In this document: positions 1 through 64,000 of the stretch, in pieces
Position numbering within the stretch: position 1 is the stretch's first letter
How the letters are laid out: each line of letters opens with the position of its first letter
Assembly (NCBI GenBank): GCA_032622095.1
Contig: CP136065.1
Location: 216,546,151 to 216,610,150 of the forward strand
Source of the DNA: Siphonodentalium dalli
Lineage: Eukaryota; Mollusca; Scaphopoda; Gadilida; Siphonodentaliidae
Direction of reading: 5' to 3'
Length of the DNA stretch: 64,000 nucleotides
Made by a program: the position numbers and the translations under genes
Notes under the pieces: generated by a model
Database searches by the model: none
Told to the model about the DNA's origin: nothing
The model's input: the letters and a program-made list of their open reading frames with translations, nothing else

Positions 1-479
1 AAACAGGAAATCGGTTCAGGTTCATTCACTCAATGTTCGGATTCCCTATAACACAATCAACACGACACCAACTCTTATAATATTCGTGTACTGTATAGTG
101 TCTTCGTCAGGTTCCGATGTTCGCTGACTTCATTCTATTCTCCAATACTGGTGACATGTACATCCCGTCATTTTCAGCTGTTAAACATTTGATTATTAAT
201 CTGTTTTCAAAGTTTATAGGAAACGGCGCGTTTGGTTCGCCTATATCTACTAATGACTATTCGCACATTAACTTTTGCCCTATAATATAAAGCTTATTTT
301 AACAAAGCCGTTTCAAACTAAATTTATTTAAGCTACAATTCTATCCAAGTTGTTCTAGATTGGGTATTTATTCAGCTCGTTTATTATTGAAAATATGTTT
401 TATATGCCAACATGGTTTGGACCACCTCTCAAACGAATGAACTCTGCCCAGATAATCGCATATTATAATGCAGTCTGTG

Positions 480-856
480 TTAACCATTTACCCAACAAAC
501 CGGCCAAAACCGGCCAAATAAAGCTTCAACAGCCTAAAATATATTGGGTCTGTCTCAATAGAACCATACAAATATGGATATCATTGGAACCGGCTCATTG
601 ACCACATTGTGATGGTTATAGTTATACCCTGTGTCAATGCATTCTCTTATATATGCATATATAAGAGAATGCATTGGCCTAAAAAAAATCTTTTTTTAAC
701 ACTTTTTACCATTTTTTCTTACATTCTTTAACAATTTTATAATTTTTAATGTGTTAAGCCTATGCATTCTCTTATATATGCGAGGCGACCTATGGTCGAC
801 TCGCATATATAAGAGAATGCATTGGCACAGGGCCCTTCTGTTGGGTAAAGTGTTAA
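480..856 (+). mobile_element. TTAA-flanked MITE, type A copy 1
   Basis: Non-autonomous piggyBac-like element. TTAA duplications lie at 480-483 and 853-856. The left end is CCATTTACCCAACAAACCGG and the right end is its near inverse. The left subterminal part (about 484-626) matches the three other A copies in the window (near 22.0, 31.6 and 51.5 kb). The core at 627-832 begins CCCTGTG and ends CACAGGG, with a palindrome at each end. The left palindrome here lacks its central 25 bases. TTAA duplication is the hallmark of the piggyBac superfamily; assignment to it is inference because no transposase is present. Confidence 0.8.
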
Positions 857-1560
857 CATACACTCACATTCCACCTGGTCCTGAGTCTATCGTACTCCCA
901 CCGACTACATTTCTCTGAACGCTTGCTCCTTGCGGCCTTCCTCGAAATTACGTCACGTCGCGCGACGTTAATCGCTTTGATTGGACGCATTTATCTTTGT
1001 GCCTCTAATAGTGAGTTCTGATTGGCACTACTGCATGACGTGGAATCTCGCAGTTTGGGAAATAAAAGCCTATGACAAATAATCAGACGCACTATGTGCC
1101 TCATGTTGCTGACATGAGTCTATCTCTTGGGAAGTCGAAACATGAGCTGAATACCCCAATGTCAACGTAAGGGAATTACATATCGACATACTGCTTTTGA
1201 ACAGAATGATTACGATAGATAACAGGACCATCTTGTCCATTCCTATAATGCTGAATGTATGTACGCGAGAACCGATATGAATCCCTGGCTGAATACTGAG
1301 CTTAATACATGGAAATCTCAAAAACGTATCGTGAAAGCAAATTACGCGCAGCTACATGGATATTCGGCAACGCCATAAAAGCCAGAACGGTGGGCATACA
1401 CACACACCCTCTGTATAACAATCCATTAAATAGTATGTTATATGTGTATTAAGCCAAACTTAGTCCAGGCTATAAAACTCCGACATACAACGAACTGTAT
1501 GGAGGGACTCATGAAATTCTCGTGGCTAATTACAGATAAATTGCACGACGCTTCCGATGT

Positions 1561-1883
1561 CGCCTCGCATATATAAGAGAATGCATTGGCCTAACAATTT
1601 TTTACAATTTTAATAATTTTTACTTGTATTCTTTAACAATTTTATAATTTCACCCATACAGAGCCCCAGACAAACATGAGCAAACGACACTCTTCTATAT
1701 GTTTCTATATATGTGTGGGGCTCCATGCAGGGTAGTGGATGTTTTTTAATTTATGTCCTAAAATTTGTAAGAAACATTTATCTAAAAAAAATGATAAAAA
1801 ATTATTAGGCCAATGCATTCTCTTATATATGCGAGGCGACCTATGGTCGACTCGCATATATAAGAGAATGCATTGGCACAGGG
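1561..1883 (+). mobile_element. Palindrome-ended core element, left end truncated
   Basis: A copy of the core that sits inside the TTAA elements. The left palindrome is cut in half, starting at CGCCTCGCATATATAAGAG. The AT-rich middle with ACATTCTTTAACAATTTT-type sequence follows, and a complete right palindrome ends in CACAGGG at 1883. A short foldback (about 1665-1730, gagcccc/ggggctc arms) has been inserted in the middle. The outer A-type ends are missing. Confidence 0.7.
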
Positions 1884-1920
1884 TGAAAAACTGCTGAGCA
1901 CAGAAAGATTACATACATCA

Positions 1921-2297
1921 CAGTGGTGACACTCCACACTTTCGAATGATCAGTAGATGTAAATTAGGGGTAAATTTCTAAATTGAGTGTGGCATGTATA
2001 TTGTGAGAAGGTTAGTTATGAATTTGTGGATTTTTGGAGGATGTCCTTGAATTTTTGAAAAATATTGTTTCAGGTGACCTTGACCCCATCAGTATCATGT
2101 AGTAGCAATTTCTGCGAAACAGTGGCCCCAGAATTATATTTTTCAGGCACACAATCAAGGGGCATAACTATTGCTACCCCCATTAACATGATAATTCTTT
2201 ATGTGTTGTGGGTTCACATTTCATTTATTTTTCAATGAATTGATGCCCCCCTTATTTCTGCACCAATCCCTGCAGAAACTGTGGAGTGTCACCAGTG
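1921..2297 (+). mobile_element. 377-bp TIR element
   Basis: Ends are inverted repeats: CAGTGGTGACACTCCACA at 1921-1938 and TGTGGAGTGTCACCAGTG at 2280-2297, differing at one base. No clear target duplication is seen. The interior contains a gggccataact-like stretch reminiscent of short dispersed repeats in mollusc genomes (weak impression only). It has no open frame. Confidence 0.55.
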
Positions 2298-3178
2298 TAT
2301 AAACATCTGCATATACACATCTCAATATTCATTACTATAATGTTAGTATTAGTCACCTATCAATATACATAGCGATATGTTCACACATGTTCATTTGCGT
2401 GTTATCCTCCCATTGGACAGGTATGGTTAGTAAGTTATTTATATATGCATAATTATTTAACTCTGACTGTCAAGTAGGACGATTAGGTTAAAGTAGAATT
2501 GATTGGTTATTTGATAAACAAGTCATATCAGGGTATGCATGTTATACAGGGGCCTGGAAGAAACGACCATGATTTGTTATGTGGATCAGTTGAACCAGCA
2601 AAGCAACTATGCAGAATCATGCATGTAATAGCTCAGAGGAGTCCCATGTGTACATTGCCCTGGAAGATGGCGTGGCTTGCGTGGAATTATATTCAGTCCG
2701 TTGTGTTTCTTGTTGATCTGTTGTCTGATAATAAAGTATGACACGATGTTGGGCAGTAAAATTTAACTCTGACAACGTTCTGCTTTGAGGTCTCGACGTG
2801 ATTCGCATTCATGATATTAACGACTTCGCCATGTCCACTTACCGTTATATTGCCCTATCATTATAACATATGACTGTTGGTGTCACAAAGGAATACACAC
2901 TCATGATCTTTCGGAATAATAGTTAGCCCATTGTGTTTGATGTTGAACTGGTGATCTATACGACGCGAGCACGAAACATATTCTAGGTCTGCTCTATCAG
3001 TTCCTCTATTTTAGAAAATACTGTTTAGAAGACCCTTTATTGTATATGATGGAAAGTATTGGCGGTATCTGAATGAGATCAACTGGAAGGTTCACTACAT
3101 CAAATGAAGTGTACATCTTGTCGAATCGACTGAGACCTTCAAATACATTTGGAGTCAACGGTTGAACATCCACAAAAC
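2298..3178. other. Sequence upstream of the first SLC5 exon
   Basis: No recognisable repeat or coding exon. The promoter and any 5' untranslated exon of the SLC5 gene beginning at 3179 should lie here or further upstream. I cannot point to a convincing core promoter. Confidence 0.3.
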
Positions 3179-3505
3179 ATGCTGCATCCAATAGACTATT
3201 CTGTTGTTGGCGTCAGCCTGGCAATTCCATTCTTCGTTGGGGTTTATATCTACTTTAAATCAAGAAACAAGCCCACTAAAGAAGAGTATCTCTTAGCTGG
3301 GCGGAACATGGATTTCCTACCCACTACGCTGTCTATCTTCATAACGTTCGTGTCAGCTGTGGTTCTGAGTGGGATGCCATTGGAAGTTTACCGATCAGGG
3401 TCGGTTTTTTCTCTAATCCATTGTGGTTTTGGAGTGACATACTTGTTGGGTTCCATCACGATCGTTCCCATGATCTACCCGCTAAAGTTAACGAGTGCTT
3501 TTGAG
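3179..3505 (+). CDS. SLC5-family sodium-coupled transporter, first coding exon (gene A)
   Basis: 109 codons of an SSF/SLC5 sodium:solute symporter, a plasma-membrane carrier that couples uptake of small organic solutes to sodium. Visible parts: a first membrane segment at about residues 7-26, a cytosolic loop with the family motif EYLLAGRNM at 36-44, a second segment at 47-71 containing FITFVSA and PLEV, and a third at 75-101. The exon closes with LKLTSAFE, where SLC5 proteins continue into YLE-type sequence. GAG|GTAAGC at 3503-3511 is a good phase-0 donor. I chose ATG 3179: the frame is open back to a TGA at 3131, but the only earlier start-like codon is TTG at 3149. The motifs resemble the SLC5A6/A8/A12 branch; substrate is not predictable. 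Later exons were not found. Confidence 0.85.
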
Positions 3506-3759
3506 GTAAGCCAAAACAAAATCCATAACCAGGTATATATATTAATACACCATCGTTTAATTTCTATACCATTAACATGGCACTGGACATTCCGAAAATG
3601 TCAATTATAAGATTCTTCGGCCAAAGAGTTACAACGGTACTTTTATAACACGTTTTGGTTGGAAAATGTCATGTGGCCTACAAATTGTAAATACTCAACA
3701 CTCTGGTTGACTACAATTGCCAATGAGCGTGTTGCGTATTTATTCAACGATGTAACCAA

Positions 3760-4046
3760 CATATCCTCGCGTCAATACGCACATAATCGACCTATAATGT
3801 GAAATGGGTACATAATGTGATTGTTTGATTATGAAATAAGCAGATAATGTTAAAGAGCGTCCACCTGAAAAACCGTGAGTTGAGTTATTTGTGTCATTGT
3901 CCGCACACAATCTGCTTAGAATCGCCTCATTATGAGGCGATAGTGTGACTGAAATATTCTCATTTTCAGCGCATTATCGACTCAATTGAGTCGTTTCTAA
4001 GCAGATTATCTACCTAAAATAAGTTTATTATAAGCATATAATGTGC
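3760..4046 (+). mobile_element. CGCACATAAT-family MITE, copy 1
   Basis: Member of a four-copy family (3.8, 7.1, 13.2 and 17.5 kb). The left end reads CAACATATCCTCGC then ATACGCACATAATCG. The right end is shortened near TATAATGTG at 4037-4045. Internally it has paired segments around AATCTGCTTAGAATCGCCTC and its inverse, so it folds into a cruciform. It lies in intron 1 of SLC5 gene A, about 255 bp after the donor. Confidence 0.7.
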
Positions 4047-4403
4047 CGCTTTATAAGGACCAAAATGCGTGCCTGCCGCATAAACGTATTACTAGTATTT
4101 GATTCGATCGTTCCCCGTGCCCTTTACGTTCATACAGTCCTGAAAGTATTATTTTTTCATAACAAATGGTCATTTTACTATATGAAAATACAATGAACGT
4201 TTTCTTTCTAAGCCGATGATATATATAGCGCGAAAATGTATATTTCTATCTTTGTTTGCGAATGTATGGGTCTAACGGTGGTAACATTTGTACGAGGAAG
4301 ATAACGGTGCAGGTTGAACTTTTCTATAGTGACGATGTTGGTGTCAGGGACAGAACAGGGAGGGACACCAATTTCGACCAATTTATACATACTCACCTCC
4401 ATG

Positions 4404-4955
4404 AGTATACTGGAAACATCGATCACCGAGAAATTACAAACTCCAATACATACGGACGACGAGTTAAAAAACATTGGCGAGAACAAAGACTACAATGTCG
4501 TTTTGGCAAATGTACCGGAGCCAACGACACATGGTAATTCTGATGATTCGCGCAAAGAAGATTGGAAATCCATTTAAAAAATAGTACGGAAAATGACAAA
4601 GTGTAATGAAGATGGTGTTCTGTCATTTTACAGAATATGTAGTATAGCAGAAAACAAAAATCGACCAGTTAAACTTCTGTTAAAGTCAAGACATATACGA
4701 GATCAAATGATCAGTGATGCGGTAAGATACAATAGAGATAAATATACACAACCAGGACCATTTAAAGTATATATCAACAAAGACCACACACGAATCGAAA
4801 TGAGAACACTTTACCAACTACGAACTGAAATAAAGAATAGAAAAAAGATTTTATCAAAAAAAGACTTTCCGTTTAGAAGCAGGACAAATTGTAGAATGTT
4901 AAATTTAGTATTTGTGTTTTATTATTGTGACAACAAAAAAGTTAAATATTCATAA
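4404..4955 (+). pseudogene. LINE ORF1-like protein remnant
   Basis: A single reading frame broken by TAA at 4575-4577. The parts before and after the stop join naturally in frame. The pattern, NVVLANVPEP followed by a charged helix, then RICSIAENKNRPVKLLLKS, then VYINKDHTRIEMRTLYQLR, matches in layout the nucleic-acid-binding first ORF of many invertebrate non-LTR retrotransposons (an RRM-like fold, then RP(I/L)K(V/L), then D(L/H)T and a basic C-terminus). No reverse transcriptase follows. A short ATG repeat (4995-5014) lies just downstream, as at many LINE 3' ends. Family placement rests on motif memory only. Confidence 0.55.
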
Positions 4956-4994
4956 TACGGGAACTAAGAGTCAGTCAGACTCGTTCCTAATTAA

Positions 4995-5015
4995 ATGATG
5001 ATGATGATGATGATA
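4995..5015 (+). repeat. (ATG)n microsatellite
   Basis: About six perfect ATG/TGA units 40 bp after the LINE ORF1-like remnant. It may be the simple-repeat tail of that element. Confidence 0.7.
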
Positions 5016-5016
5016 T

Positions 5017-5400
5017 GAGGAGTCTAATGATGTGGCATAAAAATGTCAAATGTGGCGCCATTCGAGTCAGGGTTTTGTGAGGTCAGGAGCACAAACATTA
5101 ATAAAAAATATTTTTAGCGCCGATTTCCACCACCTTGATACACATTCTTCATCCTTGACACGGTGAATCAAATCGTATGTTTTAAAGACGCCAATTTGGT
5201 GCCGTGTGTGCCATAAATTGGGAGGGGGGACTAAGTTTGATAAGAATTTGTTTAGTCTCCCATATCCACCAAACTTATATATATGGTTATATATATGTGT
5301 GATGAGTCTACTGTTGTTTTAAAGGTGTCAAAAGTGGTGCTGCTCGAGTCACGGATGGGGAGAGGCACCAAAATCGATACAAATATGTTTAGCGCAAATG
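5017..5400 (+). repeat. Diverged direct repeat pair (third copy at 6724-6815)
   Basis: 5017-5127 and 5297-5400 share the pattern atgaggagtcta, then g-tgt-aaa-gtggtgc, then tcgagtca-gg, aggcaccaaaa and tttttagcgc, with many differences. A third, shorter copy runs from 6724 to 6815. Probably old relics of one dispersed element. No ends can be defined. Confidence 0.4.
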
Positions 5401-5479
5401 GAGAGTACTCACTTCCATGTGAGTCATCTTGCGGCCATCATTTTCGAGCAATTTACGAAGTTACCGGCTCTGAGTGACG

Positions 5480-6110
5480 CTGGGGTTGGTGAGCTGGGGA
5501 CACCAGAGGTATTTCGGGGGAGCTAGCCCCGGGATGCTCGAAATGGCCAATAGGCCCTCCCTTTCACCCCTCATTTTAAGCTTTTATTTAAATCATACGA
5601 AAAAAGTAAAGGAAAAAAATGTAGCATTTTTTTCACATTCTTCTTTTGTTGATTCCGTCATAAATCCAGGTGTGCCTCGTCGGTGATGGTGGTGGTAAAC
5701 GTCCGGGGTGCTCCAATGGGATGGCTGACGCGATGGTAATGTCAGATCCAAGAGATGAAAACCGGATGGAAGCGATCCGGAGGTCCTGGTCACTTTACTC
5801 CAGTTGCTCCTGTCTTCCCCTGGCGTCCTCCCGTTGGCGTCATGAAGGGCATCTTTCCCCGCTGGGTTTCCTGTATACAGGTATGCATCCGTTCTGGTGG
5901 TCCAAAAAGCAGGAGACAGGCAGGGATTCCAGGGAAGTACTGCCCTCCAATCTTCCAACAGAGCCATCCTGATAACAAAAATCTGAGATCAAAGCGGGAT
6001 CTGATAATGGCTACCGAGTCATCCAGGCTAATCCGCGGTATAGAGCGCGGGCGAGCAGTTACACTGGGTACCAGATTACAATACACCACATACAAATTAG
6101 TAGAGTGATT
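5480..6110. other. GC-richer block of unknown nature
   Basis: Visibly richer in G and C than its surroundings. It contains open frames on both strands (for example minus strand 5967-5593, 124 codons, with a run of four histidines), none of which I recognise. It could be part of an exon, a processed retrocopy or an old repeat. The frames overlap one another, so none stands out as coding. Confidence 0.25.
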
Positions 6111-7093
6111 TCCCCTGGGACCCCCAAGCTAGGATCACCATAACAAAAATTCTGGCAGTTGAATGGTCAATGATACATGGATGAAAAGTGTACGAAAAAA
6201 TGCACAAAAGTGTTTCCCGTCGAGAAACATCAAATATAGCCACATGGTAAACGGTTATGGCTGTGCAAATGGCGAATAATTTATGGGAGGTGTTTGTGTT
6301 TTTTTCGATGTCATTTTTTTCCGCAATTTTAAGGGTAGTGTGACGTTTGTCAAGCTGCAGTGTGATCCAGCACGTTTACAAGTACTTTTGGGCACATTTC
6401 CGTGTGTCTAAAAGGACGTTCTTTAATTTTAAATACTCGTGCAGGGTCAACCATTTCCTGCGAATACAGGCCAGCGGGATTTGTTAACATTGAGGCCAAT
6501 GAAGATCATTTGGTGTATTGTATCACACTGGGTACCAGCGTTAACAAAGCCGATCCGTGCTGGCTATTCCATTAGATTAGCCAGTGAGTGATCCGTGCTG
6601 GGCCGACGGTCTGTGCCGTACCCAAAGTTACGATACTCTCCCACCGGCGACTCCGACAGACCGACACGAACTGTGATGCATGGTTAAGACATTTTCTCAA
6701 AATTTATATTAGGCATGTACATGTTATGAGGAATCTATTGGTGTGGTTTGAAGATGCCAAAGTGCACCTTCTGGGTTAGGGTGAGCACCAAAAGTTATAA
6801 AAACAAAATTGCCAATAGAAAATTTAACCAAATAGAATGTTTGGTTACCTTTTAGAGACAAAATAAGTGTCAATTTCGTGAATCAGCATAACTTGATCAG
6901 TGAATACTTAGGCATTATCCAATCTGGAAGAATGTGACAATCGTCCACTTTTGTCGAGAACTCCAACCATGTCAATTAAAAAAAAAAGATTTAACGTCTG
7001 AAGTATAGGCGCAGTTGTAAATAAGTAAGTCTTTGCTCGCGGAAAGAATTAATCGCGATAAACACATGACAATTATTCCGACAAGGTGAGCCA
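6111..7093. other. No recognised feature
   Basis: AT-rich sequence. Apart from the diverged repeat copy at 6724-6815 and an A-run at 6979-6988, I see no gene, RNA or repeat boundary. Confidence 0.3.
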
Positions 7094-7465
7094 CCAACAT
7101 ATCCTCGCAGAAATACGCACATAATCGGCCTATAGTGTGAAATAGGTACATAATGGGATTATTTTTTTCTCAAATAAGCAGAAAATGGACTCTTATCCGT
7201 TATTTCGTTTTATGGCGCGGGCCACAGTGAAAACACCTGTAAAATAGCGAACACCTGAATAGTCGTGAGTTGGCTTATTTGTGTCATTGTCCGCACATAA
7301 TATGCTTAGAGTTGCCTCATTATGAGTCCATATTGTGACTAAAATGTTGTCATTTTCAGCAAATTATCGACTCACAATGAGGCGATTCTAAGTAGATTAT
7401 CTACCTAAAACAAGTTCTATTATAAGCAGTTAATGTGCTATTTTTCGTGAGAACAGGCTGGAGCC
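7094..7465 (+). mobile_element. CGCACATAAT-family MITE, copy 2
   Basis: Full-length copy in the same orientation as copy 1. The left end CAACATATCCTCGC is followed by ATACGCACATAATCGGCC, and the right end by TTAATGTGCTATTTTTCGTG. It contains the middle block with GGCGCGGGCCACAGTGAAAACAC, which copy 1 lacks. Termini are imperfect inverted repeats (ctcgcagaaatacgcacat against ctcacgaaaaatagcacat). Confidence 0.7.
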
Positions 7466-8404
7466 ACTGCTTATAATCCATGAATGGGAATGACGTTTTA
7501 TGATGCCCATTTTGGGTTGGTTTCCACATCACTTTAACCTGGGAAACGCCGGGTCACCCTGCTTGTTTCATATATTTATCAGTTTATTCGACCGTGACAA
7601 ACACGGCCAGGAACCTAATTCACCACATCAAGTCTCATACTCAAATCGGTTTTGACTTTAAGTTTGTTGAAAACGTTATAAAACCTATAGCACACGAGCT
7701 TTGGAAATTCACAACAAAGTCAGTAATCGTTAAAAACTGACATTTATAACTGCAATTTACAAGGATAATATGTATCGATTGAGCCCCGAATTTGAACATC
7801 AACCACACCTGAGCCATTTGATGGATGTTCGTAAAATGCACATAATCCCTTTCACTGGTAAGTACAATAACAGACACCTGGCACAACCACGGCATGAGTT
7901 CCATATATAGCAGCTATCCGAAAGTCTGAAGCGACGGTTTAGAGATTACATTAATGACGTATATAGATTCTTGGCCCTAACAAATGGGACTAATAACTAT
8001 AGGTATGATTCGACACGCGATGATTATATGCCCCTTCTGTCGGATTAGACGAGGCCGTTGTTTATGTGTTTCAACTGAGGTAGATCGATGATAGATCTAT
8101 ACTATAAGAACAGTAGAACAAAAACCCACAACTCCATAATGTATAAACAACACACAGGTGGGAAAAATCAAAATCGAAACCAAATGGTCTTTCTCTATCT
8201 CTAATGATCATGGAATCGATAATTAATTATCCGGTGGGCGTGATCGAGAAGGAAGTAAGCTGCTTCGAGTCTATGATTAACCTTGATCCATAGATTATAC
8301 CGGATTAATTGATTACTGGATCTTAGGACCTATAATTGCACTTATATAAATTATTGGCGAATAACGGTGCCAGCTAAAGTCTGTGTGGTATACCTGGGTA
8401 TACC
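7466..8404. other. No recognised feature
   Basis: No gene, repeat boundary or RNA seen on either strand. Confidence 0.3.
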
Positions 8405-8465
8405 CCCACTTTTCGAAGACTGACTTCGTCGGTTCGTGCAGACGTATAGTTCAGTTTTGCGAAAA

Positions 8466-8796
8466 CCCTGTGCCAATGCATAGGTCGCCTCGCATATATA
8501 AGATAATGCATTGGCCTAACAAATGTTATGTTATTTTTTATAACTGTTAAAGAATGTAAGTAAAATGAAAAAAAAGAGAGAAAAATAATGAAAAATAGTT
8601 AAAGAATGTAAGAAATATTGATAAAAATGGTAAAGAATGTAAGAACAAATTATACAAAATTATAAAAAAAATATGAAGAATGTAAGAAAAATTGATAAAA
8701 AAATGAAAAACAAATTGTTAGACCAATGCATTCGTTTATATATGCGAGGTGACCTATGGTCGACTTGCATATATAAAAGAATGCATTGACACAGGG
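8466..8796 (+). mobile_element. Palindrome-ended core element
   Basis: Begins CCCTGTGCCAATGC and ends GACACAGGG. The left palindrome has lost its first arm, and the right palindrome (about 8725-8790) is complete but has several changes. The middle is AT-rich with repeated AAAGAATGTAAG motifs. The left flank, TTTTGCGAAAA, also precedes the copy at 14.16 kb, so this core sits inside another host element rather than the A type. Confidence 0.7.
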
Positions 8797-8817
8797 TCTT
8801 TAATGTTGCGCCAGAGT

Positions 8818-10158
8818 AGTCCAAGTCTTCTCGTACTAAAGCCGGCTAAGATATTGGGATGGAGGTGCCGGTCTTTAGTCCGAGATCGCGCGCATAGCCT
8901 TCTTATGACACGAGTTACGCCCAGGATCTGTGGCGGGAATCTGTGGTGTATTTTACTCGATTTACCTAACAAAGCAATACATGATGCTATATACGTCGGA
9001 AAGAGTGACATATTATGGTCAGAATGGTGTATAATAATCTAACTTTAATGTTAAATTACACATAGAATATTCCGGTTGATTGCCACAAACATCGTTATTT
9101 TTTCTGTTTGTTTACTTAACTGAAAGCCGAACTCAGGTTCCGAAGAACTTCGGCATTGTCCGGTGTTTGTTCTGAGTATTCTAGTTTCCGTTTCTATATA
9201 TAGCGCGGGGTTTTCCGAAAAAAATAGCGAAAACCGATCGCCGCAAAGTCCAGTTTCCAATGTGCTTTGAGAACAATTCCCGCACTAAAAACTTAATGCC
9301 ATAATGGAGGATCAGAAAGGTAGTTTTGTTGACAATTTTCGCAAGCAACTTGTCAAAATTGGAGCAAATTAGAACTCTTGTGTCTGACTTGCCATGCGTG
9401 TGATTTTCATCCATGTGCATTTTGACTTTTGTGTTGATAAAATAATCGGAGAACCGAATCACACAGTTTCGAAATATAGTTCTTCCGTTTTAGTGGGACT
9501 TTTCAAACAATTTTTGTTTGATTTTTTGTGTGCTTAACAAGAGCAGTATATTGCTCTGTTCGCTTAGTATATATCTTAATTTCGCTGAAGTCCACCAAAT
9601 GTGGGAAATGTAGCACCATATTATTTATTCTAATGCTCGTTGTGTTTACACTGTTTTAAACTTTGAGAGGGTTGTAATTCCCCGTAATTTATTTAATGTA
9701 TTACATTTATATCTTCAATGTTTAATTAATCTATTTATTTTTTATTTATTGACACACATAATTACGATTACAATGGAGAATTCATCGTAATTTGCGTTGT
9801 CAGTCGAAAATCTACGGAATATTTTCAACGGAAAATGCCGAACACAGTTCGCAGGTCAACTGAGTTCGCATACTTTTAAAAATTTGTAAACATTGCGGTA
9901 AATGTCTCTTTTCGCATTAAATTACCGCTTTCAATTCACAACTGATGTGGGTTTCAGATCAAATAGCATGTCTTCTGCGGAAAATATCCGTTTATTGTCG
10001 CAATTGTGATATTTTATTTCATATAATTGTGGTTTTATTTGAGCGGGTCACTAACGCTTAAGTCGTGTCATAGGAATGCATGGGCCTGGAACTCGGACTA
10101 AAGACCGGCACCTCCATCCCAATATCTTAGCCGGCTTTAGTACGAGAAGACTTGGACT
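8818..10158. repeat. 67-bp perfect inverted repeat, arms 1.2 kb apart
   Basis: 8818-8884 and 10092-10158 are exact reverse complements over 67 bp. The 1.2 kb between them shows no coding frame. A 45-bp direct similarity (8405-8450 and 10227-10273, with ttcgtcggttcgtgc) lies outside both arms. Perfect identity suggests a recent event. Confidence 0.75.
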
Positions 10159-10279
10159 ACACCAGAGCAGCTCCCGTCATGAAATGGTTATGTAAAAAAA
10201 CAGACAAGGCTATTCTTATGAATTACCCCACTTTTCGAATTGACTGACTTCGTCGGTTCGTGCGGACATATATTTCAGC

Positions 10280-10838
10280 CAACAGTTATCGGATAACATT
10301 GCAATTTGGTATGGCTATTATAGAGTTATTCTTCTTTGTTATCTGGAATATTTTTTTTTCATTTGTTTTCTTTTGTTTGTTTTGTTTTGCTTGTTTTTTT
10401 CTGTTTTGGTAAAGAGTTTTGAGAACTTGTCAAAAGGGTGAGCGGTAACAAGCGAATGAAAAACGCGCTTATATATAGCGCTCTAGTATAGTGCTGTTCG
10501 CAGATAGACTATTTATTTTTAGTGTAAGCAATAGTTAATCAGTATAATTCATAACAAAGTAATTGCAATTTACTTAATAAATATATATATGGAGGTGATT
10601 CGAAACAAGCTAGTAGTTTTATAGGTGTCGTCTCCAGTTATCATGTGACCGAGCCCACAACGTGAGTGTGCTTGATTTAAGTGCGATGTAGTTGATAAAA
10701 TTTGAGGTTCACTTTTAGCATTTATTTATTTTTGTCGCGCATCAAGTCTCACGTAGTGGGCTCGTTCGATAGGTGTTCCATTATAAAAGTTCTACTGAGT
10801 AAACGATTTAAGTCAGAATCAGGTATAATATGATATCA
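10280..10838. other. No recognised feature
   Basis: A T-rich, pyrimidine-skewed tract lies at about 10345-10410. Nothing else could be identified. Confidence 0.3.
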
Positions 10839-11295
10839 TTAACCCTTTCAGTGCCAGGTCCGATTTTTGTATCAAACCATATACCCTGTGCCAATGCATT
10901 CTCTTATATATGCGAGTCGACCATAGGTCGCCTCGCATATATAAGAGAATGCATTGGCCTAACAATTTTTCATCATTTGTTATTATTTTTTACAATTTGT
11001 TACAATTTTAATAATGTTTTCTTATATTCTTTAACAGACTTGTTTTGTAGATTTAGTGCCAGGGCATCTTACGTTTTTCATGGGCATCAAAATTATTACT
11101 ATGAATACTTGGTGATAGTTTTGAGTTATAACATGCCCCTAAGGTTTTATCCAGTTTGTTTTTTAAATTCGCTATAGCATGCTTAAGCATACCCAAAACA
11201 AATTCAACCCAACAAAATCTTAATTTTTTTAGGGCCGATTTTACAGACCGTAAATTAGGGCCGATGAGATCGGCCCCTGGCACTGAAAGGGTTAT
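10839..11295 (+). mobile_element. TTAA-flanked MITE, type B
   Basis: TTAA at 10839-10842 is followed by CCCTTTCAGTGCCAGG. The right end CCTGGCACTGAAAGGG (11276-11291) is the perfect 16-bp inverse, followed by TTAT, a one-base-decayed target copy. The outer parts are unrelated to type A, yet the interior at 10884-10959 carries the same CCCTGTGCC-palindrome core, in which only the left palindrome survives. A fragment of a second B left end is at 23659-23685. Confidence 0.75.
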
Positions 11296-12756
11296 TAAAC
11301 AAAGAAAAAGAATTAACACTTTTTTCTTTTCTTTTTTGGTCTCATGTTTGGTACATTTATTAAATTATCACTGAACTTGGAATGGTATTCGACCTTAGAA
11401 TGACATCTAATGCAGGTTTCCACAATTGTCAACTAATGGGATGAGCTTTCGGTTTCAAGGAGAAAATGCGCCTGCATAAATAGCTCAATTAGTTTTGCAG
11501 TGACCGTCTATAAATATGCTATGATACACCCTAGAACATACATTCGTTTCGTCTTTAATTGTGAAAAATATGAACAAGTTTCACGCAAAATGAAAAAAAT
11601 AGTGTTATAATCATGATCGAATTTCAAACATCATTACCCAAATATCAAAGTTTCAGAACATTATGATTTGACAACAAAAAAATAGGCAATTTAACACCGA
11701 ATGTATGCGCGGATACCAAACTTAGGGTCAAATTCCTGGAAATACTCAGCTAATAATAACCTAAATATGCATGGAATTCAGCACTGGTTCTTGTTTGTAT
11801 TATACAGTGTCAAGCTCCGTTCGGACATATAATATTCATATTTCATTTGCATTATTCAATTATACTACTTTTTTTTTGCAGTCTGGATTATTTGATTGAT
11901 ATCATGCAAGATTTATTCCGCATCTTGATTCAATTAGTGAGGCAGAATAATCTGTCGACGTTTACAGTAACGTACATATAACACGTTGTGACAGACCTAG
12001 ACTATAAGCAACACGCTGTCGCTACCCCCAGACAATACGTTCCTCCCTTCACTGCTGTGGCATGACATGATTTGTACTGATGCAAAGTGTTGGTACGTAC
12101 ACGATTAGCTCATTGGGTTCAAGCAATATCGCCCGGTGTGTAGACGAGACCACTTATTTCTACCGTGATTCTGTAATTGCAGTGATAATGTACCTCTATT
12201 GAGCTGTGCTCATACTGCAGTCTGATTTCTTGTGCACCCGAGGGATATCGAAGGCGCACATATGTACGGAACGCGGATTCTGATTAGTATATTGGATATC
12301 ATTCACCGCAACAATGTTCCGAAAGTATGCGCGGGATCAATAAAGTATTGAAGCCGATACTATATTAATTGTTAGCGTACGTACATGTATATACGAATGG
12401 GTTTTATCGCTCCTGCGGATTTCGGTCAGTGCAGCAAATTCATAATCACCAACTGCAGAAAAGTCAATATTTTGAAGACAGTGCCGCAATGTGTCTTCCG
12501 TTGTTGTTCTATTTGTGCTCAACATTGACAGCATACCATCTGTTAGTGTAGTCTTTTACCGGATTACGCCAAACGATACGTGGTAATACAACTCTGCAAT
12601 CGTGGTAGTTCTGGAATTTACTCTGCACAAAGAGAGCACCCGGAATTGTTTTTCCAAGGATTATTTCTGGAACTTGACAGTGTGTATTCCATGGCGTGAT
12701 TTTTGGCAAGTTTTTGTTGATGGAGTGACAGATTGGCGAGTGTGAGACGGCATACG
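11296..12756. other. Sequence upstream of the second SLC5 exon
   Basis: No recognisable element. The promoter and any 5' untranslated exon of SLC5 gene B may lie here. Its 5' flank does not resemble the flank of gene A. Confidence 0.3.
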
Positions 12757-13107
12757 ATGGTCTCTGTGTCGGAACCCGAGCTCACGGGTTGGGACCTCGC
12801 CATTATTTGTATCAGCCTTATCATTCCTTTTGGATTTAGCTTATACGTCGCGGTCATCTACAATCGAGATGACACGAAAGCGGAATATTTTCTTGGTGGA
12901 CGAGCAATGCATTTACTGCCCACGTGTCTTTCACTGTTCATCACATTCCAATCAGCGATCGCATTGACAGCTGGGCCGTTGGAAGTTTTTGAATTTGGTA
13001 GTGTCTTCATATTCTTGATAGCACTTGGATTCAGTTTGCCTTACGTCATCGGATCATTTACGGTTGTGCCTTTGGTTCACCCACTGGAGCTTACTAGCGC
13101 ATATGAG
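12757..13107 (+). CDS. SLC5-family sodium-coupled transporter, first coding exon (gene B)
   Basis: 117 codons homologous to the exon at 3179-3505 along almost its whole length, with roughly half of residues identical by eye. Shared features: EYFLGGRAM (residues 43-51), LPTCLSLFITFQSA (54-67), PLEV (74-77), a third membrane segment at about 82-108, and LELTSAYE at the end. The donor GAG|GTATAT at 13105-13113 is phase 0 at the same homologous position, so the two exons are interchangeable for splicing. The start chosen is ATG 12757; only a TTG lies further upstream in frame. The role is sodium-driven uptake of small organic solutes at the plasma membrane (family knowledge). The remaining exons are not visible. 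Confidence 0.85.
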
Positions 13108-13225
13108 GTATATATACACATAACTATATATCAGGGTTCTATTGTTTGGGGTCCAGTGATGTCCTCTTCTTTGTTGATAGAATGCTCGAACATTTCATAT
13201 TTACGCAGAGGTATTTCGAATCATC

Positions 13226-13691
13226 CTATTCTCCCGAAAACCCGCACATTATCTGCTTATACTTGAACTTATTTTAGGTAGATAATCTGCTTAGAATTGC
13301 CTCATTTTGAGTCGATTCTGTGCTGAAAATGAGAACATTTTAGTCGAATCTAAGTTGGCTTATTTGTGTCATTGTCCACACATAATTTGCTTATAATCGC
13401 CTCATTATGAGTCGATCATGCGAGTAATATGTTCTCACCTTTAGGACATTATCGACTCGAAATGAGGCTATACTAATTAGATTATGTGCGAACAATGACA
13501 CAAATAAGCCAACGCAATACTTTTCAGGTGTGCGCTCTTTTAACAGGTGCTTTCGCTATATGGTCCGCGCCATAAAGGAAATAACGGGTAAGAATCAATT
13601 ATCTGCTTATGTCAGAATCAAATAATCACATTATGTACCTATTTCACATTATAGGTCGATTATGTGCGTATTTCCGCGAGGATATGTTGTT
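13226..13691 (-). mobile_element. CGCACATAAT-family MITE, copy 3 (inverted)
   Basis: The longest copy, in the opposite orientation to the other three. It runs from CCCGCACATTATCTGC to GATTATGTGCGTATTTCC and GCGAGGATATGTTG. It includes an inner inverted pair around TTATTTGTGTCATTGTCC and GAACAATGACACAAATAAGCC. It sits about 120 bp into intron 1 of SLC5 gene B. Confidence 0.7.
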
Positions 13692-14123
13692 CGAATAACC
13701 GCGCGCGTGTTTCATCATGTTGCTCTATAATTAAATGTTGCTGTAAATACAGTATGTTTCCCCCGCTGTTTGTTTCAAATAATAGAACGCGTGGGTTTAT
13801 TGTAATGTGTAACTGCCTAATTAATTACTTTTTCTCAAGTAATTTTTAATTGGATAATTGATGTATGGATAGAACAATTTAATCTCAAAAGGTCAACACA
13901 GTTTGATAACTGGGGACTGGGGTGTCGATTAAACAATTGCACACTACTACGATAATCACTATGCATATACTTCTAAGATTCGAGAATGTTTTGGGGTTAA
14001 CACTTTTTTATGGTGTCAAATGGTTATGCTTTTAGTAAATGTCAATTATCCGATCCCTGTGGTGAAACTATACTTAATGCTAAGACTGAGCCTCTTTTGT
14101 CAGATCCTCTTCATTAGCCATGT

Positions 14124-14290
14124 TTAACCCTTCCACGACTGGAGCTCCATGCAATTTTGCGAAAAACATGTGCCAATGCACTCTCTTATATATGCGAGTC
14201 TCAAACAGGGAGCATCACATATATAAGATAATACATTGGCCTAACAATATTTGCATTTATCTTGTAAGCTAGTGCATTCTCTTATATATA
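14124..14290 (+). mobile_element. TTAA-started MITE, type C fragment
   Basis: TTAA at 14124-14127 is followed by CCCTTCCACGACTGGAGC, a third kind of outer end, then a decayed copy of the palindrome (14168-14240; centre replaced by TCTCAAACAGGGAGCA) and part of a second arm at 14272-14288. No right outer end is found. Confidence 0.5.
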
Positions 14291-14385
14291 GATTTATTTA
14301 TCCTCCATATACAATGAAGATATTAGAATATATATACATAGTACATTACGGAACATATGTAAAGGGGTTATATTAGAAGTATTTA

Positions 14386-14550
14386 CTCTCTGGATTCCAG
14401 GCCCGTATATGGTGAAAAACAGTGAACCCAACCGTAAACAGCCCTGTATACCACCAATACATTAATTGCGCAGAACACATCATGTGAAGACGGTCTATCG
14501 AAACTCATAGTCATTTCAGTACCATATATACGGGCGTGGAATCCAGAGAG
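14386..14550. repeat. 165-bp foldback
   Basis: CTCTCTGGATTCCA with GGCCCGTATATGGT on the left pairs with ACCATATATACGGGCGTGGA and ATCCAGAGAG on the right, giving arms of about 30 bp. Probably a small non-autonomous DNA element. Confidence 0.6.
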
Positions 14551-15690
14551 GAAGAACTTCCCAGAATGGACGCAAATCGTTACATAGTATTATAATCGAT
14601 ATGGCAATGCAGTAAATGCCGTATATTATTCATTGTATGTTCATACGTAATCCTTCGTAATTATACCCCCACTGAGGAGAAGTGTTTTGTGTATATTTGA
14701 ATGGTGTTAACATTATGCTATCCAGTGATGGAAGTTACCAATATAGATATATAATATTGAGGGGGGAGGTCAAGTGGCCAATTTTGAATGGGGATTTCCA
14801 TGCAAATCTACTCAAAAAAAGTTATATATGAAGCAGTTGTCTGGGCACTAAAGCAGCGATATCATTAAACAGGATAACATTTAACTGGCGACTGCGCTTG
14901 GTAAATTTCCAATTTTTGCTATAAATTAATTTTTGAGAATGTTTTTCTGGAATTGCAACACTTGACCAAGTTTTAAAAATTCTATATAAAATTAAAAAAC
15001 AATACACCGACTTTATAATGGAATATATTCCAAACCGACCCGCCAGATAGATACGTATTGTTTTCAATACAGCACAAAGTCACGCCCAGAAATAGTTGCA
15101 ACTCTGTAGCTTTTGCTGTGGAGATTTGCATGGAAATGCCCATTAACATAAACTCAAGTATACTGTAGAAAGATGAGTTTACATAATTGCATTTATGCCG
15201 GCATGCAAGTGGTATGTGTACCATAGTCTGATATGATATTTGAAGAAGAATTTACTACAATCAGGCACATCAAATATTTCAAGATCATCACCAGAGTCAG
15301 GCAGGCGACCGAGTGGTGTACATAATTTGTCGTCTGGTGATAGTGAATCGTACAGTAAATAAAGTTAATTCCAAATGTGTTCATAATGTTAAACTCAAAT
15401 TCATTTCTAACTGCAGATATAAGTTCATATAACATTGCATTCCATAGTAGCGTACACCATTTGTCAACTTCTCACAACTGACACAGGAAATATGTTCTTG
15501 TTGTTTTGTTTGACTGATTAATTGAGAGACACTCAGGTACTTAGAACTTTTTTCGGGTCACATTTACAGATCTTCCAAATGTCGCCGACATGAAACTCTG
15601 GGTGAAGTTTTTAGAAGCGAGATAATCTCTGACCGTTGCGAATCCTTTGAGACCACTCTGAATATATTTCTTTATTGCCTCCATCTGGGG
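14551..15690. other. No recognised feature
   Basis: AT-rich sequence. It could contain decayed LINE sequence continuing from the endonuclease remnant to its right, but I see no reverse transcriptase motif. Confidence 0.3.
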
Positions 15691-15696
15691 AGAGTA

Positions 15697-16010
15697 TATT
15701 ATATACAACATTATTTACAAACACAGATAGCATGTCACAAGCATGTGGTTGAACAAATTATACTAATATGTGATATTATCATATACAAAACAAAAAAACA
15801 AAACAAAAAACAATCAAATTTAAAGAAAAAGAGGGGGGAAAAAAAGCAACAAAAAAAAAAAAAAAAAAAAAATCTCCCCCAGCGGGAGAGTATTTAGTAA
15901 ACATCATTTTTACTGAGACACAGATTCTCATGAATGTCACAAGCATATGGCTGAACAAATTACACCAACGTGATATTATATTCGTAGAAAGTAGAAAAAA
16001 ATAAAAGAAA
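15697..16010 (-). repeat. Direct duplication around an A-rich tract
   Basis: 15697-15800 and 15886-15990 share gggagagtat, then tgtcacaagcat, tggntgaacaaatta and gtgatattat. Between them is an A-rich stretch with an uninterrupted run of more than 20 A at about 15850-15872. It may be two copies of a retroelement tail. Confidence 0.5.
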
Positions 16011-16249
16011 TGAAAAAAAACAAAAACTGGCTGTTTCTTGATTACATTGAGTTATTTAGATACATAGATAATTAACATGTCGGCGCTATTTTGCAAAATG
16101 TACATGATATTTTGTTAGGAAAACACATGTTACGTGAAAATTCATCTAAATATTCTATGAGTTGATATCTCTCCAACAAGTTGTGTATATCACCAAAGTA
16201 AGTATGTGCTATATATGTGTGCCATCTGCTATACACACCTCTCTACATG

Positions 16250-17175
16250 ATGAAGCATTTCTTTATGAAGTTGGCTAAGATTTGAATTCCAAAAAGGCTT
16301 TATGTGTTTATTGAGTTTTTTCGTGGCAATATGATGAATGACGTAAATGAAATGGCAGCGGTGATTGACTCGTACGTTGTAGCTATGTCGCTTTCACACT
16401 TGATTGCGACATTCGACAATATGGATTCCAAGGCACTCTGATAATTCTGATGAATAATTGAATTTGTACTGAATTTCTTCCAATTTAAAATAATGGGATT
16501 GACTTCCTCAATGTCGTAACGTATATTATTTATTGGAAATTTTATGGAAATAGTCACAGGTTTGTGGTTTGACAGATCCTTCAAGACACCATCGCATAGC
16601 ACACACATCACATGCCCGTACGAGTGGGCGATCGCTCTCGTGAACTAAGATGTGGTCAATTACTGATTCGTCAGTACCACTATAAAAGGTGCATGTGGCT
16701 ACATTCTTGGTCAGTGAATCATCGTGGTTAACTGAGAAAAAAACCTTTTCTTGGATAATAATTTTTGAAATAATTGGTTCCTGCGATCAATATTTCCGTT
16801 AAAGTCACCAATTAGAATACACCGTATGTGTCAAAAAATATCATTAATTTTGACAACATACTCTTCATATGCACTAATAGCGTAATATGTAGATGGTAGC
16901 TAAACTTGGAAAATGTACACGAAAGCACAAGCCGACACTTGTAAACCAACAATGCGATCATTGTTAAGAATATTACCTTTGTGTCGGCCACGCTGCATCG
17001 GAAGCCTTTGGTTGAAATTACACACGGTATAACAATTGTCTTGGTTACTAAGTGAGTCCAGGAAATCTGCATTGTGTTGGTGTAGCCAGTGTTCGCTAAT
17101 CGACGTCGAATTTTCCATTTGATAAAAGGGAGGTAATATAAGCCCCACTGCTGAATTATCCCGACAGATTCCACG
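16250..17175 (-). pseudogene. LINE endonuclease-domain remnant
   Basis: Minus-strand pieces in several frames match the apurinic-type endonuclease of non-LTR retrotransposons in the right order: SEHWL near 17100, ILIGDFNGNI near 16815, FYSGTDESVIDHILV near 16670, and LSNHKPVTISIKF near 16560. An inter-domain stretch with NWKKF and LPRKN follows. These correspond to the catalytic Glu, the GDFN Asp/Asn and the final (S/N)H pair of the family. At least two frameshifts and several stops break it, and no reverse transcriptase follows, so it is dead. The SEHWL wording and the WKK linker fit CR1/Jockey-like invertebrate LINEs (inference). Confidence 0.7.
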
Positions 17176-17487
17176 TTGCTAGTCTAAAATTGCCATATCA
17201 TGCAAATAGAATATTTCTGTAATTAAGTATTGTCACCAAAATATATAAAAAAAATCCTCCACTGTAAAACATATTTCTGGACGTCATGATAAGTGAACCG
17301 AGTAATAGCGTTCACGTAAAATGAAATGGATCAATATAAGTACTATAAGTAATATAAGTCCACATGTGTATAACTGGCACACATTTCTATATGTTAAATA
17401 TACCATATACATGCAGGCAATTGCGCACATTTTAGGACATAAAAGATCAATCAAATATCTGGTCATCACTGCAACACATATGTACAT

Positions 17488-17790
17488 AATGTGATTATTT
17501 GATTATGAAATCAGCAGATAATGGACTCGTGCCCCTTATTTATGGCCACAGTGAAAACACATGTTACAGAGCGTACACCTGAAGATTCGTGAGATGGCTT
17601 ATTTGTGTCATTGTCCGCACATAATCTGCTTAGAATCGCCTCATTATGAGTCGATAATGTGACTAACATGCTTTCATTTTCAGCACATTATCGACTGAAA
17701 ATTAAGGCGATTCTATATAAGCAGATTATAATAAGTTCTATTATAAGCAGACAATGTGCGTGTTTTCGTGAGAAGAGGCTGAAAAATCCC
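17488..17790 (+). mobile_element. CGCACATAAT-family MITE, copy 4
   Basis: The left end is truncated, starting inside the family sequence at TGTACATAATGTGATTATTT. The right end GACAATGTGCGTGTTTTCGTG is intact. Same orientation as copies 1 and 2. Confidence 0.65.
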
Positions 17791-17994
17791 AATCACGATA
17801 ATTACGCCACACAGTGGTGTACACTGGTGTAGAGTTTTTCATATTGTGTGGTCGATCGATAATCCACTGGGCGATTGTATTATGTTTATTTCGTACTAGA
17901 GTATAAATCGTACCGATAGTTACGATAGTACGACAAAGATTAGCACATGTGTTTACGTCACCGGTGTAATTGTGGGGACATGTTTCTATTATGA

Positions 17995-18047
17995 AGGTTC
18001 GCTATCCCGAAGGTCCGCTATTCCGAAGGTTCTCTATTCCGAAGGTT
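17995..18047 (+). repeat. 17-bp short tandem repeat
   Basis: Three units of the type CCGCTATTCCGAAGGTT with small differences. Confidence 0.6.
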
Positions 18048-18332
18048 TTTGTTATTATTAGGTTAATTCTATATTCTAAAGTATTGAGACTAATTTGAGA
18101 GGGTTCATTTTCACAAAGATTCTTTTTATGGAGTGTGCGCTCACATCCGAACTGATCCTGCGCGCATACCGATACAGATACAGGAGGAAATAACTTAACT
18201 TAGAACATTAAATGTGATTTTGTTTTGTTTTCGCGGGTTTTCTTGTGTGCATTTGGTGGCCAGAATGGGTGGCTTCTGAGTAAATCAGTCTGTGATTGGT
18301 CAACTTTAATTTTAGCTGATAAGCGACCGGTA

Positions 18333-19004
18333 TCGCGTTCATGGTATGACTAAACACCGCGCGGACCAGCCCGCGCCAGCCCGGACCGCCCCTGTGGAGT
18401 ATAGGGGTGATTTTAGTGGCATTATATGTGGGTGTCATGGAAACCCACTCACGCACGGACAGGGGTCGCGATCACACAGAAGTGTCGCTATTAACCCTCA
18501 AAATGCCGGCATCGGCGAATATGTTCGCCTCGAATGAAGCTAACAGCCCGGACCGCCCCTGTGGTGTCTAGGGGTGATTTTAGTGTCCATATCTATGCGG
18601 CGGTGTCATATAAAGCCATCGATACACGCACGGTGGTCACGGCCGAACAGAAGTGACGATATTAACCCATACTTTGCCAGATTCAGCCGGAATTACAAAT
18701 GTGTGCCCCCAATAAAAAAAAACTCACAGCCCGGACCCCCGTATCGCCCTCGTACAGCTAATAACTCCTTACATATATGTTGCGGAACTACCATCGACTA
18801 CATTCACGAAGAATCAAGGGCGAATCGCCAACGAAAGCCTGGCAATTAACCCCCAAAATGCCGCCATCCCCGAATGTTTACCGACATGACACCCCTGCAT
18901 ATATATTGCCACTAAAATCACCCCTATACTCCACAGGGGTGGTCCAGGCTGGTCCGGGCTGGTCCGGGCTGGTCCGGGCGGTGTTTAGTCATACTCGCGT
19001 TCAT
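18333..19004. mobile_element. 652-bp foldback element with 10-bp target duplication
   Basis: Perfect 10-bp direct repeats TCGCGTTCAT (18333-18342 and 18995-19004) bracket an element at 18343-18994. Its ends GTATGACTAAACACCGC are inverted repeats that continue through cggaccagcc blocks and the ataggggtgattttagtggca segment, giving arms of about 80 bp. A further internal copy of the cccctgtgg-ggtgatttt block is at 18549-18590. A 9-11 bp duplication with G-starting long inverted ends points to a Mutator-like (MULE) foldback. End sequence and the internal ttaaccc-aaatgccg motif tie it to the 4-kb element at 37035. Confidence 0.8.
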
Positions 19005-19790
19005 ACACGAAACATTTTATTCACGGTGAATCTTACGTCCAGTCGCTGAAATTTGTAGCAAATAGTCGCTGTGATGTTATCGTGTTTGTGTTCCTATATA
19101 TACATGTTTGTTGTAGTAATTGTAATTTCCACGGTGCCTCTGAGTACTATATACATCACTGTAACCTCTGTCGCGGCGATTAGAACTTTCATATTCATTT
19201 TCGGAACGTGTGTCCGGACGTCTGTCAGTCTCGTAGCTTTGTTTGAACATATTTTATTGGTCATATCATAATATAATATCATATAATATAATAATTTGAA
19301 TACAGTATTATATATACACGACGAGTAACGGGGATTGGAGCACAAGTTATTACAACTTACTAAATGCTCCTCTCCCCAAAATAAGAAGTCCTTGAGAAAA
19401 GCTGAAATAAATAAAATGGGGTAGAAAATAAATTAATCAAACATAATTTTGGTTTCGTTCAAGATGGTAGGAAATAAGAATTAAATAACAAATATGAAAT
19501 GAGAATGAAATTGGTTCGGGAGTAGAAAAGAGATAAACCGATTGGCCCCTGGTTAATAGTACATGTATTCAATTCAATTTACATTCTTTAATCTCAATAA
19601 ACCAATAATTCATGTTCTTTTTGTGAATAGCAGTAACATTTGCCTTTTTTCCACTCAGATGGGAATATCTTAGACGAGAGGGACATTGTCAACAATTTTC
19701 CTGAGTGGAACTGCCACCGTATACGCTGTCTCTCGTAAAATGTTATCACTTATTCCATCATGGCCATTAGCTTTGCCCATTTATCAACTG
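19005..19790. other. No recognised feature
   Basis: AT-rich; includes an atataatatc microsatellite-like stretch at about 19265-19290. No gene seen. Confidence 0.3.
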
Positions 19791-20355
19791 TGTAGAGCGG
19801 GGGGGGGGGTCGGAATTTTTTTTAGGCACGTATGGCATTTTTTTCCTTTCGATCATTTTTTGTACCCACCCACCCCCACCGCCAATTTTTTTTTCCGTTT
19901 TCGGCAGTTTTTTCCGACCATTTTTTGACACCCACCCCCCTTTTAACACTAAAACAGAGATTTGCGGGGGAAATTCACTGTAAACAGCTGTATATGAATT
20001 TCTGTGCATACTATTTATCATGGATGTTAACATGGACATGTAAATAGGAATGAGTCATTTTGAGGTCATTCGGCCAAAAAAACATGGCTGCCAGCGGCCA
20101 TCTTGGATTTCAAAATTTGCAACAAAATACAACACGATAACTGCCTGCAGTCAGTTTACCAGTTAGATTTACATTATTTCTCGCATTCAAAGTGGTTTTG
20201 AAGCCCAACTCATTGCCAAAACACTAAAAAAACAAGCAAGAATTGTTTTTTTTTAGTTGCGGAAGAAATTGCTTGTTGGTGGCTTTGACCACCCACCCAC
20301 CCCGGCATACGTGCCGGAAATGTTTTTTTTCACCCCCCCCCCCCCTGTGTTGAGC
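19791..20355. mobile_element. hAT-like MITE, copy 1
   Basis: The element at 19799-20347 starts with a G run then TCGGAA, a T run and AGGCACGTATG. It ends CATACGTGCCGG, T/A runs and CCCCCCTG. The ends are imperfect inverted repeats. Eight-base target copies TGTAGAGC (19791-19798) and TGTTGAGC (20348-20355) flank it, differing at one base. A CAGGG-like end and an 8-bp duplication are typical of hAT elements. No transposase frame. A near-identical copy interrupts the gag-type gene at 60.8 kb. Confidence 0.8.
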
Positions 20356-20962
20356 GGCGATAATATCTGCCTCGTTTATATAATTTTTAGAGAGTTTGTT
20401 GCAACATTTATTTATGCAGTTTTGAAGAGTACAATTTGAGTCATCAAAAGAAGAGTTGTGTACAAAAGTGTAGTCAGTAAATTTGCTTTTTCAAATCAAA
20501 TAACAAAATTCCATTAGTGGTTCTTAAGGGGTGAATGTCATTGTAAGAATTGTTTTTATTAAAAGTTCTTTGACCGTATATACCAGAAGTACTTTGGGTT
20601 ACTAACAAAAGAAAAGTGTGTCCGCCAACTTATTTTCATATTCTTTTTTCGCGTGTTTCTTCATGTTATTAACTTTATTACTAATCGTTCTGTAATTAGA
20701 CCACGAGATGTCACTATTAGATCGAATGGCTTTACGTCTTAAGCGGTCTCTTCTGCGAATAGCCGTTCTTAACTCTGACGCGAACTAATGTGTATCGTGA
20801 CGTCGAATTATAATCTCACTCACTATTCGGGATACATGTTTTCATAATTTCAAGATATTTTTTTCGAAAAATAGTGTACCAAATCATCCACAAGGTCCAC
20901 AGTGAATTCTCGTAGCAACAAGATACCGGCTCAGCTAAGTCGCTGATTGGTAGAATATATCC

Positions 20963-21448
20963 AGTAATAATTATAGCAACCACCAAGGGTGCTTATACCT
21001 AAGGCAGGTGAATGACGTCATATAATTTTTTCTATATCCATCAGTGATTTTTCAAGATCGCGGATATAGTTTTTGGAGAAATTGTCACGTGACGTCCGTG
21101 TGGAGATTGCAAAAAACGCGGAATTGGAAATGAAGCATCGCGATGAAAATGAAAGTAACTACTTCACAACTTACGAATAATTCACATGTGATTTAAGTCT
21201 ATTAATTTCATTTAGACCAATTTCGTTGGTCAGCTAAATTAATGTAAACGAAAAATGCAGAAGTCATGACGATAATCCAGACAATATTTTACAATCCACG
21301 ACACGTCTTGTCAATTTGCCATGTCGTCTCCGTCGTGACCACTGCATGGTGTTACATACATTATTCATAGCGTTATGTCGCCGAACAAAGGCAAATTTGA
21401 GGTACATCATGTGGTTGCTCTACTACGTGTCACGTACGATTCATATTA
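20963..21448 (+). repeat. Two-copy dispersed repeat, copy 1
   Basis: About 480 bp closely matching 33727-34196, starting around AGTAATAATTATAGCAACC and stopping at GATTCATATTA. Copy 2 has short deletions relative to it, including about 15 bp near 33840. No terminal repeats or target copies could be defined. Confidence 0.7.
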
Positions 21449-22033
21449 TGATTGACAGTTGTGGAAAGCTCCATAATCAACATAATTGGTCACAATATAC
21501 AAAGCACTCGAATAAGCCACGTGCCTTCTATGCTACATGTAAGTTGATTCGACCACGAACTTGAAAAATGAGAAAAGATCCATTCATTACAAACGTGCAT
21601 TTCCTTGCCGTTCATGAGTTGTGCCATTAATGTATGCAATGGCAGTGGGATATTGAACACTGATATCGGATTACTGATACTAAGACAATTGCCTGAAATA
21701 GGCGTGGGAAAGCCACGGAGAGCATGTTTTCTATCGATTTGTTCCTGGGTGCGTCATTAGCGAATCATATGTTCCATTTTTTTCATATTACGGCTATTAT
21801 CTAAATTAGACCACTGAGCATTCACAAGAATATTAAATTAATACTTATATATTCCACACTAATTGATGTGAGGCCCATCTATTCAACGGACTCCCGCCAT
21901 TGAATAAATATTATTGTGTACCAACTATTTCTGTTGACGTTAATATAATTATCGCCAAAATATATGAGGTATTATATTACGTCAACGATCCGCTTCGGTT
22001 AATTACCCGATCATTAATGGTTATTCATCAGAA

Positions 22034-22490
22034 TTAACCCTTTACCCAACAGAACGGCCCTGTGCCAATGCATTCTCTTATATATGCGAGTCGACCATAG
22101 GTCGTCTCGCATATATACATGTAAGAGAATGCATTGGCTTAACACATATTAAAAATTGTCAAAGAATGTAGAAAAATATTATAAAAATTGTTAAAAAATG
22201 TAAGAAAAAATTATAAAATTGTTAAAGAATGTAAGAAAAAATGGTAAAAAGTGTTAAATTAAAGATTTTTTTAGGCCAATGCATTCTCTTATATATTCGA
22301 GGCGACCTATGGTCGACTCGCATATATAAGAGAATGCATTGGCACAGGGCATAACTGTAACCATCACAGTGTGGTCAATGAACCGGTTCCAATGATATCC
22401 ATATTTTGTTATTGAGACAGACCGAAGATATTTTAGGCTGTTGAAGCTTTATTTGGGCGTTTTTGGCCGCTTTGTTGGGTAAAGGGTTAA
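22034..22490 (-). mobile_element. TTAA-flanked MITE, type A copy 2 (inverted)
   Basis: TTAA copies at 22034-22037 and 22487-22490. The ends CCCTTTACCCAACA and TGTTGGGTAAAGGG are perfect inverted repeats. It carries two full palindromes (22060-22140, with a 5-bp insertion tacat; and 22270-22346) around a spacer made of repeated AAAGAATGTAAGAAAAA. The unique arm lies on the right, so it is inverted relative to copies 1 and 3. Confidence 0.85.
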
Positions 22491-22624
22491 ATCACAATGG
22501 GGGTAATGACTGTCATGAATTGAACTTATCTGACACAACGGATAGACATAGACTATCAATACAGAACACAACTTGCATCATAATCTCGATTTTTTTTTAT
22601 CGAACTCGTTGTGGACGGTGCATA

Positions 22625-22655
22625 GTTACATTTCGCTCGAGTAGCGAAATGTAAC
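22625..22655. repeat. 31-bp palindrome
   Basis: GTTACATTTCGCT and AGCGAAATGTAAC are perfect inverse arms around a 5-bp centre. The arm is partly repeated just downstream (ctggagcgaaatat). Confidence 0.6.
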
Positions 22656-23088
22656 TACGCTGGAGCGAAATATATCCAATCGCCAGCCGCAACTCATTCG
22701 ATAAAAGATTCTCGATTAAGATGCGCGTTGTTCTGTCTATTTACTGGTTCAAATCCACTCGTGTTTTGCAACATCCCCAACATCCCCGTCGTTTAGGCCA
22801 CCCGAAGCAAAATGGAGAGAATGTTTCTGAGTGAGCAGACTGGCTCCTTTCGCCCAGTAATTCAATGTATTTCACTATATGGATACTTGCTATCACAAGA
22901 TGAGCTAAATTTACTAATTGCAGGTGCGCTGAGAACAAGCCATACCCATAATTAATTCGTCAGTTAAGATAAATTTACAAAATTATACCCGCTGAAGTGA
23001 TTTACAAGTGTTTCCGTACCCCGAAATTAGCAAACCTACCAGACTTAGAGAGAATATTTGGTAGACGGGGCATTCCCACCGAGCCTGA

Positions 23089-23813
23089 GTTTAGTGTGCC
23101 TGTCAGTTGCAGAATGAGGTCCACAGGGGTGAATTTAGTGACGCTATCCCGCATAGCGGGCTAGCACCACCACCAAGCCTGAGTTTATTGTGCCTGCCAG
23201 TTGCAGAATGAGGTCCCCAGAGGGTGAATTTGGTGATGCTAGCCCGCTAGCATCACCAAATTCACCCTCTGGGGACCTCACTCTGCTTAGGCCCCATCTC
23301 TGGAAAGTTTCTTTATCATCAAATTTCTATTGAAACTTCTTGAAATAAATTCTATTTTTTTAGTTTAGTTTCTCTATATCCCCAAATGGGTGTACATTAC
23401 AATATTCACAATTTGGGAACTTCCATCGGAGTCTAGGCATCCATTGCAAATGAGTCCATGCAGAATGAGTTCCACAGAGGATGAGTTTGGTGATGCTAGC
23501 CCGCTATGCGGAATAGCATCACTAAATTCACCATCTGTGGACCTCTTTCTGCAAATGACAGACACCCTATTTCAAGGCTTGTGCATATTTAGGTTATTAT
23601 GAGTTGGGTATTACCCGGAATTTTACCCTAAGTTAGATATCCGCGCATATATTCGGTGTTAACCATTTCAGTGCCAAGTCCGATGAGGCCTGAGCAGAAT
23701 GGGGTCCCAGAGGGTGAATTTAGTGATGCTAACCCACTATGCGGGATAGCATCACTAAATTCACCATCTGGGGACCTCTTTCTGCAAATGACAGACACAC
23801 TAAACTCAGGCTT
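23089..23813. repeat. Cluster of four related hairpin elements
   Basis: Units at 23091-23165 (partial), 23204-23286, 23460-23552 and 23688-23813 share arms of the type gcagaa-gaggtcc-cag-gggtgaattt-gtgatgct around a centre with cccgctatgcggg. Outer arms read GCCTGAGTTTAGTGTG and its inverse (for example at 23796-23813). The second hairpin has nearly perfect 35-bp arms. The fourth lies directly against the type B TTAA-element left end at 23659-23685. Small frames read across these hairpins are artefacts. Confidence 0.7.
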
Positions 23814-24313
23814 GCTTCCCACAAACGTTCAATCAGAAACAGTCATTCCCAAAGCAAACGTACCCAGGATTAACATCGCCATTAGTGTGCTTATACAGCA
23901 GCCTCGTGTGTGAAAAATCAGCACTCAAAACAGACGACGTAAAATCGACAAAAATATCAATAATTAAACGGCATGAAATCTTTGATGTTTCAAGCAGTAA
24001 ATTAGCAGGTAAAGATTCAAAATGTAATTTTATACGCGCACAAATCGGCACAATGAAGGAAAGTGAGCACCAAAAACACGCATGATGACCATTTTCAATC
24101 CATAGATTCGATACCATGCTGAAAACCTATTTAGTAGACTATATGTTGGACATGTTCCTGTTACCGTGTCCGAACTATTAATCCACAAACCAATAAAATG
24201 TGCAAAGCGATGTCTAAATTGTTTAGTACATGCAGTACTAACCGGCGATGTTCGGTTATACCAATAGATGCCTCATTAATCTATAAAGTGTTCTGAGGTT
24301 CAACATGGATGCT

Positions 24314-24467
24314 TGGTCCCACTATGGTACATTAATGCCCTAAGTAATGGACTCCTTAACCACGTCAGAATTTTGGGTAACGTTTCAGGATTTAGTCGGA
24401 AATATGGCTGTGGTTAAGGAGTCGATTACTTAGGGCAGTACTGTAAGTATCCACTAATGTGGGACCA
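24314..24467. repeat. 154-bp foldback
   Basis: The left arm TGGTCCCACTATGGTAC then GCCCTAAGTAATGGACTCC pairs with the right arm GGAGTCGATTACTTAGGGC and TAATGTGGGACCA. A small non-autonomous element. Confidence 0.65.
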
Positions 24468-24610
24468 TGTTTGTCGTGGGGTGCAGGATAGGGCTTCACG
24501 GTTTTTCGGTATTTAGTCATACCGCGGTTTTATTTTTAATACCGAGTAGTCGGTATTGGATTACTTGAATGGTCGGTATATCGCGGCACGCTATATATTC
24601 TTCTTTTACA

Positions 24611-25255
24611 GCCACTGCAGACGCTGCGGTTAAAATCGTAAGTGGGGAAAATCGCAGGGGGAGCATCCACTGCGCATGCCCACGACAATGTCGCAGCCAT
24701 ATCGTAGCGATCAAGCACTGTTTTATTTTATCAGGAAAATCGTGTCGTGACCTTGGCAACTCGCGCGATCGTAGCTGTCACATGACCATGGTCGCGCACT
24801 GGACATGTGATAAATACCACGAAAAGAAAAAATTCAAAAATGGCGTAAAGTTCACAAACATCTTCAAAAAACGAGGCCACATTGGTGGAGATGTGGCAAG
24901 GCAGGGAGTGCCTTCACAACATATCAGCCAGCTGATATACAGACAGGGAGATGAGGGCTGCCGCAATTGTTGAAATATGCGGCAGGTGTGGAGTTGACAG
25001 GTACAAAAATGTCAAAATAAAAAATTATTCAATTTCACTTGAACTTTCAAGTTCAACTTGTTAGTTCAGAAAATTGAGATACATGCCATGCATATGTATA
25101 TAATTGCATAATGCGGATACTTTAATATAACATTTTGCTATCATGTGATCGATCGCGTGGATAAAATCGCAGCTGCAGACATCGCAGCACCGTAGCACTT
25201 TTCGCCACCTGCGATTTTCCCCACTTACGATTTTAATCGCAGCGCCTGCGGTGGC
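24611..25255. repeat. 645-bp foldback with about 49-bp arms
   Basis: The left arm 24611-24659 (GCCACTGCAGACGCTGCGG, then aaaatcgtaagtggggaaaa) is the inverse of 25207-25255. The subterminal regions also share gatcg and catcgcag motifs. A plus-strand frame of 134 codons (24569-24973) crosses the left arm and resembles nothing I know. Confidence 0.6.
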
Positions 25256-26182
25256 ACTTAGTCGGTTTTACGACAGCAAACGTCAACAAATTTCATATAT
25301 ACGAGACAATAATGCGTCCGTGTAAGTAATGAAAGAGAACCAGCGAGACAAGACGCCCAGAAAGTAATCACTACACTTTTTGTGTCAGAAAAACTGAAAC
25401 GCCACAGTCGACTGTATTAAAAGCATAGTTCCAGTAAGCGATCCATTCCAGCTTTTGATATATGAAAGAGAACCAGCGAGCCGAAACGAAAACCAGCGAT
25501 ACGAGAAGATAACCAAACAGACAAGACGCCCAGAGCAAAAATGAAGAAAGTGATAAAAGCATTCATAACAAAGGGAGTGTCAACGCGTTGAATGCTGATG
25601 GTGTGTTTTTTTAGTGCACCACCGAAACGTTCTCAATTATGAGCTTTTATGAACGTTTACGACGTATAACTTATCGATAATTTTGAGGATTTTCGCGATG
25701 CATGCGTGATACCAGTCTCTTCAAAAAGACAACAATAATCCTAACGGATGTACGTCGTCCCATATGGAGCTCACATAATTAGACCATGATCGCCATCCAT
25801 ACAATTACGAAATGCAAACTATACAACGTTGTCCGAATTCGCGCGAACATATACATGTATATAAATGTGTCACAAGTGTGCCTTCTGAGCCCTTGTTCAG
25901 TAAGTCGGGACAGGTTATTGGACCGAAGCGTTCTTGTCTGAAGCCAGATAATGTTAATATGTTGTCGTTTCTCGCGGCAAAAATGTAGACTCATTGGACT
26001 GTAGTGGTGCACAGGTCCCCAAAACAAAAATTGACCCCACCCCCAATAGTACTTAATCCTATAGAAAGGTATCCAACTTGGCCCGGCCTAATTTTTACAA
26101 AGTCCACAATCAGGTTCAAAATACACAGAAATAATTTTTGTACATAAATGCCTCATATATAGTTAGAAAGAAATGTTATTAC

Positions 26183-27095
26183 TCTTCAATTTGATGTATC
26201 CCCTGTAAAAATTGGTTAATAAAAACTCCGGTTATGAGCACAGGTCTGACGCAAACCGGCTGTAAAATTTCACTCGTTCGAGATGGTGTCCGCTAAACTG
26301 GTTCAAAGAGTGCGATTTTTACACCGACTTGCGCTTCAAAAACACAATAAACGGTGAGTAGAATATATATATTATACATCATTAGAAACGGAAATTTTTA
26401 CTGACCCACAAAAACCAATTACGCTACATAACGGCATCGTATCTCTCGTATTTATTGAATAATTCAGTTTCATAAACCCGGAAGCAAAATGAAATTGTCC
26501 AAAACCAGCCATTTTGGGGATATTTTGTGCGAGTTTGCTATGAGTACTATTTATAGTTCTTATGCAACACAATATATAGTTATAAAAATTCAATAAATAC
26601 ACAGACTGAATTAACACGAATTGAAAACATACATATGGACAAGAGTATAACTTCATAAATATTTAGAGCGTATATACACTACTTCTTCGTTATATATTTG
26701 ATTTATATCTGGCCCCATGACAAATTAGTGTTACGTCATTTCTGCTTGCTTACAATATTTGACAAAATGGCTGGCTTTGGAAAATTTCAATTTGCTTCCG
26801 GGTTTATGAAACTGATTTTTTCAATAAATACGAGAGATACGATGCCGTGGTATGGCATGATTGGTTTTGGTGGGTCTGTAAGCAATTCCGCTTCTAATGA
26901 TGTATAATATATATATTCTACTTCCGTTGAGCGTGTTTTTGAAGCGAAAGTCGGTGTAAAAACCGGACTATTTGACCCAATTTAACGGACACCATCTCGA
27001 ACGAGTGAAATTTAACAGCCGGTTTGCGTCAGACCTGTGCTCATAACCGGAGTTTTTCTTAACCAATTTTTACAGGGGATACATCAAATTGAAGA
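26183..27095. repeat. 913-bp foldback with 334-bp arms
   Basis: 26183-26516 and 26763-27095 are inverse copies differing by scattered substitutions and small gaps, around a 246-bp loop. Ends are TCTTCAATTTGATGTATCCC. The same short peptide frame (containing FASGFMKL) is read from both arms on opposite strands. The right arm abuts the 35-bp satellite with no gap. Confidence 0.8.
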
Positions 27096-28278
27096 TTAAG
27101 TAGCTTGTGCTATCTAATTGTGAACCCCGATTAAGTATCTTGTGCTATCTAATCGTGAACCCCGATTAAGTATCTTGCGCTATCTAATCATGAACCCCGA
27201 TTAAGTATCTTGCACTATCAAATCATGAACCCCGATTAAGTATCTTGCGCTATCTAATCATGAACCCCGATTAAGCATCTTGCGCTATCTAATCATGAAC
27301 CCCGATTAAGTATCTTGCGCTATCTAATTGTGAACCCCGATTAAGTATCTTGCGCTATCTAATTGTGAACCCCGATTAAGTATCTTGCGCTATCTAATCG
27401 TGAACCCCGATTAAGTATCTTGTGCTATCTAATTGTGAACCCCGATTAAGTATCTTGTGCTATCTAATCGTGAACCCCGATTAAGTATCTTGCGCTATCT
27501 AATCATGAACCCCGATTAAGTATCTTGCACTATCAAATCATGAACCCCGATTAAGTATCTTGCGCTATCTAATCATGAACCCCGATTAAGCATCTTGCGC
27601 TATCTAATCATGAACCCCGATTAAGTATCTTGCGCTATCTAATTGTGAACCCCGATTAAGTATCTTGCGCTATCTAATTGTGAACCCCGATTAAGTATCT
27701 TGCGCTATCTAATCGTGAACCCCGATTAAGTATCTTGTGCTATCTAATTGTGAACCCCGATTAAGTATCTTATGCTATCTAATCGTGAACCCCGATTAAG
27801 TATCTTGCGCTATCTAACCATGCACCCCGATTAAGTAGCCTGCATGCACTATCTAATATTGAACCCAGATTAAGTATCTTGCACCATCTAATCATGAACC
27901 CCGATTAAGTATCTTACGCTATCTAATCGTGAATCACGATTAAGTATCTTGTGCTATATAATTGTGAACACCCATTAAGTATATTTGGCTATCTAATTGT
28001 GAACCCCGATTAAGTATCTTGCGCTGTCTAATTGTGAACCCCGATTAAGTATCTTGCGCTATCTAATCGTGAACCCCGATTAAGTATCTTGCGCTATCTA
28101 ATTGTGAACCCCGATTAAGTATCTTGCGTTATCTAATTGTGAACCACAATTAAGTATATTTCGCTATCTAATCGTGAACTCAGATTAAGTATCTATCGAT
28201 ATCTACTCATGAACCCCGATTAAGTATCTAATCGTGAACCCCGATTAAGTATCTTGCGATATCTAATCGTGAACCCGG
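27094..28278 (+). repeat. 35-bp satellite with 315-bp higher-order unit
   Basis: About 34 tandem monomers of GATTAAGTATCTTGCGCTAT plus ctaatcgtgaacccc. Variants at the g/a and tcg/tca/ttg positions recur every nine monomers: the block starting near 27104 is repeated almost exactly from about 27419. Monomers after 27830 are more diverged. Each monomer contains the inverse pair GATTA and TAATC. There are no spacers, so it is not a CRISPR. Confidence 0.9.
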
Positions 28279-29199
28279 ATTGGCTGATTGTGTGTTTCTG
28301 TCATCTCATGTTTCGCTGAATTTCTTTTTTTCTGAATATTTTAACCTAGTATGGAGCACGACTGTCGCACAGGGGATGCACATATATGCAGTGGCTAAAC
28401 AGGTCATCGCTTCAGATAAATACAAGTATTTGGCCGGAACACAAGTCCGAGGCGGCTGCTGGTTAGTTGCTAAATATTTGCTTTTCATATGGCAAATATA
28501 TTGACATAGTAAAGATGACTCGCTAAGTTCCAATGATGCTGAGGTATTTCCCCGGCACTTGGTTGTTAGCTTCGAACCGACTGTTAAAATACATTCTGTA
28601 TTTGTCATTGGTAAGACGTTTCAAAGTCTTCCTGGACATTATAAACATGTCAAGCCAATCAGGACTGGGCCAGTGAATAGCTCTCTCATATAACTGAATG
28701 CTCAAAGAAAATTTATTATGGCGCCCTCTGCAGTTTACAGCTATTGCAAAAACAACTATGCCGTTTACTCATCACAAGACATTAACTATTATTGTAGAAT
28801 TGCGTTGCGAACCCGCGATATAGCTGATTCTTCTGAAGTATTGGATTGTCTGAGTTGGCACTGCAGGGAGTCACGTTTCTAAGATACTTGATGGACAAAA
28901 TGTGCATCTGAACAGTTATTTTTTGACCTTCTATCGATGCGAACATACGCCTACATTGAAGGTTGAATATATGAAGATCGATTTATCTACGATATCCAAT
29001 TCGATTACGGTCTTTTAAATGTCAGGGATATGGTTATTGTTAAGGAAATTGTAAAAGTAATCACATAAATGTTAGATATTAGATATGTTTTTTATATTTC
29101 TAAATTAGACGTATGCGTCTATTTTCTATGCTCCACGTATATGATATATTCAGAATACAGTTTTACTGGACATACGATAATTTATTTCAGGACGGCGGC
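28279..29199. other. No recognised feature
   Basis: Overlapping short frames occur on both strands (28280-28705). None is recognisable. Confidence 0.3.
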
Positions 29200-30167
29200 C
29201 AGGGGTCAATACTATGAAAATTGTTATACCTGTAAATACAAATAGTATTTATTAATTTGTAATTACAAATTTGTGTTAACTATCACAGTGGTTTCATAGT
29301 ACAGGGAAAATTTAGCCGTATTATTGTAATACCTCAGACTGGGCGATGGGGTGAAACCCCTAAAACGTAGAAAAAACTAACTCACCACTCTGCCCCCATT
29401 CACCCGTTATAAGTGTTATCTGAATACCAGTTCAAATTAGACGGATATGTATATAGAGCTAAAATAACTGACAAAAATTTCTATGGCAAAGTTACAATGC
29501 GTGCTATTATTGTGTGATTAGTGATATCGCCGGTACTATGAAACGATGAGCTAACAAAATTTCGCAAATTTCACAAAGATCTACTGCTGATTATTGTAGA
29601 TTGCTTACGGGCAAACCGTTACCCGTGAGTGATTCACAATATATTGAATCACGACAAGCCAAAGTTACAAAAGAATTAACCAATCATAAGGTGAGAGGTG
29701 ATCGCTTATCAGAGCTACCAATCGGTACACGGGTTGCTAAGTTGATGACCACTTGTCTGCGCAAAGTTAACTAATAAACTGTTCGTTTGTAGAGTGTGTA
29801 TGTAAGTACAAGTCAGTGTAATATCGAGTACTACAACCAATTTGGTATCATTGTTTTCACAAATTACAACCATTCAGTTTGTGAAAACAAAATATTATTT
29901 TGATGGTATAACATTATATATATTGTGCCCATCCTATGATTTCAAACTGATCCACTACTCTTATCATAACACATTACTTTCAATTAACTTTCATAGTACT
30001 CGAACATTCTTTGTGATTGGGAGATATTTGTAAATACAAAGAACACGTACTATTTGTGATTTATGTTTGTAATCGTAGGTTCATAGTATTAGCGGAATGA
30101 TAAATTGTTAATTCTTACAAACAATTGTAGATTCTTACAAAGAAAACGCTTCATATATTGGCCCCTG
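29200..30167. mobile_element. Possible hAT-like element
   Basis: CAGGGGTCAATACTATGAA at the left end and the inverse of CAGGGGCCAATATATGAAG at the right end suggest short inverted termini. The motif ttcatagta occurs about five times inside in both directions. No convincing 8-bp target copy is present, so the call is tentative. Confidence 0.4.
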
Positions 30168-31063
30168 GTGGCTTCAGCTAACATGCTGTGGAATTCCTTA
30201 TGCTGTGTGTAATTATGACACTGGACAGTATATTGCTGTTAAATCTATTGATAATCTAAATTAAAATTACTATTTCCCCGACTCTGTATTTACTCTTCTT
30301 ATGTTTATAAATTTTTGTGTTTCAAGTTACCTACCGGTATCTGTGAAGTAAACATGTGCTCAATTGAAAATGTTTTATATCAACCAAATGTGATTTTCTG
30401 ACGAGGATATTTTTGTTTTGTCAATACTACCAGTACGTCTTCAATGATTACGAACTAAGTATGGTAAAATGAAATATTTTAAGGTTTATTTCTGAACAAC
30501 AAGTGAGTTTTGTAGTAATAATTATGTTTTGCCAGTTTTCAAGGCATGCTAATAATTCCTGCTCTATAATTTGAGTATATATAGTCCTTAAATGGTTGAA
30601 AGAAAACAGGGTTACAGACTATATACATAATATGACAGACGCACCGCGAGAAGAATAGAAGAAACTATCGATTCAATAACGACAGCTTTTTATTCAGAAC
30701 AAAACAAATTTTAGCCCACGACGAAACGAAACTGTTTATTTACAGCAAAACAAATTTTATATTTAGAGTAAAACAACGCACTTTTCACTCACAGCTGAAC
30801 TAACGTTTAATTCGAAGCACGGCGACACTTTTCCCTTGCGGTAATTCAGTGTACACGTGACCGGGCCGTGAGTGTGACACTGATCATATCACAGGACGGA
30901 TTTGACAACCACATCCACTGTCAAGGACATTACGTTTGTATTTTTATTATCTGATATGTCATGGGAATTCACGATGAACTCTTTGAAATTCTAGCCAAGC
31001 AGAGGTCCCAGCGCCAGATACGCGATCATGTCACTTTGTTCAGAGTCGCGCTTTTATCAAATA
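30168..31063. other. No recognised feature
   Basis: AT-rich; no gene or repeat boundary seen. Confidence 0.3.
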
Positions 31064-31513
31064 TTAAAGATGCATAATCCGAATTAACGCTCCCAAATTA
31101 CTATTTCTTTGGCTTCGGGGGTAAACAATATTTGATTCGAGTCGAGGAAGCCACCCATCAAATCTCAGAGTGATCAGATATCGAATTTTTAAATTTGTTA
31201 TTTCCCGAGATAGGTAATTTTTGGCGGCCTGTCAAATATACAAGCCGACAGTCTCGGACCAAATTGCGTATGAAGATGGATAACTCTAAAGTCAAGTGAC
31301 TTTGGTCTTATATTATTTGGCAATCCGACCAAATTTCGTTTAACAAAATGTTAATAAATAACACGTTTTGGGCAATTTTATACTATAGTTGACTGTGGTT
31401 AGCATTATTTTGGGGCAATTAATCGATTCTGATAACTGAAGCGGCATTTCAAAATAATTTGTTGTTGTAATCTAATGATTTGGGGACCATTGAATCGGAT
31501 TGAGTACCTTTAA
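31064..31513 (+). mobile_element. AGGTACTC-family TTAA element, diverged copy
   Basis: TTAA copies at 31064-31067 and 31510-31513. The left end is decayed (AGATGCATAATCCG), and the right end CGGATTGAGTACCT is well kept. The segment with GGCTTCGGGGGTAAACAATA and TTGATTCGAGTCGAGGAAG matches the two near-identical copies at 41.85 and 50.93 kb. Confidence 0.65.
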
Positions 31514-31617
31514 GTCTTTCTTCGAACATATTGTCACGACGTTCGTGGGGAAATTCTGGATCGTTGAGTGGGGATAACAAATTAATATAGGTTCTGGTAA
31601 CCTGCTGTTGACTAACC

Positions 31618-32073
31618 TTAACCCTTTACCCAACAAAACGGCCAAAAAACGCCCAAATAAAGCTTCAACAGCCTAAAATATCTTCGGTCTGTCTCAATAA
31701 CACCATACAAATATGGATATCATTGGAACCGGTTCATTGACCACATTGTGATGGTTACAGTTATGCCCTGTGCCAATGCATTCTCTTATATATGCGAGTC
31801 GACCATAGGTCGCCTCGCATATATAAGAGAATGCATTGGCCTATCATTTTTTAACACTTTTTACCATTTTTTCTTACATTCTTTAACAATTTTGTAATTT
31901 TTCTTACATTTTTTAACAATTTTTATAATATTTTTCTACATTCTTTGACAATTTTATCATTTTTAATATGTTAAGCCAATGCATTCTCTTATATATGCGA
32001 GGCGACCTATGGTCGACTCGCATATATAAGAGAATGCATTGGCACAGGGCCGTTCTGTTGGGTAAAGGGTTAA
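31618..32073 (+). mobile_element. TTAA-flanked MITE, type A copy 3
   Basis: The best-preserved copy. TTAA at 31618-31621 and 32070-32073; perfect terminal inverse CCCTTTACCCAACA. The left unique arm (31622-31766) is followed by the core at 31767-32049: palindrome, AT-rich spacer with repeated TTCTTACATTCTTTAACAAT, palindrome. Each palindrome has 30-bp arms of the type CCAATGCATTCTCTTATATA around GCGAGTCGACC/ATAGGTCGCCTCGC. Confidence 0.88.
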
Positions 32074-33726
32074 AGAGTAGCGATTTGAGTACCACCTACG
32101 TGCATGGCGCTTTGGATGGACAATGTTCAGAACTTGAGAGAAATCGCATTTTTTTTAGCGATTTTACTGCAGTTGGACGAATGGTCGGTGTACATCCGTG
32201 CCACATAACTTCTCGACTTAGTTCATGATTAACAAAATAACAAAACTGTGATCAGAGGGCCTCATCAGAGGGCACATTTAAATGTGTATATAGTATATAT
32301 TATGTTTATTTGAGACAAAGTCCACACACGAATATAGATACACATGCATACTGTTATATCTCGAAATACAATCTAATACATTATATTATTCCAAATTCTT
32401 AAAGTAGTTGACAAATACTGTTCAACACGCTGATATATATCGTCCCCTAATGATGTAGTATCATGTACACACTCTTGCGTCTAACCATACAAAACTAGAA
32501 TGCACTCACTGGAGCTGCCTATACTTGCGCCCATCACACATTTGACATGTTTTGTTTTGTCTTACCAACACCACTTTGAACCACGGGTGTTGGCTCCTCG
32601 TTTGAGAGATCGATAAAAACAAATCTAGATATCAAATCTCAATTCATTCATCGCTGAAATATTTGTGTATACGGACAGACTATTTCAAGTTGATCTATTA
32701 CACTAATGATACGTAGGAGTTGTTTGACATATTTATAGAACAATAGAGACATCGTTTACATGAAGGATGTGAAGATGATTGATTGTCGATGCTGCTAATA
32801 TATATTATATACCAATTGGGTTAAATTACTAGTTTGACTAGAATGATGTCAAGCGTGTATGCCATAGCACTTCAGCGGCAAAAAAAGTCAAAGTAAGTTA
32901 CAAATACCGACACAAATAAATAAAAGACACGCGACCACGCGAACAGTGTGTCAATGTGAGCATGCCCTTATAGCGACTGATCTATACAGTCTTCGGGAAC
33001 ATATCATCAAAATGTCTATTGCGTTGAAAATGAGAAAGGTTGTTTTCCCAGTTAATTAATAAGGCATTTAATAATCCGTATGTTTCAACATTCACATTTT
33101 TCAGTGCAATTGTTTCTCAATTGAACAACGCGCTCGACTGTTTGGCCGGACATGATTTATATGTACCATGATCTATCAAAAATGTTTTGAACTTCAAAGA
33201 AACTTTCCAGAAATATGTTCGCACCTCACTGTCTCTGCGAAAAAAAACTATTCCGCGCGCATCTTTTAGACATGATCTAAACACATTTCCCGTGTTTCAA
33301 GTTACATAAAATAGGCTTCTAATGGGCAGTACTATTGCCCACTTTTATTTTTCATGCAGTATATATATATTTATAATAATAGAACACGAAGTTGTTGGCG
33401 ATCATGTCTAGTGTTTTGTGCGCCCATGTAGCATGTGACGTCCTGATGTGCGTCATGACGTCATCGCGTCTTGATCGGTTTCCGGAAAGAAATCATTCAA
33501 TATTGTTCATTTATGAACGATTTATAACCAAAATAAAACCAGATAACAATGCAAATTAAGTATATATGTTGATTTAAATTACAATTGATGCAACCATTTC
33601 ATATTATTCCGTGTGCATTCTTTACAGTATGTACTTCCGGTATGACGTAACATATTCACGGAAGGACAGACAACAGGCAAAGATCCGCACCGAAAACATT
33701 ACTTGCGTCCAGCATGGACTGGCGCA
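32074..33726. other. No recognised feature
   Basis: 1.65 kb of AT-rich sequence with no convincing exon, RNA or repeat boundary. Confidence 0.3.
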
Positions 33727-34196
33727 AGTAATAAAATAGCAACCATCAAGGGTGCTTATACCTAAGGCAGGTGAATGACGTCATATAATTTTTTCTATAT
33801 CCATCAGTGATTTTTCAAGATCGCGGGTATAGATTTTGGTTAGCAACCGTGTGGAGATTGCAAAAACGCGGAATTGGAAATGAAGCATCGCGATAAAAAT
33901 TAAAGTAACTACTTCACAACTTACGAATAATTCACATGTGATTTAAGTCTATTAATTTCAATTAGACCAATTTCGTTGGTCAGCTTAATAAAAACGAAAA
34001 ATGAAGAAGTCATGACGATAATCCAGACAAGATTTTACAACACACGACACGTCTTGTCAATTTGGCATGTCGTCTCCGTCGTGACCACTGCATGATGTTA
34101 CATAAATTATTCTTAGCGTTATGTCGCCGAAAAAAGGCAAATTTGAGGCACATCATGTGTGGTTGCTCCACTACGTGTCACGTGCGATTCATATTA
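33727..34196 (+). repeat. Two-copy dispersed repeat, copy 2
   Basis: Partner of 20963-21448. The following frame to 34475 starts on a TTG inside this repeat and is not recognisable. Confidence 0.7.
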
Positions 34197-35618
34197 CAGA
34201 TAATACACTGTCACGACAATCTCAATATTTCATGTTCTCCACATAACACTGTGTCAGACTTTTTAAATGCATGCATATACCTTTTGGAACCAATTGTAGT
34301 CCGGGACAATTTTCCGTTTCGTTTGGATAGTTTTTCCACAGAAATGAGAGATGAGATGTTCAAGTTTATTAACGCCACCGGTGTATACTGTAGGGCAAAT
34401 TTTAGAAATCTGTGGACCTATGGGAATTTAATAAATAGATTATTGTTTTTTTCCGGTTATTTTGGGACGCGTTAAAGTTGTACTGCGACCCCGATTCCGG
34501 TAAAAGCTGTAGTTGGAATGTCCAAGTTCGTGAAAGTTCTATTGACTATGCCGATGATTTGAGAAGCTTTATTGTTTTAGGATATTGTAGAAAGGCTAAT
34601 CTGGCCGTGTCAAATTGAGCTATATAGCGATGGGATATCTCGCAGGACAACACATTTCGGGTTTTCGTGGGGTGTGTATTCCATGGATGTCTTATATTTG
34701 CAGTATGTAACTATTATGACCGCGTTAATTGCGTTCGATGTTTAGGTATGAACAATGGCTGGGCCATGTACACTTGAAGATTTTATGGCGGAAACACAAT
34801 TTTTGTTTATCCGCATTTAGAAGCTTTCTGGTGTGGTGAATGAAAAACCTGCAGTAGTTTTTTGTAATAATTTGAAGGATTAGTTGTTTTAACGGAATTC
34901 TGAGAATTCATGTAACCAATATATTTTATATTACAATTTATATTTATGGCTAATAATATGATCTTGGTGGCGTTACCATTTCTGACTATGGTTTTCTTGT
35001 ATCCTGCTGTTGAGTGTTCGCGCGTGTAGCGACTGTATTGTTGCTTGTTGATTCGGATCTTGGAACAATGCTTTCCAGAATGATATTAGTAACATGTAGA
35101 ATATCGATAGAATATCAGCCGCTTGGTGATATCTTCTGTCCCGTGCATTTCCAATATCGGGTCTAACAATCTAATAAGGAAATAGTCATTTATCCCTGTG
35201 TGTGGACTTTGACAGTCATTTATCCCTGTGTGTGGACGTTAGCAGTCGTTTATCACTGTGAGTCGACCTTGGCAGCGTGCACACACAATTTGCTTATTGC
35301 AGTCCTGCAATCATGAGCAAACTTAGAACAACGAGTACACGATTCTTCATTGCTGTTACAATTTTCTCGAACCATGACCATGCGTCTCACTTGAAGCATT
35401 AACTACATGACCGGTCTGATATCTGAATACAAAGTCCGTTTATGATTTAAAAAAAAGCAATATTATGTAATTGTCAAGTTCGTACGTTTTGTTGTGTAAA
35501 CAAAAGCAAAAAATGTTACAGAACCTGGCTTTTGTTTACATAACACAGTGCACGATTTTGACAATAACGTACTATTTACGTGATATTATGATTGGCATAA
35601 GAACAAAATGTTTATATT
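34197..35618. other. No recognised feature
   Basis: Contains a short direct repeat cagtcattTATCCCTGTGTGTGGAC at 35185-35240 (about 2.5 units). No gene recognised. Confidence 0.3.
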
Positions 35619-36234
35619 TTAAAGATACGGGTGGCGTTGGCGGTGGGTATGCTGTTAAATATTCACCTACGTCAAAAAACCGCCATAAACAGAAATAATA
35701 GTGAAATATAGACAGACCTTGTTCTTATACCAATCAGAAATATGGCATAAACAGTATGTTATTGTCAGATGTTTTCCCTTTGTTATGTAAACAAAAGCAA
35801 CACACAAAAAAAAAACGTTACAGAACCTGGCTTTTGTTTAGATCCGGATATGGTAAACATATATAAAGAGCGTTATTTGTTACCATTTTCCTGATATGGA
35901 AATAATAAAGAGCGTTTATATCATTTGTGTGTGATTAACCAATAGAATTGCGCTGTGTTATGTAAACAGAAGCAAAACTTTTGTAACCCGAGCAGGCTCT
36001 TGTTTACGTACAACATCGTACGTCTTGACGACAATATACTATTTACGCGCTGATTATGTTTGGCATATGAACAAAACTACATGTATACATATTTTAATAT
36101 TCCTTCTGTTGATGGCGATTTGAACAAATATGAATATTTCTGCAACGAACACCGCCCGTGCCTTTAACGTTCGTTCTGTTCATGGCAGTTTTAACGGTGT
36201 GAATATTTTAACAGCATACCCACCGTGCCTTTAA
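35619..36234. mobile_element. TTAA element with AGGCACGG ends
   Basis: TTAA at 35619-35622 and 36231-36234. The right end, read inward, is AGGCACGGTGGGTATGCTGT then TAAAATATTCACACC. The left end has the same string with an 11-bp insertion after AGATACGG. Inside is a repeated segment with gttacagaacctggcttttgt and tactatttacg, plus a second internal cgcccgtgcctttaacgttc copy. Confidence 0.65.
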
Positions 36235-37026
36235 AAAGTAAGCTATTTCAGTAAGGATTGAATCCTATGAGTCTAAACATTGGTTCAAATCCAATCATCT
36301 CGGTCTAAGTGGGAAAGTTAATGAGGATGATTTTATCCTATCGACTTATGGGTATATTAGCCAGCGGGGACATATGTTCCAAAATTTCTGCGAGCCGAGT
36401 TACGTCAACGATGAGCACATGTTTTCTTGGAAGACGATTATTGATTCGGGACTTCAACGTTGGCCCGCCGTCGTGATTAATTCATGGCAAGCCTTACTCG
36501 ATAATGCAATAAATTTAAACTGATACCTCGTATGACAGCTGATTTAGTGTATCTAGACAAAAAAACAGAGGATACGAAACTAGCCAAAGGGGTCGACCAT
36601 GCCCGGCGTACCGACTCATACGTAACGTTGATCACGAGCCGGCTTTGGAACAGCCATATATTTTGAGAAGCAAATAGTCTACACACATATTGACTGCATT
36701 GAGGTTGAATAGCGGGTGGCAATTATCGCAATATGTTAGGGGTACACAGTGTGCGTAACGTAACTATCACAAGTATAACGTACTCTGATAACAACTTATA
36801 GCCAATTTCATGCTTAAGAAATTTTAAACATATCATCCTTGTTTTATTTTATTTTTATGAAAAGGAATAATAAATGAGGTGATAAATATATATAACGACA
36901 AATAGAATCAAATTAGTCAGGCAAGCTAGGTACAAAACCTTTTGATATCTGAGTACGAACGTCGGAGTGTTCCCTATCGTATTGCGAAGCGAGAACTATT
37001 TTCCCGATGTGTTGTCTTTTGAACAG
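36235..37026. other. No recognised feature
   Basis: No gene or repeat boundary recognised before the 4-kb foldback. Confidence 0.3.
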
Positions 37027-40000
37027 TAAGCACCGGTGTGACTAATTACCGCCCGGGGACCGCCCGGGACCGCCCGGGGACCGCCCGGGACCGCCCGGGC
37101 GGCCCAACGAGCCCGTGGACACAATATCTCGACGGTATAACGTAGCGACATGCCACCTGAGGGCAACATAGAAAAATTTACTCGCTCGCTCGTCTCCGGC
37201 CGGTCATATTAACCCCACAAATGCCGATATTGGCTAAAAGAGCCTGGGTGATTACTGGTGTCTTCGTGTGTGTTCAGACAGATTATTTTGGTGATACTCG
37301 GTAGTGCAATAAGTGCAATACACCTGAGTGTTAATTCCATGTATTGACTCGTTGACGCGTCCACGGCCGATGTTATTAACCCCTCAAATTCCGGTAAAAT
37401 AGTGTATAAACAAAAGAACCTTGAAACCGCCCGGGACCGCCCGGGCGGCCCCATGGGCCCGTGGACACTATATCTCGACGTTATAACATAGCGACATACC
37501 CCACGAGGTCAACATACAAAATGTTACTCCCTCGCTCGACCCCGGCCGGCGTTATAAACCCCTCAAAATCCGATAAAATGGTAAATAGACAAAAAGAACA
37601 TTAGGACCGCCCGGGACCGCCCGGGTGGCCCCACGTGCCCGTGGACACAATATCTCGACGTTATAACGTAGCGACATACCCCACGAGGACAACCTATAAA
37701 ATGTTACTCGCTCGCTCGACTCCGGCCGGTGTTATTAACCCCTCAAAATCCGATAAAATGGTATATAAACAAAAAGAACATTGGGACCGCCCGGGACCGC
37801 CCGGGAGGCCCCATGGGCCCGTGGACACTATATCTCGACATTATAACGTAGCGACATACCCCACGAGGTCAACCTAGAAAATCTTACTCGCTCACTCGAC
37901 TCCGGTCGGTATTATTAACCCCTAAAAATCCAATATTGGATAAGAGGGCACGGACAGCTCGGTGTCTTCTTTTGATTTCAAACAGCATATTTTGATGATG
38001 CATGGTAGTGCAATACCACCTGATAGTGACTTCCAGATATTGACTCGCTGACGCGTCAACACAAAATACCGTATCACCATAAATATTCGGCTCTACATGA
38101 TCGTAAATATCGCAATTTTCTTGAATGTTTTCAATAAAAATTAATAACTTTACACCTATAATTTTTATATTTTGACACGAGCGGGTGTAATTGTGTTGAT
38201 TTCGACAGCAACTGCTTGTCTGAAGAGAGCCGCGGCAGCTGTTTGAATGTGTTGATATCAATTAGCAGTAAAACGGTATCGCAATTGTTATATTGTATAC
38301 ATTAACCACTTCACAATAATCAGAAGACATATTGGCGGATTTAAACCGAAACTGTGTTTTCATAACACTTGGGGAAGACGAACAGGTAATCTCGTGACAA
38401 CAGCGGAGATTTGCGATGAGGTTTCCGTGTTTTTATTGCAATCGAAAATGGTCGTAATCCCAAAATCTTCTTGGTGCTAGACAATAACGATCAAGATGAC
38501 GAAGTGAGTATTTGTGATATTGGAAACCCGTGTACTTAATTTGCTTACCGACCAATCACACGATATTACGTTATGGGGTAGATTATATATAATCGTGTGT
38601 GAATTAAAAATAAAATATAATTTTAAATATCTTAAAATCATGCGACCACGTATTCGATTCATGCTTCCATCCATGGTGCTGTATCCGTGTTCCGTCTGCT
38701 CTACTGAAGCTGAGGGTGAGTCAATATATTTTATATGACCATATTACATATTATATATTTTCTTTATTTGCTCCACATATGGAGAGTATGATGACCTCCA
38801 TCACCGGGAATAATGTTTTCAGTCCTTGCCCAAAAGGTCGTGGGTTGGGTTGCAATATGGGGAGGTACTTTGACCATGCAGGAAAATCATATTATACATG
38901 TCCAGTTGACATCAGATGTCTTAAAAGGGCACTAATTATTAATAAAATAAAAACATTAATTATATAACCAAAATTGTTGAAATCTAATCGGTGAAAATTG
39001 AAACATGTGGGTAAAATTGGCCCATGGCGTGTCAAGAGAAAAGGGCACTAAGTATTGGTCCCAATGTTCTTTTTGTTTATATACCATTTTATCGGATGTT
39101 GAGGGGTTAATAACACCGGCCGGAGTCGAGCGAGCGAGTACCATTTTGTAGGTTGACCTCGTGGGGTATGTCGCTACGGGCGGTCCCAATGTTCTTTTTG
39201 TTTATATACCATTTTGTCGGATTTTGAGGGGTTAATATCACCGGCCGGAGTCGAGCGAGCGAGTACCATTTTGTAGGTTGACCTCGTGGGGTATGTCGCT
39301 ACGGGCGGTCCCAATGTTCTTTTTGTTTATATACCATTTTGTCGGATTTTGAGGGGTTAATATCACCGGCCGGAGTTGAATAACGTCGAGATATTGTGTC
39401 CACGGGCACGTGGGGCCACCCGGGCGGTCCCGGGCGGTCCTAATGTTATTTTTGTCTATTTACCATTTTATCGGATTTTGAGGGGTTAATAACGCCGGCC
39501 GGGGTGGAGCGAGGGAGTAACATTTTGTAGGTTGACCTAGTGGGGTATGTCGCTATGTTATAACGTCGAGATATAGTGTCCACGGCCCCATGGTGCCTCC
39601 CGGGCGGTTTCGGGCGGTCCCAATGTTCTTTTTGTTTATATACCATTTTATCGGATTTTGAGGGGTTAATAACACCGGCCGGAGTCGAGCGAGCGAGTAA
39701 CATTTTGTAGGTTGACCTCGTGTGGTATGTCGCTACGTTACAACGTCGAGATATTGTGTCCACGAGCACGTGGGGCCACCCGGGCGGTCCCGGGCGGTCC
39801 CAATGTCCTTTTTGTCTATATACCATTTTGTCGGATTTTGAGGGGTTAATAACGCCGGCCGGGGTCGAGCGAGGGAGTAACATTTTGTAGGTTGACCTCG
39901 TGGGGTATGTTGCTATGTTATAACGTCGAGATATAGTGTCCACGGGCCCATGGGGCCGCCCGGGCGGTCCCGGGCGGTTCCAAGGTTCTTTTGTTTATAC

Positions 40001-41086
40001 ACTATTTTACCGGAATTTGAGGGGTTAATAACATCGGCCGTGGACGCGTCAACGAGTCAATACATGGAATTAACACTCAGGTGTATTGCACTTATTGCAC
40101 TACCGAGAATCACCAAAATAATCTGTCTGAACACACACGAAGACACCAGTAATCACCCAGGCTATTTTAGCCAATATCGGCATTTGTGGGGTTAATATGA
40201 CCGGCCGGAGACGAGCGAGCGAGTAAATTGTTCTATGTTGCCCTCAGGTGGCATGTCGCTACGTTATACCGTCGAGATATTGTGTCCACGGGCTCGTTGG
40301 GCCGCCCGGGCGGTCCCATTGTACTTTTTGTTTATATACCATTTTATCTGATTTTGAGGGGTTAATAACACCGGCCGGAGTCGAGCGAGCGAGTAACATT
40401 TTGTAGGTTGACCTCGTGGGGTATGTCGCTACGTTATAACGTCGAGATATTGTGTCCACGGGCACGTGGGGCCACCCGGGCGGTCCCGGGCGGTCCCAAT
40501 GTTCTTTTTGTCTATATACCATTTTGTCGGATTTTGAGGGGTTAATAACGCCGGCCGGGGTCGAGCGAGGGAGTAACATTTTGTAGGTTGACCTCGTGGG
40601 GTATGTCGCTATGTTATAACGTCGAGATATAGTGTCCACGGGCCCATGGGGCCGCCCGGGCGGTCCCGGGCGGTTCCAAGGTTCTTTTGTTTATACACTA
40701 TTTTACCGGAATTTGAGGGGTTAATAACATCGGCCGTGGACGCGTCAACGAGTCAATACATGGAATTAACACTCAGGTGTATTGCACTTATTGCACTACC
40801 GAGAATCACCAAAATAATCTGTCTGAACACACACGAAGACACCAGTAATCACCCAGGCTATTTTAGCCAATATCGGCATTTGTGGGGTTAATATGACCGG
40901 CCGGAGACGAGCGAGCGAGTAAATTTTTCTATGTTGCCCTCAGGTGGCATGTCGCTACGTTATACCGTCGAGATATTGTGTCCACGGGCTCGTTGGGCCG
41001 CCCGGGCGGTCCCGGGCGGTCCCGGGCGGTCCCCGGGCGGTCCCGGGCGGTCCCCGGGCGGTAATTAGTCACACCCCATAAGCACC
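37027..41086. mobile_element. 4-kb Mutator-like foldback with internal tandem repeats
   Basis: TAAGCACC copies at 37027-37034 and 41079-41086 flank ends GGTGTGACTAATTACCGCCC (left) and its inverse (right, to 41075). A GC-rich ccgcccggga block follows. The arms (37035 to about 37960, and about 38990 to 41075) are built of 177-bp-class units in opposite directions, each containing ggacacaatatctcgacgtt, gaccccggccgg and ttaacccctcaaaatcc, plus two longer 370-bp units with tgactcgttgacgcgtcc. Right-arm units at 39946-40300 and 40642-40990 are near-identical. Long, unrelated-looking sequence at about 38070-38985 fills the middle. Frames of 80-165 codons in the arms are repeat artefacts. Confidence 0.8.
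38640..38967 (+). CDS. Possible two-exon cysteine-rich frame inside the foldback
   Basis: A plus-strand frame starting at ATG 38640 reads to a candidate donor at GAG|GGTGAGT (about 38713-38720). After a pyrimidine-rich stretch, a second frame at about 38780-38967 holds CPKGRGLGCNMGRYFDHAGK then SYYTCPVDIRC. The C-x7-C-x15-C-x5-C spacing and the GR-F...YY-C pattern look zinc-binding, vaguely like GRF fingers. It could be a gene fragment captured by the element or a remnant of its own gene. The splice model is inference and the protein is short. Confidence 0.3.
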
Positions 41087-41088
41087 AC

Positions 41089-41188
41089 TTCGGCCTCGGT
41101 CCTACTGGATGTCAGTATAGTCGGACTTCGGCCTCGGTCCTACTGGATGTCAGTAGTCGGACTCGGTCCTACTGGATGTCAGTAATCG
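41089..41188 (+). repeat. Three-unit tandem repeat beside the foldback
   Basis: Units containing CGGTCCTACTGGATGTCAGT repeat three times with a period of 33-40 bp, immediately outside the right target copy of the 4-kb element. Confidence 0.75.
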
Positions 41189-41848
41189 GGTAGCATTTTA
41201 AAGACTATAGCCCTGCCGATAGTTTGCTTGCCACGATTCTCGCTTCGAACCAACCATGATATCAGCAGCCGGGTAATAGTTATACTATTGCCCGCGCATT
41301 AGTTAATTCACTTTCCACTATTCTCGCTCGCGTTAACCGAAGACTATGTATGCATATCTTGCCACAAGTCAGAATGTTTGTATCATATTTATACAGTTTT
41401 AAGTTATTTTACAAACTTAAAGATATATTATGGACTTGTTCGGGTGCGTGAACCTGATAAATTAGTACTCAGACGCTATGCCAACTGGGAGGAAGTATAT
41501 AGCATTCTACTGACATCGCCCAAAATCTCAAAGAAATCGACCATACAACTCCATTAAAAACACATCTGAACTACGCTCAATTGTAAATATTTACATCTCG
41601 ATTCTGGACGCAACAATCGCCGATAAACTAACGCAAATGATTTCCCCATCGATACTCATTGCATTTAATAAATATATAAGACCAACGGTGTGTTTTGTAA
41701 ATTTGGGTTAACATTCATAAAAATAACTACTTTGAACAAGATTATTCTCCATTTCTATTTGATCACCCAACCGGAGTGTTTCGCATCACTTTAATGTATA
41801 TAAACAGTATATTAACCCTGTATATACTAAATGGATTTTCCCAGTCAG

Positions 41849-42325
41849 TTAAAGGTACTCAACCCGATAAAACTCCTCTCAATTACTATTTCAATGGCTT
41901 CGGGGGTCAAAAATATTTGATTCGAGTCGAGGAAGTCACCCATCAAAGCTCAGATTTGTTAGATATCGATTTTAGAAATCTATTATTTTTCATTATCGGG
42001 AATACTATCTGGCCCAGAACTCAGTCAAAATTGCATTAAAATTACCACTTGATTTTAGAGTTATTCATCCTTGTCTGTTTGAATAGATTTGGAGTACACA
42101 TCCAGAGCAGATTACGGCAGTTATCAGTACTCATCTCGAGAACATAACAAATTTGAAAAATCAATATCTAATAACTCTGAGCTTTGTTTGATGGGTTCCT
42201 CGACTCGAATCAAATATTTTTTACCCCCAAAGCCAAAGAAATAGTAATATAGGACCCTCTGATCGGATTGTTGTTGTTGGAATCTGTTGAGATGGGGACC
42301 CTCTTTACGGGTTGAGTACCTTTAA
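41849..42325 (+). mobile_element. AGGTACTC-family TTAA element, copy 1
   Basis: TTAA at 41849-41852 and 42322-42325; ends AGGTACTCAACCCG and its inverse. Arms of about 110 bp are inverted copies (ggcttcgggggt, ttgattcgagtcgagg). Almost identical to 50926-51402 (only a C/T-type change noticed), so both moved recently. The 87-codon frame reading through it is repeated in copy 2 and is not a gene. Confidence 0.85.
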
Positions 42326-42459
42326 AAAGTGTACATCGGAATAGACTATTATAGATTTGCAGGGATGTTAAGGTGATAAAAGCAGACGACAGATAAATAA
42401 ACAGCCCTATTTTTTAGGGTAATGTTTAGATAATAAGTTCAACAAACGACTGTCGTTAT

Positions 42460-44967
42460 TGAACTTAATATCTGAACATTTCCTATGGAATAACAACTCA
42501 TCAATGATGCTTTAGTATATACAGGGTTAAACTTATTATCTGAACATCTCCTATGGGATATCTACTCACCAATGATGCTTTAGTATATACAGGGTTAAAC
42601 TTATTATCTGAACATTTCCTATGGAATAACAACTCATCAATGATGCTTTAGTATATACAGGGTTAAACTTATTATCTGAACATTTCCTATGGAATAACTA
42701 CTAATCAATGATGCTTTAGTATATACAGGGTTAAACTTATTATCTGAACATTTCCTATGGGATATCTACTCACCAATGATGCTTTAGTATATACAGGGTT
42801 GAACTTAATATCTGAACATGTCCTATGGGATAACTACTCACCAATGATGCTTTAGTATATACAGGGTTGAACTTAATATCTGAACATGTCCTATGGGATA
42901 ACTACTCACCAATGATGCTTTAGTATATACAGGGTTGAACTTAATATCTGAACATGTCCTATGGGATATCTACTCACCAATGATGCTAGTATATACAGGG
43001 CTAAACTTATTATCTGAACATTTCCTATGGAATAACTACTCATCAATGATGCTTTAGTATATACAGGGTTAAACTTATTATCTGAACATATCCTATGGAA
43101 TAACTACCCATCAATGATGCTTTAGTATATAGGGTTAAACTATTATCTGAACATATCCTATGGAATAACTACCCATCAATGATGCTTTAGTATATACAGG
43201 GTTAAACTTATTATCTGAACATTTTCTATGGAATAACTACTAATCAATGATGCTTTAGTATAAGCAGGGTTAAATTTATTATCTGAACATTTCCTATGGA
43301 ATAACTACTAATCTATGATGCTTTAGTATTAACAGGGTTAAACTTATTATCTGAACATTTCCTATGGAATAACTACTCATCAATGATGCTTTAGTATATA
43401 CAGGGTTAAACTTATTATCTGAACATTTCCTATGGAATAACTACTAATCATTGATGCTTTAGTATATACAGGGTTAAATTTATTATCTGAACATTTCCTA
43501 TGGAATAACTACTAATCAATGATGCTTTAGTATTAACAGGGTTAAACTTATTATTTGAACATTTCCTATGGAATAACTACTCATCAATGATGATTTAGTA
43601 TATACAGGGTTAAACTTAATATCTGAACATTTCCTATGGAATAACAACTCATCAATGATGCTTTAGTATATACAGGGTTAAACTTATTATCTGAACATGT
43701 CCTACGGGATAAATACTCATCAATGATGCTTTAGTATATACAGGGTTAAACTTATTATCTGAACATTTTCTATGGAATAACTACTAATCAATGATGCTTT
43801 AGTATATACAGGGTTAAACTTATTATCTGAACATTTTCTATGGAATAACTACTAATCAATGATGCTTTAGTATATACAGGGTTAAATTTATTATCTGAAC
43901 ATTTCCTATGGAATAACTACTAATCAATGATGCTTTAGTATATACAGGGTTAAACTTAATATCTGAACATGTCCTATGGGATAACTACTCACCAATGATG
44001 CTTTAGTATATACAGGGTTAAACTTATTATCTGAACATTTCCTATGGAATAACTACTCATCAATGATGCTTTAGTATATACAGGGTTAAACTTATTATCT
44101 GAACATTTCCTATGGAATAACAACTCATCAATGATGCTTTAGTATATACAGGGTAGAACTTAATATCTGAACATTTCCTATGGGTTAACTTCTCATCAAT
44201 GATACTTTAGTATATACAGGGTTAAACTTATTATCTGAACATTTCCTATGGAATAACTACTAATCAATGATGCTTTAGTATATACAGGGTTAAACTTATT
44301 ATCTGAACATATCCTATGGAATAACTACTAATCAATGATGCTTTAGTATATACAGGGTTAAACTTATTATCTGAACATTTCCTATGGAATAACTACTCAT
44401 CAATGATGCTTTAGTATATACAGGGTTAAACTTATTATCTGAACATATCCTATGGAATAACTACTAATCAATGATGCTTTAGTATATAGGGTTAAACTTA
44501 TTATCTGAACATATCCTATGGAATAACTACCCATCAATGATGCTTTAGTATATACAGGGTTAAACTTATTATCTGAACATTTTCTATGGAATAACTACTA
44601 ATCAATGATGCTTTAGTATATGCAGGGTTAAATTTATTATCTGAACATTTCCTATGGAATAACTACTAATCAATGATGCTTTAGTATTAACAGGGTTAAA
44701 CTTATTATCTGAACATTTCCTATGGAATAACTACTAATCAATGATGCTTTAGTATATACAGGGTTAAATGTATTATCTGAACATTTCCTATGGAATAACT
44801 ACTAATCAATGATGCTTTAGTATTAACAGGGTTAAACTTATTATCTGAACATGTCCTACGGGATAAATACTCATCAATGATGCTTTAGTATATACAGGGT
44901 TAAACTTATTATCTGAACATTTCCTATGGAATAACTACTAATCAATGATGTTTTAGTATATAAAGGG
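42460..44967 (+). repeat. 68-bp minisatellite, about 37 copies
   Basis: The monomer begins TTAAACTTATTATCTGAACA, continues tttcctatggaataactact and catcaatgatg, and closes CTTTAGTATATACAGGG before the next TTAA. Variants (gaacttaatatc, cctatgggat, ctaatcaatg) are spread in local runs, as expected from unequal exchange. Some monomers lose 2-4 bp near atacaggg. Confidence 0.92.
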
Positions 44968-45170
44968 TTAACACAATCGATACATAGATGGATCTATTGC
45001 ATAATAAATACTCCGAACTTCGTATTGGTGTCATGTAAATCATTTCCAATAAGCAGTCACGAACCACATTGCATACATCAGACAGGCAGTCGACGTTAAT
45101 TGCCTTCCCGTATCCAGAGAGATTAGTATTAATTAGGGTCGGGGCCTACGAACAATCGTATCACAAATAT

Positions 45171-45327
45171 AGGATCTACAACGAGTCCCCAGTTTATAGC
45201 GCAATTTACAAAACGAGTCCAGTAAATTAGGTCTAGACCGAACCTTTGGCGCTGACCAATGCCCATGGCTAATTACTGGACGAGTTTTGTAAATTCCGCT
45301 ATAAACTGAGGGCGAGTTGTAGATTCT
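45171..45327. repeat. 157-bp foldback
   Basis: AGGATCTACAACGAGTC, then agtttatagcg and aatttacaaaacgagtccagtaa, pairs with its inverse ending AGTTGTAGATTCT. Arms of about 60 bp. Confidence 0.65.
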
Positions 45328-45363
45328 ATTTATCACATGATCCAAAACCTCGATAAAACATAC

Positions 45364-46311
45364 TTAAAGGCCCACTTAATTTTCGAGTCGCCGATTATTT
45401 CTTTTATAGTGACTTGATATACGGTTTTAATAACAAAATCTATGCCATAAAATATGATTAAAATACTATAATTCATCACTATTTGAAACATCTGTGTCTC
45501 AGAAGATGCCCACAGAGAAATAGAAAACTGCTGAAATCATTGAATGACTTCCCCCCTTTGGATCCAAGAATGCAACTGAATTCAAACTTGTTCAATGGAA
45601 GGGGAAGAACTCTATCTTTAATATATAGTTATTCCCACTGCATTGAAAATAATACTGCTTTTTACTGCAATCGAGATGACAAAAACGGTTGGCAACTCAA
45701 CAAAAACAACATGTCCTCAGTTAATTACACCGGATAAGTTGATAATACAATATTTTGAACCTTCCTCTTTCAAATGGTATATATTATGGCATACATTTAT
45801 ATAATGTGATCTGGTGGTTCATGGTATATATTAGGGCATAAATTTATATAATGTGATCTGGTGGTTCATGGTATATATTAGGGCATACATTTATATAATG
45901 TGATCTGGTGGTTCATGGTATATATTATGGCATAAATTTATATAATGTGATCTGGGGGTTCATGGTATATATTAGGGCATAAATTTATATAATGTGATCT
46001 GGGGGTTCAAGGTATATATTATGGCATAAATTTATATAATGTGATCTGGGGGTTCATGGTATATATTAGGGCATAAATTTATATAATGTGATCTGGGGGT
46101 TCATGGTATATATTATGGCATTAATTTATATAATGTGATCTGGTGGTTCATGGTATATATTATGGCATAAATTTATATAATGTGATCTGGGGGTTCTTGG
46201 TATATATTATGGCATTAATTTATATAATGTGATCTGGGGGTTCATGGTATATATTATGGCATTAATTTATATAATGTGATCTGGTGGTTCGAAAATTAAG
46301 TGGGCCTTTAA
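45364..46311. mobile_element. TTAA element carrying the 47-bp array
   Basis: TTAA at 45364-45367 and 46308-46311. The ends AGGCCCACTTAATTTTCGA (45368-45386) and its inverse (46289-46307) are identical over 19 bp. A frame at 45483-45737 has no ATG start and ends near the array; I do not recognise it. The right end joins the last 47-bp monomer directly. Confidence 0.8.
45772..46288 (+). repeat. 47-bp minisatellite, about 11 copies
   Basis: Monomer CATGGTATATATTAGGGCAT, then aaatttatataatgtgatctggtggtt. Variation is mostly at two sites (tta(t/g)gg; gg(t/g)ggtt). Entirely inside the TTAA element. Confidence 0.92.
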
Positions 46312-47430
46312 ATCAACAAATGGGACGTGACAACTAACATCGGCTTATATAAGGACTGCGATGACATTTCACGTAACTATGCATTGTTTGCCCGCGTAAA
46401 GAAATAGTCCCAGATAAATAAAGACTCTTTCGCGCATTTATTGGCGTATATTTTATGAAATAACTTTTCAAACTCTTCGTTAGCGTTTTGTTGGAAACAT
46501 ATTGGAAGCCATAGTATTTTGAGATATAGAGTACGGAATGTAAACAGACGACAAACCGGACGCCAAAGGTCACCTGGCACTATTTCCTGTTATGAAACGA
46601 ACGTTTAATAACACAATTTATAGAATGGGTTTATTGAATGGAATAAAGTTAGGATCATGTAATAAAACACATATAATCGATAAGGGTGACTATATGGTGG
46701 GGTCAAAATGTATTTTGGACCCGAGGAAAATTCTGTCGACATGGTATTAACTATGCAATTATTTATACACTGTTGAATCAGAGTTGTAAGAAAAAGATAT
46801 AATGTAGAACTCATTACTTCAACTGATTGAAGTAGTCGTATAGATGAATAAGTATAGCAGGTTATATTACCTGCGATACACTTGAGTACTGTACTATAAT
46901 AATAGTACTATCGATGATATTTTTTGGGAAATCCGCCAAAATCAAAGGTGGACAAAAAAGAAGAAAAGACAAAGTCTAGGTTGGATATGAAATTAACATA
47001 ACAAAATAATAACTAGCAAAAAAAAAACACCCATAGCATGTATAGTTAACATAATAATATATCATAAATCGATACCCACTAATTGATTTGAAGCATAAGT
47101 TACGATTACATGCGCAGGATAGACCGCGAGTCTCACAAAAAAGGACTTTCCGACCCAATGCATATAACTTCAAGTCGCTCTCCTACAAAGTGAAAAAATT
47201 AACCCCAGTAATCTGATACCACCCGCAACGCAAATGTATAAGTTTAAACTGTAAAGTGTATTGTATTCAGTATCGACAACTACTGGTAATTAAATACTAT
47301 TCTGATATCACAATTAAAACTGCTTTATGAACTGTATGAAGAATGAGTTAAGAATAGATGTACGGAAAATAAAAGGTCAGCCGACCACAGTGTCCCCATA
47401 CAACGTGGCAAGTCGATGCCGCTTTGTTAA
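46312..47430. other. No recognised feature
   Basis: Short frames only; includes an A-run and AT-rich stretches. No gene recognised. Confidence 0.3.
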
Positions 47431-47431
47431 A

Positions 47432-47800
47432 GAAATTAAAAAAAAAGTCGAAAATGGTTAATAACTCCGTAAATAAATTATTTTTCCGTCATCTATATAT
47501 ATGTTGCAAATCGCCAATATGTGGGTAACAATACTCTGAAGTTTCAAATATCTACGATCAAAACTGTAGGAGTTGATTACACCATGAAGGTACCCTCATA
47601 CAGAAAATTATAACACAAATTGTTATTTTGTAAGTCGAAAATGGTTAATAACTCTGTCAAATTTGTTTTTCCGTCATCTATATACATGTTGCACATCTTC
47701 AATATATGGGCAACAATATTCTGAAGTTTCAAATCTCTGGGAGGAAATCTGTAGGAGGAGATGATTAGACCATGAAGGTACTCAAAGTGTGACGGACGGA
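47432..47800 (+). repeat. Tandem duplication of about 185 bp
   Basis: 47440-47600 and 47630-47790 share gtcgaaaatggttaataact, ttttccgtcatctatata and tctgaagtttcaaat, then gtaggag and accatgaaggtac. A gacggacgga stretch follows. Confidence 0.7.
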
Positions 47801-48338
47801 CGAAAGATCAGGAGTCACAAACAAAACAGTCGACATCTGTGTCCAAACGGTATGCTGGCAAATATCTTACCAAATTTAAGATATCATCATGTCCACGTTG
47901 AATCCTTCATATGAACTCCAACGAGATTGTCATAGGTTGACTCAAATTATCCAGTGTTCATTAGAACACCATTGATGCCTACATGAGTCAACACACATTC
48001 GAAAGGTCGAACGAATGTTAAAGTCTATCCTGCCTCATCTGAGACTGTCACATTCTGTCCCATCAATATCAAATACATACTTAACAATCTAGTCTCCCAT
48101 GGATCAATGATCTTCACTTTATCTGCACTTAAATCAAAACTTAATTAAGACAGAAGCCATCTTTTTAGATATATGAATAGTACTAATGAACGGATTTGCC
48201 TCAAAATCTCCTATCACTTACGATTTACTTATTTCTGTATGCATATATTGAGACTTGGCCTCTGGAAACTGCAAGGCATCCTTGTGGTTGGGAAAAACTA
48301 TTTAATGTACAAACTATCACACTCAAAATCAATAATAC

Positions 48339-48475
48339 TAATATATGGGCCCCGTATTGTAAGAATTCTATCACTAATACTAATTTATGGGAATTCTATC
48401 ACTTATATATCTCCATAATACTAAGATATGGGCCCCGTATCGTAAGAATTCTATCACTTATATAACTCCATATTC
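48339..48475 (+). repeat. Short duplication
   Basis: ATATGGGCCCCGTAT(t/c)GTAAG and ttctatcactta blocks occur twice about 80 bp apart. The small frames reading YGPRIVRILSL come from this repeat. Confidence 0.7.
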
Positions 48476-49140
48476 TAGGGATTCCATTTCAAATTTGTCT
48501 TGCTGAGAACCTCATATTTTACTGCCGATGTATATCTGCCATGATAACAAGAGTCAACAGTACTATCAGTCGGTATAGAATTTTTTTCTCATAGGTCTAC
48601 CAAAGTATCAATTCCTTGATTTATATTTGAACCTTGATCTAATACTGATAAATGTTCTTTAATTGTTAATTCTAATTGAATGTCATAGTTGTATCATCGA
48701 CTTTCCCCACACACACTCTGAATTTCAGTTGAATATTTATTGATAACATATTTTGAAATAAGATCTACTGAATAAGAAATATGATCCGAGGTACAATTCA
48801 GCTCAAGATCCAACTGTACGTGTATTTTAGTATTTGAGTCACGTGTAATTCATAATTTGTTACCAGAGTAAGGGCAGATTTCATGGTGTGGCTATTGGAT
48901 TTTACTTTATATGATTGATCTTTTTTTGTGTGGGTTGAGGATTCATCACACTTTTTCTACTGTAAATCATGACAAAACCATTTGTAATCTGAAGTGCTAG
49001 TACTTGAATTATTGACACTACCAGATTTTCTAATTATCCTTTTAGATTCGCGGGGCTGCCTGACAGAACCGGTCAATAAAGGTATACTTCAATATCTGCT
49101 TGATTAGCAAACCAACTAATTCGACAGTATTCAATTCGCC

Positions 49141-49536
49141 TCACTCAGGCTGCATATAACCCCAAAAGAGCATTCCATTCATACGCTTCATTAGAGTATG
49201 ATAACTGTTTCCAATAATTCTATTCCACAATTCTTTTGGGCAATATATGTAGTACTTGAGATTATTTCTAATTCGCCAGTAACTGAATTCAATATCTTTA
49301 GTAACAAACTCAAGTTGTAAAATAGTATGTGGACAACGTTGTGGGTTATGAATTCGTAACTTGGAATCAGGGCCAGAATGAGAGACTGTTCTCTTTAGAT
49401 TAGTCTGTGCATTACAAAATATACTACTGTCATCATTTTCTGGTAAATTGTCAAATAGATGAAATTGTTTTACTGCATTTCTTCGACTTGTTTTCATTCC
49501 ATGAATATGTCTTTCCGATAATGGCTGCGGACACAC
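49141..49536 (-). CDS. Unrecognised open frame
   Basis: 131 codons from a GTG at 49536 or 114 from the first ATG, ending in YHTLMKRMNGMLFWGYMQPE. A TGA follows, and the frame then continues open for about 31 more codons. The frame is bounded upstream by an AG-type site (tgtccgcag), so it may be an internal exon or part of a decayed gene. Codon use looks protein-like and the minus strand has no overlapping rival. I recognise no domain; no signal peptide or membrane segment is seen. Confidence 0.3.
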   Translation of the reverse strand: MCPQPLSERHIHGMKTSRRNAVKQFHLFDNLPENDDSSIFCNAQTNLKRTVSHSGPDSKLRIHNPQRCPHTILQLEFVTKDIEFSYWRIRNNLKYYIYCPKELWNRIIGNSYHTLMKRMNGMLFWGYMQPE

Positions 49537-50925
49537 GTACCGCTACACAATGAGTCTACCAAGCTCTACCAGCGACGGTCGAGCTCTCAATGATGTATCT
49601 ACCTGAATGTCTTGTCGCTGTTGATCTTTACTCAACAAACAGTGTTATAATTATTGTGCATGCTAACACACAATTCCACTTGATAACTTAATGAATAACC
49701 CATTTCTGTCAATAGTCATGATTGCTCTTACTAAAGGGCATACCACATACGCGAATTTATCGTGAAAACAAATGAGCACCCTCCCCCATCCAACCAATCC
49801 CCTCTTTATATTTCTGATTGATATTTCTGAGTGATATTATCATGTTAACACATGGACAGTGTGTCATATTGAAGGCAAAACAAAAGAACGCAATTGGGGA
49901 ACTGTCTTAATATCATGAAATTAATATAAGTAGATAAACATGCATTGAGTTCATATAAAAAACGTACCACGTGCTTGATATATGAGTGAACGAGGAATTG
50001 CCACCAGGCCACGGTCAAACACAATTCTGGACGATCGATCGTGCAATTATATATATCGTAGCGAATTCAATTTAGCAAAACGTGATGAGTAGAGATCAAC
50101 CTTGGTGAAACGCAATGGGTTAATTGGCCCAGTCGTCTCATTGTGCGCAAACTCAGCGGGCAACATGGCTATGACGGCCAATTGTCACCAAACTCCACCA
50201 TAATAAATTGTCACACCAACTGTGCCATCGCTACTGTGATACGTGTGTCCGTAGCCAATGTGTAAGGTTTTGTTTATCATTACCTGTTTTTCATCACATC
50301 ACTAGTAGCACTGAGCTGCGTTGTCTTCTCTTTCTTTCTCAATCTGTCTAAACATGTCTCCTTTTCTTTCACTTTCTCGCACTCATCGACGTTTCTAGTA
50401 GCTCTAATCCATTTTCTGGGCGTTCAGTCTTTTTATCAACTTTTTTTTGTTTTAACAAATGTCTGACTGGAGTCAGAGAAATCATCAGAGTCTGGTGAAG
50501 AAAGGTCATCACCTACATGTAAACTCCGTACAGCTTTTTGTAGTCAATCGGTTTGTTAGTTCTGAAAGAACGTGTATACGTCGCCGTTCTAATGAATGGA
50601 AATTCAGTCTCCTCAAATTCAACATCTCGAATAGCGATCGGATAACATAGTTATTGGAGGTTCTACAAACACCAAAGGGAATAGTGCAAATATTTCGAAA
50701 AACAAGTTGCTTCTAAATTCGATTAAGATAAATTATTTTGAGATTGAAAATAAACATATGAACTAATTGTATGTTTTACAAAGGTCAATGTTTATTTCAT
50801 ATTCCTATCGAACAGAACAAGTACCATTGAAATGATTTGGCTGTCCACCTCTTTGGTACTCAAGGTGAGCGCGCCAACCACCGTCTGATAATTCAGATTC
50901 ATATAGGTATCGGACGAAAGTGTGG
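49537..50925. other. No recognised feature
   Basis: No gene or repeat boundary recognised. A ttctctttctttctc pyrimidine stretch lies at about 50320-50385. Confidence 0.3.
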
Positions 50926-51402
50926 TTAAAGGTACTCAACCCGATAAAACTCCTCTCAATTACTATTTCAATGGCTTCGGGGGTCAAAAATATTTGATTC
51001 GAGTCGAGGAAGTCACCCATCAAAGCTCAGATTTGTTAGATATCGATTTTAGAAATCTATTATTTTTCATTATCGGGAATACTATCTGGCCCAGAACTCA
51101 GTCAAAATTGCATTAAAATTACCACTTGATTTTAGAGTTATTCATCCTTGTCTGTTTGAATAGATTTGGAGTACACATCCAGAGCAGATTACGGCAGTTA
51201 TTAGTACTCATCTCGAGAACATAACAAATTTGAAAAATCAATATCTAATAACTCTGAGCTTTGTTTGATGGGTTCCTCGACTCGAATCAAATATTTTTTA
51301 CCCCCAAAGCCAAAGAAATAGTAATATAGGACCCTCTGATCGGATTGTTGTTGTTGGAATCTGTTGAGATGGGGACCCTCTTTACGGGTTGAGTACCTTT
51401 AA
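50926..51402 (+). mobile_element. AGGTACTC-family TTAA element, copy 2
   Basis: TTAA at 50926-50929 and 51399-51402. Same length and orientation as 41849-42325, and essentially identical to it. Confidence 0.85.
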
Positions 51403-51540
51403 TAGTCCAGATATAATATCAAATGATAATTCATTTTGCTACACAGAACGTTGGAGGTATCAGTGACGACGAATGGTGCCGCGCATTTTATTTTCTCATA
51501 AATGGCCACTTTTCGACCAAATCTTGCAGTTGCTGTCCAA

Positions 51541-51718
51541 TTAACCCTTTACCCAACAAAACGGCCAAATAAAGCTTCAACAGCCTAAAATATCTTCGGT
51601 CTGTCTCAATAGAACCATACAAATATGGATATCATTGGAACCGGCTCCTTGACCACAGTGTGATAGTTACAGTTATGCCCTGTGCCAATGCATTCTATTA
51701 TATATGCGAGTCGACCAT
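51541..51718 (+). mobile_element. TTAA MITE type A copy 4, cut by the LTR element
   Basis: TTAA at 51541-51544, then CCCTTTACCCAACAAAACGG, the left unique arm and the first palindrome. It is cut at TCGACCA/T (51717-51718), where the candidate LTR begins. The other half is not found in the window. Confidence 0.75.
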
Positions 51719-51878
51719 GTTATGATATCACCAAGACAATTATCATGGAATAAGATGACTTTAATTGAACTCTGTAATGAACGTGATACGGAAATAAACT
51801 TGTTAGAATCCCATCTAAATAATAGGTCGTTCATATCAGCGACTGATATAGAACGCTAGAATAATACATAGTAACACA
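51718..51878 (-). repeat. Candidate 3' LTR of the Gypsy-type element
   Basis: On the minus strand it begins TGTGTTAC and ends CATAACA, so it has TG...CA ends. It is preceded (plus 51879-51904) by a purine-rich tract, where a polypurine primer is expected after the pol end. Length about 161 bp. No matching 5' copy was found beyond 56247, so the call is provisional. Confidence 0.4.
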
Positions 51879-51969
51879 TCTCTCTTTCTCTCTCTGTCTC
51901 TTTTGTGTGTGACGTAACGAAATTACAATGAACAGTTTTGTCAGTTACGTTCACACATGTCGTAACATC

Positions 51970-52137
51970 TTACAGTTCCTCGATCAGTCGTCGAGGTTGA
52001 TGTCTTGTACGACCGCTCCGTCGAGGGACATCTCCCGTGGGTGGAGTCAGTGGGCCCGTTGAACTGATACTGATGTTAGCCGGTGATTGATTTGGGTGGC
52101 TTATCGCCATGCGTTTGCGGAGGAAACGACGGTTTCA
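51970..52137 (-). pseudogene. C-terminal tail of the Gypsy pol frame beyond the second stop
   Basis: After the TGA at 52135-52137 the same frame stays open for 54 codons to a TAA at 51970-51972. It is basic and proline/serine-rich, like the tails of Gypsy integrases. So the TGA looks like a late nonsense change rather than the original end. Confidence 0.6.
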
Positions 52138-53931
52138 TCGCCATACACGCCCTGAAGCAAGCTTCACCAGATAATCGCGATTGGTCCCGATTTCAATCAC
52201 TGTCCCGTATATGTCCCACCGCTTGGTCTTATGACACTGAACTGCAACTTTACTTCCAACAGTTAATTCAGGTAAACACCTCGACTTCCTGTTATAGTGT
52301 TGCTCAAGTTTATCTCGAATTTGCGACGCGTTCTCGTCAGCGGTTTTGATTGACATTTGCCATTCTGGCGCAAAAGCGCGTTTATGGACAGGGAGCGTAT
52401 CTCGAGCAGGGTGTCCGAAAACTATCTGCGCAGGTGATCGTCCGTCGTTGCGTGGCGTATTTCTCCAGTGTAATAGTCCTTTTTGCCAATGGTCCATATC
52501 AACTGATTTTTCACCTGGTCGAAACGCCGACTGAAGAAGATGTTTCATTGCTTTGACACTTGCCTCCGCGTGAGAATTGGACTGCGGATATCGCGGTGAC
52601 GAAGTAATGTGCCGAACACCCCAGTCTTTTAGAAATGTCTGGAAAACACGAGATGCATACTGCGGTCCATTATCACTATAAAGAATTGTCGGAATTGCCG
52701 TATCAGTGAATGTCTTTTTGCAAGACTCGATCAGTTTAACTGAAGTTGCTTCTTTGCCCAAGTTAAAAATAGACGGCCAGCCAGACTTGACATCTGTTAT
52801 TATCAGATACTGACATCCATTTGAGGTAAACAAATCTGAACACATGTGTTCAAACACTCGGCTAGGAACCGGATGTTGTTTTATTGGCTTCTGGCACTGG
52901 GAAGGAATGCGTTCACTGCAAATCCTACAGGATCGTACAGTCCTATCTATATCTGCATCAATTCCTGGCCAATAAACAGTCAAGCGAGCCCTGCGCTTCG
53001 AACGTTCAATCCCTTGGTGGCTTGCATGCAGTTTAGTCAGAATGTTTTTCCTCATTTCTTTTGGAATTACTAATCGGCAACCACACACGATATAGCCATT
53101 GTCAACTGTAAGTCGATCGCGTACGGCCCAGTATTGACGTAGAGCAAGTGATAAGTCTTTCTTGTCTGGAAATCCTTTCTCGACAACTGAATACAGTTCC
53201 TGATATTCGTCATCGTCACTTGAAACGTTTTTTACAGCTTCAAGATGGAGGTCCTCCTCGACAATATCATCTGATATAGGCTGGATCATAATGGATCTCA
53301 AACTGTACTCAACCTCTTGCTCTAAAATCTGGTCCTCGTTATCAGGGTCCTTTATTGGGTTGCGGCTGAGAGCATCTGCAGCAGACAATTTAGTTCCAGG
53401 AATCCACGTCGTGTGGAATTGATATCGCATCAGCTTCATTCGCATAGTTTGTAGTCGAGGATTGTCAATGTCACTCAAACAATAACTATTTAATATTGGC
53501 ACAAGTGGTCGATGATCCGTAACGAGTTCGAATTTTGACAGTCCTTCCAGGAAAATTCGACATTTTTGAACTGCCCACACGGATGCTAACATCTCCAGTT
53601 CAATCATGGCATACCGAGTTTCCGCTGCGGATAGAAATCTTGAGCCTGCTTGAACGACATGCCACGTTTTATTTGACGGTTCCTGTTGGAAAAAGACGAA
53701 TCCTAAACCATTCAAGCGACTGGCATCGACATGTAATGCAGTAAGTCTTTGAGGCTCATAATACGAGAGAACAGGCACGGTACACAGGACATCTCTGGCT
53801 TTTCTGAACGCCGTTTCGTGAACCGAATCCCATATAAATTCGTTGCTCGACTTGAGAAGTGGTCGTAAAGGGTCTAGATATTTGGCAATCTGATTAGTAA
53901 AGCCAGCCAACTGGTTCGCCAGCCCAAAAAA
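52135..53931 (-). CDS. pol: Gypsy-type pol, RNase H and integrase part
   Basis: Same frame as the gag-RT part, beginning after its internal TAA. From the first start-like codon (TTG 53910) there are 591 residues. RNase H: HVDAS (Asp62), ELEML (Glu104), TDHRPL (Asp132). Integrase: H-x3-H (295, 298) and CRIC (328, 331) zinc finger, then the catalytic triad Asp359 (CSDLF), Asp413 (YSDNGPQY) and Glu449. A C-terminal region with VAVQCHKTKRWDIYGTVIEI resembles the integrase tail that binds DNA. All key residues are present. In life it would copy the element RNA and insert the DNA product in the nucleus. It ends at TGA 52135-52137, earlier than its apparent original end. Confidence 0.88.
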   Translation of the reverse strand, partial: FFGLANQLAGFTNQIAKYLDPLRPLLKSSNEFIWDSVHETAFRKARDVLCTVPVLSYYEPQRLTALHVDASRLNGLGFVFFQQEPSNKTWHVVQAGSRFLSAAETRYAMIELEMLASVWAVQKCRIFLEGLSKFELVTDHRPLVPILNSYCLSDIDNPRLQTMRMKLMRYQFHTTWIPGTKLSAADALSRNPIKDPDNEDQILEQEVEYSLRSIMIQPISDDIVEEDLHLEAVKNVSSDDDEYQELYSVVEKGFPDKKDLSLALRQYWAVRDRLTVDNGYIVCGCRLVIPKEMRKNILTKLHASHQGIERSKRRARLTVYWPGIDADIDRTVRSCRICSERIPSQCQKPIKQHPVPSRVFEHMCSDLFTSNGCQYLIITDVKSGWPSIFNLGKEATSVKLIESCKKTFTDTAIPTILYSDNGPQYASRVFQTFLKDWGVRHITSSPRYPQSNSHAEASVKAMKHLLQSAFRPGEKSVDMDHWQKGLLHWRNTPRNDGRSPAQIVFGHPARDTLPVHKRAFAPEWQMSIKTADENASQIRDKLEQHYNRKSRCLPELTVGSKVAVQCHKTKRWDIYGTVIEIGTNRDYLVKLASGRVWR

Positions 53932-56247
53932 TTATCTGAGATCAGTTATGTTCTTTGGAACTGGGAAGTCACTGATAGCTTCCGTAATATCAGAACTGAT
54001 TGTATATCCTTTGTCGTTTATTCTGTAACCGCAGAACGTAACTTCGGATTCACCGACAACGAATTTATCAGGATTCAACGAAATGCCCTTCTGCGAACAA
54101 CGGGTTAGAATCTGACGTACATGTGTCACGTGCGATTCGAGTGAGTCATCATATGCCACAAAATCATCAACAATTTTCCGATGTCTCGGTATTCCAGTGA
54201 GAGCTTCGTCCATCCGCCTATTGTAGTGTTCGGATATAGAACAAATTCCAAATGGAGCCCGTAAAAACATGAACCGTCCAAAAGGGGTGATAAATGTTGT
54301 CAGACGTTGACTGTCGGGAGACAGAGGGCACTGCCAGTAGCCACTGAGACAATCAAACGATGCGAAGAAACGAGCGTTTGTAGCTGCCATGTCCGCAACA
54401 GCTTCCTGTGGAGACGGGGATTGGTATCGCTCCCGTTGAACAAACTGGTTCAATTTGGTGAAGTCGACACATAGGCGAATATCGTCCGAATTTTTTTTCG
54501 GGGCCACTACAATTGGGGCACACCATTCGGTAGGATCTGTTACTGGAACTATGATTCCATTTTCGAGCATACTATTCAGTTTATCTTGAAGTTTATCTCG
54601 ATATGCATAAGGAATGGTGCGTGGTGCTTTTATACAGAAAGGAATGTGATTGTCCTGGAGTTCGATTTTAAATTGTTCATCGGGCATAGCGCGGATCTCA
54701 CGATCGAACACAATGGGAAATTCCGCCATGAACTGCTCTCGAAGAGTTACAGAGTCGCTTATTTCGCTGGTCGCATGCATACGGTCTGTGGTTATCGCGT
54801 TTGTCTCCGTAATCGCGTTTGTCACATGCGTATGGCCTGTTGATGCTCCGATGTTAACATGGTTCCGATCATTAACAAAAGTGTTCCCTTGTACACTGGT
54901 TATACTAGTAGAAGTCGTCGCTTCACAATAACCATCAGGTAAAGCAGTAGTCGCATGCATATGGTCGCTCGCGAGTAAACTGTCGTTTTCCGCACGATAC
55001 ATCATAGGTTTCAACATTTTACCTCCTCTCTGTGCTGGATAGTCCTCTGGAATGATGCCAAGGTCTCGTGACGTTATCCATGACATGTATAACCCTGTTG
55101 TGCCTTGCAACACGTGAATGGTATCTTTAACACGATAAGATCCACACACAATTTCAGCATCAAATTCTCCCAGTTGCTCAATTTCTCGGTTATCTGCGGC
55201 ACGCAAAGAAGCAGTAGTTGGTCGCAGATTCAGCGGATCAATCTCGAGTTGGCAAAATACATCCAACCCATAGGCTGATCCCTCAGCCCCAGTATCTGGA
55301 ACTGCTTGAATTATCTTGCCATTCGCTATTTTGCCTCCAACCAGAACATCAATCGTAGGTGCTTTTCTGTGCGATATTGGAGCTAACAGGGGCCCGAAAT
55401 GTATGACAGAAACATGTTTTTGCGATGAGACTGTTCCTTTTCCTTGGCACAATTTTGATTTAGCCCAATGTCCCTTGCACAAGCAAACTGCGCAATGTGA
55501 ATTAAACGCTGGACAACGAGCGTTCGGAGCGTGTTGTTTCGTACATTTTTCACAAATCGTCGTCTTAGGTGTACCTTTATAGTCTCGCGAAAATTGCTGT
55601 TTTTTATTGCGTTCCCGTTTATATTGTGATATTGCACAAATGTCATTGGAATCGCCAGTAATCTCTTTGCGGTGTCGTTTCGCAGCTTCCTCTGCGCGAC
55701 ATATAGCAATCGCACGCGTAAGGTCGACATCCTTCTCAACAAGTAACCGTTCTATCGTATCGGAATCTTGTATGCCCGTAACGATTCGATCTCGGATCAA
55801 CGACTCTTCACATGCGTCGCAAAATGAACACGTTTTTGCAAGTTCCCTCAGGTCGGTAACATAGTCATCGAAATGTTCATCTTCACTTTGGGTTCGTAAA
55901 TTGAAATTTCTGCGTTCTATAACGATATTCAATTGTCCATGCACATGAAGATGAAGGGCCTTAATGATCTCAGTTGGGACGTTCTTCTTATCATCTGGCA
56001 GATTCAAGTTTAAAACAACTTTCAACGTTTCATTTGAAAGGCATGACCTGAATAAAGCCATTTGAATTTCACCTGGCTGCTTGTCGAGGTTGGACAATTT
56101 ACTATAATCGTTCCACCTTTGTTTCCAGAGAGTGAAACTTTCACCGCGGTCGATCGTGATGTCCAATTTTTGCGGCATTAGTGGAGACGTTGCATAATTG
56201 AAAGCAACTGCAGCGGGTGGTTGCTGGTCTGGTTCCTGTGCCATCAT
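53932..56247 (-). CDS. gag-pol: Gypsy-type gag-protease-reverse transcriptase part
   Basis: 771 residues from ATG 56247 to a TAA at 53932-53934. The capsid-like N-terminus (residues 25-195) has LWKQRWNDY. Two zinc knuckles follow: C232-C235-H239-C245 and C252-C255-H260-C267. Aspartic protease has DTGA at 318-321. RT has the fingers motif RLCVDFTKLN (591-600), SFDCLSGYWQ with Asp632, and the active site as IVDD at 692-695 instead of YIDD; V-D-D forms are common in this group of Gypsy elements. Gag and pol are fused in one frame. The TAA falls in a region that is normally continuous between RT and RNase H, so this copy has a single nonsense lesion here. The frame continues open right after it. 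Confidence 0.9.
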   Translation of the reverse strand: MMAQEPDQQPPAAVAFNYATSPLMPQKLDITIDRGESFTLWKQRWNDYSKLSNLDKQPGEIQMALFRSCLSNETLKVVLNLNLPDDKKNVPTEIIKALHLHVHGQLNIVIERRNFNLRTQSEDEHFDDYVTDLRELAKTCSFCDACEESLIRDRIVTGIQDSDTIERLLVEKDVDLTRAIAICRAEEAAKRHRKEITGDSNDICAISQYKRERNKKQQFSRDYKGTPKTTICEKCTKQHAPNARCPAFNSHCAVCLCKGHWAKSKLCQGKGTVSSQKHVSVIHFGPLLAPISHRKAPTIDVLVGGKIANGKIIQAVPDTGAEGSAYGLDVFCQLEIDPLNLRPTTASLRAADNREIEQLGEFDAEIVCGSYRVKDTIHVLQGTTGLYMSWITSRDLGIIPEDYPAQRGGKMLKPMMYRAENDSLLASDHMHATTALPDGYCEATTSTSITSVQGNTFVNDRNHVNIGASTGHTHVTNAITETNAITTDRMHATSEISDSVTLREQFMAEFPIVFDREIRAMPDEQFKIELQDNHIPFCIKAPRTIPYAYRDKLQDKLNSMLENGIIVPVTDPTEWCAPIVVAPKKNSDDIRLCVDFTKLNQFVQRERYQSPSPQEAVADMAATNARFFASFDCLSGYWQCPLSPDSQRLTTFITPFGRFMFLRAPFGICSISEHYNRRMDEALTGIPRHRKIVDDFVAYDDSLESHVTHVRQILTRCSQKGISLNPDKFVVGESEVTFCGYRINDKGYTISSDITEAISDFPVPKNITDLR

Positions 56248-57100
56248 AGACAGAGCACGTGGTCAATTAGAATTGTTAGAACTTTGCCTATAATGATTTC
56301 TAGCTGCGATGGACCAAAGTTCTAATTGTATTCATTTGGGGTAAACGTACCGAAGTGACAGCGATGTGTTTAAAATAATGAGATGTTTAATTGTATGAAG
56401 ATATATAAGATGGTAACAATATCACCGTCAATGTCTTTTGGTGTCTCCATGATGGAACTGTCATGTTATAAATACGTCCGCATCCGACGGTGATCGATAG
56501 CCGAGTTCTAATTGTTATTGTTCTCCTGGTCAGCCGACCGCGTCACAGTTCACACACATTGCGTGCTGAGTAGAACTCCATGAGCAGTCCGCTTTGTCCA
56601 CTCTAGTCACAACACTGGGTCACGAATTACGGCATACTGACACACTGTAGCTGTTCTGTTTACATTGACGCAGTTGGTCTCTGTTCGTACAGACATGAAA
56701 GTTAACATAAGCCAAGTTCTCCAAAACCGACATTCACCACACTCCTCCCCATTCCACTTTGAAGGACCGAGCATGTATATTGGAGAGACCAACTTCAATC
56801 TGCACATCTACAATGAAAACAGTGAGAAAACTAGAACAGATACAGTGTATTACATCCCAATGATGTTCCATACATTGTCAGAAATGTACATGCCCAGTAG
56901 AGTGAACTCAATCAATAATTAGTATATTTCCCAGTACCGATTCAATTAATATCGGTGACCTGTTACAATTATATCGACAGAATTCATTTTCTGGGACTTC
57001 TGTTATCCCTATACATTGTTTGTCTCATTCACAATATAAAATTAAGATTTGAGCTTCACCTTATGTCTAGTGGTCATTGGGAGTGTTGGGGTTATACAAC
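56248..57100. other. Non-coding interval between the two retroelement regions
   Basis: Should contain the 5' leader and LTR of the Gypsy element on the minus strand (a TATTTATAA-like box is near 56470), but no repeat of 51718-51878 is visible. Nothing else is recognised. Confidence 0.3.
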
Positions 57101-57129
57101 ATTAGGCTACCGCATGTGGTACATTGATA

Positions 57130-57696
57130 TGAGATTGGCCCTTAACCGGGCGAACCAGTCCAGGTCCAACCTCCTCATTTCTCTTGTCCGTACTGTTTCG
57201 GATTCAGAGAGTAGGCCCTTATCCAGCTGAACTAGAACAGGTCCCACCTCCTCTCCGATATTGTTTCCAGTACTTGTTGTCAATTATAAGCTGGCCCTTA
57301 TCCAGACTAACCAGACCAGTTCCAACTTATCGCATAACCATTCGACTCCCATCACTTCTAAGTTCAGGCTCGTGAGCTCTTACACAATAATCACAGAAAA
57401 AAAGGTTAAAAGTCTCACACGAGCATCACCATTCAGACCATCTTAGATGATATGGAATTCCATCAATTTCCATTAACCACCCTGGTGTTCATTATGGCTC
57501 ATGCGCTCCTGCATAACTATATTACATTACAGTGCTTGGAAGCATCACAGTAGTGTCACCATTCACACATAGTTAAAAGGTTATATGGCGTTCCATATTT
57601 TCTGCTAACCATCGGGGTGTTCATAATGGTTCATGCACTTCCGGAATTTATGGGAATCAAACTTAATTCATGAATCAACCTCAAACTCCGAGCTTC
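57130..57696 (-). pseudogene. Decayed continuation of the gag-type gene
   Basis: Minus-strand fragments near 57190-57130, 57245-57210 and 57330-57290 still encode versions of the VGPGL-RPVKG repeat found intact at 58.8-59.2 kb, with stops and shifts between them. So the original repeat-rich protein extended past the present stop at 57697. Confidence 0.55.
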
Positions 57697-60339
57697 CTAA
57701 CATCTAACCAAGTACATGCCACCTGGATCCCATACCCACCGAATAGTCACGAAATATACAGGCGATTGCCCAGATATAAACAAACTGCAAGCCAACCATG
57801 CCACAATCTGGGACCAAAATTCGCCACAAGTGATATACCCAGAAAAACTTTGGAGATACCACAATCCTGACATAACCGTCATATTCTCTAGACAGTCCAA
57901 TTTCGTGTTTTCGGTAGAATCATTTGTCATATTGTCAACAACATTCACAACTTCCAAACTACAGGACGACTCGGGTACAACCTCTGGTTCCATCCTCCCC
58001 ACAACTGAAGGAAGCAAAGGTGCACTTAAAGAAGTTTCAATGTTCTGACAATTCTCTGTGATAATTACATTTGAGTTGCTAGCTTTCCCATCAGCCGTCA
58101 AGGAATGGTCAAGTATTTCACTCCGAGGCTGACTGGGGGATATTTTAGCATCAGTGCAACTTATCTGTATATCTTCAAATGGATATTTGCTTGCCGTCTC
58201 CCTCTCCCTTCGATCAAAGCCTAGCTGAAAATCAGCTGTCATTGTTTGATCTCGAACGGCGTCATCGCAGATATCCCCACTCGGGTATTTCTCATAGACT
58301 GGTTTCATAAGACATTTTACATTTTGCCCCGTGACAGGCTTCACATTTCCCGAACAGCCCGACTCATGTAATGATTTATCACACAAACGCATTGGTCTTA
58401 CAGGTTTTCTATCACATGACCTCTTCGGTCTGACCGGTTTGCCTAAATTTACTGGCTTGCTATGGCCCGGGGACCCAAATTCACAATCCTCATTTCCCGT
58501 CCCATCCATATCTGATGAACCGGTTTCCTTAAACAACTGGTACCTGGTACGGCCCGGGGACCCAAATTCACAATCCCCATTTTCCGTCCCATCCATATCT
58601 GAACCAGGTTCCTCAAACAACTGGACTGATTCAAAGTCTGAGCAACCACCAGAAGACTTGGTGCGAAAACCGGACGAGCAAACCAAAAACCTTTGCCACT
58701 GTTTCTCACTAAGCAGAACAGTGGTATCGTCGTGAACCGTTGCGTATGTGTAGTCGTCGGAAGGAACTTGCTCAGGGCGAACATCGGGTGAGCCAGTTTG
58801 TTTATCACGATTGGCGTTCGTACCTGCCAGTGCGGAGTCAGAAAGTAGGCCCTTAACCGGGCGAGCCAGTCCAGGTCCTACTTCGTCCTCCCGTTCTCTT
58901 GGTCCTGGTTCGGATTCCGAAAGTAGGCCCTTAACCGGGCGAGCCAGTCCAGGTCCCACTTCTTCATCCTCCCCTTGAGACGAAACGGTCTCACCCTCAT
59001 CGGATGCCAACGAGTCGAACAGTGTGAGAAGAGGGATCTGGGCGTCTCTCAGATTGCCTCTATCTCCACCTGGCCATTCTTTGCCGGACAAGGTTGTCGG
59101 TCCCTGCAACAGTGTCCCTGGTTGTGCGTCCGACATATCTGTCCGTGCCCATGGATCCAAGAGTAGGCCCTTAACCGGACGATCCAGTCCAGGTCCTACT
59201 CCCTCCTCCCCTTGAGATGTAATGGTTTTGTCTCCACTTAATCCGGGCGTCTTAGACAGACTCGAGACAGATGGTCCAATAACTCCATTAACTGGTTGAA
59301 GTTCAACTAAATATTCGTCTTCAACTATTATGGGAATGCCAGAAAAAACTGAGACAAGAGTAGAGATAGCTGGGTTAGAAGTTTGAACTAGCTTTGCCGT
59401 ATCTCTTGCTATTCCGGCAGAGCCAGAACCACTCGAGATAGGGCCGACATGATGCTGGCCATTTGTAGGCGAAGAAGTTTGAAATAGCCTGGGCGTATCT
59501 CGAACTATTCCGGCAGAGCCAGAACCGCTCGATATAGGCCCCACGTGTGGCTGGTCATTTGGAAGCAAAGAAGTTTGAAATAGCCTGGGCATATCCCGAA
59601 CTATTCCGGCAGAACCAGAACCGCTCGAGATAGGCCCAACAGGTGTCCCCATTTGTTCATCAATTAGAGTTGAAGACTTACTACAGCCCGGGGGCCCAAA
59701 GTTACTATTCCCATTCCCAATCGTATCAGTTTCCAATGGAACATATTCCTCACCCCTGTTTATTTCACATCCCTCAGTGGGAATGCTCTCGTCCCCAACT
59801 GACAACTCTTGGGCTGGACAGTGTGCCATTTTGTGGCAAAAACCCTGACATCCAAAACAGCGAACATTAGACAAATCTTTTGATTTCATTACTAATGATG
59901 ACAGTCGACCCATTTCAGTTGTCAAATGGGACATAATGTGTGACATACTCGACTTAAACGTGTCCATACCCCCCTGGAGGCTTGCGGTTCTGTCATCTTC
60001 CTCCCGGGGAAGAGACACGGTCGGCATTCCGAATGAGACTTGCCGGGCCTCTCTCTTTTTCCCATTTCCCTCACTCCGGTTGGACAACATGTACTGAACA
60101 CTACTCATGGCTTCCTCCAACGACTCATGCCTAATGCACTGATGGAAACTGGCTGCCTCTCTATCCCACAATCCATGGCAAAACCTCGACGCCAGATGAC
60201 CCTCCAACAATTTGGTTGCCATCCCCTCAAAGACCTTGCCCCCCCATATCTTGTAGTCGATCAGCCCAATCACCAAGGGACTCTTGGGGTTCCTGGCAGG
60301 CATTGTAGAAATTGTCAAAAGTTGGCAATGTTCCCCCAA
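57697..60339 (-). CDS. Gag-type protein, capsid C-terminal part, CCHC knuckle and repeat-rich tail
   Basis: 880 codons; homologous sequence starts at about residue 37. Residues 40-88 (LLEGHLASRFCHGLWDREAA and the following helix) are the C-terminal half of a retrotransposon Gag capsid. A perfect CCHC zinc knuckle CFGCQGFCHKMAHC lies at 161-174. Then come tandem repeats: three of about 33 residues with VGPISSGSGSAGI-RD (59400-59660), at least three with EEVGPGLARPVKGLL (58850-59215), and two with SDMDGTEN-DCEFGSPG (58450-58620). No protease or RT follows. It is shifted in frame relative to the preceding part at a run of seven G (about 60236-60243). It could be a non-autonomous Gag-only element, a co-opted gag gene, or the 5' half of a broken element. 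Confidence 0.7.
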   Translation of the reverse strand: MGEHCQLLTISTMPARNPKSPLVIGLIDYKIWGGKVFEGMATKLLEGHLASRFCHGLWDREAASFHQCIRHESLEEAMSSVQYMLSNRSEGNGKKREARQVSFGMPTVSLPREEDDRTASLQGGMDTFKSSMSHIMSHLTTEMGRLSSLVMKSKDLSNVRCFGCQGFCHKMAHCPAQELSVGDESIPTEGCEINRGEEYVPLETDTIGNGNSNFGPPGCSKSSTLIDEQMGTPVGPISSGSGSAGIVRDMPRLFQTSLLPNDQPHVGPISSGSGSAGIVRDTPRLFQTSSPTNGQHHVGPISSGSGSAGIARDTAKLVQTSNPAISTLVSVFSGIPIIVEDEYLVELQPVNGVIGPSVSSLSKTPGLSGDKTITSQGEEGVGPGLDRPVKGLLLDPWARTDMSDAQPGTLLQGPTTLSGKEWPGGDRGNLRDAQIPLLTLFDSLASDEGETVSSQGEDEEVGPGLARPVKGLLSESEPGPREREDEVGPGLARPVKGLLSDSALAGTNANRDKQTGSPDVRPEQVPSDDYTYATVHDDTTVLLSEKQWQRFLVCSSGFRTKSSGGCSDFESVQLFEEPGSDMDGTENGDCEFGSPGRTRYQLFKETGSSDMDGTGNEDCEFGSPGHSKPVNLGKPVRPKRSCDRKPVRPMRLCDKSLHESGCSGNVKPVTGQNVKCLMKPVYEKYPSGDICDDAVRDQTMTADFQLGFDRRERETASKYPFEDIQISCTDAKISPSQPRSEILDHSLTADGKASNSNVIITENCQNIETSLSAPLLPSVVGRMEPEVVPESSCSLEVVNVVDNMTNDSTENTKLDCLENMTVMSGLWYLQSFSGYITCGEFWSQIVAWLACSLFISGQSPVYFVTIRWVWDPGGMYLVRC

Positions 60340-60755
60340 ATCGGCTGGCCAATTTCCCCATCATCCACTCGAAACCCCCCTCTGGGTTTTGTTTTTTCAT
60401 CATGGAGAAATAGTCAGAGGCCTTCCCCCCCAAAGCCCAACAAAGTGTGTCTCGTCTTTCCAAATCATCCATACGTTCCGCATTGACAAAAGCCATGATT
60501 TTATCCCGAAAAGCCACAAATTTGCCACCACCGTCATACATCAGAATGCATTGGGGCCTTCTGCCTTTCTTACCCACATATGACCCATAACTACGACCCT
60601 TCCGTTCCCGCGAATCTAAGCGATCACCACCTTGGTCACGAACCGGCAACGACGATGAGCTACCACTGCTGCTAGAACCAGCAGTGCTATCTCCTCGACG
60701 ACTGCTCTTTGTACTTGTCACGCTCTTTATTCGTCGGCTAATTTCGTAATCTTCC
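60227..60755 (-). CDS. Gag-type protein, capsid N-terminal part
   Basis: A frame open from the edge of the hAT-like insertion (60755) to 60227. A Ser/Arg-rich linker is followed by the capsid region: PQCILMYDGGGKFVAFRDKI, then CWALGGKASDYF, KLASRFGG and ESLGDWADRL, the recognisable Retrotrans_gag layout. The homologous region then continues in the frame of 60339-57697, so a one-base shift lies near 60240. Subtracting the 562 bp of insertion plus one target copy puts this frame in register with 61310-63122 (codon phases 2 and 1 differ by exactly 562 modulo 3), so the two were one frame before insertion. Confidence 0.72.
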
Positions 60756-61317
60756 AGGGGGGGGTCGGAAAAAAAATTCAGGCACGTATGGCATTTTTTC
60801 CCTTTCGATCATTTTTTGTACCCACCCACCCCCACCGCCAAATTTTTTTCCGTTTTCGGCAGTTTTTTCCGACCATTTTTTGACACCCACCCCCCCTTTT
60901 AACACTAAAACAGAGATTTGCGGGGGGAAATTCACTGTAAACAGCTGTATATGAATTTCTGTGCATACTATTTATCATGGATGTTAACATGGACATGTAA
61001 ATAGGAATGAGTAATTTTGAGGTCATTCGGCCAAAAAAACATGGCTGCCAGCGGCCATCTTGGATTTCAAAATTTGCAACAAAATACAACACGATAACTG
61101 CCTGCAGTCAGTTTACCAGTTAGAATTACATTATTTCTCTCATTCAAACTGATTCAAAGTGGTTTTGAAGCCCAACTCATTGCCAAAACACTAAAAACAA
61201 GCAGGAATTTTTTTTTTTAGTTGCGGAAAAAATTGCTTGTTGGTGGCTTTGACCACCCACCCACCCCGGCATACGTGCCGGAAGAAATTTTTTCACCCCC
61301 CCCCCCCTGAATCTTCC
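60748..61317. mobile_element. hAT-like MITE, copy 2, inserted in the gag-type gene
   Basis: Element 60756-61309 with perfect 8-bp target copies AATCTTCC at 60748-60755 and 61310-61317. Ends are AGGGGGGGG then TCGG, an A run and TTCAGGCACGTATG, with the inverse at the right ending in CCCCCTG. Very similar throughout to 19799-20347; differences are mainly homopolymer lengths and a 12-bp duplication (attcaaactgattcaaa). Little divergence suggests recent movement. Confidence 0.88.
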
Positions 61318-63122
61318 CCCAATAGTACCGTGTTGTCGTATGTGCTGGGAGGCCTACCCTCGGGGCAAAGATCGGGCTGATCAGTCCAAGCCCTATGCGA
61401 AGGCTCCCAACTGTGCGGAACGGTGTCGTTAAATTGAATCGATGAATAGTTGGCAGGTGTCTGCTTGGGACTCAGCCCGGGTGGACCAGCCCAAGTCCCT
61501 CGCAAACATTCCTGCCTGTGCAGAACAGTGGAGTCATGTGAGAGTGTCGGGTTTTCAAAGATGTTGGCAGATGTCTGCTTGGGGCTCAGCCCGGGTGGAC
61601 CAGCCCAAGTCTCTCGTAAACCCTGTCTGTGCAGATTTGTGGCATTTATTGGAAGCGTGGTATTATTGTATATGTTGACAGGTGTTTGTTCGAGACTTAG
61701 CCCGGATGAACCAGCCCCAGTCCCTCGCAAACATTCCTGTCTGTGTTGCTGAGTGTTATCAAATGGAACTGTATTCTCATATATGTTGGCAGGTGTTTGT
61801 TCGATGTTTAGCCCGGCTGAACCAGCCCAATCCCCTCGCAAACACTTCTGCCTGTGCGGATTTATGGAGTCGAATGTAGCTGGAGAATTATATATGTTGG
61901 CAGGTGTTCGTTCAAGGCCTAGCCCGGGTGAACCAGGCCCAGCCCCTCGCAAACACTTCTGCCTGTGCGGATTTGTGGAGTCGAATGTAGCTGGAGAATT
62001 ATATATGTTGGCAGGTGTTCGTTCAAGGCCTAGCCCGGGTGAACCAGGCCCAGCCCCTCGCAAACATTCCTGTCTGTGGAGATTTGTTAAGTTTAATGGG
62101 ACTGTAGTATTTTCATATACATGTATGTTGGCAGGTGTTTGTTCGAGACTTAGCCCGGATGAACCAGGCCCAGCCCCTCGCAAACCCTGTCTGTGCAGAT
62201 TTGTGGCATTTATTGGAAGCGTGGTATTATTGTATATGTTGACAGGTGTTTGTTCGAGACTTAGCCCGGATGAACCAGGCCCAGCCCCTCGCAAATATTC
62301 CTGTCCGTGGAGATTTGTGAAGTTTTGAGAAATGGTTTTGGCAGTTGTTTGCTCAAGATTCAGCCCGGTCTGGCCAGGCCAAGTCCCTCGCAAACATTGC
62401 TGCTTGTGCAGATTTGTGGACTCATGTCGACTTATGGTATCTGGCAGTGAGGTATGTATGGAATGTGGTTGTCGAGTTTTACTGTTATGTAAGATTTCCG
62501 GTCTTTGCTGAATGACGATGGGGTCATACATTACATGCATCTTCTCAGAGCTCAGCCCGGATGAACCAGCCCAAGCCCCTTGCTGATGTGCCGGGTTATC
62601 AACTACCCCCGAAAATTCCTTAACCATAATGTCACCCAGCCCCTCGCTCTCCGAGACTGTTGAGTCATTTCTTGAACTAAACGTGGAGCAAGTAAAAGTC
62701 CCCGAAGAGTCAAGTTCCGATGATACCCTTGACGAAATAGAATCCCTCGACGAATTAACCGTGTGACGTTTGGGTGAATTATTGTCAACCTTGGTGACAA
62801 CCAATGAATTTCGGGCGGCCCGTGATTTAAGAGACTTATGTTTCCCCGACGACCTTGATGACCCAGACGACCTTGATGCAACCGATGAATGTGATGCATC
62901 CGTTGACCTCGGCACGGTCGATGAACTCGACCGCCCCGATGACCTCGATACCCCCGATGAACATGATACCACTGACCTGCAGGAAAATCTAGAGTCATCC
63001 AATCCATCCTCAGTCCTACCCCTATTCCCCTCCATAACCAATTCCTCGGGTTTGAACACTCCACTTGACTTCAAAGGGGTGGATTGGACGAGACTCATAA
63101 TGTGGCTCCCCCATGGGGGCAT
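61318..63122 (-). CDS. Gag-type protein, repeat-rich N-terminal region
   Basis: About 600 codons upstream of the capsid part. Residues about 45-110 are a Ser/Arg low-complexity stretch (SRSSGRSSSS type). From about residue 180 there are ten or more tandem repeats of about 40 residues, with consensus HRQECLRGAGPGSSGLSLEQ followed by TPANIY and a short Asn/Thr-rich spacer. The DNA copies are similar enough (62000-62300) that recent duplication is likely. No membrane segment or enzyme motif. The frame meets the preceding part (63022-63453) through a shift near the C5-ATG-G5 run at 63104-63116, and ends at the hAT-like insertion. A repeat domain this long ahead of a capsid is unusual for Gag. Confidence 0.6.
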
Positions 63123-63453
63123 TTGTGGCCATAATTAGTTTGGCATCCCCTCTCTCGTTTGTGTAATAGCCCACTGGTATTTCTGATCTAGGGGCTCCTG
63201 GAACAAGATTACTTTGGGTCGGTTCTAAATGACTCCACGCGGAGGGATCTTTATTTACCAAGCTCTCCCTACCATCCCGTTTAACGGGACCAGAAAAGAA
63301 ACAATTGTTCAACGAATCCTGCCTCAGATCACGCGTTTCCTTCTGCATTTGTGGAATCCGCGTGGTCACGTGGTCCAAGCCACTGACATGTGCCAATAAT
63401 TCGGTGTTTTGACAATTACTCCCATGCTGAACAGACTGAAATGGCTCAGCCAT
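63022..63453 (-). CDS. Gag-type protein, N-terminal start
   Basis: 143 codons from ATG 63453 (MAEPFQSVQHGSNCQNTELL) to a stop at 63022. The last 34 codons overlap the next frame and probably are not used. Hydrophilic; no domain recognised. The position at the head of a minus-strand series of frames ending in the capsid and zinc knuckle makes it the likely N-terminus of the same polypeptide; one indel separates it from the repeat region. If instead an upstream exon exists, this ATG is internal. Confidence 0.5.
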   Translation of the reverse strand: MAEPFQSVQHGSNCQNTELLAHVSGLDHVTTRIPQMQKETRDLRQDSLNNCFFSGPVKRDGRESLVNKDPSAWSHLEPTQSNLVPGAPRSEIPVGYYTNERGDAKLIMATNAPMGEPHYESRPIHPFEVKWSVQTRGIGYGGE

Positions 63454-63659
63454 TACGCAAAGTCTATTGACACGTTTTTTCTCTGAAAATCAATATTTCC
63501 TCCGAAAGAAAACTCAACCGTAATTTCCAGTGAATAAATCACAAATTACAACACGATCGAGTGTCTGTATAACTTGATATGAACCTATATGTTTGCTGAC
63601 ACAAGTATCTACCACTAATTGATAAATTTGAACTATAACCAATTTAACAGTGACTATAT

Positions 63660-64000
63660 ATAAACTACACAAATCGACTGTAAGTAACACTTCGTGTTTG
63701 TAGGTATACAAACAAAACTGTACCCTGAAACATTCCACAGCAGTACAAGCATTACCTATATTCGACGGTAAGTAACACTTCGCGTTTGTCAATCCCAACA
63801 AAACTGTACACTGAAACACCCCACAGCGGTACAAGCATTACTCCAAATTGGCTATATTAACAAATCAAAAAAAAGACAATCGCTTCACCAAAATTCTGAC
63901 AGTTTGGCCAGACAATATAGCCAATTTAACAGTGATTATAAACTCCGCAAATCACCTGTAAGTAACACTTCGCGTTTGTAAGTATACCAACAAAACCGTA
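63660..64000 (-). repeat. 88-bp direct repeats upstream of the gag-type gene
   Basis: GTAAGTAACACTTCG(t/c)GTTTGT recurs at 63680, 63768 and 63958, with aaactgtac-ctgaaaca-(t/c)ccacagc-gtacaagcatta between the first two (period 88 bp). An AACAGTGA(c/t)TATA-taaact block is seen twice (63648 and 63928). It lies 5' of the minus-strand gene and may be its LTR or promoter region, cut by the window edge. Confidence 0.5.

Follow-up and report, generated by a model that had tools for sequence, protein, structure and literature searches.

A putative TTAA-bounded element whose right end recurs in most units of a one-sided 68-bp minisatellite

The window, i.e. the whole 64-kb stretch of DNA that was analysed, contains a putative TTAA-bounded element of 3160 bp, in which a left arm and a short loop are followed by a tandem array of 37 units of 68 bp (Table 1). 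Without the nested insertion in its left arm the element measures 2687 bp, and with a single unit 246 bp; its longest stop-to-stop frame is 75 aa. The array spans 42459–44967 and was called by TRF at 42462–44971 (period 68, 37.0 copies, 93% matches), which together with the motif counts confirmed the coordinates of the left end and the array in the original prediction. TTAA was found on both sides of the element, the right one also being the usual start of a repeat unit. As nearly every unit precedes TTAA anyway, the TTAA at 44968–44971 does little to support a target-site duplication. A BLAST search revealed one copy of the element family in the 64-kb window and, with the right TTAA lying within a unit, both its mobility and its right boundary are putative.

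Table 1. Parts of the TTAA-bounded element and of its 68-bp array, in window coordinates.
Feature	Coordinates	Strand	Remarks
Left end: TTAA target site and 16-bp terminal inverted repeat CCCTGTATATACTAAA	41812..41831	+	
Left-arm sequence adjoining the tip	41832..41848	+	Unlike the inverted monomer
Nested separate TTAA element, Kolobok-like, with a long internal palindrome and ends AGGTACTCAACCCG	41849..42325	.	Inserted into the left arm
Remaining left-arm spacer	42326..42417	+	No further copy in the window by BLAST
Inverted monomer head	42418..42445	-	Inner edge of the left arm
Loop, 10 nt	42446..42455	.	Separates both stems
First monomer	42459..42526	+	Starts TTGAAC; probably the original right arm
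36 further monomers, 66–68 bp	42527..44967	+	Each with the right tip or a variant at its end; GGG followed by TTAA at 31/36 internal junctions
Outermost right end (tip with 1 mismatch) and TTAA	44952..44971	-	Flank from 44972

The terminal sequence TTAACCCTGTATATACTAAA (41812–41831) reappears in inverted form within the array, where the terminus of a unit reads TTTAGTATATACAGGG or a near variant of it. With up to two mismatches allowed, the tip CCCTGTATATACTAAA has 36 sites in the 64-kb window, one on the plus strand (41816) and 35 on the minus strand in the array; in 100 shuffled sequences there were 0.04 on average and never more than 1, and a chance match of the left end was therefore rejected. 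The 16-bp tip is exact in 27 of the 37 units and the 20-mer including TTAA in 23, and TTAA directly follows the tip in 32 (31 of the 36 internal junctions and the outer boundary). The structural reading originally proposed, a TTAA element with its tip repeated in a single direction (35 minus-strand sites in the array), is thus upheld for most units, but the claim that every monomer carries the end and TTAA went too far. The outermost unit forms the actual right terminus, TTTAGTATATAAAGGG, with one mismatch to the left tip, and has private changes, one of them within the tip.

The left arm resembles an inverted unit at both edges only, with a spacer of 113 bp between them (the nested element discounted) compared to 27 bp in the monomer. 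At the outer edge, the left end matches the inverted monomer over 16–20 bases (21 with one unit), after which the sequences read TGGATT and GCATCA, respectively. At the inner edge, 42418–42442 agrees with the inverted monomer head in 22 of 25 bases, a score reached by none of 100 shuffles (maximum 19) in a test that was run after the inverted repeat had already been noticed. The full 28-nt inverted repeat (86% identity) pairs 42418–42445 with the head of the first monomer at 42456–42483, and the inverted head was matched to the first unit by BLAST with an E-value of 1.1e-6. The left end being just an isolated inverted monomer, named beforehand as an outcome that would speak against the element, does not hold in its simple form, as the identity ends past the tip; the inner edge of the left arm nonetheless corresponds to an inverted monomer head.

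The tip agrees with published hallmarks of piggyBac elements, i.e. terminal inverted repeats of 12–19 bp, a CC[C/T]T tip and a TTAA target (PMC2872659): CCCTGTATATACTAAA is 16 bp long, identical to the 27 exact unit tips and shares 15/16 bases with the outermost one. The nested element is of another type. In the same window, a second copy of this 477-bp sequence at 50926–51402 is identical in 476/477 positions and has unrelated flanks, indicating an independent and probably recently active family, and a diverged relative lies at about 31091–31513. Kolobok elements are described by a TTAA target and RR terminal bases, with AGGRR as a stricter motif for T2 (PMC6004289). Both ends of both copies read TTAA directly followed by AGGTACTCAACCCG, in agreement with the TTAA target and the RR terminal bases; they deviate from AGGRR in reading AGGTA, and the element is hence termed Kolobok-like rather than filed as T2.

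Variants among the units hold traces of the growth of the array. At unit position 3, 31/37 units have A, 5/37 have G and 1/37 has T. The G is also present in the inverted head; besides unit 1, it occurs in four others (three with TTGAA, and unit 26 with TAGAA). As G occurs in both the first unit and the inverted head, TTGAA is probably the older state. Units 10, 11, 12, 13, 15, 16 and 19 align in order with units 30–36 on shared rare variants; this alignment scored 50.6 in a home-made scheme allowing gaps, whereas permutations of the unit order (n = 300) gave a mean of 21.5 and a maximum of 40.9, with none as high. The ordered alignment points to block duplication, as may arise by unequal exchange. 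It is visible only when gaps are allowed: a stricter search of the array found no runs of at least four units differing by at most one variant at one offset, suggesting later divergence or loss of units within the blocks. Mean unit identity is 0.929 at distance 1 and 0.94 at distances 17 and 20, and neighbouring units are thus not clearly more alike than distant ones, which argues against pure one-unit slippage. The private changes of the outermost unit are as expected for the edge of an array under unequal exchange.

On the observed layout, inverted arm remnants, nested insertion and block duplication we place a history of which the microhomology origin, the piggyBac mobilisation and the order of events are what we infer. 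The locus is probably a piggyBac-type TTAA MITE whose right arm has been amplified to a minisatellite by recombination. Its ancestor would have been a non-autonomous, TTAA-inserting piggyBac-type MITE with the form of an imperfect palindrome of about 246 bp, comprising a left arm, a short hairpin loop and a right arm, the last of which would have been duplicated in tandem from hairpin base to tip. The first duplication probably proceeded via a short match between the right-boundary TTAA and TTGAA at the arm base; joining by such microhomology would explain the presence of TTAA at nearly every junction, and the TTAAA at the unit start could result from fusing the boundary TTAA to the arm-base TTGAA. 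Growth to 37 units would have come later, in multi-unit blocks through unequal exchange or gene conversion, and the left arm has additionally taken up a Kolobok-like MITE. The repetition of the tips is most likely a by-product of recombination and not a device; given a matching transposase, competition between the internal ends and the outer one would be expected.

It appears unlikely that a transposase instead built or keeps the array, with breaks at the TTAA tips being repaired from the sister copy so as to add units, or with extra sites being selected for raising or restraining transposition. The 23 units with exact tip and TTAA would be compatible with such a role, as would the properties of T. 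ni piggyBac, described as having its first 16 bp gripped symmetrically by a dimer, requiring asymmetric ends in cells (35-bp left, minimal right 63-bp) and being stimulated by added binding sites (PMC7351741), and those of piggyBat, the activity of which is restrained by an inner binding site (PMC11707139). The 20-bp end columns are, however, not clearly more conserved, with 1.55 non-consensus units per column vs 1.75 in the rest of the unit (a mean of 1.375 for the tip columns alone), and values at least as low were obtained in 30/68 circular shifts, including the unshifted one. With this lack of a conservation signal, selection on the ends was rejected, and amplification driven by a transposase is left without support. 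Growth in multi-unit blocks also speaks against it, and no transposase was found in ten open frames scanned. An 11-bp palindrome beside the tip, identified by eye, is suggestive in lying about where the inner binding site of piggyBac would be expected (bp 17–33; PMC7351741), but substitutions disrupt its outer pairs in many units (C41A in 16/37, T43C in 6/37). The original explanation of the amplification by a transposase cutting at many sites is thus not borne out, as the ends are not extra-conserved and block duplication accounts for the growth without a transposase; cut-and-paste at an internal end would be expected to shorten the array, not lengthen it. The array might also titrate transposase, a proposal likewise without support in the sequence. 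The repeated ends could matter either way, and nothing in the sequence indicates that they do. A rather doubtful extension is that one left end faces a ladder of right ends, any of which a transposase could pair with it to yield elements of variable length, leftover end-bearing satellite and self-limitation. If true, variable-length transposons and free arrays would both originate from one locus, and competition of the internal ends with the outer end would limit the element's own movement.

Two further readings concern the nature of the unit. That the array is an independent 68-bp satellite, with the 20 left bases as a stray fragment and no element at all, has a low probability in our view: the right TTAA belongs to the repeat, the window holds no second copy of the element and no short exact pieces of the unit were found in viral contigs, yet the left match is bounded both by TTAA and by the end of the 16-bp tip, a second inverted stretch occupies the other edge of the left arm, and a TTAA element with a minisatellite of its own neighbours the locus. 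A unit that is itself a complete, degenerate two-ended mini-MITE, repeated head-to-tail as in coral CMITE arrays, is very improbable. Most units are bounded by TTAA and tandem arrays are known for coral piggyBac MITEs (PMC2872659), but the unit start is unlike an inverted tip, with 761/1000 shuffles equalling the score of the start against the inverted end, and this candidate was discarded as unsupported.

Sequence searches covered several collections. The ten frames scanned against Pfam (six of the 12 frames with 150 aa or more and four of the 21 further listed frames) gave matches to reverse transcriptase, RNase H, integrase and a sub-threshold symporter, and none to a transposase. The retroelement domains include those of a retrotransposon pol region (52135–56262, minus strand; reverse transcriptase, RNase H, integrase) that spans two adjoining open frames and whose domain order suggests a Gypsy type. 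Together, the retrotransposon and the symporter fragment would point to an animal host. Three exact patterns had no matches in viral contigs, the segment 42326–42730 (405 bases) had none in plasmids, and Rfam returned nothing at the gathering score. Among genome contigs the only exact 16-mer match was in a Paludibacter MAG, as a single copy with no inverse in 8000 bases, and it was treated as chance.

In the window, inverted ends bounded by TTAA (14 bases, at most one mismatch, within 5 kb) numbered 54 pairs compared to 0 in a mirror control, of which 25 belong to this locus, 22 derive from an inverted-arm element at 37–41 kb and 7 are others (22034–22490, 31618–32073, 24630–25236, 26216–27062, the two copies of the nested family, and 45364–46311). 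The TTAA-bounded element at 45364–46311 has AGGCCCACTTAATT ends, and an 11-copy 47-bp minisatellite abuts its right end. Its tip occurs once on the right side and is absent from the 47-bp units (BLAST, E up to 0.05), while a 20-bp piece of the unit lies inverted in the left arm (45436–45455, 90%, E 0.015); the element is a possible parallel to the main locus. Common to both ends of the TTAA element at 24630–25236 is TTAAAATCGTAAGTGGGGAAAATCGCAGG, a degenerate direct repeat of the tip (16 bp) that possibly represents a two-copy case of end duplication. The sequences at 22034–22490 and 31618–32073 belong to one TTAACCCTTTACCCAACA family in opposite orientation (434/470 aligned positions identical), each containing long internal palindromes and a short tandem repeat of 32 bp. 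The inverted repeat of 26216–27062 extends past the TTAA, and this is hence probably not a TTAA element; a 35-bp minisatellite of about 34 copies (27094–28281) begins 32 bp past the inverted repeat ending near 27062. The large inverted-arm (foldback-like) element at 37035–41075 has 180-bp and CCCGGGCGGT repeats in both arms, with many of its 180-bp units containing TTAACCCCTCAAAATCCG and likewise TTAACCCC, and its ends are GGTGTGACTAATTACCGCC; TAAGCACC may be duplicated, at an offset of three bases from the right end. As its own ends differ, it was not counted as a second case despite the TTAACCCC in its units.

The locus appears to preserve the conversion of an arm to satellite with its parts in place, i.e. 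the inverted arm remnant, the probable original arm, 36 copies and the target site within the unit. It thereby offers a test of whether a cut-and-paste transposase is aided, hampered or unaffected by repeated ends. The question stems from opposite results reported for piggyBac (PMC7351741) and piggyBat (PMC11707139). If ordinary, the locus is a further case of MITEs seeding minisatellites, and other TTAA elements in the window also bear tandem repeats.

The original statement that no described system has this layout was too strong, since minisatellites in TTAA MITEs, foldback repeats derived from terminal inverted repeats and arrays of whole piggyBac MITEs are on record. The last of these, the CMITE arrays of Acropora, are alike in TTAA, CCC..GGG tips and tandem transposon ends, and their growth has been put down to replication slippage (PMC2872659). 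They are described as repeating the full-size MITE with both ends (PMC2872659), whereas the 37 units of 68 bp seen here each comprise a single arm and end and do not correspond to a full two-ended MITE. Xmix and Xstir of Xenopus, which we compare via the descriptions in later papers, likewise have a tandem repeat on a TTAA MITE (T2/Kolobok), for which a stem-and-loop origin has been proposed, and differ by Kolobok-type ends (PMC6004289, PMC12628747, PMC9659126); the source region is given as the terminal inverted repeat (PMC9659126) or as internal sequences (PMC12628747). In the foldback element Tetris of Drosophila virilis, a 37-bp stretch is common to the arm repeats (TIR-220) and the outer flanking domain of the TIR, copy number has been proposed to change by unequal exchange and long satellite arrays derive from the repeats, but the repeats are about 220 bp and possible in both TIRs, and the common stretch is not described as including the extreme tip and the target site (PMC4079207). 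The repeats of the Galileo F subfamily in Drosophila mojavensis vary independently between the two TIRs of one copy and may carry secondary transposase sites; they are located about 264–467 bp inward of the end rather than at the tip, in a P-element relative (PMC3573991). Repeats in both long inverted arms, as in foldback elements, are not found at the present locus, where the array is on the right only and the left arm contains the two edges of a single inverted unit. No array with a complete end and the target site in each unit was recognised among the matches listed, as judged from titles and abstract starts with few subscription journals. A MITE with a minisatellite is thus of a known kind, of which a unit holding tip and target site, in one arm only, is an unusual variant, and the locus seems to show, in an unusual version, the known origin of satellite DNA from transposons.
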